NCBI GenBank assembly: GCA_010093605.1
Contig: MU004196.1
Coordinates: 274,255 to 338,254, forward strand
Length of the DNA stretch: 64,000 nt
Direction of reading: 5' to 3'
DNA from: Lophium mytilinum
Taxonomy: Eukaryota; Ascomycota; Dothideomycetes; Mytilinidiales; Mytilinidiaceae
Part shown: positions 1-64,000 of the stretch, in pieces
How the letters are laid out: each line of letters starts with the position of its first letter
Position numbering within the stretch: position 1 is the stretch's first letter
Translations under genes and position numbers: made by a program
Notes under the pieces: model-generated
Database searches by the model: none
The model's input: the letters and a program-made list of their open reading frames with translations, nothing else
What the model was told of the DNA's origin: nothing

Positions 1-1226
1 ACACAAACCGGCCATGCGTAGTCATCGGGCGCAACCAGAACCCCTGGCTGGAGGTCAACCTGGGCATACTGAAGGCGGGGAGCTCAACGCCAGCGAGAGA
101 GGATGGACAACCAGTCATCGGCAACGTGGACCTAGTGCGCCGTCGCTCAGGAGGTGGCACCGTCTTCCATGATGAGGGCAACGTCAATTGGAGCGTTATA
201 TGCCCACCGGCAGACTTCACGCGCGATAAGCATGCTGAGATGGTCGTGCGGGCGCTCCGCAAGCTGGGCATCGACCGGGCCAGAGTTAACGAGCGACACG
301 ACATCGTCCTAGACCAAGGCAATCGAAGTGGCAGAAGCGACCCCCAAGATACCCATAGGACGCCATATACGGTCGACGACGGAGCTGGCCCACGGCCGCT
401 GAAGGTATCGGGATCGGCATACAAGCTCACCCGGAACAGAGCTCTCCACCATGGAACCTGTCTCTTGCGATCGCCAAACCTCGTGACTATACCGCAATAC
501 CTCCACTCGCCGGCAAAACCGTACCTCAAAGCACGGGGCGTCGAGAGCGTAAGCTCGCCGGTCGCGAATATCGGGTTGAGCAACCAGGCGTTTCAGAAGC
601 AAGTTCAAGAAGAATTTGCGCGAATGTATTCCGGTGTACCAGCGGCGAACGGGGTCGACCAGTCGCTTCTCAGCACTCCTGAAATCAGCAAGGGATACGA
701 TGAGCTCAGAGTATGTCATCTCATGAACCCTCCCGTGGTCTTCAACAGGATTGCTGACTTGATTTAGACTTTGGATTGGACGTATTCTCAAACCCCTCAA
801 TTTACTCTGTCGAGCCACCCCGAACTCGACGAAGATCCGCAAGTTTTGGTGCATGGTCGTTCAGATACATCCCCAGTACCATGGTTTCATCCAAAGGTGA
901 GCATTCGACTTTCTAGTCTTTCGGCGGACCTAAGATCGACATAAGGTCGAGAGAGCCCTTGTGAAGACATAGCTGACCCTGTTGAGCAGATTCCAGTCAT
1001 TTTTAAGGTTCAGCATGGTGCCATTGTTGACGTCGAATCATCTACAATGTCAGCTCAGAACCTCGAGGTTTTATCGACCCTGAAAGACCAAAAGATACAA
1101 GAGCTGGAGAAATTGACATACGAGCTTGAAAGAGAAGGAGACGAAAATTCCACGATGATTCGACCTGTCGCCAACTGGCTTGAGGCGATGCTGCCAATAG
1201 TGGATGTGGCACTTTCGAAGGACTGA
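1..1226 (+). CDS. Lipoate-protein ligase A-like (AIM22 type), 5' end outside window
   Basis: Partial gene; the frame is open to the left edge. Exons read 3..710, 768..896 and 990..1226, and all joins keep frame (357 residues visible). Family signatures are clear: RRRSGGGTVFHDEGNVNWS for lipoyl-AMP/lipoate binding, KVSGSAYKLTRNRALHHGT with the conserved Lys, and TLDWTYSQTPQFTL at the start of exon 2. Members attach lipoate to E2 subunits and the glycine-cleavage H protein in mitochondria. The mitochondrial presequence would lie upstream of the window and is not seen. Exon 1 ends at GTATGT and exon 2 at GTGAGC, both good donors; the acceptors are TTTAG and GCAG. The C-terminal exon encodes the small accessory domain and ends normally with TGA. 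The family call is firm; substrate choice (free lipoate versus transfer) is inferred from the family only. Confidence 0.9.
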
Positions 1227-3500
1227 ACACAGCTCTCGAAAACGCGATGTTCAACTTACTGTCGATTGCTTTGCAACCGTCTACTACCACACTTGCCCTG
1301 GACTAGTCTAGCCTTGACTGGATTTAAAAGGCAGTTTGCAAGGGATGCTAATTCCTACCTGTTACATCCAGCATATTATAGTATAGGATGAGACGTCGTG
1401 ACACCGACTAATTCGAGGACGGACAGGAAGAAGGCGAGACCTCTCGTTGAAGACTTAGCAATTCTTGTTTTCAAGTCCGACAACCTCTCTGACTAATGAT
1501 AATTAACGTCGATGGCCGTAGGAGCTAGCAAATACAGTGCTGAACTCTCTGAGAAAGGATGAGTGCTGGAAACTATTCATGCTATCTGAGCAGAGAACCT
1601 GTTGCCAGTCAACACGAGTCTTTGTCTTATCCACGTTAGCTTGCTTATAAACAGTCTTCCTTTGGCATCGTATGCTATTTCGTAACCAATATGCCTTCTT
1701 TTTCCTTCCTTGTTGTCAACCTCTTTCTTTGAGAGGACAACTCTCCTCTGTCTCTTTGATGTCCATTGAACGAGTAAGACATCTCATGAGCAACTGGAAT
1801 TCGTCATAACATCCAGTCTTTCGTCTTCCTTTCCATTATGCTTTTTTTCTTGCTCCCGATCATTTCCTGCTGTCAACTTTCAATTCTATGGCATCGATGC
1901 CGTCTGTGATCTTGGCTTTCAGCGTTCGTTTGATTCCAAGATACCGAAGCTCAGTCCGGAGGCCAGAACCCTATCGCGTTAGCCTAGGACCAATGATCCA
2001 GTACCAAGGAAGCCCGGACCAAAGACCAGGATTTAGTACCAGGATTCAGGACCAGGAGTCAGGACCAGTGTTCAGGACCAATGTCCAGGAACCAGCAGCC
2101 AAGACATAAGTCTACCATGGCATTCATGTGGATGCCAATGCCGCTTCTTTCATCAACTTCAAATCCTATTGTGCCTGCAGCTTCATCACGCCTCCAACGG
2201 CTCGAGCATTCAACAGTGTGGCCGCAATCATGTCCATTGGCTCGTACAACGTAGCGATCGTCAAGGCGTCTCGGCTGGCTATCGAGTAATGTGGAGGGGA
2301 GGATGGTCGCTTGGTGCCGCGTGCGACTGTCCTGTACGATGCCTGCCAATCGACTCCAGGCTAGTCAGTATGGCTAATCGAACGAAGTAACCAAAGAGAT
2401 GAGGGATGTTAGCAAACGCTCTTCGTCTTCCACCTCAACTTCACCTTTGCTGCCCTTGACTAGGTGCTTTTTGCTGAGGCTGTCTTGCGTCTGCTCTCAG
2501 AGCACCTGGTTCGACGACTCGATTGAGGGGCCGACTCTGCTGCCATCGAAGCAGACCGAGTATCCCGAATCTCTCTTGGGCACCTCCTTGATGCAAATAT
2601 GTTGGGCTCGTGTGTGAGTCTGCTGGGGGTGGCCGTATATCGTTGCTGCACGACTCCATGGACTCATACTCTAGGCCTCTTCCATCTGTTTAATGACGCT
2701 CTCCTGTGCCATGAGATGGCTCGATGGTGTGCGGCTGATCAGTATCGACGTCCGGGGCTGCCAGCCTAGCCATCACATTCGACCGCTCGTTCGGACTGCC
2801 GTCGCTGCTCGGAAGCCGGAATCAATTCCTCGCCATCCAGTATTGCTGTCGTGCTGGAGCTAGCCTGCTGCTCAGTGGCTCATATTTTGAGGTCGACGGT
2901 GTGGAGATGGCGGATGGCAGCTTGAGCAGCAATGAAGCCGTTGAACAAATATCACGCCTGCCTCGAGGTGTGGTGCCCGCTTTCGGCCGGGTGGTCGGCG
3001 ACTCTCCGTGGACACCAAAACCTAGTTATGACTGCTGCTCTAGACTCGTCGTCCGTGCTCTGGAGCTCGCCGCTTTGCTGTGGAGGGTTGATGGTGATGG
3101 GGCTGGTGACCGAAGCGGTGGCCGCGGCAGTCTATCAACAACTTCAAGGAGACGGACGCCCGCGACGCATCTCCACTCATTGTGGTGGACGCCTTGAGCA
3201 TTGCACTGCTAAAAGCATAGTGCATCGATGAAGCTACGGATCTGGCAATCCCTACAGTAGATCGACTTCAAGCCACTGGGCAGTGTCTCAAGATATGATG
3301 TTGGGGTCTCCCTGGAAAATGCTGTGAACGAAGGAGTCCAGCTCAGGGTGCCACCCCTTCAACACTGCTATTCACATCACGGCAAGAAGACCTCTTCATG
3401 TCCTGTTGAGAGTATTCTCTGTGGAGTCTACATATCGGCAGCTATGGCGAGTAAACTAAGGGGAATGCGTGGGCCCTCATGGTGTTGCAAAGCTCGCGAA
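1227..3500. other. Intergenic stretch, no intact gene recognised
   Basis: About 2.3 kb without a frame I can support. Minus-strand frames between about 2440 and 3030 have fungal-protein-like composition (Ser/Arg/Pro-rich) but are cut by stops and match no family I know; a decayed gene is possible but unproven. The first few hundred bases should hold the 3' UTR of the lipoate ligase gene. A short 13-bp tandem repeat is listed separately. Confidence 0.5.
2046..2096. repeat. 13-bp tandem repeat, about four copies
   Basis: Four consecutive units of the form TCAGGACCAGNNN begin at 2046, 2059, 2072 and about 2084. Looser versions of the same word (AGTACCAGG, CGGACCAAAG) extend back to about 1985. 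It lies in non-coding sequence, and I see no function for it. Confidence 0.7.
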
Positions 3501-3527
3501 TCGCCAAAAAGAAGCCCTCCACCCCCA

Positions 3528-3538
3528 GGACTCGAACT
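3528..3538 (-). promoter_or_regulatory. B-box-like element downstream of the U6 gene
   Basis: On the minus strand this reads AGTTCGAGTCC, one base off the Pol III B-box consensus GGTTCGANTCC. It lies about 28 nt beyond the U6 T-run. In budding yeast the U6 gene is known to use a B box placed downstream of its terminator, so the position fits that layout. The flanking bases do not fold into a tRNA T-arm, which argues against a plain tRNA gene here. Confidence 0.55.
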
Positions 3539-3565
3539 CCCAACCCTCGCCTACGGCCAAAATGC

Positions 3566-3677
3566 AAAAAAAAAATGTTGAAGCAACTCTTTGATAGAGC
3601 GTGTCATCCTTAGTGCAGGGGCCATGCTGATCTTCTCTGTGTTGTTTCAAATTGACCAAATGCCCGAAGGCGGGAGA
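3566..3677 (-). ncRNA. U6 spliceosomal snRNA
   Basis: Reading the minus strand, the core U6 blocks appear in order: a 5' hairpin with a CCTTCGGG loop region, CATTTGGTCAATTTGAAAC, the ACAGAGA box followed by AGATCAGC, then ATGGCCCCTGCACTAAGGATGA and CACGCTC, ending in a run of ten T (3575 down to 3566) that serves as the Pol III terminator. U6 pairs with U4, U2 and the 5' splice site and forms the catalytic core of the spliceosome. No intron is seen. The exact 5' nucleotide is uncertain by a few bases (about 3674-3680). Identity is firm because the central 40 nt are nearly invariant in eukaryotes. Confidence 0.95.
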
Positions 3678-3694
3678 TGGTCGGAAATATACGA

Positions 3695-3704
3695 AATATA
3701 TACC
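3695..3704 (-). promoter_or_regulatory. TATA box of the U6 gene
   Basis: The minus strand reads GTATATATTT about 20-30 nt upstream of the U6 5' end. This is the expected place for the TATA element of a Pol III U6 promoter. Confidence 0.75.
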
Positions 3705-5100
3705 TAAGCTGCGGAAAAGTAAACAAGCACGGGCCAGCTCCATGCGGGATTTTACACCTTAGGAGCGCCTCTCGAGCACCTCAGCACGCCCGAATGGATA
3801 CGTTTATTGCTTGTCACGATGCACGGAGGATATGAAGAGTCTCACGGCTGTCATAACGCTTATGATCGCGATTTGAAGCTACTCTACGCGTTTTCTGGCA
3901 ACTCACTCTGCTGGAAGCCAGCCACTGGACGATTTTCACCCAGTGGGATTCCAGACTAGCGGGTTTTACTGCGCCAGCTGTCAATTCGGTCACTACACTC
4001 CTACCACTGAAATCACCGCAGTGGATGATTTGGAAAAGTGAATGTAGATGTCCCACACGGTCCCCGAGTGCGAGCACGGGCTTCGAATTGACATGGCAAC
4101 TGAAGCCCATCTCTGATGCACTTCCATCAGAACGAGCATATTAAGCTTCACTTCGTGCGACTCGAAGAAGTGCAAAGGCGTTGAAACCTGCAAACCTAGC
4201 ATACCCAAAGCTCTCGCCATTGCCTGAAATTCTGGAGACGCAAGTAACGCTCAGAAGATCAATAATAATGTTGACGCCAAAACTGAATATGGAAAATGCG
4301 GTTATCCTTCTCAAAACCCACCGAATCCTGGTGGTGGGACATACAGATCTCAGGGGTACTGCTGAAAGCTCCGCTTAAGCTCAATTGGGGATTCGATCAT
4401 GCCCACCGTCATTCCCTCACTGCAATTTCGTGAAATGATGGAATGGAGGTGATAAAATAACGTCGCTCACCTCCTGACATCGGAGATCATGATGCTTCGA
4501 GCCGCTTCCCGAATGACATAGATCCCACTTCTCGACCTACCTGCAACTTCATAGCAAACAGAGCGAATAATGTGAACGAGAGAGGGCTATGACACCCAAA
4601 GTCTCAGTTCGCAAAATCTGAAATATCGAGCAGAACCTAGAAATCTTGCAAAGGTGCTGGAAGATACGGCCCAAAACCCTACCGCCTCAGGACAAAATTT
4701 GAGGAGCTCCTATTGCCGTAACACGTCCTCGGAGGAAAGCGTGGCGGTGTCGAGCGTTGCGAAGATAGCGGAGGAGTGGACTCCCTTACCTCGCCTTCAA
4801 TCTAGAGGTGACAGTCAGCAGTGCTGCCGCTTACAATATCGCCTGAGAGACTTGATATATGGTGTTCGTGGCACTAGGAAAGCTCCAGTATTATCAGAAT
4901 TCTGCAAACATGCTGAAATATCGGCCCATGGTTTCACTCGGGGCGTATGGGTTGGGATGGAAAAGACGAGCTAACGTCTTGAACTCAGTTACAAGAGCGA
5001 AGTGAAAGACAATTTACCTGGAGGAACCCACTGTTTCTGCCGTGGAGGGCAATTCGGGTGTTACGATTTCCTAAGCCTGGACGTGAAAGCACGATAGCGG
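3705..5100. other. Intergenic stretch upstream of the U6 gene
   Basis: No coding frame longer than about 100 codons and no family match on either strand. It merges on the right into the degenerate repeat array; isolated words such as TGACATC at 4477 and 4512 may be very old repeat units, but I cannot show a period here. Confidence 0.4.
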
Positions 5101-8100
5101 TCATTGAGACCTGAATGCTGATGACCGGCCTAAGCATTCTTGTAGCATCGAAATCAATGTAAAAGCTCGGGGACTACTTCCAAAAGACGATACAGTTGAA
5201 CTCCAACCTGGGATTTCAGGGATACTCAAAAATCCCTGACAGTGCTGAGCTCTTGTCATAACATCCTTCATCTCGAACTCTACACAACTGCCCATAGGCT
5301 TTCTAACTGCAACGAAAAGTTCGACATCTAAGGGCAGATCTGATAGCAAATTCGTTTGAGGTGTACCTCAGAACTTACAAATTCTTTGGGGTCTCTAAGC
5401 ATTGCTGAGGACCCGGCAGAATCATGGTCATTATAATACCCGATTTACTCCAAACCGGCGCCTTGAACGACGACAAGCAAGACCGTACGACCATCACTCC
5501 CAAAGCTTCGGCATGTCGCAAAATCTAAAGTCTTGATCTACGATTTGCAACCTTTGACGTCTCATATCGCAAAAGTCTCCCACTGTCTTGAAGCCACCTA
5601 GAGACATATCTCTGCTTCCAAATTGATAAGCATGTTCCTATAAATCTTACCTTTGGAGCCGCGCCTCAAAGCAAAATCCGAAGGCTCGGTTCAGCACGTC
5701 CGAACTTTGACATTGTCTTCCCAGATTATCTCCACGTCCAGGAGTCCTTCAAGATCATATCGCTGGCCCCCTATCAAACGCATGGGATCATGGATCTTGA
5801 TTGCCATGGATTACCCACAAGGAGATGCCATGTCAAACTCACAGTTCAATCCAGCGTGTGTAGGCTCCGACATCGCACATCGAAAATTACCCACCGTCCC
5901 GAGGATCTTTGGAATGATATCATTGCTTTCAAGCCGAACGCATAGAAAGTCTTGATTTGGAGTGGTTGGAAGTATGCTTGAATGGACCCACGAAAATATC
6001 CAAGGCCAGTGTCAGAGACCTATGGATGTGACATTCAACCGCGACATTTTTGACTAGCTGGTGGCCTTCGGACGATATCATACCCTCGGAAAAAAAATTT
6101 AATATCAAACTCCGACTTGAAGAGAGAAGCAAATATCTAGGCAGCTAGAGATCGAAATTCCTATAGTCCCAATCAAAGATGAGGGAATCTGACTTTCACC
6201 CTAGAGTTCCTAATTAGAAGGGCGACTCCCGACGCCGTTGAAAGGCAACAATGCTATGGGGTTCAAGCTTAGAATCAAACAGAGAAGCGATTTCCACCTA
6301 ATCCAGCAGCTGTATCAAGCCACAGAATCCGGACTCTTGGATTCAAGAGCAGCGAAAGTGGCATTCGGCAAGGAGAACTTTGCCCAGCTAGAGCGCCTCC
6401 AACGTTGTCAAGCAATGAAAAATGCGAAGCAATCTTGATGCAAGATCGAAGGGAAGAACCAATATCATCCGAATCATGGACCAAGTGGAGGAGCGGATTC
6501 CGAGCGCCAGAGTCGAAAGAGACCGAACATGACATTCGACGGGAAATTTTCCACCAGCTAGAGGACTTCCAACGCTGGCAAAGACCTTTCAAAGGTACAG
6601 ATGCAGAGTTGCAGCTCTACATGAGAAGCATCTGCATTGAATATCTCGTCCAACTCCAGTCCTCGAAAACCAGTTTTAGATCTGCAGCCTGCAGAAATGA
6701 TGTCCGACCGAAAGAATTTCGACTTTCCGAAGGAACTCGGACGTCGCCAAGCAAGATTCAAAGAAGCAGGTCCATGACGTTGGAATATACACAACTTGCC
6801 GTCTCCTCTGCTTTTCGAGGTGTTTGACCTAAGTATGAGCTAGCAAGGTCAGGCTGCAAGTGTAGGAAACATGGCATCTTAGAGGAACATTCGCGAGAAG
6901 CTGGGAGACGAGCAAGGAAACTGCAGAGCCATGGCGTTGCTCGTTTGCCATGAATATCTCAGAAGACAAGTAGGAGGGCGTTGCAGAGCCACAAGCTCAG
7001 TCCCTAAGGGTCCCGGAAGAAGAGTTCTTGGTTCTTTTCAAGAAGTTCGCCACATGTAATGAAGATAGCGTTTGACCGACAAAATCTCGGCTAGCTAGAG
7101 GACTCCTGACGCCGCTAAACATCTAGCAAAGGAACGAGCGTGAAGCTTAGATTTGAAGATGAAGCAAATCTTCGGGTTACCGGGTCACCAAGACCAGATT
7201 TTGATAACAGCGGACGCCAAATCCGCCTGCACAGAATTTGCACTGCCAGCGGACCTCAGACGGCGCCCATCGTCAGCCAAAACGCGATAACGTCGGGAGG
7301 TCAGATTTAAAGGACAAGAAACATTCCATTCAACCACGGAGATCTCGACTCGTTAGAGGCTTCAGACGGCGTTACCTGCGCAGCAAAACCTACGAACGTA
7401 AGGCTCTGTTTCAGGGTAGAAGCAAACCATGTATTCAAGATTCCAGGACCCGATATCGAGACTGGAGGACGAAAGCTTCGACCAGCCGGGCTTCGAGTAG
7501 CTGGAGGACGTGCGACGCCGTTCACGTCCGGCCAAAAGACCATGAAACTTCGAAGTGCTATTCGAAGGGCGTGGAATGGAACATTCGATCGAAAATATCT
7601 CAACCAGCTAAGGGGGTTCCGACGAGGCTAGCTATATTCCAAACCTACGGACTTAGAGCTCGATTTTGAAGCTAGAGTAGACGCCATACCTTGCGGACTC
7701 CCGGGGCTAGATTCGCAGAGCCGGGATTGCAGCATTTAAATACAAAAAGCTCAAACAGCTAGGGGGCTTCAAACGCCGTCGAAGAGCGATCAAAACGCCT
7801 CGAAACCGCCAGGTCAGATATGAAGAATCGGGAGTACAGCATTCAACTGCGTAAATTTGGCCCAGCTGGGGGACCTCAAACGATGTTAAGAGGCGATCAA
7901 AATGGCGCGAAACTGCTAGGTCAGATTTGAAGGGCTGGAAACGTAACCTTCGATCAAGAGAATGTCGACTAGTTGGCGGACCTCTAACACCGGTGACCAG
8001 TGATCAAAATGCCGTGGAAAAGGGATATCAGACTTCAAGAGTTGAAAACGTGACATTCGACCGCGAGGATGTTGACCAGTCAACGGGCTTCAAACGCCGA

Positions 8101-9550
8101 CAAGGAGCAGTCAAAACGGCGGGACTCTGCTGGGACAGAACCAAAGAGTAGGAAACTTGACATTCAACGGCGAGAATATCGACTGGCTGGCGGACCTCGA
8201 ACGCCGGTAAGGAGCTATCAAAACGGCGGGAATCTACTGGGACTGATTTGAAGAGTATGCAACGGAACGTTCGACTGTGAGGAAGTTGACTAGCTGGCGG
8301 ACCTCGAGCGCCGTGGAGACTCGATCAAGACCACCAGGAAAAGAGAGGTCAGACTTGAAGAGAAGAGATCATGACATCCGCGCGGCGGTTTTTGACGTTG
8401 CCAGGGCACTCCAAACATCGCTCAAGACCGATCATAACGCCCCGGAAAAGCGAAGTCAAATCTAAAGAGGAAAATTATAACATCCTTCCGGCGATTTGTG
8501 AGGCTGTCAGGGCACCTCAAACGCCGTGCAAGACCGATCAAAACGCCTTAGAAAAGCGATGTCGAATCTGAAGAGAAGAAACTGTAACATCCTTCCGGCG
8601 ATTTGTACGGCTGCCAGGGTATTCCAAACGTCGTTCACGACCGAACAAAACGGCGCCAGAATGCACACTGAGATTTGAAGAGGAGGAACCAAGACATCCT
8701 TGCTGCAATTTCTCATGTTGCTGGAGAGCCCCAAACGTCGGCAACACGCGATTCAAAGCGAGAGAAATGGCACGGTGAGAGTTGAAGAGGAGAATTCCTT
8801 ACGTTGATCCGGAATTTCTTTAGGCTGCCAGGGTACCTCAAACGTCGGCTAAATGCAATCAGATCGGTGCTGAGACGGGCTGTAAGAGTTGAAGAGGAGA
8901 ACTCCTTACATCACTCTGCAATTTTCTCAGGCTGCCGGAGGACCTCAAATGTCGGCGAAAGGCAATCAAAACGTTGCGGAAATGGGTTGCGAGAGTTGAA
9001 GAGTCACGAACGGGACATCCGTTCTGATTTTTCTCAGGCTGCTAGAGGCCTCCAAACGTTGAGGAAGCGCGATCAAAACGGTCTGCAAAGAGGAAGTGAA
9101 AGTTGAAGAGTTGGAAACGTGACATCCGGTCCAGTTTCTCTTAGGCTGCTGGAGGACTCCAAACGTCGATGAAACGCGGTCAAGATGATGCAGAACTGGG
9201 GTGTGGGAGATGAAGAGTCACGAACGTAACATTCGTCTTGATCTTTCTCGGGCTGCCAGAGGACTCCAAACGTTGATGAGGGGCGGTCAAGATGGTACGG
9301 AAATGGGCTGTGAGAGTTGGAGAGTTGGAAACGTGACATCGGCCTTCATTAATCACAGGCTACCAGAGGACTCCAAGCGTTGATGAAAGGTGGTTAAAAT
9401 GATGTGGAAATGGGTAGTCAAAGATGAAGAGTCGGGAACATGACATCGGCCTTGCTTTTTCTCAGGCTGCTGAAGAACCTCAAACGCTGTCAAGATCAAA
9501 GCAGAATCACGGAAGGCAAGCTCAAGTTTGAAGAGGAGAACAGATTGGAT
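5100..9550. repeat. Degenerate tandem array, 107-bp period in its right part
   Basis: Using the word (C)AAACGYCG as anchor, copies start near 7771, 7878, 7985, 8092, 8199, 8306, 8413, 8519, 8636, 8733, 8840, 8947, 9054, 9161, 9268, 9375 and 9482. That is 17 copies, with steps of 107 bp except for small offsets around 8519-8733. Each unit holds, in order, a GAGGACCTCNAAACG-like block, GATCAAAACGG, a GTTGAAGAG-like block and AACRTGACATYC. To the left, units recur at about 7614, 7514, 7364, 7260, 7107, 6571, 6401, 6231 and 6071, with steps near 105 or 150-170 bp. Faint units reach about 5465 and perhaps 5100. Because 107 is not a multiple of 3, this is not a coding repeat. No terminal repeats or transposase frame are seen. 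Confidence 0.85.
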
Positions 9551-10022
9551 TCAAACTACCAAAGAAAGCAACAAAAGCAACCACCAATCCCGAACCCAAC
9601 CCATCCCCTTTCTGACCCCCAAAGCTTCTAAAACCTGCACGCTGTGGTCAGTATTCACATCGCAAGAAGTCACCATCATGTCACAACATCACCATCAAGT
9701 CACTCAAGCAAGGCAAGACATGAGAGAGAGCGAGAACGAGGGTCTGTCGCGACAAGTTAGCCCAAGAACAACCATGAGAGAACAGAGGCAACGTACCAAT
9801 TCGGAGGCCACAGCGGGCCTTCTCCCGGCGCCCCCTGCTGGCGCAACCCAGCAGACACGAACAAAAGAAACATCACCAAAAACCCCGAAGGGCGGACGTG
9901 CTGTGGCCATTGTCAGCACAAGAAGCAACGAAAAAGGGGAGGATAAGAACTTACCGCGGTGCCGAGAGGGCCCGGCAACTTGTCGTCAACAAAAAAAAAC
10001 GAGGACCGGAAGAGGCATGCCC
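9551..10022. other. Stretch between repeat array and the small gene
   Basis: Holds the likely 3' UTR of the minus-strand gene at 10023-10505. A well-formed intron signal lies in it on the minus strand: GTAAGTTC near 9950 to CCACAG near 9900, with CTGAC just before the acceptor. A long plus-strand frame crosses this region, but it looks like a mirror of minus-strand coding sequence. Confidence 0.45.
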
Positions 10023-10505
10023 TTAGGCAGAGGCCGATTGCTTGCCACCAGCAGCGCCGGCGGACGGAGCGGACGGGGGAGCTGGGGGCGGCGAACCCGG
10101 GGGAGTCGGGGGTGCGCGGCCGGGGGCTGGGGACGGGCCGGGGGACCGGCGCCGCTGCTCTTCTGCCACGGAGGGGGAGACCTCCGACGCTGTGGACAGT
10201 TAGTGATGTTGAAAGAAGGGACTGAAAAGGGGTAGACCACGTGACAAGAAGAGGAAAAAGGTCAAAGAAGAAGATTTTGAAGGGGTAGGACAGGAACAAA
10301 CGAAGGTTGATTGGGTCAAGAAGGGATGAGAGGGGTGAGCAAGAGGAGGGAATGGTGAAGAGAAGGACCAGGAAGGACGCGATGAGTGACAGAAAAGGAA
10401 GAGGAGGCTTACCAGGCCAGTCATGCTCCTTCTTGCGAGCTATGTCGACAGTCAGTTAAGAACAGTGGAAGAAGAGGAGGAAGAAGACTTACGAGGACGC
10501 GCCAT
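10023..10505 (-). CDS. Small basic proline-rich protein, unknown function
   Basis: Three exons: 10493..10505, 10413..10439 and 10023..10189; the joins keep frame and give 68 residues. The ATG sits in an ideal context (CCACCATGG). Exon 1 has only 13 nt. Donors are GTAAGT and GTAAGC, the acceptors ATAG and CACAG, and CTGAC/CTAAC-like branch sites are present. The protein starts MARPPRKKEHDWPASE, a short basic patch, then turns into an Arg and Pro/Ser/Ala-rich tail (PPTPPGSPPPAPPSAP) and ends in SASA. No domain or signal peptide is recognised. An alternative acceptor 7 nt downstream would put exon 3 in another frame, which stays open to the donor of a further intron near 9950, so the C-terminus is not certain. 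Three copies of an 18-bp promoter repeat lie upstream. Confidence 0.55.
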
Positions 10506-10604
10506 GGTGGCGGGCGGTGGTGGTGGGTGTGGGTGGTGGGTGGTGTGGTGGTTGGTGGGTGGTGGTCTGGTGGTGGTCGAAAGCTTGTCGCAACGGGTGG
10601 GCAA

Positions 10605-10660
10605 TTGGGCGCGGTGTGGGCAGCTGGGCGCGGTGTGGGCAATGGGCGCGGTGTGGGCAG
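10605..10660. repeat. Triple 18-bp promoter repeat
   Basis: The word GGGCGCGGTGTGGGCA occurs three times, starting at 10607, 10626 and 10644. It is 100-155 bp upstream of the small proline-rich gene's ATG (minus strand). Spacing of 18-19 bp and exact cores suggest repeated binding sites or recent slippage. Confidence 0.75.
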
Positions 10661-12742
10661 GCTTTCGGACACCTCTCGAAAAAGTGGGCGACGGCCTTTA
10701 CTTATACTTGGACTCCCGCTAGCGCGGCCAATCCGTTGGGCCCCTCGGATCACCACCCTCGCGTCTGCCTGCTGCGGCCGGGTTCAACCAGACGAGGGGC
10801 CCCACAGAACCTGATAGACCGGCCAGGAACACCCCCTGATCCTCAGGGTGAAGGAAGGAGAGGTCTAGGACATCACGATAGGAAGCCGCAGCTGGATTCT
10901 ATTTGCTATCACCCTCAAATGGCCGCTCCTGGGCTGCAGCGCTGCTCCAGCTTCTGCCAGCTGGGAGGACCTCCAAGAGCTATGAGCAGCTCCAATCCGC
11001 CGCTCTCACCAGCTCAAGATGTATCTCATGGCCTCACGATGTACCTCGTCCCCCAATCCAGCTCCCCCCAGGCTTTGTGTACCCCTTGCACCTCCATATC
11101 AGCCCACCGTACCTGATCGACGTGCCTGATGCCACATCAGGGCAGACCGGCCTCGCCACCTCTCCCAATGTCCCACCCGTTCGCAGATCATGCGTCGATC
11201 TGTGGAGTCAGCCCCTCTCTGGCGCCGGCGTGAACCGAGCTCTGAAACCCGATTGTGCCTGGACTATACTGTTTGCGGCGGGGGGAGGACGGCCAACGGG
11301 TCAGGAGGGCCAGAATGGGCGCTCAACAAGCTTCCATGTGGACGGCGGGTGAGCGAATCACGCCATAGAGGGGCTCAGGCAGGTGGGCGCGCTCGGAGGG
11401 GCTGACGTAGCTGCGAAACCGCTGGGGACTGCCGCGGGGGTGGACGGAGGTCGGGGGGCGCTGGGAGAGTCGAGAGAGAGCAGAGGAGGGTGCGAGAGGG
11501 CTCGGTTTGGTACCAGGAAGGTCTGCGAGCTCGAGAGAGGGAGGGAAGAGGCATACTATGGAGTGTGAGGGCGTGAGGGCGTGAGGGTTCGAGATCTGGT
11601 GGTGAGGGTGAAGCCGGGCTGGACACGGCACGAGCAGCGCTGGCAAGCTGCCACAATGCCCAGAGAGGAGTGAGCGGACGGTGGATATGGGCTGCGGTAA
11701 TTCTGGAAGGTCATATCACACTCGGCAGCATCACAATGGTCGATTTCCAGGCCTCGGGGGTGGGAATCTGGCGTGGACGTGAGGATTTTGCGGACGCCCC
11801 GCGGAGGAGCGTTTTCGGACTGTCAACACACCCAAAACACCACGAAGACGCGCCAAAATTGCTGTGCGGAAGCCTGGGAATGACGAGATGGATGCCAGAG
11901 CAGCATATTCCTCAAAATCTCCACTGAGGCTTGCGAAATCAAGGAGAGCTTTCACCGCAGCTCCAGCGCGGCGCGGAGGTCTCGGAGGTCGCCACAAAGG
12001 TCTACAAAACACCATTCAGATCGGAATTGGATACTCACAAAGCTGGCAACTTTCGGAGGGCGTTCTGCAGAGTTTGAAATCTACCCCTTTTCGCTCTTGG
12101 CTGGAATTAGGCGTTGATATAGAACTACGTGAGAGTCTCCGCTGAAAGAGCATTCACGGGCAAGAAAGGTCTTAGAACACTATAGAACTTCTTCTAATTC
12201 ACTTCTCAACACATATTTCTTCGATGACATCTGTGAAAGCTTCCATAATCCATCCCAAGTGCGTTCAGGGGCATCTCCGGAGCTCAGAATCTACCTACGT
12301 CATACCCTGTTGCCTCGCTCACCACCATCACTCGCTACGCACCATATCTTTCATAGCATGGCCTTCTCAATACATCGAAATCCCACGCAGATCTCATGGT
12401 CTCAGCAAATAACAATATATAAAAGCTTGCAAAGAACCCATGCATTGAATCAACTACCATTCCCCTCAGCCCCCATCCCAAAAAACGCCAAAGCTATGCA
12501 AATGCCACCCACCCAGCTCTAAGTATGCCCGTGGCCCCATATCCCCCGTATAAGAACCCTAGGCATGGTCGAAACGATGAGACCAAAGCCAGTCAAAACT
12601 CGTAGGCCAAAGCGAAAGAGAGCAGACAGCTGATGACCAGCTGCTACCGAATAGAAACCCCAAGAAACGCCAGTAACACCATCGTTAGAAAAGTAGGGCG
12701 AGAGCTCAGCAGCACCGTCTACCATCCCATCTCATCTCGAAC
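10661..12742. other. Intergenic stretch before the SepH gene's 3' end
   Basis: About 2 kb of GC-rich then mixed sequence. Several frames of 70-110 codons exist on both strands, but none has a family match, splice support or consistent codon bias. The right part (about 12.2-12.7 kb) should carry the SepH 3' UTR. Confidence 0.45.
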
Positions 12743-15700
12743 CTACGACAAACTCCTCCCACCAGCGCCTCTCCCGAAGCCCTCACCTCCACTCGTCTGC
12801 CTCCGCCTTCGTACGACTGTCAGCTTGCTGGGGACGCTGGGTTGCGTCGGCGTCGAATTCTCCGGCAAGCCCTCCCGCCCTCTCTCGTCCACTCGGTCTC
12901 GATCTCTATCTCGTCTGCCGCCAGCCGTCCCTACGCTCGTTGTCCCGCTCGCCGCCCCACCCGCCAGACTCATCCGCGCAAACTTGGTCCGCGGCAGCCG
13001 GCTCTTGGTGCTACTCCCGCTGCTGCCGCCGCTGCCGCCTTGGGTCGCGTTATTGCCGTTGGCAGTGAGGATACTAGAGGTGCTGCTCGAGCTGTCTCGG
13101 CTCGCAGGCCTATAGCCTGGTGTGCGCGCCGTGATGGACGTCGAGGCGCGAGTGAGCGGCGCAGGCGTAGTCGTGGTGTCTAGGAGCGAGAGGCTACTCA
13201 GTCCATTTTCAAGGCCTACCGCGCTCTGCGTCCTCACGTGTCGGTCACGTGTGCTGGGTGTCGGCGGCATGCTGGCGCTATGAATGAGCGACGGAGTCGG
13301 CGGTGTCATCGATGATACACCATTAGTAGAACCGTTAGTGGAGCGGCCTCCGGATGGTGGACGCGACAGGCCGCTCCGACGGGAGGAGACACGACCGACG
13401 TTTTCGTTGTCGCAGGCGCGGACGAGCTCTTCTGCCATTTGGCGGACGAGAATGGCCGGGTCTTTCTCGGCGAGGTGGCACACAGTGTTGTAGACGCCGA
13501 AGCGTTTGATGAGACCACACGCCTCATCCGTGGCGTCGCAGATGGTACGAAGGATTCGGAGAAGGTTAAGACGCGCGACGGCGTCTTTGTGGCCTAGCTT
13601 TTGGACTGTGCGGGTGAAGATTTCGGGCACAGCGAGGGAGGCGGCGATGAGAGGGGAGAGACGCGTGAGTTTCTGCAGTGGTTCTAGCATAGATTCAAAT
13701 GAGTTTTGGGAGGTGTCGGGGGACGTGTAAGCGTCGATAATAGCTGTTGAGAAAGTTGACGTCAATAGATATGCCTCCACCTTTGCGGTTTCTTCTTGAA
13801 GCCTATAACATGGTCAGCTGCATGTAGGAATCTAGGATGAGTGAGATTACGAACCATATGAAGATGGCGTCAAGCGCCGTGACCTGCCAGTTCCGGTCCG
13901 CAAGCATGCTGATGTAGAACTGCAGGCCACGATTTTCCCAGAGCTTCTTTCTCGCCACTTTGCCAGAATGTGCAAGCTCGCACAAGATTGGCAGAGCGAA
14001 CTCCTTCAGTGGCCATTCCGTTTGCACAATGTCTTTGAGAATCGGAATGACATCGTTCAGCGCTGCTTCTTCTTGGCGCGAGCGGTTGTGGCGACATAGG
14101 TTGTACATTGTGTTGAGGATCTGGTTTGAGATCTCACGGAACAAAGGAAGCTTCTTTGAAGACCGAAGCAGATCGGTGAGGACGTCGATGGCGTTGGAAT
14201 TCTGTAAGGCTTCGTGGGTGGATGACAGCATGGAGAGATTCTTGATGAACTTGAGCATTGTGACCTGGTGGTTTGGAGACATCTTGCGAAGATCCTTCAG
14301 AACACCTGAAAGCAGTTAGCGCTGAAAAAAGGTACTAATGAAAGCGCCTTACGTTTCAATATCATGCGATCGGCCACGAGATCCTTGACGTGGCTTTCGG
14401 CTTGCGAAAAGATGAGGAAAATGTTGACGATGCGACCTTCGATAAGCTCCGACAGCTCATCTCGTTCGTCCAGAACGCGATTGAGAACAAGCGAAAGGGG
14501 ATATAGAACCGAGCTTCTCGAGAATATGCGACAGAAATCATTTTTGGGCGTTGGCCCCTAGCTATTTGTGAGTATGGAGCCAATGAAAAGAGTGGAAGAC
14601 TTGAACTAACCTGAAGCTCAAAAACGCTCCATACGCCATTGACACCAATCAAGACAAGGTCACGGTCAGTATCAATATCCTCCTCGAGAAACTCGACCAG
14701 AACATTGATACCGCCACAACCGATGAACATCTGTAAAGTTAGAGTAGATGTCTGGTACATCTGCCGGACGAAAGCAGCGGCCTCTTTTCGGATCTCGCTT
14801 GGGTATTTCTTATAGGCGAAGTTGGAGATGATCGGGATACCTCCCAAAAAGGACAAACTCTCTTGAGCTTCAGCATCGTCTAGGATGATCTAATACATTA
14901 TCAGAGCTTATCACTTTGTGGCACTGGCAATGATCGTACCATGTTGACTATGCGTAATAGTCGCAAAACGACATCTCTTGGCTGTTCCGTACCAAGAATT
15001 TCGAGAAGGGGGAGCATGCCATGTGACCGTAGAACAATTGCCCTCTTTTCCGGAGACTCGAACAATACTTGTATCTGTAACATGTCAGCTGTAGTCGACT
15101 AAATTACAACCAAGTGTACTCACAAGTTGATCGGCGATGTCTAAAAGGACATCATATGGCTGTGTAGTCTTGAGAGCGCCCACTAGGCTTTCTGTAAGCT
15201 TCGCCAGTCGATCATCCCTATCACGGGCGACATTGCTTTCAAGGTTGACATTCTCAAGGCCTTCCTCGAGGTTGGCAAAAGGATCAGACTCGTCTTCATC
15301 GGTAATGATAAATGACGAAGACATCTTCGAGGTAATCATAGCCAAACTATTTTGATCGGACCCACTGTCGCTATCCGCTTTTGGTAAACTGGCTCCATCG
15401 TGGCCAAAGATGTCTGAGAAGTCCTCCTTGTCATCCTCAGCGTACTTCTGAATTTCGATTTCAGACTGCGATCGTTGCATGCCCTTGCGCTCTGAGGTGT
15501 AGGAAGACGAGCGTTGTCGCATACTCCCGCCCTTCTTCGCATTGAGCGTCGAACGTGGAGCTGTCTTGAGATCAGAGGGATGAAATAGGCGAGGAGAGAA
15601 GGATTCTGCAGGGTTGGCCTAGTCCAGTTAGTGGGTGGAGACAAACATAAAATCTTTCGATCATACCTGCATGGCTTGCAACTTTCTTTCGAAAGCAGAC

Positions 15701-17642
15701 TCGTCGGTTGCAATGAGATCCGAGTAGTCCTCGACAGAGTTCTCCCTGAATAGAACTGAAGGTCTTGCTAGAGCTGCTACCTTTCCTTTGGCTACTTGAT
15801 TTACTTTGGGGATACCGCGAAGAATAGCGGTCTTAGGCTCCGTGTCGTGCTGTTGGGACGAGGATCTAGAAGTAGGAGGTTGTGGCTTGGAGCTAGAACG
15901 CTTCTTTTTAATGGGAGTCGGCGCGCGGACTGTCTCCATGTCATCGAAGTGGTCGTCCGCCGTGAATTGCAGTGGCCCGTTGACAGTAGCATTGCTTTCA
16001 CCAAAAGTCATAGGCTCCTCGGTCACTGACTCAAAGGTTGCGAAGGATTTGAGGCGCTCCGAAGAGAGTAAGCCAGCGAAGTTGTCGTGCGGGCGGAGGT
16101 GAGGCAGATGAAGAGCACTAGGGCTGATGGAGGAGACGAAATCGTCGTCCCAGTTGTCGTTCGTATCAACATCTGGAGAACGATAGAGGTCCGCATTAGG
16201 CCGTGACTTTGCAACACTTAATCCTCCTTTGGCCACAGCGGGCGTCTTCAACTGAGAAGGGGGGCTTTTCTTGGTGGCGCCAAGACTTGAGGAGAGTGGC
16301 CGAGATGCCCGACGGACCGAGCCGTTGTTCGGTGACCTCAAGGCTTCGTTCCATTCTTGAACACTCTTTACAGCTTCGTCGTACTCAGTTGGTTTCGCAG
16401 GGACGGCAGCTACCGTTCTCTTCGCGCTCAAGATCCAGGGATGCTTCAGTAATCGTTTGGCAGATATCCGGAGGTTGGGATTCTTTTGAAAACATTGCAT
16501 AAGAAAATCTCGTACAGCCTGGAGGTAAGTAAGTAAGTAAGTTTTCAATGGCCGCATCATGATCTCATTCACATACCGGAGAAGCACTGCCTGGGATAGG
16601 GGGGTGCTCGTCGTTGACTATTCGAAATAGGGCCTGCATCGGTTGGAGCTTATGATACGGCGGTTTGCCCTCAATCAATTCGATGACTGTACACCCCAAA
16701 CTCCAGATATCCGAGGATGTTGTTGCACCTGAAAGCTCAATGACTTCTGGTGCCATCCAGTACGGGGTTCCCACAACACTCGATTCGTCTAGTCCAGATG
16801 CTTTCGTGGCAACGCCAAAGTCTGCCAGCTTTACCAGACCTTCCTTGGTGGTCAGAATGTTGGCACCCTTGATATCCCTGTGGATGACACCCTGTTCGTG
16901 GAGGTAGAGGAGCCCGTGCAAGACCTGGGACATGTATAGGGCCACTAAGTTCTCCGGAAACTTTCCAAAATTCTTGCAGATTGAGTGGAGGGAGCCGTTT
17001 TCGCAGTATCTAGAGTCATGCATTAGCCACAGACCCCGAGGAGGAAGTGAGTCCAGTCATACTCTAGGATAATGTAAAGCGCATCCGTAGCCTTGACGAA
17101 ACCATGATATTTCACAATGTTCGGGTGCTATCCAAAGTATCAGCAGTTGTACCGAAAAGGGGGTATGTGGATTGGGAGCGTACGTTGAGGTTCTTTAAGA
17201 GGTCGATTTCGATCTGGACAGTAATTAGCGAAAAATCCAACACCACTAGGTATATATTTCCATACCATGATAGTCTTCAGCTCGCTCTTAGGCAGATTTT
17301 CCATCCGGACCTGCTTGACTGCCACTGTCTCGCCCGTTCCCCAGTTTAACGCCCGATATACAGACCCAAAGGCCCCTTTGCCTAAGCAATCGCCCAATTG
17401 CTGTACAGCCCAATCATTAGCCAATGTACGTTGCGGAACTCCTGCCATTCTCCAATTCCACATACATAATCTTTCAAGCCTGCCACCTCCTGTGCTGCCC
17501 TCTGAGCATGCCCATCTCTACTCGGGGGAGCCGAAGTAGGCTTGGCTGCCCTCGACTGTGCCAGTGCTCCACTCCCATTCCCATATCCAGCCTGGCCCGT
17601 CTGCTTGCCACTCTTCGGCCTGTCGGGCGGGTGGGAGACCAT
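12743..17642 (-). CDS. sepH: SepH/Cdc15-type septation initiation protein kinase
   Basis: Twelve exons: 17466..17642, 17266..17400, 17184..17213, 17063..17127, 16577..17009, 15667..16518, 15124..15618, 14940..15074, 14611..14889, 14353..14557, 13855..14305 and 12743..13802. All joins are in phase and give 1438 residues, close to other SepH proteins. The Ser/Thr kinase domain begins at about residue 60: [18 protein letters not shown] (glycine loop), VAVKQ (Lys), [10 protein letters not shown] (catalytic loop), [12 protein letters not shown]. After a Ser-rich linker, the second half is helical and armadillo-like. By homology it is the STE-family kinase of the septation initiation network (S. 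pombe Cdc7, yeast Cdc15), acting at spindle pole bodies to trigger septation. I chose the ATG at 17642 over an in-frame upstream Leu/Met region because the preceding sequence is not conserved-looking. Confidence 0.93.
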
Positions 17643-18446
17643 CGTGGGGCCAATTCGGGGCTGCCCCGGGCGGGCTATGACGCAGCGTGGGTCTCGAGGA
17701 GGTCGACAGCGGTGGCCGGCGTCTCGAGGTTTCGATATGGAGGTGATGCCGCAAGGGCTGCATAGCACTCGGCGAGCGTGCGGTGTAGTGCTTAGAAAGA
17801 CCCCGCCGCGGCGGTCTCGAGAGGTTGAGACGTGCTATAGGCGATATAGGCGTTGTGTCGTAGGGATCCGGGCTGGAATTTTGTTACGGGTTGATTGCAC
17901 GCGACTGCGGTCCGATCCATGCACGCGCCGACTGCCGGGCGTCCTGCGAGCTCTGCATAAGGCTGACACGGGCACCTTTGATGTCTGAGGGATTGCCACA
18001 GGGCGGAGGGTGGAGAAGCCGTTCGCAATGGAGAAAAGGGTGAATGCTGTCGTGGGCGGTTTGCTGCCCGAGGCCAACTTTTGGGTCGCTGTGGCTTGCG
18101 TAGAAAGCACCGGCTCGGGAACGTTGTCGGCCATAGCACCGACTTTCGACTCACCAACACTCAGATATTTGCACGGCTTCATTGGATACTGAAGTGTTTC
18201 AGATGTCTCGTCTCCCACCTGTCGCGATCAAACCCGGATCCCGGGTCGTAAGAGGTCTATTTTCAGCCTAATTTCGCGTCGTCACGTGCACATTTCGAAT
18301 TCTGGATTGAGACTACCGTCATTCGAATTGCCTATGTTACAAGTGTAATTCTAGAGTCTAATACTGCTCCTTATACGAGCCTCAAGATGTAGGTGCTTGT
18401 TTGTTGCCCAGGAGCCTCGAGTCCGACCAACGCAAAGGTAGCCCAT
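17643..18446. other. Region upstream of sepH
   Basis: Promoter and 5' leader of sepH, lying 3' of SDR 1. A minus-strand open frame of about 120 codons (17835-18218) starts at GTG, with an internal ATG, and matches nothing I know; an upstream exon or uORF of sepH cannot be excluded. Confidence 0.4.
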
Positions 18447-19575
18447 CTACTTTCCAGCCACAACATTCAGAACGCCTCCATCAACGGCAATGATTTCGCC
18501 GTTGACGTACGCGTTTTTCGTCAGGAAGAGCTTCCGAAGAGATTAGCCCCTAGTTTTTAGATGTATGGAAATATGCTTACCACAGCCTGCGCCATCTCCT
18601 CGTCGCTGCCCGCCCTCTGAGCCGGAACATGTCCTTTCGCCTGGACTGTCTCGTCTGGCAACTCGCTCTTCTGGTCTTCGCCACTCGACTGTGTGGTCAT
18701 CTCACTGGGGAAGTAGCCGGGAGCAATTGAGTTCACCCTGATCTTCAGCTTCTGGAACTCAGCACTCATAAGCTTGGTTAGTTGGACTGTGCCGCCTTTG
18801 GCAGCGTTGTACGAGAAGTGACCCTGGGCATGTCGCATGATGCCGCTCATGCTGGAGATGACAATCACCGACGCCGAAAGATGGCCATGGCTCTCGGAGC
18901 CTGCCTGGAGGAGCGGGAGGAATGCTACCGTCGTAAAGTACACCGAGGTCACATCGGTGTTGTACGTCTCGTTCCATTGCTCGAATGTCTCCTCCTTCCA
19001 TAATTTCTCTTTCATTTTGGATGCAGACTCTTCATTCGGTTCGACCTTGGTACCTGATATGCCCGCGGCACAGACTACTTCGGTCAGCTCGAGGAAGCGA
19101 AGAGGAGAAAAGGCACGCACTGAGAAGGTTTATGTATTTCTCCTTCTTTGAGATCTCTTCGTACAGCTTGGTCAAGTCCTCTTTCTTTGTGACATCGCAA
19201 GCAAGCCTGCATACATCAGCCACTGGACTACACCAACAATGACACGACGATCTTACGGGATGATCGCTCCTTGATCAGGTTCGTGAGATCTGGCTGCCTT
19301 CTCCAAAGCTTCGAGTCCTAAAAGCGATTATCAGTTCCTATCCCATGCGGATGTCATTTGCCGAGACTCACGTCGGCCAATGATGTAAACCTTCGCGCCT
19401 ATATCGACCATTAGCCATTTATGCCAACCCACCCAGATGAGCCTCCAAACGAACCATTCGCTGCCAGGGCCTGCGCCGCCATCAACCCAATTCCCGATCC
19501 GCCACCAGTGACGATGCAGACATAGTCCTGCACGGAAAACAGCTTCGAAGCTTTCAGATCTGAAGTTTGAACCAT
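18447..19575 (-). CDS. Short-chain dehydrogenase/reductase (classical SDR)
   Basis: Six exons: 19455..19575, 19372..19398, 19257..19317, 19121..19206, 18581..19077 and 18447..18530, all in phase, 291 residues. Rossmann NAD(P)-binding motif VTGGGSGIG lies near residue 25; the active site shows ISSMSG (Ser) and YNAAKGG (Tyr-x3-Lys); the end has the typical DGG motif (AVDGGVLNV). Overall it resembles the fungal SDRs related to bacterial RhlG 3-oxoacyl reductases, but the substrate cannot be read from sequence. One intron is only 43 nt. It faces away from the BCS1-like gene and shares a 690-bp divergent promoter with it. Confidence 0.9.
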
Positions 19576-20264
19576 AGTGACTGAGCTCAGAGATGAATCG
19601 AGAGTGTGAGAGACTGGATCAGAACATGGGAATTTGAAATTGTCGTAGTGACTTTGCCATGGGAGATGAAAGCCGCATTATGACGTCAGGGGGCCAGCCG
19701 TAAACGGCTTAGCGCGCTCCGAAACCTTTCAACCACCTGCACCACACTGGCTGTCACAACTTTCTTACCTCTTGGACATTAAAAGAAACCTCACAGTAGA
19801 ATACCCTGTTTCTTCAATGTAGGTCTGAAACCCTTGTTTCCACAATGGGACAAACATGCGAATAAAGGAGGACGAAGAAGAATATTGTTTATCGCGAAGA
19901 ATGTTCGTACTTCTAACAACTCCATCCATGGGGTAGCTATGGGCGATATTGACGGCTCGATTGTATGGCCAATGGAAGGAGTAATATCAACAGCTGTCAG
20001 CCTTGGCTCCATGCACAAACGAATTGTAAAGGACGGTCTCTACAACGCAGATTAGACAATAATGTAACATTGTGAGAACTCCCTACATAAAAAGAGAAGA
20101 AGCACAGCACTTTCCATCATCAGAAAGTCTTTTGGATAACCAAAACAGAAACCCTCTAAAGGCCGGAAGTTTTCAGCCCCTCGTTGGGCCTCCAAATTCC
20201 TTCTCAGCTTCCACACAGCTCACTGGCTCCTCAAGCCCCATCGAACATTCCATCGGAGAATACG
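19576..20264. promoter_or_regulatory. Divergent promoter between SDR 1 and the BCS1-like gene
   Basis: A 690-bp intergenic span with start codons facing outward on both sides. The frame of the BCS1-like gene stays open leftward to about 20184, but without an ATG before 20265. No further gene seen. Confidence 0.6.
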
Positions 20265-21629
20265 ATGCTTACTCAGAGCCCCTGGTGGTCTCGGGATGAG
20301 GGACGGAAGGCCATCGCTGCGATACCCATCATGGCATTCATGCATCCTATGCTGGAACGCTTGACGAAGGGCAAGGTAAATATCATCAAGTTGATGCCTT
20401 TGTACTTTGCTTACAGCGCAATAGCACCATGTATCCCAATCTTCCGAGGGATGCTCTCTACTTTCGCGAAAGCGCACGTCACCGTCGCCCTCAATACGTC
20501 AGTTCATAAAGGAGTGGTAGAGTGGCTGAGCGCGAACGTTATCAGCAAAGGCACACGTTATGCCCTGGCTACAACAACCGCAGTCGCTGATGGGTACGGT
20601 CTCATTATGAAACCAGCCTCGGGCAAATACACGTTCTGGTTCCGTAAGCGGTTCTTCACTTGCACGATTGAGACTACCACCGGTGGTAAAGAATCGCAGA
20701 AGAATGACGCTATGGTCATCAGCACTTTGGCGTTTTCCACCGACCCTATCGAGGCATTCCTTCGCCACTGCAAAGATCTCTATGATAAGAACCATGATGA
20801 TACAGAAATTTGCGTCTACACCTGGAGCGAGAGCAGCGAAGGATCGCACTTTAGGCCCAATGAGAAGGCCCCACGCTCTTTCGATACCATCTATATGGAT
20901 GGCGCAGTCAAGGCAGACGTCATTAAAGACGTAGACAAATTCTTCGACGAAGAGACAAAGGAGTTTTATGGCGAAAACGGGATCCCCTACCGTCGGGGGT
21001 ACCTCCTCCATGGCCCACCAGGCACAGGTAAGTCTTCATTCTGCTTCGCATTGGCCAGCCATCTCAAGAGCGATTTGATGCTCATCAATCTTTCAGCTAT
21101 GGATGATAGCTCCATCCTAGATGCATTCCAAGGCCTTGGCGGCGGATGCGTTGTCGTGCTCGAAGACGTTGACAGTGCAGGTATCACCCGCGAAAACGGG
21201 AAGAAGGGCAACAGCTCCTCCAAGCTCACTCTTAGCGGACTCCTAAATGCAATTGATGGCAACGCAGCGCCCGATGACCGGCTGCTCATCATGACTAGCA
21301 ATTGCCCCGATGACCTCGATGAGGCCCTTGTCCGACCTGGCCGAATCGATCGCCAGATCTACCTTGGCCATATCTCGCAGTCCTCAGCAGCAATCATCTT
21401 CACGCGCTTGGTCGCTAAGCTTGCGGCTCGTGAGGGCATCATTAAGGAAGAAGAGGTTGAGCCGCTGGCGCAGCGCTTTGCGGAGCAGATCCCCGAAGAC
21501 ACGGTGACGCCGGCTGAGGTGCAAAACTTCCTGCAGATGCGCCGTGGCGAGCCATTGCGAGCCATTGATGAGGTCGGTCCATGGGTGGCCGATTTAATTG
21601 CAAAGCGGCAGAAGGTTTCTGAGTCGTGA
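20265..21629 (+). CDS. BCS1-like mitochondrial AAA ATPase
   Basis: Single exon, 454 residues from the first ATG (MLTQSPWW). The open frame reaches further 5', but only from a TTG. The order fits the Bcs1 family: an N-terminal BCS1-specific domain (about residues 20-200, including FWFRKRFFTCTIE), then an AAA domain with RRGYLLHGPPGTGKSS (Walker A, about residue 250), CVVVLEDVDSAG (Walker B), sensor IMTSNCPDDLDEALVRPGR and arginine fingers. Bcs1 moves the folded Rieske protein across the inner membrane during complex III assembly. Fungi carry several Bcs1-like paralogues, so whether this is the true orthologue is open. The lack of introns contrasts with its neighbours. Confidence 0.88.
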   Translation: MLTQSPWWSRDEGRKAIAAIPIMAFMHPMLERLTKGKVNIIKLMPLYFAYSAIAPCIPIFRGMLSTFAKAHVTVALNTSVHKGVVEWLSANVISKGTRYALATTTAVADGYGLIMKPASGKYTFWFRKRFFTCTIETTTGGKESQKNDAMVISTLAFSTDPIEAFLRHCKDLYDKNHDDTEICVYTWSESSEGSHFRPNEKAPRSFDTIYMDGAVKADVIKDVDKFFDEETKEFYGENGIPYRRGYLLHGPPGTGKSSFCFALASHLKSDLMLINLSAMDDSSILDAFQGLGGGCVVVLEDVDSAGITRENGKKGNSSSKLTLSGLLNAIDGNAAPDDRLLIMTSNCPDDLDEALVRPGRIDRQIYLGHISQSSAAIIFTRLVAKLAAREGIIKEEEVEPLAQRFAEQIPEDTVTPAEVQNFLQMRRGEPLRAIDEVGPWVADLIAKRQKVSES

Positions 21630-21657
21630 GTTCTGAGCGCTGGATGAAAAGAGAGTT

Positions 21658-21707
21658 CGCGTTTTGCTTTCGCGTTTTGCTTTCGCGTTTTGCTTTCGCG
21701 TTTTGCT
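21658..21707. repeat. 13-bp tandem repeat after the BCS1-like gene
   Basis: Nearly four exact copies of CGCGTTTTGCTTT, starting 29 bp after the stop codon, so inside the 3' UTR. Confidence 0.85.
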
Positions 21708-21742
21708 AATGCCTGATGGCGCGAAGGTCTAGAAACTGAGAC

Positions 21743-21790
21743 GGCGTTGAGGCGTTAAGGCGTTATGGCGTTACGGCGTTCGGGCGTTCG
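21743..21790. repeat. 8-bp tandem repeat (GGCGTTNN), six copies
   Basis: Six units of GGCGTT plus two variable bases (GA, AA, AT, AC, CG, CG). It lies about 110 bp after the BCS1-like stop codon, probably still in the 3' UTR. Confidence 0.85.
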
Positions 21791-23207
21791 GTTTGAGAGG
21801 GCATTGAGTGCTCTCCGGTTCTTATGTGAGTAGTTCTAGCGCAGCGTTGACCGCTGCGCCCACAAATCAAGAAAATCTCTAAAACCTTTAGATGTGTATC
21901 CGATATGATGATGTGATATTTAATGATGAGACGTTCCTTACATATGTTTCCGTTCAATTCTCTTTAGATTAAACTGGGGGTCCCTTATTCGTTATGTGCC
22001 TTCACGTTGGAATCGACTTCTTGAGACTGCAACGTATCAAAGATGAAGCCTACGTGAAAAATTAAGCAGCAGTGTGGAACTTTTTTATGCCCGAGATCCC
22101 TGGCCTACTGTCTGCTTGAAGTTGGATGAGCCAGATCTTACCCCAAGCCAGTGATTTCTGATTGAAGCCTTTGTCACACATGTAGTCGCCGAAATTATTC
22201 GCTATTGAGCTGGAATCTCGCAAAGCTACAAGCAGAGTTTGTTGCGCTTCCGGTGGGTGTTCGGTGTGTAGCTCAAAACGCATTCTTTCTTGCTAACTCG
22301 TTCCCGTCCAGAATAACCTGTGTAAGCTTTTGTTTTCACCCAGGTTGTGGCTGTGTCGGTGTGTTTTCGCCTGTGCTTCATGAAGGATATCGTTCGCCTT
22401 ATATAGCTACCAATAAGGTGATAGAGGTACAACGTCGTTCGCTTTGAACGCGATCCGCTAAAGTGTAGGCTGAGTAGGTGCTTGTGACTAGGAACCAGAG
22501 GGTGGCGGCCCTGATACCCGACTAGGTAGAGCACTCAAGCCGAATACGCCGTGGCGAGGCTTATTCTAAATCACACGATATAGAACCTGGCATAGCCATC
22601 TAAAAGCGAATGGAGTTTGCAGATCAAAGATGTATCTAACTAAATAAGCTTGTAGATCGATACCTCAGGTAGAGATGCTCTTGACCACCAATCAGTTCTG
22701 GCGGCTAACGCCTTCACTGAAAGGTGGCATTTACACTTCTATGTCTGGGTACTGACTTGTCTAAACGTCGAATAACCGCCTTCCTGTCGGCCAGCTCTTC
22801 TCTTCTCCGGGCTTTGCATACCGTCAAGTACTACATCGCCTTTGCACCATGTGGGAGACAGTAAGAAAAGACAGGAGGCGGAATCTCGTTTTCCGCGAGG
22901 CCTGAACCTTAAGTATTTCCGTATTCAAGAGTGGCAGGTGTGTCGGGGAGCAGGCCGAGATCGAAGTTCAGCTGAACGCTATGCCGAGACGCCTGCAGCA
23001 AGGTTGAAACGCCATGAACTCCTCATTGGATACGGCATGCAGCGAGTCTGCCTAGCACCCCGCCTCAAATAAATCGTGCGCTGTCAGAATTCTTTCCGTC
23101 TTCTCCGTCTGCTCCGTCTTCTTTCTTCACTCGAGACTGCTGGGTGTTAATCCATCCCAAGTATCTTTTCATCAAATGATGGTCAATCTCGTAGCAACGT
23201 ATTTGCA
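21791..23207. other. Intergenic stretch, nothing recognised
   Basis: About 1.4 kb. Only short frames on either strand, none with a family match. The last 100 bp are pyrimidine-rich (repeated CTCCGTCTT-like words near 23100) and probably form the promoter/leader of the ankyrin gene. Confidence 0.45.
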
Positions 23208-26200
23208 ATGGGAGATCCGTTCTCTATCACCGGAAGCGCCGTCGGCGTCATATCCCTTGGCCTCCAAGTCTGCCAGGGCGTCATAACCTACTACTCAAAC
23301 TTCCGGGCCTTAGGCGATGATATTGCAACGATTATCCAGAAAACAGAAAGCCTGAACGGTCTCCTACAGGTCCTGGAAGCACCCCTGAAAAAAGTCGAGT
23401 GTGATACCAATCCCATCTCCGCGCAGGTCAGGTTGTCAGTTATTGCATGCGAGGCTGGTTTAGCCAAGTTAGATCACGCGGTGACAAAGTATGCCAACGA
23501 CGTACCGGCCACTACAGCGAAAGCGAAGATATGTCTATTCGGCGAAAGAGCGCTGTATCCGTTCAAAAGGGAGACTTTGAAGGAGTTAAGTGCTACTCTC
23601 GAGGGGTTGCACCATCATCTCGATTCTGCGGTGCAAGTTCTGAACTTGTAGGTATTCTACCCTCTATTGGAACGTCATCTGGCAGCCTGGCTGAAATGCA
23701 TGGTAGAGACTCCCTAAACCAACAGTCAGATCTCACTCGCTCGATATCAACATCAGTGGCATCACAAAGCAATGCTCTACAAGGACACGTGACCTTCGAA
23801 GCTCAATCGATCGCAGGACGTTTAGAGCAACAGATGACTACAAACACTGATGTGATCTTGGGACGTCTAGATCAGCAGATGGCCAATGCTCAACTGTTTA
23901 TGAAACGTGTCGAGCAGCTAGTAAGCATGGAAGTGCCCAGCTGTATACATTAGACTGAATCACCTCCAGGAATTTACAATTACCTCGAGCCCTGAGAGCC
24001 TCGTTCGCAGTCCTTCGTCTCTAAGGGAAGTTTGCAAGGAGCAATACAGCTTATGTGATGAAGTCAGCCAGTTCAGCAATCTGCGCCTAATATCCCGTAG
24101 AATAATCACCCGTCCGAGACCACTTTGTTCTTGTAGGCGACGTCAATACCACGCTGAGCAGGCGCGATCGCTATCGTTCATCTCGGTGTTCCAACGTCAA
24201 GTCTCGACTCATCATCCTTCTTGCGCACTCTTTGGTTTCAATCTCCGCGAAAAGTCTATCGGGTCTCGAATCACGTACTGTGGACGATTTCTCGGGCGTA
24301 TCCTAGAAGCCTCCCTAACTGTCTCCAGAGGACCTGCAGGGTTTTCAGTTATTGGGCCTCAGCTAAAGTTCCGTGCTGTCGTGTCCGAAGATCATTCGCC
24401 CGCCTTCAAACTCATTCACGGGCTAAATCGCGATCTTAGGTATCGCCAAAGCGTCAGCGAGGATGATTTACGCAGACTCGGATTGTTGCCATATCAGCTT
24501 GTGCAAATGTTTCACGATCGCCGTGCTTCTCCAACAGATGTCACCATAGAGGGGAAGAGTCTACTTCATGTAATACAGTGGCCCCTGAACATTGCCCCAA
24601 CAAGGATGATAGAAAGCTAAAGCAAGGGTAATAGATAGCTGCGTCCTTGATAGAACCACTTCTAAAGAACAGTGCTCCCATGAGCACTCCAACTATCCTC
24701 GAAATGTGTAGAGAGCTCTTCACTACCCTAGCTGGAGCTGGGGTACCCATAGACCAACATGATGAGTACAGAAAGTTAGTATTTGCAAACATCCTGACCA
24801 CTGTTTCGCATCCCAAGTTTACTGCGAGTCTGACCAAGTGACATACAAATAGGACCGCATTAGATTGCCTCGTTTTCCGCCTAAGATATCGTTCATCTAT
24901 GAACATTCACCCAGATATATGGACAAGCTTCATATCGGCGTTGATCGATTGCGATCTAGAAATTACAGGATTTGATCCATATTTTGAATTTTCAAAGATG
25001 AAGATCTTATATTCCGTCTATCACAGACTACTCATATCGGATAGCTGGAAGCACGGTAAATTTGTGGCACACCGCCTGCAAGCTCTGGAAACAAACCGCT
25101 AAAGTTTACAGCAATTGATCTTCCTCATCTCACTCGAGTTATTTTATCGCGATCGGATACAGAGCTCGACAAAATACTACGTCGGACCCCCGCTACTGAA
25201 TTGGTAGACACGTGGGATATGGGCGGATATTATATACTTGACATTGCAGCAGATTGGCCGATCGGGATCGCGAAACTATTAGATCATGGTGTCAGTGTTT
25301 ATGATGTCAGAAGCAAAGACCGACCGACGCCTTTGGACTACGCTTGTGTCTGCAACTTGGAATCCTGCAAGCTCCTCATCGACGCTGGTATTTGCGTGAC
25401 TAATTGGAATCTCGATTTGTCTCTCCGTTCAGGGGTTCTGGGTGTGCAATATACGATCATTTCTGGTCTAGTAGATCGACGACATCAACTCAAGCAATAC
25501 GCGAGGAAAGTTTTGCCGTCGGAGCTCCAAGAAAGATATGGTTTGAGTGATGACCGGATCCTAGATGCTCAGGCGGTGGACGTCTACGAAGCCATCTGTC
25601 ATATTGATGGATCAGAACACAGAGCCCTATACCCAGGAGTGCTTAGAGATACCGTCTACCACTGCAGGAAATTGACCAAGCCAATGGCCGAGATTTTGTA
25701 CCAGGCTGGCTTCCGAGACATAGATTGTCGGAATCAAGAGGGAATTTTACCCGTCCTAAGTGTAATAGGCAGCCCTAGAATTGTTCTCAATATGAGTACA
25801 CATCTAGAACTTGTCGAATGGCTATGGTCCAAAGGAGTGAACCTACACCAGGTGGAGGAACCTTCAAATACAACGCCGGCTCTTGCTCTTGTAGACGAAC
25901 TCAGGTTCTTGGGGCCATGGAGCAGATTCAAAATCAAAGATATTGGCCAAGCGTTGTTAGCTGAAGTTTTCCTGCCCGACATATCCGACGACTGCGAATG
26001 CTACTGTTCTCCTCACGGATGTCGCGCAATATCACGAATTCTCAGAGGTACCGAATGGCTGCAGCTTAATCATCCTCAAAGGATGATGATCCTCGGGTCA
26101 TGGGAACCGTTTCGAGAGCTTGCTCCCTGGTTCGATTCTGCCATCATCAGAGCTCTGACTTTTGGAGGACTGGGACTCAGGCACACTTGCCACTCGAACT

Positions 26201-26469
26201 TCAATATGTTGAGGCCTTGCCGTACACCATCCGAAGAAGAAATCCACGAAATCCATGACGAGGAGCACGAAATCATTGAACAGTTGGAAGATCTAGTCAT
26301 CGAATTCGAAACACAACTCAAACACCACAATGGCATACTCCTAGAGTTCCTAAAAGGCTACTGGAGCGAAAGAATGCACGAAGTACTGAGTGAGGAGGTG
26401 GATTTGGATGAGGCAGAGATACACCGAATCGAGGAGGTCGGCGTTGTTCTGCATCGATCGAAGGTTTGA
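23208..26469 (+). pseudogene. Ankyrin protein with fungal STAND-type N-terminal domain, apparently broken
   Basis: The start MGDPFSITGSAVGVISLGLQ is the signature of the fungal N-terminal domain seen on NACHT/ankyrin proteins. Clear introns lie at 23648..23706, 23921..23969 and 24570..24634. Exon 3 carries a Cys/Arg-rich patch (CSCRRRQYHAEQ) and leads into GKSLLH|IAASLIEPLL, an ankyrin-like start. After that the frame meets an in-frame TGA at 24839-24841. It continues in the same frame to TAA at 25100, then goes on one register over from 25102 to 26469. That last part is a 455-codon block with ankyrin-like repeats (DRPTPLDYACVCNLESCKLL) and an acidic coiled tail. I found no plausible intron over either break. 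Either this is a recent pseudogene or the sequence has errors. Such proteins are often linked to self/non-self recognition; that role is inference. Confidence 0.7.
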
Positions 26470-26499
26470 ATCTGGGCCATAGGTTTTCATACCACCTCT

Positions 26500-28070
26500 T
26501 TCTCATCCAGATGGAGGTAGAGGACTCCTAACGGTGACAAACCCATGGAAAAAGCGTATGGAAAGGGCTCATCTCATTTGAAGCGGCTGGAGTATGATAT
26601 TCAGGTAGCGACTTTCATATTGTACTTAGACGTCCTTCACCATGTTATATATGTGCGCAGCCTTAAGGCTTATGGGCTCTGATATGACATCTCCTTGCCC
26701 GTGTACCCCTTCATAGTCATGAAGATGGACGCAGAGGCCTCCCAACGGCGGCGAGAAGATGGAAAATGGAGGTAGAAAGCGTAGATTCAATCTAGAGCGA
26801 GCGGAAATAACATCCGTGGGCCGATCATCATGTAACACGTAGACGTCCTTCACGAGATCCAATGCATGCGCAGCTTTACGGTCTAGAGAGCTCGATACAA
26901 GCTGTTCTATTCTCGCACGACCTCCTGCTTAGGAGGGCGTCTGCGGAGGACTTCTGGCATGCGCAAGTGGGACGTGAAAAACACCCATTTGATTTGGAAT
27001 TTACAGTACATGACATTCATTGCGTAAAAACCCTGAAACCTCTAGACGACCTCCGCATATTTTTGGATAGGCGCAGCTTCATCGTCGCAAGGGCTAAAGT
27101 CAAACGTTGCTATTCTTACATTGCTTCTCGACCACAGCTATACATTAAAAGGGCTCCTGACACTGGCAAGCATATAGAAAAAGGCTATAGAAAGCACGCA
27201 TCTAATTCCAGGGCTCTAAACTATAACATCTACATATTTGCCATTTTGAAAGGTTTAGATGGCCTTCGCGTAATTTTCCAGATCTACACTTTCACGATAA
27301 AGAGCGTCTACTTTGAAGTGCATTTATTGTTGTATTCGTTACGCTCTAGAAGCCATCTCTAGAGGACTCCTAACACTAGCAAGTAGCTAGAAAAACGGCG
27401 TAGAAAGCACGCGCCCAGTTCAAGTCGTCTAGAACATGACATCCAAATTGGCTCTATCTTGAAATGTCCAGGCAGACTTCATGTACTTTTCCAAATGAGC
27501 AGTTTCACAACAAAGGGCGTGTAGTCTAAAGTGTCTTTGTTACTGCATTACCTCAGGTCCGGAAGACGTCACCGGAGGACTCCTAGCATTGGCAGGTGTA
27601 TGAAAAAGGGTCGCAGAAAGTACATGTCCAATTCCAGGTATCTGGAACATGACATCGACGTAGTCGCCAGTTTGAACTGTTCAGAAGGCCTATACGAGAT
27701 TTCACGTGCGCGAAAAATCGCCATTGCGAAGGCCTAATTCTGCGCATCCGGGATATAACATCCATGGGACTATTATTCTGATACCTTTGGGAGGACTTTA
27801 CAAGATTGCACATATGCGCAATATCGCAGTTACGAGGGTTCAATCTAACGCCTTCAATATATGACATCCATAGGGTCTCTATCTTAGTACCTCCAGAAGG
27901 ATTTCACGAGATTGCACTTACGTGCAAAATCACGATGATGGGGACCCAATTTGACGCATCCAAAAAATGACATCAGCAGAGTGAAAATCACGAAACATCT
28001 TGACTGGCATCACGCAATTTTCCACATGCGCAATGTCACAATCAAGTGAGTTCAATTTGAAGCAGAGAGT
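26500..28070. repeat. Second tandem array of the 107-bp family (dimers, then monomers)
   Basis: The GAGGACTCCTAAC-like block recurs near 26530, 26744, 26956, 27159, 27372 and 27585, a step close to 213 bp or twice 107. The ACATGACATC block recurs at 27439 and 27652, then at 27759, 27864 and 27970, a step of about 106. The block GAGGACTCCTAACACTAGCA followed by AGCTAGAAAAACGG aligns with GAGGACTCCTGACGCCGCTA near 7098 in the first array, on the same strand. No open frame of note and no transposon ends. Confidence 0.8.
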
Positions 28071-28204
28071 TGGATTGATCAGAAGAGAACCCGAATTCCG
28101 AACCATTTTGTATGACCGTTGCCAGCGCGTCAACCCTTGAGGAGCCCCTCAGGGCATCCAAGCAGTATGCAGAACCACTATCTACAGGCCTAGAACCCCA
28201 CCCA

Positions 28205-28909
28205 TCAGTTCGCCCACTTGCTAGCCATGAGGCCCGGCACCTTGGCAGTAGGAGCCTTCGATTCGGCCGGCTTCTCCTTCTTCTTTTCCGGATCTGACGC
28301 GACCACGGGGGAAGGAACAGGGGACGGAACCGGGGCAGCAACAGCGCGCGGAGCAGGCGCAGGAATGGAGGCACGAGGAGCAACGGGAGCAGGAATAGAG
28401 GCACCAGGAGTACGCTGCCGTGAAGCGCCCGAAATGACGCGCATTCCCTCCCCCCAGTCACGCCGACCTCGTTCAGCGGCTCCGAGATGCGGGTAGACGG
28501 TCTCATTTCGCGGTGTGCTGGAGGCCATCGGCACCACACGGCCACGGCCAGAGATCTCCCCACGCGCGGCTCGATTCAGACGGTGCAGTTGTCCGGCGTG
28601 CAGCTCGCCCAGGTCGTCGGCATGGTCGTTGACGTCTTCGGTGCCGCGGTGGAAGTCTGGCCTCAATCAGCATCGTGTGACCCAAAGGGTGTAAATCAGG
28701 AAGGGTTGGAACTCACTTTGCCAGTCTGCGGCTGCGCGCTCGAAGCCAGGCCGGGCACGTCCTGGAATCATGGTAGAGCCTCCGAGACCGCGGTAGAAGG
28801 CAGCATCTCGATCGCCGGGGGCTGCGACGGCTTCGTTGTAGCGGGAGGTGCCGAGGTCGCCCTCGGTGAAGTCGCGAGCGTGGTGGTTGTTGAATCCGTT
28901 TGTAGTCAT
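28205..28909 (-). CDS. Conserved-looking hypothetical protein, 214 aa
   Basis: Two exons, 28717..28909 and 28205..28656, joined in phase across a GTGAGT..CCAG intron. The protein starts MTTNGFNNHHARDFTEGD and has a Gly/Arg/Ala-rich first third (STMIPGRARPGFERAAADW). A His/Asp/Leu stretch (NDHADDLGELHAGQLHRL) spans the middle. A low-complexity tail rich in Pro, Ala and Val follows, with a charged DPEKKKEKPAESKAP segment, ending KVPGLMASKWAN. No signal peptide, membrane helix or known domain. Codon choice (C-ending third positions) agrees with neighbouring genes, which supports it being real. The neighbours (repeat array and a small membrane protein gene) suggest no role. Confidence 0.7.
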
Positions 28910-29128
28910 GGTGACGGGACGGATGGTGCTTGTGAGTGGGGTAATAGACAGTAGGTTCGTAGAAGGCTTGTAGGTGAGCAGCGCTGTGTTGGAGAATGAG
29001 GTGGATGTTGTAGGTGGAGGGTGAGCGGGCTGTCTAGAAGAGGGAGGAAGATGTTGTAAGAAGGCGGGTGAGCCGTCGGGGGGTAGCGAGGAATCTTCTG
29101 GAGGCGGTGAAGTAATGTGAACGCGGGC

Positions 29129-29254
29129 TTATACAGAGCTGGAAATTCGGCTCCCGCGTCCTGCTCTGGTGACGAAGTAGTAGACGATTGATACAATGCT
29201 GCCGATGATGAGCAACGCGAGTATTATGTACGCGAAGATGAAGAGGGCAGCCAT
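29129..29254 (-). CDS. Possible 41-residue single-pass membrane microprotein
   Basis: ATG at 29254 to TAA at 29129. MAALFIFAYIILALLIIG begins one strong hydrophobic helix that runs to about residue 29, followed by a short basic/Ser tail (TRAGRGSRISSSV). Third codon positions are mostly C, as in nearby real genes. It lies about 220 bp upstream of the 28909 gene on the same strand, so it could be a separate small gene or a coding uORF in that transcript. No family recognised. Confidence 0.45.
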   Translation of the reverse strand: MAALFIFAYIILALLIIGSIVSIVYYFVTRAGRGSRISSSV

Positions 29255-32200
29255 ATGGGAAGACGTCTTTTGAATGATGTGTGCAGTTGTGGTGATGTTG
29301 TGGAGGCGAGAGCGAGAAGCAGATGATATATTTGACTGACCGCCCAACCGCACGCGAGACCACGGTGCGGGCCGCACCGCCTTCTTGAGCAGCCTCTACA
29401 CTTGGCTGCCACTGTTTGCGGTGCCCCGAGGCATTTTCGGAATTCTGATCTGGATACAAGCCCAGCAGATTGAACAGTTGTTATACTCGACAGGCCACAC
29501 CAGACAGCGGCAGAAGAGTGTACACATATTGGAAGTATGGCGCACCGCTCCAGGCCTCTATCGGTGCTTTACACGCTTCTGACAGGATGTACGGATATCT
29601 AGACCGAGATACTGTACGGTAGCACAAGGGCTGCGCGCTTCAATCCCGAATACATCCACGCTGCTGACAGACCTAGTAGAATCTCTGCGCATCCCAACCT
29701 GCAGTGAGCTCTTGAGCACCTCCTCTAGACTTTCAAGCCTTCTTCGAGCCTCCTCGAGGACAGGGTGCAGCTTCAAGCCCTCCTCGCCTTCCGATCGATG
29801 CCCCTCGCGCCACGGCGCCCCGCCGACACGGCGAAGTCGACATGGGACCACCAAAAGCAGGGACTAGAGATACTGGCACGATCCAGCTTGCGAAATTGAT
29901 GGCGGAGCATGGTCATAGAGACGGCATTCGTCCCGCGGGGCAATGCGATGGCGACAGCGCGCTCCGGCGACAGGACTATGGTTGGCGACTGCTGCGGCGG
30001 AGTATATCAGGCATGGCGGCCACCTTTAAGACGGCTATCTTGTAGGGGGTCGACGGTATACAAACGTGTTTGGAAAGCCAATTTGAGAGCCGAGATGACT
30101 TATGGACATAGGTCTCGCAGATCCCCCTAGAAGACCGAGCTGACAAGCGCTCAAGACCCATCCAAGTAGCCGTCATACTTCAAGCGCTGAAGAACTTGCC
30201 CTAAAACAACCCCCACACGCGATGCCGACTTGCAGCATCGGAAAATGGGACCACATTGAGGATATTGGGATCCCGGGTTTGGACGCCACCAGCCGGGACG
30301 CTTCAAGAATAAACAAAGAGCGGGAGAGTTTGTTCCAGAAGTAAAAAACATAAAGAGCAGATTATAAAGAAGAGACAGAGATGTAGAAGCAAAGCAAGCG
30401 GAGAAGCGGGCAAATTATGATGCTGAAATGAAAAAGAAAGACGAAAGCCGGTACCGTTATGGGACGTATGCCCTCTCGTAGCTCCCTGACATCCACTTTG
30501 GGCTATCTGACAGCTTTCAGCGACCTATGAGAAATGCCATACTACATGATCATCTTACTTTTGGAGGGTTCAGCGTCTCAGTCTCAATCTCTCTAGTCCT
30601 CAATCGTCTAGACCATCCTAGGATCCTACAGGATTCTTAGCCTCCTAGCGTTAATGAGATGGCAAGAGAAGGAATCGCACCGTGGTGATACAAACGGCAT
30701 GAAGGAGCGGAATGACAGCTTAGTGGAGCTTTGCTATGGCAGGGCCGTTGGGGTTGATAGCCCCTGATTCTTGGGATGGGACATGGTCACGTGACTCATG
30801 TCCAGAGTCCAATCCTCAGGTAAAACACCAAAATGGCCTCTGTGCTTAAAGAATCCTCAACAAAACGTCCCGGCCAGGCGCATGGAATCTATTCGTGAAA
30901 CTTAAGACCAAAGGTGTACGTGCACTCCGCTGTGTCAGTCTCGCTCTGTAAGCATAGCCGCTTTCTCATGCTGCCTCAGATGCTCAGTCATCTCACAAGC
31001 TTACTTCCTCCAGGACGCAGAGACCGGAAGAGATCAACGCTACCTTAAAAGCCTTTTGGCAGAGTCCTCGTTCATGGTGAAGAAGGAGGAAAAGGGATGG
31101 CACCTGGGTCGAAATAAAGTTCCCCGCCATTGTCTCGCTTGCCCCTGACTGGTACCACGGCCCGTTCGCATGCAGAGCCGTGGCACGCTTCGGTAATTGC
31201 CATGCAATATATGTGTATTGCGTTCGCCTGGGTTCCGGTGTCGATCTCATCTCACTCAGCTCCTCATCTACACTCCGTTCCTAAAGACGATCAATCCAGC
31301 GTGCTTTCAAAGACAAATAGAATATGGTCCAGGTCTCTAGATGAAAACCGCCGGATTGATGGACTTCCAGCTAGACCCAGGGACAGAGACATTATTTGTA
31401 ACCAGCAATACGACATCGGGAGCTGTGGGAAGTCCCCCTGTGAAGACTTGGTGAGGTCAATCTAGCTCGGTGTATATGCATTCGCAATCCATGGATGTAC
31501 CAACTCTTCAGGCCATGAAGGTCGCGCCGAAAACCTTTTGTCGGCTGTCTTCCAATTTGCTTGATAGCTCCGGATCTGAGCCTAGGCTGGAGGTTTCCAT
31601 GGTCAAACCCTTCCCACCAAGTGGCTAGAAAACTGCATCGCATGGCTAAATATCTGAATTCTTTACGTTGGATGACCTTCCATGATAGTCCGCCTTCTAT
31701 TGTCCAGGAATGGGACTTGGACTGGTACCTATCCGATATGGGATCTTCTCCTTTCTTCTCTCCTTTCTATCCTCCATTCGTCAATCGACCCGGACAAACT
31801 GTATATCTTTTGAAAATTGTTTTAATGCTCGCTCGGATTGTCTCATTGCAGACCCACAGATGTCGTCCACATCTGGCATAAAATCAGCACCATGAAGGAA
31901 ACCCCCGAACTCTTTAGCTACACCCTAAACCCATTGGTTGGAATGAGTATAAGATGAACTCCTTATCGGGACCAATTGGTGGGCAACTTGGGTACCATCT
32001 CCACGTTAGCGAGGAAGATTTAGTATGGGCTTTCGTTCGACGCCTGCGGTAAACCTTATGATTCTGCTGGGCTCGAGGGGACGCTCGAGTTCGTTGAGGC
32101 CGTATGATTCGATGTCATACCGCTCGACTAGGTGTTGAAAATGAACACAGTGAGGATGTGCCATAAAAGGTTGCCTCCGATTCAAAGAGTGAAAGACATT

Positions 32201-34314
32201 GACCAGCAATTAGGCAGGCTGGAGGCCATTGACGAACCCTAGGGAATGAGGCCACGAAGACCGCCCAAGGACTGGCTTCTCTTTTGCGACAGAAGCACTA
32301 GGCCGCAGTGTATCTCCAGGCCTTGTACTGCCCAGATGTACTAGGCATATCTCCGTCCCATTCGCCGACGCCAAAATACCTCTTGTCTCCGCAAGTATGG
32401 TCCGGTTCATTCTATATCCAGCAATCCGGTACGCCTTGGCCATCTCGATTGCCTTGGAAACTTTGACCTTAGCAATGGCTCTCGAATCGGGGATGCCGTG
32501 GGCCCGCGGCTTGCTTCTTGACTGGTTCGGCACCTTGGTTGCCAGCATAGTGGGTGTTTGCTTGGAAAAGTGACCTGCTGTGCCTGTCCAGTAAGCAGCG
32601 ACCTTATAACGCGTTAATCACGGCCATCGGATTGAGTGTAAGATGTTTGGGCCCGGAAGCCTTCCCTAGCTTCAAAAACGAAAAGTAGTGCTACCCCCGT
32701 GGGATCTCCGGGCGTCAGTCATCACCGTTTTGCTGCCTTAGACATGCCCAGCCACAAACCCCTAGGATCTCAATGAAGGAGGGTGATTGCATGAGGTATT
32801 ATACTCGGGAATTTCCCGAGCTCAGAACGACGTCCCATAACATTTGTATGACCTTGGCTTCGCGGCAGGGCGAGGCTGAGAGGAGACGAAACCCGGTCGA
32901 GGGAAAAGCTTAGTCTAGTTGAAAGAGTATTAATGCTAGCTAGAGCTTTGTGAAGATGGTGTTGGTAGGGTGGTGGTTACTCGCTGGAGCTGAACGAAGG
33001 TGTCTAGATGGTGCGGGCATGAGCTGGCTGGTGGTATCCGAAGCGACGCCAACCACAGGAGCGAGAATAAGCCGCGTTGACTCAGATCTGCCGAGCAGAG
33101 TACGCTTTTGAGTAGTGAGTGCTGGTAAAGTAAATAAAAGAAGAGGGTGTTGAATGAGTCGTTGGTGGAGGGAGAGGACGCGAGAGCCCGGAGAATGGAA
33201 AACACTAGGACAACGATCTACATCACGACCACATAGCAGAGTCCTCTCAGACTATTCACGTATCCCACAGAACTCAGTGTTCACCGCGTCCGACTCCGCT
33301 ACCGTGTCATCTGCATCTGACGACCCTCTATCATCCTCCCCAATGCTGCCCAAAGAAGCACTCCCAAACTCCACGCGCTCTTTGCGTTGACGGTAGTTAT
33401 TTGGACGAGCACTCGCCTATCACAGCTTCAAAGGCACAATCTGCTCTAGTATCCGATTGATGTTTGATTCTAGTCTGCTATAATCTACTTAGCACACTCG
33501 GTTTCTGGACCTCCAGTTTCGAAGATGCTCGGCCGAAACCCCTTCGGCCAACCATCCCATCGAGCCCTTTCTTTTACCAACGCCTCTTTTGACTCTGCTT
33601 TCAACTTCAACAACTACACCACTCCGGCGATTTTCCTTCGGCTTGTTACATTCCGCTCTCTCGATAACTACTACACACGGGTCCGTCAAATATGTAAAGC
33701 AGTATTCGGCATCCAACGCCTCTTAGAAGTCGCGACGGTATAAGATCGGAGTCTAGTCATGCATGGGAAGGCCCTATCATACCACAGTGACGAAGCTGTC
33801 GGGGATGACGAAGGGATCTCGAAGGCTTAGAGAAATTACCAACGGGTGGATTACGAGGTGGAAGAGCTAAATCAAGATTGCGAGCGGGTTGATAACTCTC
33901 CGAACTGAGAAAACGGGAATATACAGACGGATGCAGTAAGTAAATTGCTTCCTAGCTTGGGGGCCCTATAGGTTAGTGCAAGATATTGTCGCGTTGCCTA
34001 GACATCGATGCAAGCGGAGGATTGCATGCCAAGGCGCCATTGTCCCAAAGAGGGAATATTTCGAGACATTTAACAGTTCCGCTTCCAGTATACGGCACCT
34101 TTTTATCGAAAGATTAGGAAGCAGTCGGAGGAACACAACGATATGATGACTATTTGCACAGAAGTACAAAAGCACTGGAAGATGTCGTTTGAGAAGATCA
34201 TCCTAAGAAACACTCACAGCAATCAGCCAAATCCCAAAACCACACCTTTGTTATCGTCCAAGAAGAATTATTACTTCAATTCTTCGCCTTTTTGCAAATT
34301 CTAAGAAACACAAT
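29255..34314. other. Gene-poor 5-kb stretch
   Basis: No gene I can support on either strand. Frames exist, for example an ATG-started minus frame at 32210-32548 (112 codons, Lys/Ala-rich N-terminus, no family match) and plus frames at 31561-31881. They lack introns, motifs and partners. No tandem array, tRNA, or transposon signature is recognised. The last 100 bp should be the promoter of the following SDR. Confidence 0.45.
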
Positions 34315-35246
34315 ATGTCTGACCTCACCTACCTCATCACTGGCGCCAATCGAGGTATTTACAACCCTTTCCTTGCTCTATTCTCGCTCTAACACTAACC
34401 GCCCAACCATAGGCATCGGCCTTGGCCTCGTAGCTCATTATCTATCGCTCCCCAACACGACCGTCATTGCTACCGCTAGGAACATTGACTCGGCCCCCGA
34501 GCTTAGCAAACTCAAGCACCATACCAGCAGCCGTCTCGTTGTCATCCAGCTAGACAATCTTGACCCCTCTTCCATCACCTCAGCCATCTCCACGCTAGGG
34601 CCGAAGTACAATATCACCGCTATTGACGTTGTGATCCCAAACGCCGGACTGGGTTCCTTCTGGGGTACCGCACTCGACACGCCGATTGCAGAGTTCGTCA
34701 AGCATTTCAACGTCAACGCGACCGGCACACTCGCGCTCTTCCAGGCCGTCTATCCGCTACTCGAGAAGAGCAGCGCCAAAGAGCCAAAGTTCATCCCGAT
34801 CGGAACTCCCGTGGGCGCCATCTCCGAGATTGAGAACTTCCCGCTCGGAAGCACAGCGTACGGAACTAGCAAGGCTGCGCTGAACTTCTTGACTCGCAAG
34901 ATCCATTTCGAGCACGAGAGGTTCTGTGTATTCCCGTTGGCTCCTGGGTGAGTGGTGCACATTCGTTCGCTCGGCAGCTCATGCTGGGTGATAGTAATCA
35001 GGATCTCTGCTAACGGTAGGCGTAGATGGGTCCAGACAGATATGGGCCAGGGTGCGGCCGAGTCTGTGGGCATGGAGGCTGCGCCTACGACTTTGGACGA
35101 ATCTGTTGCGGGGTTATCGAAGACGGTAGGTTGATTCTTTGTGCCCAATCGAGCGATAACTGACTCGAGTGCAGATTGACAACGCGACTAGAGCCACCGT
35201 GGGCGGCGTATTTGCCTCGTACGATGGAAAGGTTTATGGTTGGTAG
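34315..35246 (+). CDS. SDR similar to norsolorinic acid ketoreductase
   Basis: Four exons, 34315..34354, 34413..34947, 35026..35125 and 35175..35246, all in phase, 248 residues. It starts MSDLTYLITGANRGIGLGL (TGxxxGIG). The active site shows AYGTSKAALNF (Tyr-x3-Lys); PGWVQTDMG follows exon 3's start, and the end is GGVFASYDGKVYGW. The family includes the aflatoxin-pathway ketoreductase Nor-1/AflD and many uncharacterised relatives; no polyketide synthase or cluster is present here, so a role in secondary metabolism is not supported. For exon 3 I chose the acceptor that gives the conserved PGWVQTD reading over one 6 nt earlier. Confidence 0.88.
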
Positions 35247-35260
35247 AAATGAGGAAATCA

Positions 35261-35404
35261 GGCTTGGGAGCGGGTCAATGATCAGGGCGCAATATCGGCT
35301 TGGAAGCGGTTTGATCAACAGCCCGCAACACCGGCTTGGAAGCGACTCTCTTTTCAGCCTATAACACCTGCTTAGATTCGGTTCGATAAACAGGGCGCAA
35401 TACG
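35261..35404. repeat. 36-bp tandem repeat, four copies
   Basis: Units start at 35261, 35297, 35333 and 35369 with the word GGCTTGGAAGCG at or near each start and CAGGGCGCAATA near the end of units 1 and 4. Copies 1-3 are close; copy 4 has drifted. It begins 15 bp after the SDR stop codon. Confidence 0.85.
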
Positions 35405-35438
35405 CAATACGCAGTTTCGATGTCGTATAGTTTTATGT

Positions 35439-35458
35439 CACGTGTATATCACGTGATA
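35439..35458. promoter_or_regulatory. Paired CACGTG palindromes
   Basis: CACGTG at 35439-35444 and again at 35450-35455, centres 11 bp apart; the second sits in a perfect 12-bp palindrome TATCACGTGATA (35447-35458). This is the core bound by bHLH factors. The spacing of one DNA turn suggests cooperative binding, which is inference. Confidence 0.5.
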
Positions 35459-35637
35459 AACCTACTTTTGTAAGAGAAAATACTATCCTTACCACTTGAA
35501 CTCCGACTGTTCCCCTTCTTCTTATGAAAATATCTTGAAGTACATTTGAAGAGTCTCCACAATGATCCGCTTCCAATGCTACTGAACCTCTGCCTTTCTA
35601 GCTGCAATTCACTGCCCAACGGTCTAATTTCGCATAC

Positions 35638-35786
35638 CATCCGATGAGTAATCGTCTCCACACAACCTCTATACACAGCGCCTAGATGTTGCTATCGTAC
35701 TCTAACATTTGGCTTTATAACCTACCACATTGATTACTACACGCTTTGGGTAATTTCTCCAGGACGGCGCGATTACTCATCGGATG
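35638..35786. repeat. 149-bp element with 17-bp perfect inverted repeats
   Basis: CATCCGATGAGTAATCG at 35638-35654 is exactly reverse-complementary to 35770-35786. The arms enclose 115 bp of non-coding sequence. It could be a short MITE-like relic or a cruciform/regulatory structure in the promoter of the next gene. No clear target-site duplication is seen. Confidence 0.6.
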
Positions 35787-35909
35787 CCTAAGCACTTTCG
35801 ACTACAGCCTCAACTTTTTCAATGGTAGCTGGACTGGTTATAGAGACAGGAACAGGCTCAAGGTATTTTCCTATCATTTAGTCAATATATCATCAAGACA
35901 CACGGCAGA

Positions 35910-37671
35910 ATGGGAACACAGACTAAACTTGATGCACCCAGGACCGCAACCCGCAGTCAAGATGGCGCTGAACTCGGGGAGAAAATTCAAGCCCATTCAA
36001 GTAGAACACCAGAAAGGCCACTAAGATTCGTCACGTCGATCGGAATCCCAAACTCTCACCATGATCCGCAGTCCCGAAAGCTTGTGCGAGTTCAAGCCAT
36101 GCGGTCGTTCTTATGGCAGAAAGGCGTCGATAGACCAGACGGGGAAGTGGACAGTCCCAAACATGTGGCACCAGTTACTTCCTTGAAAGAGAATACCGGT
36201 CGGTTCAAGCTGGCGAGCTGGTCGCGGAAAAGCAGAAAGAGAAAGGTGGTGGTGCCGCGAATCAAAAACGATGAACGTGGCGTACATGCTATAAAGAGCA
36301 TCAAAGAATTAGGAGTTCTCAATGTATTACCTATTCCACTATCGCCGAGAACTAAAGAGCTTCTCTACCACTGTACGTTCCTTCGTTCCATTTCAGAATG
36401 TTTTGTAGATTATAAACTTACCCATCTTATGCGTTGATCAGATCATCACGACTTCTCCCAAAACTCATTCGCCGTAAATCCTGATGGCAGCTTCTTTTGC
36501 TTCGCCACATCGGATGGCACTCTCCTTAACGCCATCTTGACAATGGTAGCACAGCATTTCCACCTCAGTCACGGGATGGACGAGACCGCAGATGTCTCGT
36601 ACTATCGGAATGAAGCTATCCGTATGATAAACCAGCGGTTGGTTGTTGGGGATGCTCCGCCCGACGATACGCTTGTTGGCTCCGTTGCGTTGCTTGCGAA
36701 CTGTGAGGTTTGTGTTATATCCTTTTTCTATCGTGTGAGATAACTGCTAATGCCCAAGCTTTCCAGACTTTGAACGGGTCTGCAGAAGGCTCGTCTATTC
36801 ATATGAGCGGATTAGCTCAGATGGTGCAACTCCGCGGTGGAATCTTAGCTTTTGGCGATAATGCCGTTCTTCAAAGAGTACTTACATGGTATGTGGCACC
36901 GATAAGCCGCTCTACACGCTAATCACATCTCACTAATGTTTTTTAAGGACCGACTTCAGCTTCGCATCAACCTATAATCGCAACCCACGCTTCGGCATCT
37001 TACCCAAACTCGCAGGCACCCTCGACCCATCCACTCGCTTCATATCCGCCTCCATCGCCGACCTCGCAAGTCCCGAGCTCTCCACCATCGCTATAACCAG
37101 CTGGGAAGTCCTCGAAATCATGGACTCTCTCCAAAGCATCTCAACCGCCATCACCTCGTTCCAAGGCACCCTCACCGAGCGAATATCCATCAGCAACGCA
37201 ATCTACCTCGTCGAGCGCCGGCTGATCGCCTTCAAATCTGAGGTCTGGTCTACCTTCTTCGAACCCTCGGCGGAGCTCGACCTGTCCGAGCCGCTGCGGT
37301 ATGCAGCCCATCTCTTTTTGCATCTGGCGGTGCGAGAGTTGCCTGGAAAGGCGAAGATGCATGATGGGCTATTGCGGAGGTTACGGAATGCTTTGCCAGA
37401 GTATATAGATGTTGGGGAGATAGTGGCGTCCGAATTTAGTCTTGGGCTGTTGCTCTGGATATACTTCATAGGAGCCGCCGCTTCGCGGGAAGAGGTGGAT
37501 CGCGCATTCTTCGTAGTGGGTCTAGTTCAAATGAAGCATGCGGTCGGAGTGGACAGTGCTGACGCTTTTCAAACATCTTTGAAGAGTGTTTTGTGGCTGG
37601 AGGGTTTTTGTAGATCACGGTCCAATGACTTGTGGGAGGAGATGGCTGCAGTCGACGGCATTTGGGATTGA
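35910..37671 (+). CDS. Fungal-specific transcription-factor-domain protein lacking a zinc cluster
   Basis: Four exons, 35910..36372, 36442..36707, 36767..36888 and 36948..37671, in phase, 524 residues. No Zn2Cys6 cluster is present. The N-terminal RFVTSIGIPNSHHDPQSRKL followed by VRVQAMRSF matches the family often labelled 'tachykinin family' in fungal genomes, where a short F-x-x-x-x-P motif leads a basic stretch (SRKSRKRKVVVPRIK, a likely nuclear signal). The rest is the helical fungal_trans_2-like domain, with HMSGLAQMVQLRGGI as its most typical piece. Probably a nuclear regulator, but without a visible DNA-binding domain its mode of action is unknown. Confidence 0.82.
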
Positions 37672-38049
37672 TCGATAGATCCCTGTATAGAAAATCTGAA
37701 AGAGTCTGCGCAAAGCAATGGTAACAAAGTAAGGGTGAAGTTTATGCTAGGAGTGCTCCCTACAGGCACTTGGAAAGAGGGAGTAGTATGGACGTCTAAG
37801 CATTGTGAATCGCTTACTCTGGTTTCATTCTCTTTCCCCTTATGCCTAGCACCGCCAGGATTCACCCCTACCCGCAGCTACAGGCAGGAGCTAATATAAT
37901 GATAGGAAGGCGTTAGATGGTAAACCTAGGTTTCCTATCTTTGTTACTAGTACGTAACCTTGTAAGCACTCCATACGCCCAACTTCAAGCCAAGCGTTTA
38001 CGGCTCAAAAGTCTCAAATCTCCCACAGCTTTTTGAAGTATTCGCCGTC
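37672..38049. other. Convergent 3' intergenic region
   Basis: About 380 bp between the ends of the plus-strand regulator gene and the minus-strand GST-like gene; nothing but 3' UTR sequence seen. Confidence 0.6.
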
Positions 38050-38975
38050 CTATATCTCCTCCCATTTCTCATAGTCCGGGAAAAAGTTCTCATGAATTCT
38101 CTCCGCATACTCCACCAACACCGGAAACCCCCTCACCACTTCCCTCGACTCCGGAGACCTGTGATCAATTAGCGAACCCCCTTCTTCAGCCCAATGCGCC
38201 TTGCAGGGGAGAACTCACGCAGTACAAACAAGCACCGAAACCACAAACCCGAAGACAACCGCGTCGGCCTCCGAGGGCCCTGCGCCTCCGAAAATCCAGA
38301 ATGCCGCTCGGCTTCCCTCTGGAGAGGCAGACTTTGAGCAAACGAGTAGAGCGTTGACGTTCTCCCATATCTCAAGCCTGAATGTGCGGATCTCGTCTGC
38401 GGAGTAGCGTCCTGTACCTTGCCCGTAAAGGGTTTGAACTACTTTGCGGTAGACTAAGAGGCCGACGAGGATGCGAATGGGATAGGGGATGGCGGAGAGG
38501 ATGTGGTCGCGCATAACGTAGTAGTTTTTGGTCCAGCGCTCCCACGTCTGGAGCACTTTCGTTAGCAAAACGGAAGAGGGCGTTGGGAAGAGCGAAGCGG
38601 GGAGTTACCTACGTGGTAGAAATAGAGCTTATCCTCCAGCAACGCCCGGAGCGCTAGATCTACTGCCTTCTTTTCTGGGGAGAGGGGAGCGTTTAGGTCT
38701 AGGAGGGTACCGGAGTGGGTAAGTTGGTTGATGATAAGGGTTGAGTCTCCCAGGGTAGTTGTGTGGTTTGATTGGTCTCTGTATTTAACGTAGGGGATCT
38801 TCCCCTTCGGCGCCTTCGTGGGAGAGCCTGATTCGGTGGTGTAGGTAATGCTGGAGAAGCGTAGGCGCGCCTCGAGCTTGATGATGAATGGGGACCAGAC
38901 GTGTGCACCTATGGTGGGCCAGCCGCGGTATACCATCAAGCTGGGTTTTGAATCCTCGAAAGCTGCGTCTGACAT
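38050..38975 (-). CDS. Glutathione S-transferase-like protein (FAX/metaxin type)
   Basis: Three exons, 38613..38975, 38219..38547 and 38050..38158, in phase, 266 residues. The N-terminal thioredoxin-like half reads LMVYRGWPTIGAHVWSPF, then APKGKIPYVKY and LGDSTLIINQL. These correspond to the cis-Pro (KIPYV) and ADS-type motif of FAX and metaxin-like GSTs. The C-terminal half is helical (TWERWTKNYYVMRDHIL... YSADEIRTF) and ends FFPDYEKWEEI. Members are cytosolic or outer-mitochondrial-membrane proteins; classical GST activity is doubtful because a Cys/Ser/Tyr at the usual active site is not obvious. Function unassigned. Confidence 0.85.
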
Positions 38976-39941
38976 GATGTTTTACTTGAGATTTGGGGAA
39001 TTTGGAGATAGAAGTGAGGTTTGAATGAGGAATTGGAGAGGACAAAGGGAGATGAATTTTCTCGATACTAGGAACTAAGAAAGACCCGATTGCGACAAAG
39101 CTTCTTGAGAGATAGCTGATGTGAATAGTCATGGTGGTTTACCTCGAAATGGTATACCTACTTATGCTCGAAGCCTCGTACAAATTTCGTACGAAGGTCA
39201 CGTGTTTCGTACACCGGTTGCTTCACTACCTCGCTAAATAAGTCAACAGCACTCCACCCTAGAAGATCCCGCCCTATATCCGACAGAAGCTACCCGTCTT
39301 TATCACACCAAGGCTCAAAATTGTACGTGAGGCACCCGGTCTCGGCGTATGGAGAGGGAGATGAAAGGTGCGTCGGGGACAGCCGCCCGAAAGACTTGGC
39401 ATCAGCATCAAAGATGGGACGCTACCTTCTTGTTTCTGGCATCATCACACCCCCAGAACTTCACACAGGTTCTCGTCTGACAGGCTTGCAGACGTCGTGT
39501 TGTTGAAGGTCGAGGATCGACATGCATCATTCGCGACTTCAGCACCATGCCAAGCATCGTGACGCGTCGTTCCACACGCTTCAAACGCTTTCGTATCTCA
39601 TTCCTCATCTTGTCTTCATTGCAAGCAAAAAGCCGAGAATACCGTCCCTTCACTGAGGTCTGGTTAGCTAACAGAGGTCACCGCGGCCGCAAACGAGGTC
39701 CATTTTTACAATAGCAGACCTTTAGTAAGAGTCAAACTCGAAAGGATGTTCCCGTAAACCACATTATAGGTACAAATGACAACGCCCAGATCTCCAGAAA
39801 TAGTACGCAGACATACCTAAACCCCAAATCCGCTCACCCAAACTCACCGTGCTCATAGTTCAATTTTCATCTCATTCCAGGTGGTTTCGTTTCTTAGAGC
39901 CTCCCCTTCCTTCATCTCGGGGATTATCATACTCGCTTCGT
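38976..39941. promoter_or_regulatory. Promoter region of the GST-like gene
   Basis: About 965 bp between two minus-strand genes. It contains TTCGTACGAA (39186-39195), CACGTG (39199-39204) and a further TTCGTAC (39205-39211), 210-235 bp upstream of the GST-like ATG. No gene seen. Confidence 0.5.
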
Positions 39942-41771
39942 CTAATGCCCCATCTTATACCCACGGAACCGCTTACTCTTGTCACCGGTTCCAGTGCTGT
40001 GGTTGTGTCTCTTGTCCTTGCCGTTGGTTTGTTGTTTTATCTGACTTTGTATACGAGCCCTCACAGGACGGTCTTCATGGCGATTTCCTGGCATTATCAC
40101 AAAGTCTCGCAGTTCCTGAGCGCGCATCATGATATGCGGGCGCCTTTCCCGATTTTCCGGAGTTGCTTCAGGATCTGGGCCTTGCGTGTTACTGTCACTG
40201 CTGTGGTCGGTGGCCGACTGCTCGCTCAGCATACGCTGACTCTCGAATAGAGCAGCTTCATCGGAAGACCCGTCTTCAGCAACGGGGGTAGGAGATATCT
40301 CAGTAGCAAACGGTATCTCCTGTGAAGGCTCAGTCGCAGGGGCTGCAAAACCATCCACGCGAGCATCTCCCGCTTCGCTTTCAGAGTCATTCCAGTAGCT
40401 TTCTAGGCAGCTGCTCGATGTCGATCCACTCCGGCCTTCGCGAAATGCATCTTCCTCGGGACCTTCCGACTCGTCGTCATCGAACGCATCAGCAATGCCA
40501 TGCAGCGTCCTCCTCTCAGCTGCCAGCTGCTGCTCAGCCACATCTCGAATTTCGATCTCCCTATCCTCAGCCGCCTGACGACGATCTATGATATGCTGAT
40601 GTCGGAGATGCTCTCGATGGAGATGATACTCCTCTAGATCTTGGTCCTGGAGCTCCTGACGATGCCGATACCTCCCGTTTGCTGTACTCCGTCGAGACGC
40701 CTCGGATCCTGCGTCAGAAACGCTATCGTCTTCCCATCGGCGGCACAAGGCGTGGGGCTCGTCTTCCTCCTCAAACCGCCCGAAGTAATCTTCCGGCTCA
40801 TGCTGCTCAACCAACTCAGAGCGATCTTTCTTCTCCACCCGCCTACGCGCTAGGAGACTCTCCACCTTAGCATACCGATCACTCATATACTGGTCTCGCA
40901 TAGATGTCGCAGCCCGCACAGCACTCGGATAGTGATACTTCGTGCACGACTCTTTATGCCACTTAGGCGCGCGATGAAGCCTAAACCCCCACCGTTCTTG
41001 CAGCGGACCGCGGCGGTACTCATCGACCTCCTGAACATCATTTCGAAGCAGCGTCTCCGGTTCGTCGTCGCCATCGCTCGGCGAGACACTCCGCGCCACC
41101 CTTGGCTTCTTGAAATACCCCTCCGGAAGCTCGCCCTCTTTACCGACGGAAGAAAGGCTGTGCGCCCGCTTGAGAACTCGCCTTGGGCTTTCTCCTGAAG
41201 ATTCTGGAGGAGTAGACGGCAGCGCAACGCCAACCCACCGCGCTTTGAAAGGCTCGCGCGGGCGACCTCGACTCACGGCTCGCCGCGAGATGTACGGGCC
41301 TTCTTTGCTGATGCTGTCCTGCACGAGCTTGTCGTGTTTCTTGAAGAAGCCCGCTGTGGATTTGCGTTCTCGATCGGGTGGATAGAACTGGGTTGCCACT
41401 GTCGGGCTCGCCTCAGCCGGCTCCGGGCTATCGAACGGGTTGTGGAAGACGCAGGGGTTGGGACCGGTGCCGAAGGCGACGAGCTCGTGGGGTGAGAGGG
41501 GAGCTGAGGTTCTTGGACTCGAGGAGTCGCGGTGGCATGGGCAGGGACATGGCGGGATGGAGCGGCTGGGTGCATTTGGAATTGATGTTGTTTCATTATC
41601 GTGGGCCCTTTCGTTTTCTTGACGATTGCGTTTCTCCTCTTCTGGTGTGAGGCCGTGCTTGATGTTGAATGCCATGCGGATCTCCTCTGGGGACTTGCTC
41701 ATGGTTATGTCGGCCGCCCATTTGGCCCAGCATGGGCAGCAGCGGGTTTTCGGGCTGATCGGGCAAGGCAT
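39942..41771 (-). CDS. Large disordered, coiled-coil hypothetical protein (609 aa)
   Basis: One open exon. The first ATG is at 41771 (MPCPISPKTRCC); further upstream only a GTG is in frame. The N-terminus has cysteine-rich patches (CCPCWAKWAAD, PPCPCPCHRD) that might bind metal or form a CxC motif. Next comes an HGLTPEEEKRNRQ segment, then long Ser/Pro/Arg-rich disorder. At about residues 400-490 there is a strongly charged helix likely to be a coiled coil (ELQDQDLEEYHLHREHLR and AAEDREIEIRDVAEQQLAAE). The basic tail GDKSKRFRGYKMGH could be a nuclear or RNA-binding signal. No catalytic domain or known family. Length and codon bias make it real; function unknown. Confidence 0.75.
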   Translation of the reverse strand: MPCPISPKTRCCPCWAKWAADITMSKSPEEIRMAFNIKHGLTPEEEKRNRQENERAHDNETTSIPNAPSRSIPPCPCPCHRDSSSPRTSAPLSPHELVAFGTGPNPCVFHNPFDSPEPAEASPTVATQFYPPDRERKSTAGFFKKHDKLVQDSISKEGPYISRRAVSRGRPREPFKARWVGVALPSTPPESSGESPRRVLKRAHSLSSVGKEGELPEGYFKKPRVARSVSPSDGDDEPETLLRNDVQEVDEYRRGPLQERWGFRLHRAPKWHKESCTKYHYPSAVRAATSMRDQYMSDRYAKVESLLARRRVEKKDRSELVEQHEPEDYFGRFEEEDEPHALCRRWEDDSVSDAGSEASRRSTANGRYRHRQELQDQDLEEYHLHREHLRHQHIIDRRQAAEDREIEIRDVAEQQLAAERRTLHGIADAFDDDESEGPEEDAFREGRSGSTSSSCLESYWNDSESEAGDARVDGFAAPATEPSQEIPFATEISPTPVAEDGSSDEAALFESQRMLSEQSATDHSSDSNTQGPDPEATPENRERRPHIMMRAQELRDFVIMPGNRHEDRPVRARIQSQIKQQTNGKDKRHNHSTGTGDKSKRFRGYKMGH

Positions 41772-42786
41772 TGAACGGACGGATCGTTCAGGTAGTATTG
41801 TGGGATCTGAATCTGTTCTTTTAAACTGACCGGAGTTAGATGTCGAGAGTCGCCTGAACGTAAAGATTACTGTTCGGACGATTTGGCTGATTTGACGGAA
41901 AAAACTCCAACTTAAGTACTGCTGCCCCTTGTACGCTTTCTCGAAAGAACCAGTTGACGTGTTGGAGTTCGGCAAGAAGCGCGTACCGTCTCTGCCTCGA
42001 GGATAAAGATGTCTCACCTTCCAACTCTTTGTGGTTTAGAGGTAGAAAAGCAATGCTGTGCAAAGTTGATTCCGCCCCATTGTCGTGAAAGCCCTTCGAG
42101 TTGGTCCTGTGTAGTCCTGGGTGCACCGAGCTCTAAGACAAAATCCTCGCCCTTTCGCGCCCATTCTCACTACGCCCACCTCTCCGACTCGAAGTCAAAA
42201 GCGTAATCCCCGTGACTACTTTGTTCCATCTTCCTTACAGTGAAGAAGCTAGGGAGATTGACATATCCATCCACAAGGACAAAAAGAGCGTAGCCCTCAA
42301 AAGCTGAAAGAAGTCACAAAATACCGTGGCTGCCTTTCCTAGCTTACACAATGTGACAAGCCTGAGGGTTTTTCCGCAATTCAGAAAGGATACTTTACGT
42401 GTCGCCGCTCTGTCTTTTCGCCTGTCCCATAACGCCCGATGGTACGAGGGAAGCGAAAGGATATTTTCTTGAACATCTGATCACAGCTCTTCTTCACTGG
42501 AGAATTTTGAGCGTTGGAGAACGAAGTAGAATAGAGGGATATAAAGAGATGGACTAAAAGGTCACCTTTATAAACAGCGTCGCATCGTCACCCGTCCCAA
42601 AAACCTCCCAGTGCATTTCTGCCGAATACTTGCGCATCTCTGCCTTGGCTCTTTTCACACTACAGATATACAAGTATAAGGTACGCAGCACGCTTCCATC
42701 CCAATGCATTGGACCCTCTAGACGCCGTCTTTCTTCGCGGTATAGTACAGTATGCTTCCGTCGCGCCTTCGATCGCCCAGTTGTGT
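41772..42786. other. Intergenic region between two minus-strand genes
   Basis: About 1 kb: leader/promoter of the disordered-protein gene on the left and 3' UTR of uL3m on the right. No supported gene; the open frame of the left gene continues for 80 codons without an ATG, so an upstream exon is possible. Confidence 0.5.
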
Positions 42787-43829
42787 TCACACAGCTTCCA
42801 CCTCCGCTTCGAGCACCGGCGCTCCAGTCATCTTTCCAGTGAAGGGAGGCATGCTAAATTCCGGCCAAGGCTTCTTGATCGCATCCTGGATCTTGACGAT
42901 ACATCCTTTAGGGCCGCCGACACAACCTGCACATTGTTAGCCAGCTGTCCAGTCACATCTACCTAAAATACAACATACCAGTGACTACCACAATCCCATT
43001 CTCCTCATCCACCTTCAACACCTTCAAATTCTGCACCGTCACACTCTCATTCCCCATCCTCCCCGCCATCTTCTTCCCCGGCAACACCCTCGACCCACTC
43101 CCCTGACTCCCACCCGCCGACCCCATCGCACGATGCGTGAGCGAATTACCATGCGACGCCGGCTGCCCACTAAACCCCCACTTCTTCATTCCCTACTCCA
43201 ATATTAGCCTCACCCTAAACCATGGCAGGAATCTCCAAACTTACACCCGCAAACCCCATCCCCCGCCCCGTACTCCTCACATCCACCCACCCCCCCTCCC
43301 TCCACCACCCCGCCTCAATCCTCCCCCCCACATCCACCATCCCCCTCTCATCCTTAACCCTAAACTCCGCCACCCACCGCTTCGGACTCACGCCCGCCTG
43401 CGCAAAATGCCCCAGCATCGGCCTCGTCACATTACTCGGGTGCTTCCACCCCGCGCCCACCTGCACCGCCCAATACCCATGCCGATCGCGTGTCTTCAGC
43501 GCGATAACCTCGTTGCGCTCGAGCTGCAGCACCGTGCAGGGCGTGCGCTTCCCCGACTCCGGGTCGTAGATGGCCGTCATGCCTTTCTTGATGGCGAGCG
43601 CGCCGGGCCGCAGGGGCAGGGTGTTGGAGGCGGCTTTGCGGGCGAGGGCGGCGGTGGAGGAGGCGGAGAGGGTGGGGAGGCCGGTGGTCGGGGGCGCGAA
43701 GCGCGAGGGGCGGGGCGTGAAGGTTGATTTTATGGTGCGGGTGGTTGAGCGGGGGAGGAAAGGGAGGCGGGGGGTCGAGCGGGGGAGGAGGGCGTTGCAA
43801 TTGAGCCCTGTGGGCGGTTTGGGCGGCAT
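42787..43829 (-). CDS. Mitochondrial large-subunit ribosomal protein uL3m
   Basis: Three exons, 43245..43829, 42979..43192 and 42787..42926, in phase, 312 residues. The N-terminus is Arg/Ser/Pro-rich with few acids, as expected of a mitochondrial presequence. The L3 core is plain: [19 protein letters not shown], then [16 protein letters not shown]-like strand pairs, [20 protein letters not shown] with [33 protein letters not shown], and [20 protein letters not shown]. It sits at the peptidyl-transferase centre of the mitoribosome (yeast Mrpl9). The splice joint in GFAG|GMKKWGF falls in the most conserved motif, which confirms the exon structure. Confidence 0.93.
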
Positions 43830-44396
43830 GATGGCGGTTTTTGCGCAGTTGTGGTCGTGATGTTGGAATGGGTTGGGGAGGTGAGGTTGAAGTTTTTGGG
43901 ACGCGGTTGGGGTTTGCCAAGACGTGCACGTGATGAAGCTTTGGGATGCGCTGGGGCAGGATTCCGTTGCAGAGCTACTTTAGACGTCGAATGATCGTTG
44001 GATATTTGGAAAACGTGCGATTGCTTCATTCCCCGTAGGTTTCAACAATCTTCGTAGTTTCGTTTGGAATCTTTGATGGCAATCAGGAATTCAACATGGT
44101 GCACGGCTTCTCACAGCAACAGGCAAGAATCGTAGATGAAAGGTCATGTATGCACTTGTCGTGATCTCATATATACATGTTGAGACGGATAGCCAGAAGA
44201 GAAAAGGAGAGGACAATAAAGGCAATACTTCAAAATGCAGGATATCCGCCCATGGCCGTTAAACTCCATCGTCACAGTCCATGTGACGCATGCAGTATAT
44301 ATAGCCAAAGTTTACGCTTCCGTATAGCTCAGAACAAAGCCTCATTTGGGAAACAAATCAAACACGTAAGGTCTATCGTGTACTCGACTTTTGGTT
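43830..44396. other. Intergenic region between uL3m and the fusion gene
   Basis: About 570 bp: promoter of uL3m and 3' UTR of the fusion gene, both on the minus strand. Nothing else seen. Confidence 0.6.
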
Positions 44397-46613
44397 TCAA
44401 TTCGACTGCTCGACCCAGATGCCTCGCTGCACTCTGGCGGGATTGCCGACGGCAACAACGAACTTGGGAACGCTCTAAAAACGAAGTTAGTTCATGTAGA
44501 ATCGAACGAATAGTAATCGGAATGGGCTTACATGTGTCACAACTGAGCCAGCACCGACAGTGGCGCCCTTCCCAATCGTTACACCGGGCAGAATGGTAAC
44601 ATTACCACCAATGTAGACATCTTCCTCGATGATGATTTCTTTCCCGATCGCAGTTCCCTTGCTCCCTTTCCGAGCCCTTGGATCAGTCGAGACCGTGTTG
44701 CCGAATATGTTAACGTTCGGGCCAATGATCGTCCTCGCCATGATGATAATCCGGCAAGGATCGAGAATCGTGCAATTGGAGCCGAGAACTACTTCATCTC
44801 CAATGTTGATGTTATACCCATATTCACAGGTAAACGGTGCATCAACGCAAACGTCCTTTCCGAGGCTTCCGATCGGGCTATTGTGTGGAGAACGGAGATT
44901 CTTGACCCATTTTGGTTCGAGGACCTCTCGGAAGAGCCGGGCGCGTTCTTCGCGGGAGATCCCGCCACCGGGATTGCTGCCGTTGTTGAAGCGGAATAGA
45001 GAGGCCTTGCATTGCTCGCGCTCGTCGACCAGTTGAGGATTAAATAGCATGTAATGCTCCCCGCTCAACATCTTCTCCTTCTCAGACTTGGGTTGCTTGA
45101 CTTCTGGCGGCGGCGCGACATGCTGCTGAGGCGGGCGCGGATGGACACCCTGAGTGTGATGCTGGAGGGCAAGTTGTGCGGTCATGGCAGACTGGGAAGT
45201 GCCAATATTTTGCACATTTTGGCCGTAGCCCGGCGGAGCTGGAGGAGGCCGCTGGGCAATTGCTGCGGGCTGCATGCTGTGCTCGTACTCATGAGTGTAC
45301 TGTCGCGGGCGTGGTGCCATTGGAGGCGGCTGCTGGTAATCGTGAGGCGGAGGAGGCTCTTGGGCGTATGGTCGGGGTTGCTCTGGCCACCCGTTATTCC
45401 ATGCGGTTCTTGGAGCTGGCCGCTCAACCTCATCAACTACGATGGGTCTCGTCCGAGCTCCATCGACATGTGATGATGCATGTGGCTCTGCATAGCTTTC
45501 TCGGGGATGACCGTGGCTACTTATTGATTAGCAAGTATCCAAAGGAGAAAGCATGAAGTTCTCACGTGTGGTAGAGTCCAGACTGTTCAGAGAAACGGTC
45601 TTTCGCTTGCAGAGGGACGTGTGCCTTGGAAAGACTCGGTTTGGTCCAGGTAGCTTTATGCGCATAACCTTCGCAGATGAAGCCCCCGCGAATACAGTTA
45701 CTACCTACGGAGCATTAGCATTTGCGACATAAAGACAGCTTGAACACGTACATTCAGGTTTTGCTTCGTCACATTTCTTCTTTCTCCTCCTACATGTTTG
45801 ACAGCCAGTCTTTGTTCGGTTGGCAAATTGCTGGAACGTGTTAATCATGGCCGGAAAAGGTAATAATTGTGACCTTACCCTCTTTCTCTTCTTGGGGTCA
45901 ACCTGGACACCAGCACGAGTGAGCTCGGTAGTGCTGCTCCGGTCTCCTTGGTTTTGGGTGTCGCCATCAGCCGTCATGGATCCACCATCAGGACTACCGT
46001 CTCTGTCTCCGTTCGATTCCATGCTTCGCGAGTCCCGCTGTAATGCCTCTGCAAATTGACTTTCGTTCATGTTTTCTGCTCGTTGGCGAGATTGCCACGT
46101 GCTTCCGCTTCGCTCGACTGGGTGCTCAATTGAAACAGGCAAGCTATGAGAAACGGTGTTTGGCGAGTCGTCCTCCTGAACCGAGTCGTAAGATGCAACG
46201 CGTCTCCGTGCCTGGGATGTGGCGTTCTCGTAGGCGCGGTAGCCGTTAGCCTCCTCCTCAGAATCTGATCGCTTCCTCTTCCCTGGGCTGCCGGTGGCGG
46301 TTCTCTCAACTCCGTTCGGAGGAGTTACTATTCTATGTCCGTTTCCGTTGGTCGTGGGATACTGCCAACCCTCTCTCTGGGGCACTGGGACCTTGCGATC
46401 CTGCTCTTCGGAGCTGTTTCGCGTAATCGGGGTTACGTTGATGGTGTCGCTGGCGGGCATGCCGTTGGTCCCGCTCACACCGTTGGTCTTGTGGGGTTGC
46501 GGAGGTGAGCCTCGTCCATTCACAGCGGTAAATCCAGTCCGTGCAGGCTCTCCGAGCTTGTCCTTGTGGCCGAATTCGACTCCGTTAATGAATGGCTGCG
46601 CAACAGACGGCAT
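44397..46613 (-). CDS. Zn2Cys6 DNA-binding protein fused to a maltose-type O-acetyltransferase
   Basis: Five exons, 45879..46613, 45752..45830, about 45566..45704, 44532..45516 and 44397..44474, about 671 residues. The first 245 residues are disordered with a basic KKRKR end. A zinc cluster follows, CQTCRRRKKKCDEAKPEC joined across an intron to SNCIRGGFIC, with six correctly spaced Cys. After a Pro/Gln-rich linker comes a Mac domain (EKEKMLSGEHYMLFNPQLVDE) and a left-handed beta-helix of hexapeptide repeats (YNINIGDEVVLGSNCTILD, IGPNVNIFG, VYIGGNVTILPGVTIGKGA), ending FVVAVGNPARVQRGIWVEQ. The enzyme half is like NodL/maltose acetyltransferase. Catalytic His candidates occur (VVTH). The intron before QFANRTKTGC is 48 nt, a multiple of three, so its retention would keep frame. 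Confidence 0.9.
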
Positions 46614-49600
46614 GGTAGAGTCCCCAGAGAGTGAAGGGATACTCGCCAGCCTGGTGAGGTTGGAAGAGAGCGTGGAAGGAGTGGAGATATGTCTGATATG
46701 TGGGGCTCACGCGTCTGATCTCAGCTCGGGCGCGGTATTTCGAGCTACTATGGGAAGTCAAGGGCAGGCTAAGCGGGCAAGCAGATTACCTTATCCGCAT
46801 ACACAGCTGGCGATCTATTCTTGCTGGCGATTGTCCGGTGGGACAAAGTCCGACGCGCAAGTCGTACAAGTGGGCGGCTTCCGCGCTTAGAATGGGCGAA
46901 GACGCTGGATCTCTCCGCAAAACAGCCAATGCGCCCTGCGCGCGATTCGCCTCGATCTTCTCTCGAGCTGGCTCCAGTGCTCTCGCGCGACGAAGAAGCG
47001 GTGGTGGTGAGGGCGGGGTTATCGCGGATGGTCCGACTCGTTTAACGGTTGATACTGGGGAATAGAGAACGTGGTAGCCGCGCTGAACAACGGAGGAGGC
47101 GGAATGAAGGCGACGGCGGCGGTGGAGATAGCTGCTCGGAGGGAACGGGCAGACAGCGCAGTGTATAAAGCGCGGCGAGCGCAGGCAGTCCTGCAGAGGC
47201 TCGGGGAGGGGCGCAGCGTGGGCAGGTTGCGGTGGACGGCGGCGGCTGTTCTTGTCCTCAGCACGGGTGGCCGACAGCTAGATCCCCGTCGAGAACGCTC
47301 ATTGGACGTGGGCCTGGCGAGTGCAGGCGGCTAGGGTCGACGGCAGCGCGATCGCTGGTGGGCTTGCGCCGTTTCCCGTGGCGCATCGATGGGGGACTAT
47401 GTGGTGGACGAGGACGTAGTAAACGGGTATCACGAGACCAGACTCAACACCATGATTTGCCCACAACAACAACAAAACCACACAAACAACGACTTCAACA
47501 GTACACACAGCAAGAGCTGGGTGGGAGAAGAGGGCATTCGCCGACAAGGGTCTGTGAGGCACAGATGTGGATGCAGCTCAGCGCGCACCGGCAGCGGCAG
47601 CACGTCCCCGGCGGCCACACCCTGCGAGAGGCGGTTCGGGGTGCTGGAGACGACGCATCCCACGCCGCTGGTTGGCCCTCACCGACGGCATCCCGGGCAG
47701 CCTTGCAGCGAGGACAACCGGCGAGCCGACTGCTTTTGCGACAGCCGCGCCAGGCTCGCCAGGCGCTGTTCCATCTCGAATACACCGTCGGGTCGCGCAC
47801 ACCTCGCCTACAACTCGATCATCCAACAGCGGCCGGGTGGACGTCCCTGGACCTCAAGTCTCGAGTCCTCAGACTTCATTTTGGCCTCTGGGGCTCTCCT
47901 GAGTGTTTAGCGCCCACCTCTCATGCCCTCTCGCGCGCTGGCGCTTACGCCTGTGATCTGCTTGTAGCACGACGAAGCCGCGAGGCAGTGCAGCGACGCG
48001 CCGACTCCCTCCAGCGGGTGGAGATTGCCTGAGGGCCGTCAGAGGCGTTTCACGGCCTGCTCAGGTGCCTCTCTTTTAGGGCTGCCACGCCGTAGCCCGC
48101 GTTTCATCGCTGCCCACGCCGCCCAGAACTTGGCCTATCCGACGACCCGCTCTCTCCACACGCCAGCGGACCCTTTAAGGTTCCTCTAGATCCCGCACCT
48201 GCTCGCTCCCACCGTCGTGTGCCTCGCCTCAAGCCGTCCTCTGCGACCTTTTACGCGCCCTCAACCGCCCATCTTGCTTGCTCGCCGCTTCCAGGGAACG
48301 TGGCGGAGGCTGCTGTGAAACATCTCCCAGCAAAAGCCAGCCGCTGCCTGTTCAGGCTGCTGGTGCGTGTCCCGAACATACGCTCTCTCGCGCCGCTGAA
48401 CGAAGCGCCACGTCGGCCCCGACCAAGAGTCGTCGGGATTGGGCACCACGTCCCCGCTGCTTGACGAGCCTCGAGAACGCATCCGGTGGCGAAGGCGGCC
48501 GACATGGCTCGCCCCTGGCAGCTTACCCGGCAGCTTGTAGCCGCGGGCAATGAGCCGTGCTGCTCGCGCATATGAATGGACGAGCCAGCCGCCAGGAACC
48601 ACATGACCGCCGACACGCCCGTTCTATGCAAGGTGACTAGCTGACTTCCTTGTTTACTGATTGACCCTCTACACACTGCGATTCCGCGCCGCAACTCCCA
48701 ATCTTCTGCTCTCCTTGCCTCAGTCCCAAGGCTCGTCTTGGGCTCGTGCCGTTCCCGAGCCGTCCCGCAAAAAGAGAACATCGACAGCTGCTGGGTCTCT
48801 AGCCGTGCTGGAAATACTCAAGATTGGCGGGACCCTGTACCGAGCCCACGGATGGGCGGTTTTCTGGGTCTCGTGGCGCTTCGAGGAACTGCTCACAAGA
48901 ACAATGCTCCTCCTGTTTATCCTTTTAATCTACTCACGCGCCCTGTTTTCAACCTGCATTTCATTCGGCATCGGGGACGTGCCCAGTTCAGATAACTACC
49001 TCTCGTGCATACAACCGCCCCCCACCAATAGATTCCTTCGGTGACGAAACCGCAAGTCACCCTGCCCTATATTACGTGTGCTGCATCAATTGAACAGCCG
49101 TGGCGTTCGTGTCAGCGAACAGCTGCAGGAGATCTTGTCGAATTGGTTGTTGGTGGGTTGCTGTGCCGCGATACGCAGTCTGCCTCGCCGCCCTCGCCGC
49201 AATCCTAAGAGAAGTCACACGGGGTGCAATCCCTGCACCCTCTGGCTTTCGAATCAGATTCATTCAGGGTTTCCATATCGATATTTGGAATGCCGGAGCT
49301 TGGGTTCCCCCTCCAAGCCCGTACCTCATAGGTACACTGCCATTCAACATCGGAGCTTCACAACGGAAGACGCCGGGTCGAAAAAGAGCTGCCGTGCTGC
49401 ATGCAAATGTAAATTTGTAGACCAGTTCCATATGGCAGCTTCCAATGCTCACTGACACCGCAAACATCTCATGGTAAACTCATCAACGTAGTATGGAGAT
49501 GCTCAAAGTTGACGGCTACAGGACTGTAATCGTAGAGACCCACTAGTGCTAACTGCAGGGCTACTCCACCCATTTATATATATTAATAACACTCTCCTCG

Positions 49601-50375
49601 CATCATCCCACTGTCCGATGTTGTGACCACCGCAGAACAGCGTTTTCAGAAGTCAACAGCAAGAAGAAGCAGTATACTTACCGATTGCTATTATGTTCCG
49701 AGATCTAGCTATTAGCCAATGAACTGATTATAGTGATTTCTCAGTCAATTCAATCTCAATCAAAGGCAGCACCACACGGTTTTGAAGTTCTGCGAGAATT
49801 CGTAACTATATCACGTGAAGCGCTAACGACTTTGGCGAGGCTGACGACACCTCTTCTCACCTGCACACAGTGTGCATGCATCTACCTACGCCTCGAACTC
49901 ATCCCAGTAGACTCCTGATAAGCCACAAAATCATACATCAAGCACAAAATCGATGATATTCCAAACATAGTGGGTCATGCCCTCCCGCTAACGATGTCAC
50001 TAATTCCAGAGAGCAACTACAAAATAAATGTTCAGCTCCAGATGAACACAGGTTGCCACTCAGTCAACCTTGAGGTGCCTGCATTGATTTCAATGTTCGA
50101 AAGGGCGTTCTTGCATTCTGATTGATGCTTCTCCTTCTCTGCCTAACGCCAATGGACGCACATGCGTTGGCGGAGTTGTGGCTGTGTAAGGCTGCCAAGC
50201 TGAGGTCGTGAACGGTGAGCGGGGAGGTTTTCAGCCTTCCCCGCAACATTTTTTTCTTCGTTTTCTCTTCTCGTTTCCTCGCAGTGTTGGTAGGCTTCGA
50301 GTCTAGCAAACGAATCAGCAAAACAGTCCGGTCTCATTAGAGCGAAAGCTTGCTTCGACGCCGGACTAGAGCGGT
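46614..50375. promoter_or_regulatory. Long divergent intergenic region (3.8 kb)
   Basis: Lies between the fusion gene (minus) and the PHD gene (plus). The left 2 kb is GC-rich with overlapping open frames of 80-170 codons on both strands, but none has motifs or splice logic and the composition looks like leader sequence. The right half is mixed, with no frame of note. Long 5' leaders or an unannotated non-coding transcript are possible. Confidence 0.45.
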
Positions 50376-53300
50376 ATGGCTGAGCCCTATAACCGCAAAA
50401 GCGCTTCGGTGGCCAAGAACGATGCTGCACAAGGCGGGCTCCCACCTCGGCATGATACAACTTTACCTAGGCTTCCCGGGCTTCCCAATGACTACGCCCA
50501 AAACGAAGCGTCGCCGTCAAGGTATCCTGATCTTGTTCAAGACGAGCCACGTCCTTTTATGGAGAATCAGTATCTAGTCCCTGAACCTAGACGCAGTAGA
50601 CCAGATGAAGACTACTCGCAGGTGAGCTTCGCTCCTTTCAGTTCATATTGTAGGCGGAGGAGGCACTGGTTAAGGAACTGAAGTGTTTCCTTGTCTGGGT
50701 CCTGAAGTAGGCAAAGCAGTGGTTATGGTTATCACCTTTAGTCTCACCTTGTAGGCTATTCGAATGTCTTAGTAACTGATATTTTGGCCAGAGTAACATA
50801 GGATACGGATCGCAGCTGAAAGGCTCCAGCAATCTAGGTATGCCAAGCAATTTCAACGCACATCAACTTGGCTCGTCATTATACGCAAGCAAGTTATTCG
50901 ATTCCGGCCCAGGACATGAAATAGAGCCAGAACTGGAATATTCAGGAAGTTCCCGGTCTAGGAAAAGGCAACGGACCAAGAGCCCAGAAGCTCACTACAC
51001 TTCTAATTTTCTCCATCCTTCTGCGAAAAACCCTGGGCAAAGCGGAACTTTTCCCTCCCGGCTAGGACCACGAGAGACGGGTCCAAAACTTAACCCTACA
51101 GCAGCCTTTTCAACCCCTTTAGTCCGTCCAAATAAACAAAATCATGGAACACACACTGCAGCCATCCAAGACCAACTTGGAACAGCCCTTGGGATGAAGG
51201 AGCTGAAATTACATGCCTCCCTTATGCCAGCGTCTACTGCAACTATCGTCGGCAATGTTTGCAAGTATGCACACCCAGACGGCTCAATCCCATCCGAAGA
51301 GAAGATCATCGCGCTGTCAACCTTGACAGATGTGCCATCGCAAGTCATCTCTGCCTGGGCTAGAGTGTATCAAGGAAGCAGAACTGTAGCCAAAGCTGAT
51401 TCAGGTCGCACTCGTAATAAAGGCTTACCCCAAAGCGGTTCGAAACAAAGGAACGACGCCCTTGGGCCTTCCGTCCCTTCAGATTCTCCAACTGCTCTAG
51501 AGCCTGATTATTTCCAAACATACCAACCCTTGTCTCATCCGTCTCCCTATATGCCATCTTCACGACCGCAATCTGCCACTTTAGATCCAAAACAAGAGCC
51601 CTTTCGGAAGGGAGACTTCCCGTGCCCTGGAATTTCAGGTATCACCACCGACGACTCTCTTGGCTCTGTCGATGCGTTTGCAAACTGGAATTTCTCACAG
51701 CCCAACGCAACAACGCAGCACTCGCCCGTATTCCCCGAGGTGCCATGCCAGAGTCTTAACGGCAGTCATCTGATCCCTGCCATAAGAAACATCGAGCCGA
51801 ACGGCCAGGTACTAGATGCTCAATGGCTAGCTGCGCCTGAAGATCTCTTCGCGGCTTCAAGTATATATGACGCTGGCACGCCTCAGGCGCCCCTTCCCCA
51901 GCAAAATCAACATCGCCAAAACATTAGTGTCCATACCAACTTCCCAATTTACAACAACAACGAGACCCCCAACACGCCAAATAATGCCAGTATTCTCAGT
52001 CCAGTCAGCATGGGCGGAGAGCGATCGCCCGTTTCTGAGTGTTCTGAGGAAGATTCAGCCGCCATCAACGAGGAACAGTACGCCACCAGCGACGAGGAAG
52101 ACTCCCTCCCCATCAAGTGTATCTGTGGCTTCTTTGACGACGATGGCTCTACTGTTCCGTGCAAAACATGCAACAAGTGGCAGCACCTAACCTGCTACTA
52201 TGACACTAGTGACGTGCCTGACAACCACGAGTGCGTGGACTGCTCACCCAGACAGGTTGACTCGGAAAGGGCAGCCGTGCGACAACGCCAGCTTCGAAAT
52301 CTGCCCAAATCCGAAGAAAGCACACCTTTGCCAGCCAATAGGCATTCAGATCCCAGCCAAAGACAATCGATCGCTCTAGTCTCAGAACGAACGATTAACG
52401 TCCCCGGTGTTGTCGTTCCTTCTGATTCTGGGTATCAAAGTGGTTTAGGGACAGACACAGCGTCTGTCTGTTCGGAGGAATCTGTCGGAAGCTCCCTCGG
52501 CCTTTCTCAGGACTTTCTCCAAGACTTTGTTGCTTTCTTTGGAGATGTACTCATCGAGAGGGCAGGCGCACGGAACTGGGCGGAGCATGCCCTTGCGCAA
52601 CATCCATCGGAGGTTATCGAAAAGAGACTCAATTCGCTGCTGAAAGACTATGCCATGGAACTGCTAGAGACGAAAGATACTGTTGTGAAAGATTACTTAA
52701 AAAACAGAACCCCCGCTCGAGCCTTAGGAACAGACGTACGCATTGCGACTGGTGCAACAAAATTGATTCGCAGGTACCGCCCAAAAATAACACGTTACTT
52801 TCGAGACAATATCACTACGGCCGCAATTTCAGCAGATTCGATGTCCTCGCGTCTACAGGAAATAGGCAAGCAACTCACTCTCAGAGAGAGGTTGGCGTTG
52901 TTCGAAAGACAATCAGCAACGAAGACAGATCCGAGCGAAGGCCTCGAAGACAACGACGATGACGCTGATGATAGAGAGTATGAAGCTGACTTGGCGCCCA
53001 TCCAAGACTTTCTAGTCTCCGGAGAACCATTTCAAAATCTGCTGACAGCAGTACGCCGAAGTCTATATTACAATGATCTTTCCGGAATGGAGCAAGCCAG
53101 ACAACAAGTTTATGCGGCGTTAGCAATCCAATGCACAGGCGCGTGTATCCGCCCGGAGCTACCTCTTAATGAATACCCCGGTACACGCCAAGAGTGTCAC
53201 TGTAACTGCACTGAGGCTCGGCTGGACCTAGTCGTTGATTGGAGTTTACCGGAATTTCTAAATTCACAATTCAGCCGACGAATACCTCGATTAGGATCTT

Positions 53301-55861
53301 TGATCACACTCACTGGCTCAGCTCTATACGCACAAGCAGCCACATGTTCAGAGTACCTCCAATCGACATGGCCTAGTAGTGGGGGGCTATTCCTCGACTC
53401 TCTTCAGGATGCGCTGGATAAACGATTTAGCGCTGACTCTGCGGAATGTATCCATCTTGATCGTAAGTTCAGACCAGATCTTTAGTCCCTTTGCGTTTCG
53501 TATAAACCACAGCGCAATTGTGCCTTATCCAAATTCCAGTTTCTCTTACATGGCCCAAATGTTGGGGTTTTCAAATATCCATACTTCTCTTCATGGCTAC
53601 TGTTGTTCGTCTACTTGCCATCAAGCTCATCCACTAACGGTGTTGGTCTAGATACCTCCTCGAAACTACGCATCAAATTTACTCTGCCTCCGGTGTCCTC
53701 CAAAAAAGACGGTACTAGCAGAATGGAGATCTGTGCAAACGGAATTCCGCAACATCTCACTGAACTCACTCAGCAAATATTGTGGATTGGATCTGCATTG
53801 AACTTTTCGGCTTCAAGTGAGCAGATAGCCTACTCGGAGGCCGTAATTGGCCAGGGCCCATCTTGCTTGAATATCTCCTTCCGTAATACGGCCTTACATC
53901 CCACCGAAAATCCATGCTGGCTTCCACTCTTCTCTGGTGCAACTATTGCACGAAATTTCCCCATTCCCGAGCGTCAAGACCAGACAGGACTGGAGATACC
54001 AATAGACATCATGGCAGGGATTGCTGGAGTTCGACACGCTGTAGAGTATGCCGGCGGTGTCGTCATGAAAGGGTTCTCGTCCATGTTTGTGCCCATTGAA
54101 AGGCTCGGAAACCTCGTGCAATGGCATCTAATCTCCAGTTCGGACTGCGACACTCGGCTGAGCTATAAAGACGTTCTCGAAAGATGTAAGAACCGAGCTA
54201 CTCTCAAAGATGTGAGCCTAGACTCTCTTCGCACTACTCGCGCTATTGTTGGTTGGTGCAATACGGCGAGCACAACCCTGGGGTCTGCCTTGGCCAACTA
54301 TGAGAACCTCGACTACTCTGGAGCAAAAGATGCTGAGAGCTCACTAAAGTGTGCTGGTGGTACGCTTGGATTCCAGCAATTTGGAGTTGCTCAAGCCGAT
54401 TTCAGTTTTGGGCCCAAGGACGGGAAATGCCACTTCCAGAGGAACGGGCCTTATGAGAGTATTGTCAAGATCGCGGAGAAGACCCCGGTCACTCTCTATG
54501 ACACAGCAGAAAATCGAGCCTGGCTGGTGCCCGCTTCAAGTGTCATTCTCCACATTGCTCAGCACCGAAACTGGTTGGAACCTTTTCAAGTTGACGGCCA
54601 GCGTGTCAATCTCTTCTCTTCCTTAGCGAAGTGCTCATCAATCAGAGACATTCTACTCCGGAATGCCTCAATCGAGTTGTCAGATTACGAGAGATACACA
54701 TTCAAAGACATGGTCACTAACATATGGTCACTTCTCGAGTTTCTCTTAGACCAAAATGTGAGAATTGATCGGACGGCAGGCGGAGCCATCGAAAAGCCAT
54801 GCCAAGATATACTTAAGGGTTTCGAATTCAAGGCCGTTGTCGAAGAACTATCACCGTTTCGCCAGAAACAGGCCAAAATTAAGAAGACTTGCGGCGGTTG
54901 GCCAACTCTTGTTCGCGACATTGATGCTCTGGTTCTCTTCGCGAACGGTTTCGAGGATCTCATTCTACCTCTAGAAGACGAAAGCGCCGATCTTTGCAGG
55001 CTTTGGCAAAGAGTACCAAAAGGGCAAGACTATTTGGCCACTAGCGTCAAGACCCTTACTGACCTATACAATGTCGCTGGATGTAGAACTAGCCGTGCTT
55101 ACCTTACTTCTACTGAATTGCAGTGGCACCGGGGTACCTCAACTCTTTTCGAGCCTTGTAAGAATCCGGGAGCCTACAGATGCGAGTGTGTCCGACTGCA
55201 GCGGATCCTGCCTAAATCTGCGACTGGTACCATCATACCCCCAGGCTCCCTAACAGAAGCCAAAGATGGTGCCGTTATCTTCGGGCACTCTAGTACTGTG
55301 TTACAAACGCTCAAGCCTACTTTTAAAGTCCCGTCGACCAAAGGGCTATTCACTCAACCAAACATTCCTCTCACTCCGGTCATCGTGGGCCAGGATTCGG
55401 ACGAAGGTCTCACGGACGGCGAAACAGTAGGGCAAACGGACTCAGATGGCACTGGCATAACACCATCGTCAAGTATAACATCATACACCAACGAGGATGA
55501 ATCTAGCAACCAGGACGTGAGTATGACCGGCCTGGAGCTTGAACCTAGGGGTTCGCGAAAACGACGGTGGCCTCCCGATGAGTCTGGCGATAGCCTAATG
55601 GCACCCCAGCGAAAGTGCCAGTTTCTTGAACCGAACAAGAGGACGAAAAACACGACGCCCAGCCGCGAGATGAATCCTGGTTGCCGTGTATTCGGCGGGA
55701 GTCAAAAGTCTCCTGAGCCTTCGACACTGGGTCCTGGCAATGAGACATATTCTTGTCAGTTCGGGGACCCAACCTGCCTGAAGTCTCCACCCCAACTTCG
55801 CGTTCTGAAAAAGCAAACGGCTCAGACCTTTGATCGGCGGTATACTCAAAGGGAGCCGTGA
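50376..55861 (+). CDS. Large PHD-finger protein of a fungal family (about 1,700 aa)
   Basis: Exon 1 is 50376..50621 (MAEPYNRKSASVAK...), joined in phase (DEDYSQ|SNIGYGSQ) to 50792..53462, then to 53652..55861. A PHD finger lies at about residue 525: CICGFFDDDGSTVPCKTC, NKWQHLTC, and CVDC give the Cys4-His-Cys3 zinc pattern used to read histone H3 tails. N-terminal to it are a basic SRSRKRQRTKS signal and a helical segment with homeodomain-like DVPSQVISAWARVY. After it come helical regions and a Cys-rich ECHCNC motif. The last exon has a globular part (GGTLGFQQFGVAQADFSF) and a disordered basic tail (GSRKRRWPPDE). The 189-nt last intron is long and could hide a small exon, so that joint is less sure. 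Probably a nuclear/chromatin protein. Confidence 0.8.
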
Positions 55862-57142
55862 TTGACCTGGCGAGGTTTGACAACCTCAGCTCTCTCTCGA
55901 GCGCTGCGAACCAATGCAATGATGGTCTTCACCATTTTATGGATAGCGAATGGAGTTCTAGCCAAGGAAACTAGATTTCCATCGACCTGCGTCCGCTAGC
56001 TGGGCCTCAGCTCAACAGCATTCATCGAAGCCCATCAGATGCCGAAATCGTTCTGTGCGAGTGGTTTCCGGTGACAGTCAGCCACCTTCACGTCGTCAGC
56101 GATCTTGTCCACAGTTTTGTTGCGCAGAGATTTCGGGATTGTGGAAACATGGCTCGGCTTTCACCAGGCCTCAAATTTGTGACCCCGAGACCCAAAGATG
56201 GCTTTTCCCTGGAGGGCCCAGCTCAACCTCCACCCGCAAGCAGTTGTCTGCGTTGTGTTAGTGGATAGAGATTGGAGAAGGCAGGACACTGGGCCTAGAA
56301 GAAAGTGGCGGGGGCATGATCTTGGGTTTATACGACACCATTTCCTGGGGTTTTAACAAGCGGAGGATCGATTTAGATGGATGAGTTTCTATGATTGGAG
56401 CTCTAATCGGGATGAACATGCTGATGATACTCCTGGGGCATAAGGAAACATGTTCAACGGCCGAGAACTCGTGACGGATAGTACTAGGATATCAATTTGC
56501 CGGGCTATATAGAGCAAAACGTGACGAGGAACCTTGTGAAAGAAAGGGTCTGGTGAACATTTGAGGATTTCGAAATAGTCTTACGGTTGTCTCCCCAGCC
56601 ATCCATGGTACTGGAAACAACAGAGCCGACGACCTCGTCCCACTATAGGGGGCCAAACAAGTGACCCTCACCCGACATCCCCATCCCCTCCCCCCCCATT
56701 CCATCAGCAATATGCGCACACCTGCATGCAGCAGCGGCGACAAAATGTTGCCCTCCACGCCTCCCACCCTGCGCAGCCCACGCGGCATTAACGCGGGCGG
56801 GATCGTCCGCTGGGCCGGTGGTACAGAAACTCGAATCTATTATCCCTCCTATGCTCCCCCATCTCGCCCACGCAATCCATCCCACCACGTTCCGGCCGCT
56901 TGGACGCGGAAAAGCATAGTCGCGTTTTTGCGGGGAGAAAAAAGGCCAGCGCTCTGAGCCGGGGCCTGCAGTTAGCGAAAACCCGCCCAGCCGAGGGAGG
57001 GAAAGCTTGCCGGTGACATAGCTCCAGAAGCAACCTCAACTCTGCTTTGCTTGCTCCCCACCATCAACCCCGGATTCCACCCCCGCCGATCCTCCACCAC
57101 GCCTCGACTGATGCTCGTGTAGCTGTGCGAGGCAGTGCCACG
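55862..57142. other. Intergenic region before the transacylase gene
   Basis: About 1.3 kb. Short frames on both strands without motifs. The right 250 bp is the likely promoter/leader of the malonyl transacylase gene. Confidence 0.5.
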
Positions 57143-58408
57143 ATGCTGAACAAGGGAGTGCGCGCCATTGCGCCTGTGGCTAGTCAGCCGCGGGCCAGCG
57201 TCATCCGGCGGCGGCGATGGATGAGCACAGCGACGACGAAGAGGCCTCGAACTGCTCTATTCTTCCCAGGTATCTATCCCCTATTCCCCCTTCACCCACT
57301 CCCCATTCTAACACCTCGACCTCCAGGCCAAGGCGTCCAACGCGTCGGCATGATCACGCCCTGGCTCGACGCCTTCCCCCGCACCGTCCTCCCCATCCTC
57401 GACGAAATCGACAGCACTCTCCGCATCCCCCTCTCGCGCATCATCGCCGACGGGCCCAACGCGACCCTCACCGCGACCGAGAACGCCCAGCCCGCCATCA
57501 TGGCCACCTCGATCCTGATCCTGCGCGTGCTGGAGCAGGAATTCGGCTTCGACACGCCCTCCCGTGTCGACATCACCCTGGGGCACTCGCTCGGCGAGTT
57601 CGCGGCCCTCGTCGCCGGCGGCTACCTCACCTTCACCGACGCGCTGAAGATGGTGCGGCGGCGCGCCGAGGTCATGGCGGGGTGCAGCGCGGCGGCGGCG
57701 AGCGCGACCGAGGGCGGCGAGTTCGGCATGGTGGCGCTGGTGTGCGAGAGCGAGGCGCACATGCGGGACCTCGTCGTCGGGATCTACGAGTTCCTGGGCT
57801 TGTCGAGCGCGGGGTCGAAGTCTGATTCCGCGAACGACTTGCCGGCGGTCGAGCAGGTGTCGATTGCGAATATCAATTCGAAGAATCAGATTGTGCTGAG
57901 TGGGAGTATCGAGCGGATTAACACGCTCATGACGAATTTGAGGCAGTTTGGCGGACATGATCCTAGGCATGTGCGGTTGAAGAGTGATAGTCCGTTTCAC
58001 AGTCCGCTGATGAAGCCGGCGGAGGAGATGATGAAGAAGTTGCTGTATGAGCCGACCGAGGAGGGGAGGGATATTATTACGTGGCCGGGGGTTATGCCGT
58101 GTATTTCGAATGTTTCGGCGAGGCCGTTTAAGTCGGAGGATCAGCTTAAGGATTTGCTGGCACGAGGGTGTGTGGATACTGTCAGATGGTGGAATTCTGT
58201 CAAGTACCTGGATCAAGAAGAGAAGGTCAGGAGATGGGTTGGCATTGGGCCTGGCAAGGTGGGTAGGAACCTAGTGGGCAAAGAGGTGGGCATGAAGGGG
58301 GCTGTCAAAGGAGGGGGAGTCTGGGGCATCACATCACCAAAAGAGGCCGAAGAGGTCATGCGAGCACTGGACGACACGGAGCACATAGAAGAGGAGGAAG
58401 AGGAATGA
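57143..58408 (+). CDS. Mitochondrial malonyl-CoA:ACP transacylase
   Basis: Two exons, 57143..57269 and 57327..58408, in phase, 402 residues. I chose the ATG at 57143 because the open frame before it has only TTG, and what follows is a typical presequence (Arg/Ala/Ser-rich, MLNKGVRAIAPVASQPRASV). FabD motifs: FFPG|QGVQRVGM across the splice joint, ENAQPAIMATSI, the nucleophile elbow GHSLGEFAAL (Ser), conserved Arg in RRRAEVM, the SKNQIVLSG strand, and FHSPLM (His). It loads malonyl groups onto mitochondrial ACP for type II fatty acid synthesis, which supplies octanoate for lipoate. An acidic Glu run ends the protein. It converges on SDR 3 with an 80-bp gap. Confidence 0.93.
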   Translation: MLNKGVRAIAPVASQPRASVIRRRRWMSTATTKRPRTALFFPGIYPLFPLHPLPILTPRPPGQGVQRVGMITPWLDAFPRTVLPILDEIDSTLRIPLSRIIADGPNATLTATENAQPAIMATSILILRVLEQEFGFDTPSRVDITLGHSLGEFAALVAGGYLTFTDALKMVRRRAEVMAGCSAAAASATEGGEFGMVALVCESEAHMRDLVVGIYEFLGLSSAGSKSDSANDLPAVEQVSIANINSKNQIVLSGSIERINTLMTNLRQFGGHDPRHVRLKSDSPFHSPLMKPAEEMMKKLLYEPTEEGRDIITWPGVMPCISNVSARPFKSEDQLKDLLARGCVDTVRWWNSVKYLDQEEKVRRWVGIGPGKVGRNLVGKEVGMKGAVKGGGVWGITSPKEAEEVMRALDDTEHIEEEEEE

Positions 58409-58488
58409 TTCGGGCTGCCAATAGACAGTCAAATGCCTCTAGCCAGGAATGCGCCGACGATGACCTCAATCGCCATACCTTCAGCCCT

Positions 58489-59732
58489 CTATGGAGACGA
58501 GATGACCAATCCAGCATCTACAAAAATCAGCAACCACACGGAGCAAATGGAGAGACCAGAGCACTCACCGACTTGGATTTTCTGGCCCGTCATGGACGAG
58601 TTCTTGGCCAGCATTATAAACGCATTCGCGCAATCTACCAGATCCGTAGCCATCTTCAGCGCCGCCCGGTCCTCGATCGACTTGATCATTTCGGGCGAGT
58701 ATTTGAGTCCCTGGAAAAGTGAGCGATCACCGGAATTTTGGAATGGAAAATTAGAAAGAAGGACGCACCCATTCCGTCATCAGCAAACCAGGCAGCACGG
58801 CGTTCACCCGCACTTTCGGCCCCTGCGTGCTCGCAAGACACTTCATGAGATGCAGCTGCGCGGCTTTGGTGATGGCGTAGGCCATTGAGGAACCGCCTTG
58901 AGAAACACCCTACTCTCGCTGCGTCAGCCTCTACCTACCTTCGACATTCGGGTTGCAGATCGAAGGGATATTGGGGTACGCACAGCTACCGAAGAAGTCA
59001 TGATAAACGCGCCGCCGTCAGGATTCGCGTTGAACGTCGGCAACGCGGCTCGGAGAAGCGCGTGCTGCCCCTTTACGTTGACGGCCCAGCACTGGACTGA
59101 TCAGCTACCTGTGTAGATTTTGGGCAGAAGGGAAAGGAAAGTAAGGGAGAGGAGGTGGAGCGTACTTTATCCCACTCCTCCTCCGTCAGCGCGTCCAGAT
59201 CCGCAAACGTGCCGAATTGCGTCCAGCCCTGTATATATATTAGCAAAGTAGTGATTATCGTTACACTCTCCGTAAACCAAAAATAGGGAGTCCTTGTAAC
59301 AATAGTACCCAAAATTAAAAGTCTACGCAACCCAACCCATACCACATGCACCTAAATGACGCGTGCATGAATATGGAAAGAAGGACCCACCGCGTTCCCA
59401 ACGAGCACATCTATCCCTCCCAGCCCCTCCACCGCCTCTTGTACACATCGCGCGCAGTCCGCGAGATTCCCGCAGTCCTGTGACGCACGTCATCAGCTAT
59501 GCGCCTTCTTTGGTCTTAAGAAACCCCTGCACTCGGATGCGTACGGCTTGCACTACTATAGCTTTAACGCCGTACTCTTTCGAGATGTCCGCGGCGAGGG
59601 AGTCGGCGGGTGCACGCGCGGAGACGTAGTTGATAGCGATGTTCGCGCCTTCGGATGCGAAGAGGCGCGTTATTACTGCGCCGAGGCCGCTGGGCGGATT
59701 ATGAGCTTGGACAGTTGAAGTAGCTTTTGTGG

Positions 59733-59774
<42 letters not shown>

Positions 59775-60019
59775 GGGGGGGGGAAGAAGAGAAGAAGAAG
59801 GGAGGGGTGGGGTGCACAGCATTGATATAAGTCTGGACGGAAACCAATCACGGGAACGGCGGATGGAGGGGTATGACCCAGGGGGCGCGTGTGGATGTGA
59901 TTTCGGAGAAGGTTTTGGTAGTGCTGGGGGAATGGAAAAGTATGGGGGAGGGAAGCAGAACAGGCATACCGCGAACCGCCGGTGATGAGCACGTTGCGGG
60001 ATTTGAGGTCGTAGGGCAT
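58489..60019 (-). CDS. Short-chain dehydrogenase/reductase (third SDR)
   Basis: Eight exons, 59970..60019, 59545..59689, 59391..59477, 59166..59228, 58990..59091, 58769..58909, 58569..58710 and 58489..58517, all in phase, 252 residues. It reads MPYDLKSRNVLITGGSRGLG (cofactor motif), then IDVLVGNAGWTQFG, FIMTSS (Ser), MAYAITKAA (Tyr-x3-Lys), VRVNAVLPGLLMTEW and QKIQVDAGLVISSP. Intron 1 is 280 nt and holds a long purine/pyrimidine tract. The first exons are tiny compared with the SDR fold, as is common in fungi. Substrate unknown. The 3' end lies 80 bp from the convergent transacylase gene, so their 3' UTRs probably overlap. Confidence 0.88.
59736..59783. repeat. (AG)17 tract followed by a G-run
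   Basis: An uninterrupted AG dinucleotide tract from 59736 to about 59770, then GGAGGGGGGGGGG. It lies inside intron 1 of SDR 3, where the transcript reads C-run then (CU)n, a long polypyrimidine tract upstream of the 3' splice site. Confidence 0.9.
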
Positions 60020-60457
60020 CGTGATAGACTGCGGAAAATAAGGGTTGAGAAAGTAGCTCTGGTTTTAGGAATGTTAGGGTAGTTTCGTACGTTCGATTGG
60101 AAAGGACGAACGGTTGCTTACGCAGGAGAGCGGGTGCCGATGTCGTACATGTAGCGTCTGAAGGGCGTAGGTCGAGTCGAGTTGCCTTACCGACGTACCT
60201 AGGTACAAACCTCCAAGGCGGGGTGGTGGGATGGCAGTGGCTGGTGGGATCGTCAACGTTGTGGCTAGTATTATCTAACTGCATCAGTGCAGGTGCTAGA
60301 AGCATATCCAATATGCGAAGACATGCAAATGTAGATCAGTGGCGCAACCCCTAAGCTTCCTGGACCAATATTTGCGCAACACATAGATATATTGCGTGGT
60401 ACGTCCAACCTCCCATCACACCAAACAACCTTTCCGCTTCGCATCGCCTCGCCTCGC
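60020..60457. promoter_or_regulatory. Promoter of SDR 3 and 3' UTR of the Mediator gene
   Basis: About 440 bp between two minus-strand genes. No gene seen. It contains the short palindrome-rich word GTACCTAGGTAC (60195-60206). Confidence 0.5.
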
Positions 60458-63400
60458 CTACATGTTATCAAAGTCCAACCCCCACGCATCATCATCATCC
60501 CCCAAGCCCATGCCCATGCCCATATCCCCGCCAAGATCCAACCCCAGATCCATCGCCCCGCCTCCCAGATCCAGCCCACCTCCAGCCCCTCCAACGCTGA
60601 GGTCCAGATGCGTTTCCAAACCCCTCTCGAGACTCTGCTGGTCCATCGCCATGCTGGACCCCACCGCCGCAGCTGCTGCGTCGTTGACGGCGCTCATGCT
60701 CATGTCGATGTCCGGCATCGCGTGCTGCACATCAACTACGTCGACGTTGAGTGCCGGGAGAGCGTGCGCGCCCACAGCCGCGAGCTGCGCTTCGACGCGA
60801 CGGTGTAAACGGACCATGGTTTCGGCGGTGGTGCTGTTAGTGAGGTAGATGCTCGCCGCGTTGTCGTACTCGACTTTCAGCATTTCGCGGAGGTTGATGC
60901 GGGTATGTGGGGGTGCGATGGCTGCAATAGGCGAACCCACCCAAACGACTTCGAGAGGGGAGTTCTGGGTGCTCGGAGCGCAGATGAGAGCGGTGGCGAT
61001 GTCGAGAGCTACGGCGCCGTTGCCGGTTGAAGTCTGAGACGTGACTTCGTCGAGGATGGCGTGGAGAGTTTTGTGGGCGCCGAGGAGGGCGGAGGTGGTG
61101 AAAAGTTGGCGGTGGGTGTAGCTGGGTGGGGAGAGGTGGATCGTCCCATTGGAGGACCACATGCTCAGGTCTCGAATAGTGTTGCGAAGAGCAAGGCGGA
61201 GAGTGTTGCCAGGGGTGCTGGTCCATTGGTCGAGGTCGGTGATGGAGGCGTAAGAAGAGCGTTCATAGTGAAGATACACCTTGATGGTCTCGAGGAGTGG
61301 TTCTATATCTGGGCGGGCTGGGTCTCGGCGGCGGAGAGTCCGTAGGCATTTGTCCAGCCGGGTGGAGACCATGGAGAGGATGGTACTGTGCATAGTCTGT
61401 GCATCGCCAGAAATTGAGTTTGGTCGAATGAGTTTGTGAAAAATCTGCATCAAAACATCGACGTCTTGGTGATTCTGTTCGAGCGCATGAGATGTCATCC
61501 AAGTCAATGCACCGACTAGCGAGGGTAATAGAAATGTCTCAAGGAGGTCTATTCCGAAATCAGTGAACAGCCAATCAAGTGTGGGTATCGAACTTACATT
61601 CCAGAGCTCCTTTAACACTGTCCATGGACAGCACCTCTGCCGAACAGGCATAAATGATCTGACTGAACAAAGTCGGCATAAGTAGGTAGAAATCCTGCAT
61701 CCGACATGACTTCATAACATCGTCAATCGCGGCTGAATCTTCGGTAAGCAGACCCCGAAGCCAACCGCCGAGGTGTCTGCCCTGCTCATCGGTGAGCTCG
61801 TCCGCAGGAATGCTGAGATGTCCGCGTTCCAGAATTTGTGAAATGAAGGACCCAGGCTGTATGCCAAGGTCATGGTATGTGAGTTCATGCCGATGCACGA
61901 AAGCGAGAATCAGGACTAGAATGGCCCCGAACTCGTCATAGACAGGCTGATACTCGCCTAAAATTATCAGCTCTGCTCGCCCCCAAGTCCATAGACATCT
62001 TACCTTGATCTCCATCATACTGCCAATTGTCTAAAAATCCGCACAGTGGCTGCAGTATGCTGGCAGGAGAGGTGAAAAGAAGCATTACATCTAAAGCCTG
62101 CGGCTTCTTTGACAGTAGATTGGAAATAGACTTGAGATAAGGGGTCATGTTGGTGTCGCAAAGATACGATATGAACTAAATGGCTATCAGTAATCAAACA
62201 TGACATACTGTGCATGTACATACCTCAGTGAGAGCCAATACAATCGCTCCAGCATTCCCGTCCATGTTCTCAATCTCATCGATAAACATATTGACTTTCT
62301 CGAAGCTTTCTTTGCATTGCTTCAACAGGTCTTCTTTGACATACTTGACTTCCGGTGGTTCCTGCATTGGCCGCTCACCGAGATGCCTCTCTATGTTGCC
62401 AACTGCGATGAGATTGTGCAGGGCACAGGCGTTGAGGAAGTCTTGACGAACGTCCGAGAGAACGTTGTTGCCGCCACCGTCATTGAATCCTTGAGATGGT
62501 GCGGGAAAGGCGTTTAGGTCCACATGGCTTAGTGCTTGGGTGATACAGAACTCCGGGGCCAATCCGTACAGCGGTCCTTGTAGTTGCGCTACAAGCGGTG
62601 GTATTCGGTTAATCAAGAAAGATTTCAAGCAGTTCATCCTTTCGTTAGATTCACTGCGATACATCGCGTTTGATAGGATATCGAAAGAAGCAGTAATGAG
62701 ATCGATCGCAAGGGTTTGGGTATCAAGCTACCTCGGTTAGACCTCTGCAATTACGGCGATTTCAACAACTTACTTTGTATCTGGCATGTAAGTAGTTAAG
62801 AATCGTGACATCGTCCGTCAACGGACGAGCAACAAGCTATCATGATTAGCGAGCTCCAGAATAAATTGATGAATGGTCATACCAAAGAGTTAAGAAATAT
62901 GTAGAGACCAGCTCTCGTGTTGATAGTAGGTAAATCCATGAGAGACTCGAGTTGGATTGACGCAACCGCAAGACCATTATCTCCGGTCCCGCCGTTGAGG
63001 TCGTTGCCAGGGTCGATAAGGAGTGCATGCTTAGTCTGGGATTCTTCGAGTCGACTGGCAATCGTCGGAGAGGTCTGTTCCAGCAATGGTATGAACGAAG
63101 ACAGAGACTGAGAAAATGCTTTCCGGAGCTCTGAAAATTGTAAGTGTCTTGCAACAATGCTTGATGTCTCACACCAAAAAGAAAATCACTTTCAACACCC
63201 TTGCAATCAACAAGATTTGAAATATCTGATAAAAAGAGATCCACTCTTACCTTTCAGCGGCGGTGCGTTCAGCATCTGCACCATCCTCATATTGTCAATA
63301 ACCCCCATAACCAGCATCCCCAGCGCCTCCCGGACATTGATCGACTGCTGCTGAAGCTGCTGCACTCCAGTCATAGCCTGAACAACCGCATCGCCCGCAT

Positions 63401-63863
63401 GCGCCGTCACCATAGCCGACATCCACTGGCCCACCACCGTCAGCACCTTACGCGCCTCCATCTTCGTCCTCGGGCGATCACCGGGCGTCGCAAACGCCTT
63501 GTGCAGCCGATGAAAGATGATCTCGTCCAGTTCCGGCGGATTCTGCCAACGCTCCTGGGGGGCAAGGGCCGCATCGCTGCTCTTCGAGGGCCGATCCCGC
63601 GACCACCGGAAGGCCGCGATGAGCACGTCAGCCGCGTCGATGCGGTTCAATGCCAGTAAGCGCTCGAGATAGACGACGAGCAGCGGGTCGATGGTGCTGG
63701 TCGAGGCGGTGCGCGGGCGCAGCAGCACGTCGGCGAGTTTGGCGCCCGCGATGGGAGTCCGCGCGTGGAGCTGGCGGGCGGCGGCTTCGAAGACGTCGGC
63801 GCGGATGCGCTGCGAGAGGCAGCGCGAGAAGAAGAGAGTCCATTGTTGAGGCGGGGACTCCAT
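60458..63863 (-). CDS. Mediator complex subunit 5 (Nut1)
   Basis: Seven exons, 63251..63863, 62883..63130, 62774..62836, 62224..62727, 62004..62175, 61598..61957 and 60458..61548, all in phase, 1016 residues, the usual size for fungal Med5. The protein is helical throughout. Recognisable pieces are [20 protein letters not shown] at the start, [40 protein letters not shown] (the best conserved Med5 block), and [13 protein letters not shown]. The end is a Gly/Asp/Met-rich acidic tail ([17 protein letters not shown]) closing with WGLDFDNM. Med5 belongs to the Mediator tail module and links activators to RNA polymerase II. No DNA-binding motif is expected or seen. Confidence 0.9.
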
Positions 63864-64000
63864 CCCTACGACATGGATACAGCGTTCGAGAGCGGAGTGG
63901 CGTCAGCACGAGCGGCGATTTGGGAAGATGGGTTTATTGAAGCGTAGGTAAGAGATGATGTGTGGTTTGTGTGTTGTCGATCGCTGAGGGCCAGTAGTTA
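63864..64000. other. Right edge, upstream of the Mediator gene
   Basis: 137 bp of leader/promoter sequence for the minus-strand Med5 gene; too short to judge further. Confidence 0.5.

What the first reader, a model, noticed from the sequence alone, without database searches (positions are those of the whole stretch)
5100..9550. Long degenerate tandem array with a near-constant 107-bp period
Seventeen anchors between 7771 and 9482 span 1711 bp, 16 steps averaging 106.9 bp, while the units themselves differ at many positions. A period held this tightly against heavy substitution suggests few indels are tolerated or that copies turn over by unequal exchange. The period is not a multiple of three, no open frame runs through it, and it has no transposon ends. 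It could be a satellite, a structural or replication element, or a source of phased small RNA; the last three are speculation.
Basis: seen in the sequence. Interest (0 to 1): 0.75.

Follow-up and report, generated by a model that had tools for sequence, protein, structure and literature searches.

The report
Dispersed fungal satellite with shared core
A stretch of non-coding fungal DNA repeats a 107-letter unit sixteen times with almost no change in length, and it belongs to a genome-wide family of such arrays that shares a short core motif with small hairpin mobile elements, so something seems to hold the spacing constant while the letters drift.

Summary
The array is real. From 7770 to 9480 there are 16 full units (15 of 107 bp, one of 106), 67% alike between neighbours: 533 substitutions against a single 1-bp length change. 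Cores continue leftwards at irregular spacing to 6058; 5100-6000 is not convincing. It is not coding and shows no RIP signature, RNA structure or Rfam match.

It is not unique. A 20-bp core (CTRGNGGACYYCWAACGNYG) occurs 321 times in this 43-Mb genome at up to 2 mismatches, against 40 for the reversed pattern. It sits in tandem arrays with unit lengths near 98, 107-108, 141, 151, 161, 170 and 215 bp, in a MITE family and in small hairpin elements. A second box, ACATC, lies mostly 27 or 28 bp before the core's GGAC genome-wide (96 matches versus 5), while array period varies.

Best reading: a transposon-linked dispersed satellite superfamily, amplified locally. Its length lock most likely reflects spacing read by a DNA-binding protein; that step is inferred. 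Core-to-core distances cluster near multiples of 10.65 bp (helical phasing), but a held-out test supported this only through recurrent lengths. New variant of a known kind; interest about 0.5.

The parts
7770..9480 (+). regular array, 16 full units of 107 bp (one of 106), starts 7770, 7877, 7984, 8091, 8198, 8305, 8412, 8518, 8625, 8732, 8839, 8946, 9053, 9160, 9267, 9374
9481..9540 (+). possible partial last unit (profile positions 1-63, E 2.1, so weak); its first bases complete the last core
6058..7769 (+). older, irregular part of the same array; core copies at 6058, 6218, 6388, 6558, 6727, 7095, 7246, 7501, 7608 (weak) and 7759
9149..9168 (+). example of the shared core (CTGGAGGACTCCAAACGTCG), an exact match to the genome-wide core pattern
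9122..9126 (+). example of the second box (ACATC), 27 bp before the GGAC of the core
   Evidence: C16:283376-283419
7770..8304 (+). subfamily A, five units that group with three units of the array on contig C19 (98/83)
8305..9480 (+). subfamily B, eleven units; best matches of 4 of 4 C23 units and of the C11 unit, but also of 2 of 6 C19 units
26517..27593 (+). second, strongly degenerate array of the family in this window; cores at 26517, 26731, 27359, 27572
29393..29548 (.). hairpin element with two facing-away cores (29429 - and 29490 +, 61 bp apart), similar to the second palindrome of the MITE family (E 8e-8 and 0.007)

Best explanation
The array is one member of a dispersed, non-coding, transposon-linked satellite superfamily. 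Its common denominator is a module of two boxes at fixed spacing: ACATC, 27 or 28 bp, then GGNCNYCNRACG. The same core also forms part of the ends of small hairpin elements and lies inside a MITE. Units were seeded at many places, probably with mobile elements (inferred), and amplified locally by tandem duplication and unequal exchange (supported by local clades of units at other loci). Letters then drifted while lengths stayed fixed. I infer that a DNA-binding protein, either the transposase of the hairpin elements or a host protein, reads the module and the spacing between modules, so that indels are lost. Shown: family, fixed box spacing, length lock. Inferred: protein, selection, mobile seeding.
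For: Core 321 matches against 40 for the reversed pattern. Two-box pattern: 96 against 5 at gaps 26-29, 25 against 26 at gaps 0-25, 43 against 28 at gaps 30-59. Of 149 core sites not of the MITE type, from 42 stretches, 52 have an ACATC-type match between -54 and -7, all at -30 or -29. Core within a MITE with terminal inverted repeats and a 5-bp target duplication (4 or 5 of 5 equal) in 10 of 14 copies. Length lock: array units equal in 105 of 120 pairs, MITE part after the core equal in 1 of 91 pairs; inner inverted core pair of the MITE exactly 90 bp in 13 of 13 copies measured, while the part after the core ranges over 252-286 bp in 14. 69 pairs of facing-away cores: 49 at 50-52 bp, 12 at 60-62, 4 at 83-84, 4 other. 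One array elsewhere takes only 107-108 or 160-162 bp in 14 successive steps. Local clades of units at C1:1889k and C16:151k, support 93/83 and 91/84, just under the program's 95/80 mark.
Against: With a gap-allowing aligner the window array has one gap per 10.7 substitutions and the MITE one per 7.6 (6.7 after the core), a small difference, although compensating gaps at 66% identity are likely artefacts. Core copies were mostly collected by a core pattern, so core conservation is partly selection of the sample; the 96 two-box matches are not independent, many share an array. No protein, binding or transcription data. No element ends bracket the window array and no autonomous partner was looked for. 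Relatives vary more: core steps of 106-108 bp at C23 and 95-108 bp at C19, and the left part of the window array itself is irregular, so the lock is not absolute.
Confidence: 0.55

Rival explanations
1. Neutral transposon-derived satellite. The period is rigid only because units are copied in register by unequal exchange and conversion, and indel-bearing units pair poorly and are lost. No function and no protein.
For: Neighbouring units are more alike than distant ones (0.668 down to 0.531). A two-unit period of 214 bp at 8822-9470 suggests past block duplication. Other satellites keep monomer length while diverging (recalled, alpha satellite). Local clades elsewhere.
Against: The box gap of 27/28 bp persists in arrays whose periods range from 98 to 235 bp, and the 90-bp inverted pair is fixed in dispersed MITE copies where exchange in register cannot act, though that could also be fixed before the copies spread. 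Window units are not homogenised.
Confidence: 0.3
2. Internal tandem repeats of a larger mobile element such as a Helitron or Helentron, as in the oyster, which carries the array as cargo.
For: Satellite-like arrays inside Helentrons are described (PMC7492417, abstract read). Arrays and MITE pieces lie side by side at C16:150-152k. One end of the C23 array, 69 bp at 87% identity, recurs at C16:1153.5k.
Against: Between the window and the loci on C23, C11 and C19, similarity is confined to the array at E 1e-3, and the left flank of the window array found only itself. Helitron ends were not searched for.
Confidence: 0.08
3. Transcribed non-coding RNA or small-RNA source with repeated structured units.
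For: The + strand is purine-rich (AT skew 0.2-0.29 over 6001-10000) and TpA is depleted (0.38 of expectation against 0.71 in 30-60 kb of the window). Hairpin elements fold better than shuffles (mean z -2.0 over 40).
Against: RNAalifold finds no pair in 25 units. Window units do not fold consistently better than shuffles: z from -1.5 to 1.0 on + and from -1.9 to 2.6 on -. No Rfam match in 5000-9600 at E up to 1.
Confidence: 0.05
4. Decayed protein-coding repeat.
For: Period 108 in sister arrays is a multiple of three. Frames 1 and 3 of the + strand have about two-thirds of the expected stops (18 and 19 against 29 and 30, about two standard deviations).
Against: No 3-base rhythm of conservation (power at period 3 about average). 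107, 98 and 161 are not multiples of three. Stops occur in every frame.
Confidence: 0.02

Closest known systems
Meloidogyne satellite DNAs with the CENP-B-box-like Box 1 (PMC3694981, passages read)
   Same: Highly divergent satellites (32-64% identity, as the paper says) share a short conserved box, 17 bp there, that also marks monomer junctions.
   Different: Here the box is another sequence (not aligned to the CENP-B box), is joined to a second box at fixed spacing, and also occurs in MITEs and hairpin elements. Arrays seen here are short and dispersed, and unit length is locked.
Xenopus Xstir and miDNA4 MITE-derived satellites (described in the review PMC12628747, passages read)
   Same: MITEs and tandem arrays in one genome share sequence, including composites of the two.
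   Different: Here only about 20 bp plus some flank are shared between the MITE and the 107-bp units, not the whole monomer.
Cg_HINE Helentron-borne repeats of the Pacific oyster (PMC7492417, abstract read)
   Same: Short satellite-like arrays scattered over the genome.
   Different: Helentron ends were not searched for here; the window array shares no flank with C23, C11 or C19.
Primate alpha satellite with CENP-B box (recalled)
   Same: Monomer length kept while monomers diverge; a short protein-binding box in the monomer.
   Different: Dispersed short arrays here; 107-108 or 161 bp instead of 171; no link to centromeres was tested.

Membership tests
Satellite / minisatellite DNA | head-to-tail tandem repetition above chance | tested here: met
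Satellite / minisatellite DNA | non-coding units | tested here: met
Satellite / minisatellite DNA | concerted evolution within an array | tested here: inconclusive
   neighbours more alike, but units interleave with those of C19 and C23 in the tree
MITE-derived satellite | sequence shared between a MITE and the array | tested here: inconclusive
   core shared; the MITE profile matches the window array only over 23 bp at E 0.09
MITE-derived satellite | array flanked by terminal inverted repeats | tested here: not met
   in 4000-12700 the three inverted pairs of 18 nt or more do not bracket the array; target duplication not tested
MITE (the D1 family, not the array) | terminal inverted repeats and target-site duplication | tested here: met
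   TIR of about 26 bp; 5-bp duplication, at least 4 of 5 equal, in 10 of 14 copies, 7 perfect
CENP-B-box type satellite | box bound by a CENP-B-like protein and centromeric place | not testable with these tools
   no binding or chromatin data
Helitron/Helentron-borne repeats | Helitron 5' and 3' ends around the array | not tested
   -
Structured non-coding RNA repeats | conserved secondary structure | tested here: not met
RIP-mutated repeats | excess TpA, loss of CpA/TpG | tested here: not met
   TpA/ApT 0.45 in the array, 0.71 in 30-60 kb; (CpA+TpG)/(ApC+GpT) 1.14 against 1.22
Coding repeat | open frame and 3-base rhythm | tested here: not met

The most novel reading that the evidence does not exclude
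The cores are binding sites placed on one face of the DNA helix. Distances between cores are allowed only in steps of one helical turn (about 10.6 bp), so array period, hairpin spacing and module spacing are all geometry of a repeated protein-DNA assembly that the genome carries at hundreds of places and that mobile elements exploit.
Probability: 0.2. Interest if true: 0.85.

Novelty: new variant of a known kind. Interest (0 to 1): 0.52.

Why it matters
Satellites usually give little hint of what, if anything, is under selection. Here one genome offers many copies of one module in three settings: regular arrays, hairpin elements and a MITE. Letters have drifted and lengths have hardly changed. 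That makes an old question testable, whether the monomer length of satellites is functional or a by-product of unequal exchange: count indels per substitution in dispersed single copies, where exchange in register cannot act.

Tried and rejected
Rejected: coding repeat; RIP; RNA structure and Rfam (the only hit is below the family's gathering score and taken as chance); intron-exon repeat, because the GGTAAG seen after some cores is not conserved (reading). A 22-letter core pattern had no exact match in viral contigs or genome contigs, but the latter holds bacteria and archaea, so this says little. Collinear block copy between window and C23: not supported, three of four C23 units match the same window unit best.

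Helical phasing, told in full. Same-strand core distances of up to 260 bp (n=202; consecutive cores of one strand, so some span an opposite core) fit a period of 10.65 bp best in the range 6-16 (R 0.69, jitter null maximum 0.31 in 2000). With one value per distinct length per array, n=115, R 0.55 (null maximum 0.37); without the 108, 161 and 215 classes, n=67, R 0.42 at 10.55 (null maximum 0.40); one value per length class genome-wide, n=26, P 0.025 (all). In one search, strictly adjacent same-strand cores in 28 length classes give P 0.037 unweighted and 0.001-0.002 weighted; convergent pairs (14 classes) P 0.06-0.26 with the period scanned, and divergent pairs (6 classes) P 0.21 with another best period (7.85). 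On 20 further loci, with period and phase fixed beforehand: all 38 distances mean cosine 0.50 (no null of 20000 as high), 24 per-array distinct lengths 0.42 (P 0.00015), but the 13 lengths outside the recurrent classes -0.035 (P 0.58), and the free scan there prefers 9.0-9.1 bp, not 10.65. I picked those 20 places from the lists without measuring; the 98-bp spacing of one of them was visible. So the signal rides on a few recurrent lengths that may be shared by descent.

Paper searches for this kind of thing (one search listed none) showed no title or abstract start that describes this core or a 107-bp fungal family; I saw listings only, except the three papers named.
Full report
Setting. The window is C16:274255-338254 of a 43.18-Mb assembly in 24 contigs. 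It is probably a filamentous ascomycete: the named hits among the 120 listed relatives of one window protein are, as far as I recognise them, ascomycetes such as Glonium, Periconia and Massarina, at 58% identity or less. The species is not known. The array lies between a U6 snRNA gene at 3572-3671 and a small minus-strand reading from about 10505 downwards with intron-like gaps (my reading, not tested).

What is there. Sixteen full units run from 7770 to 9480: 15 of 107 bp and one of 106. Neighbours are 67% identical and units eight apart 53%. Between neighbours there are 533 substitutions, and one unit is 1 bp shorter. Transitions over transversions are 1.40 between neighbours and 0.98 over all pairs of the 15 full-length units; the MITE family described below gives 1.37. 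RIP indices are low. To the left the same core goes on with uneven steps of 160, 170, 170, 169, 368, 151, 255, 107 and 151 bp, starting at 6058. An iterated family profile gives pieces at 6016-6064, 6327-6394, 6507-6566, 7260-7359, 7515-7614 and 7706-7767. The 5100-6000 part of the finding is not supported beyond a weak lag-160 signal. No inverted repeat brackets the array.

It is a family. A DNA search with the array found 6 matches outside the window, on C23, C11 and C19. The 20-bp core pattern has 321 matches at up to 2 mismatches against 40 for the pattern read backwards; the first 100 places, which alone are listed, lie on 21 of the 24 contigs. I read 30 of these at 3 kb each, of which two are the window array itself, and later 20, 5 and 20 further places. 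By eye and blastn, 18 of the 30 are one MITE family, which I call D1. In the 14 of these 18 whose ends could be found the copies measure 383-419 bp, and 10 have a 5-bp target duplication (at least 4 of 5 equal, 7 perfect; chance expectation 0.2). Other places are tandem arrays: 98 bp at C3 and C8, 108 bp at C1:1889k, C16:151k and C12, 161 bp at C1:50k, 234-236 bp at C16:1078k, and a mixture of six 107/108-bp and eight 160-162-bp steps at C23:177-180k.

Two boxes at fixed spacing. Around 149 cores not of the MITE type, from 42 stretches (two of which overlap a little), an ACATC-type match lies at -30 or -29 in 52 sites and nowhere else between -54 and -7. Other outside positions are also above background, for example +22, +33, -46, -6 and -4. 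Genome-wide, ACATC followed by the loose core gives 96 matches at gaps of 26-29 bp (reversed pattern 5), 25 at 0-25 bp (26) and 43 at 30-59 bp (28). Some of the 43 are the same arrays with a second ACATC in front. The 96 are not independent, since many lie in one array, and a few look like chance. Yet they fall in arrays of quite different period, so the module rather than the period is the invariant.

Length lock. Units of the window array have equal length in 105 of 120 pairs. In D1 the part after the core has equal length in 1 of 91 pairs, at higher identity. Inside the same D1 copies, the stretch from inverted core to core is exactly 90 bp in 13 of 13 copies (of 14; one failed the end match and was dropped). 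Over the loci read, 69 pairs of facing-away cores are 50-52 bp apart in 49 cases, 60-62 in 12, 83-84 in 4, and 49, 54, 55 and 94 in one each. Clustering the 49 spacers at 55% identity leaves clusters of 28 and 13, which are partly the same family read on opposite strands, and 8 single spacers that share the length (all 51) but not the sequence. Against this, a gap-allowing aligner gives one gap per 10.7 substitutions in the window array, 10.5-20.6 in six other sets of units, and 7.6 in D1, a much smaller contrast. I think most of those array gaps are compensating artefacts, because the lengths are equal, but I could not prove it.

How it probably arose and is kept. A tree of 46 units from 7 loci shows two layers. 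Units of C1:1889k and of C16:151k each form one clade (93/83 and 91/84, just under the program's mark), so they were probably amplified in place. Window units do not: five of them group with three C19 units (98/83), and single ones pair with C23 units (97/85 and 99/90). So the window array is an old one whose unit types are older than, or were exchanged among, loci. By simple identity the picture is less clean: two of six C19 units match a subfamily B unit best. My best explanation is mobile seeding plus local tandem duplication, followed by drift of the letters under a constraint on length. A protein that binds the two-box module and neighbouring modules together would explain the constraint; this is inference.

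Helical phasing is the bold form of that inference and is told with its failures in Tried and rejected: a period of 10.65 bp in the first set, borne out in a held-out set only through the recurrent lengths, and not for the rare ones.

Comparison. The nearest published cases that I saw are satellites of Meloidogyne that share a 17-bp box although otherwise 32-64% alike (PMC3694981, passages), MITE and satellite pairs of Xenopus (reviewed in PMC12628747, passages) and Helentron-borne repeats of the oyster (PMC7492417, abstract). The present family works like the first: a short common box in otherwise divergent repeats. It differs by a second box at fixed spacing, by the shared use of the core in hairpin elements and a MITE, and by the length lock. 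Membership in 'MITE-derived satellite' is not shown for the window array: no element ends bracket it.

Noticed in passing
window 26517-27593: A second, much more degenerate array of the same family, cores 214, 628 and 213 bp apart, with repeated ATGACATCC-like motifs (reading).
   Followed up: partly
window 29393-29548: A hairpin element of the superfamily: facing-away cores 61 bp apart with longer matching ends.
   Followed up: partly
L081 (C23:177000-180000): Array of 15 cores whose 14 steps take only two lengths, 107-108 or 160-162 bp; the longer unit seems to have about 53 bp more in its middle.
   Followed up: partly
L021-L047, D1 copies: MITE family with ends beginning CACGC..GGCA.GAAAAA and 5-bp target duplications; its superfamily was not identified.
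   Followed up: partly
L053 (C12:1291k): The last two to three 108-bp units are nearly identical, so tandem duplication in the family is recent there.
   Followed up: no
L008 4444-4512 and L019 1501-1569: 69 bp at one end of the C23 array recur at 87% identity at C16:1153.5k, about 120 bp from a pair of facing-away cores.
   Followed up: no
window 3572-3671: U6 snRNA gene, minus strand, 2.4 kb left of the first core.
   Followed up: no
window 53603-55861: 752-aa reading with 179 relatives; the 120 listed carry Pfam PF28131, some are called Pfs domain protein.
   Followed up: no
window 57047-58408: Acyl transferase domain (PF00698), so perhaps part of a polyketide synthase.
   Followed up: no
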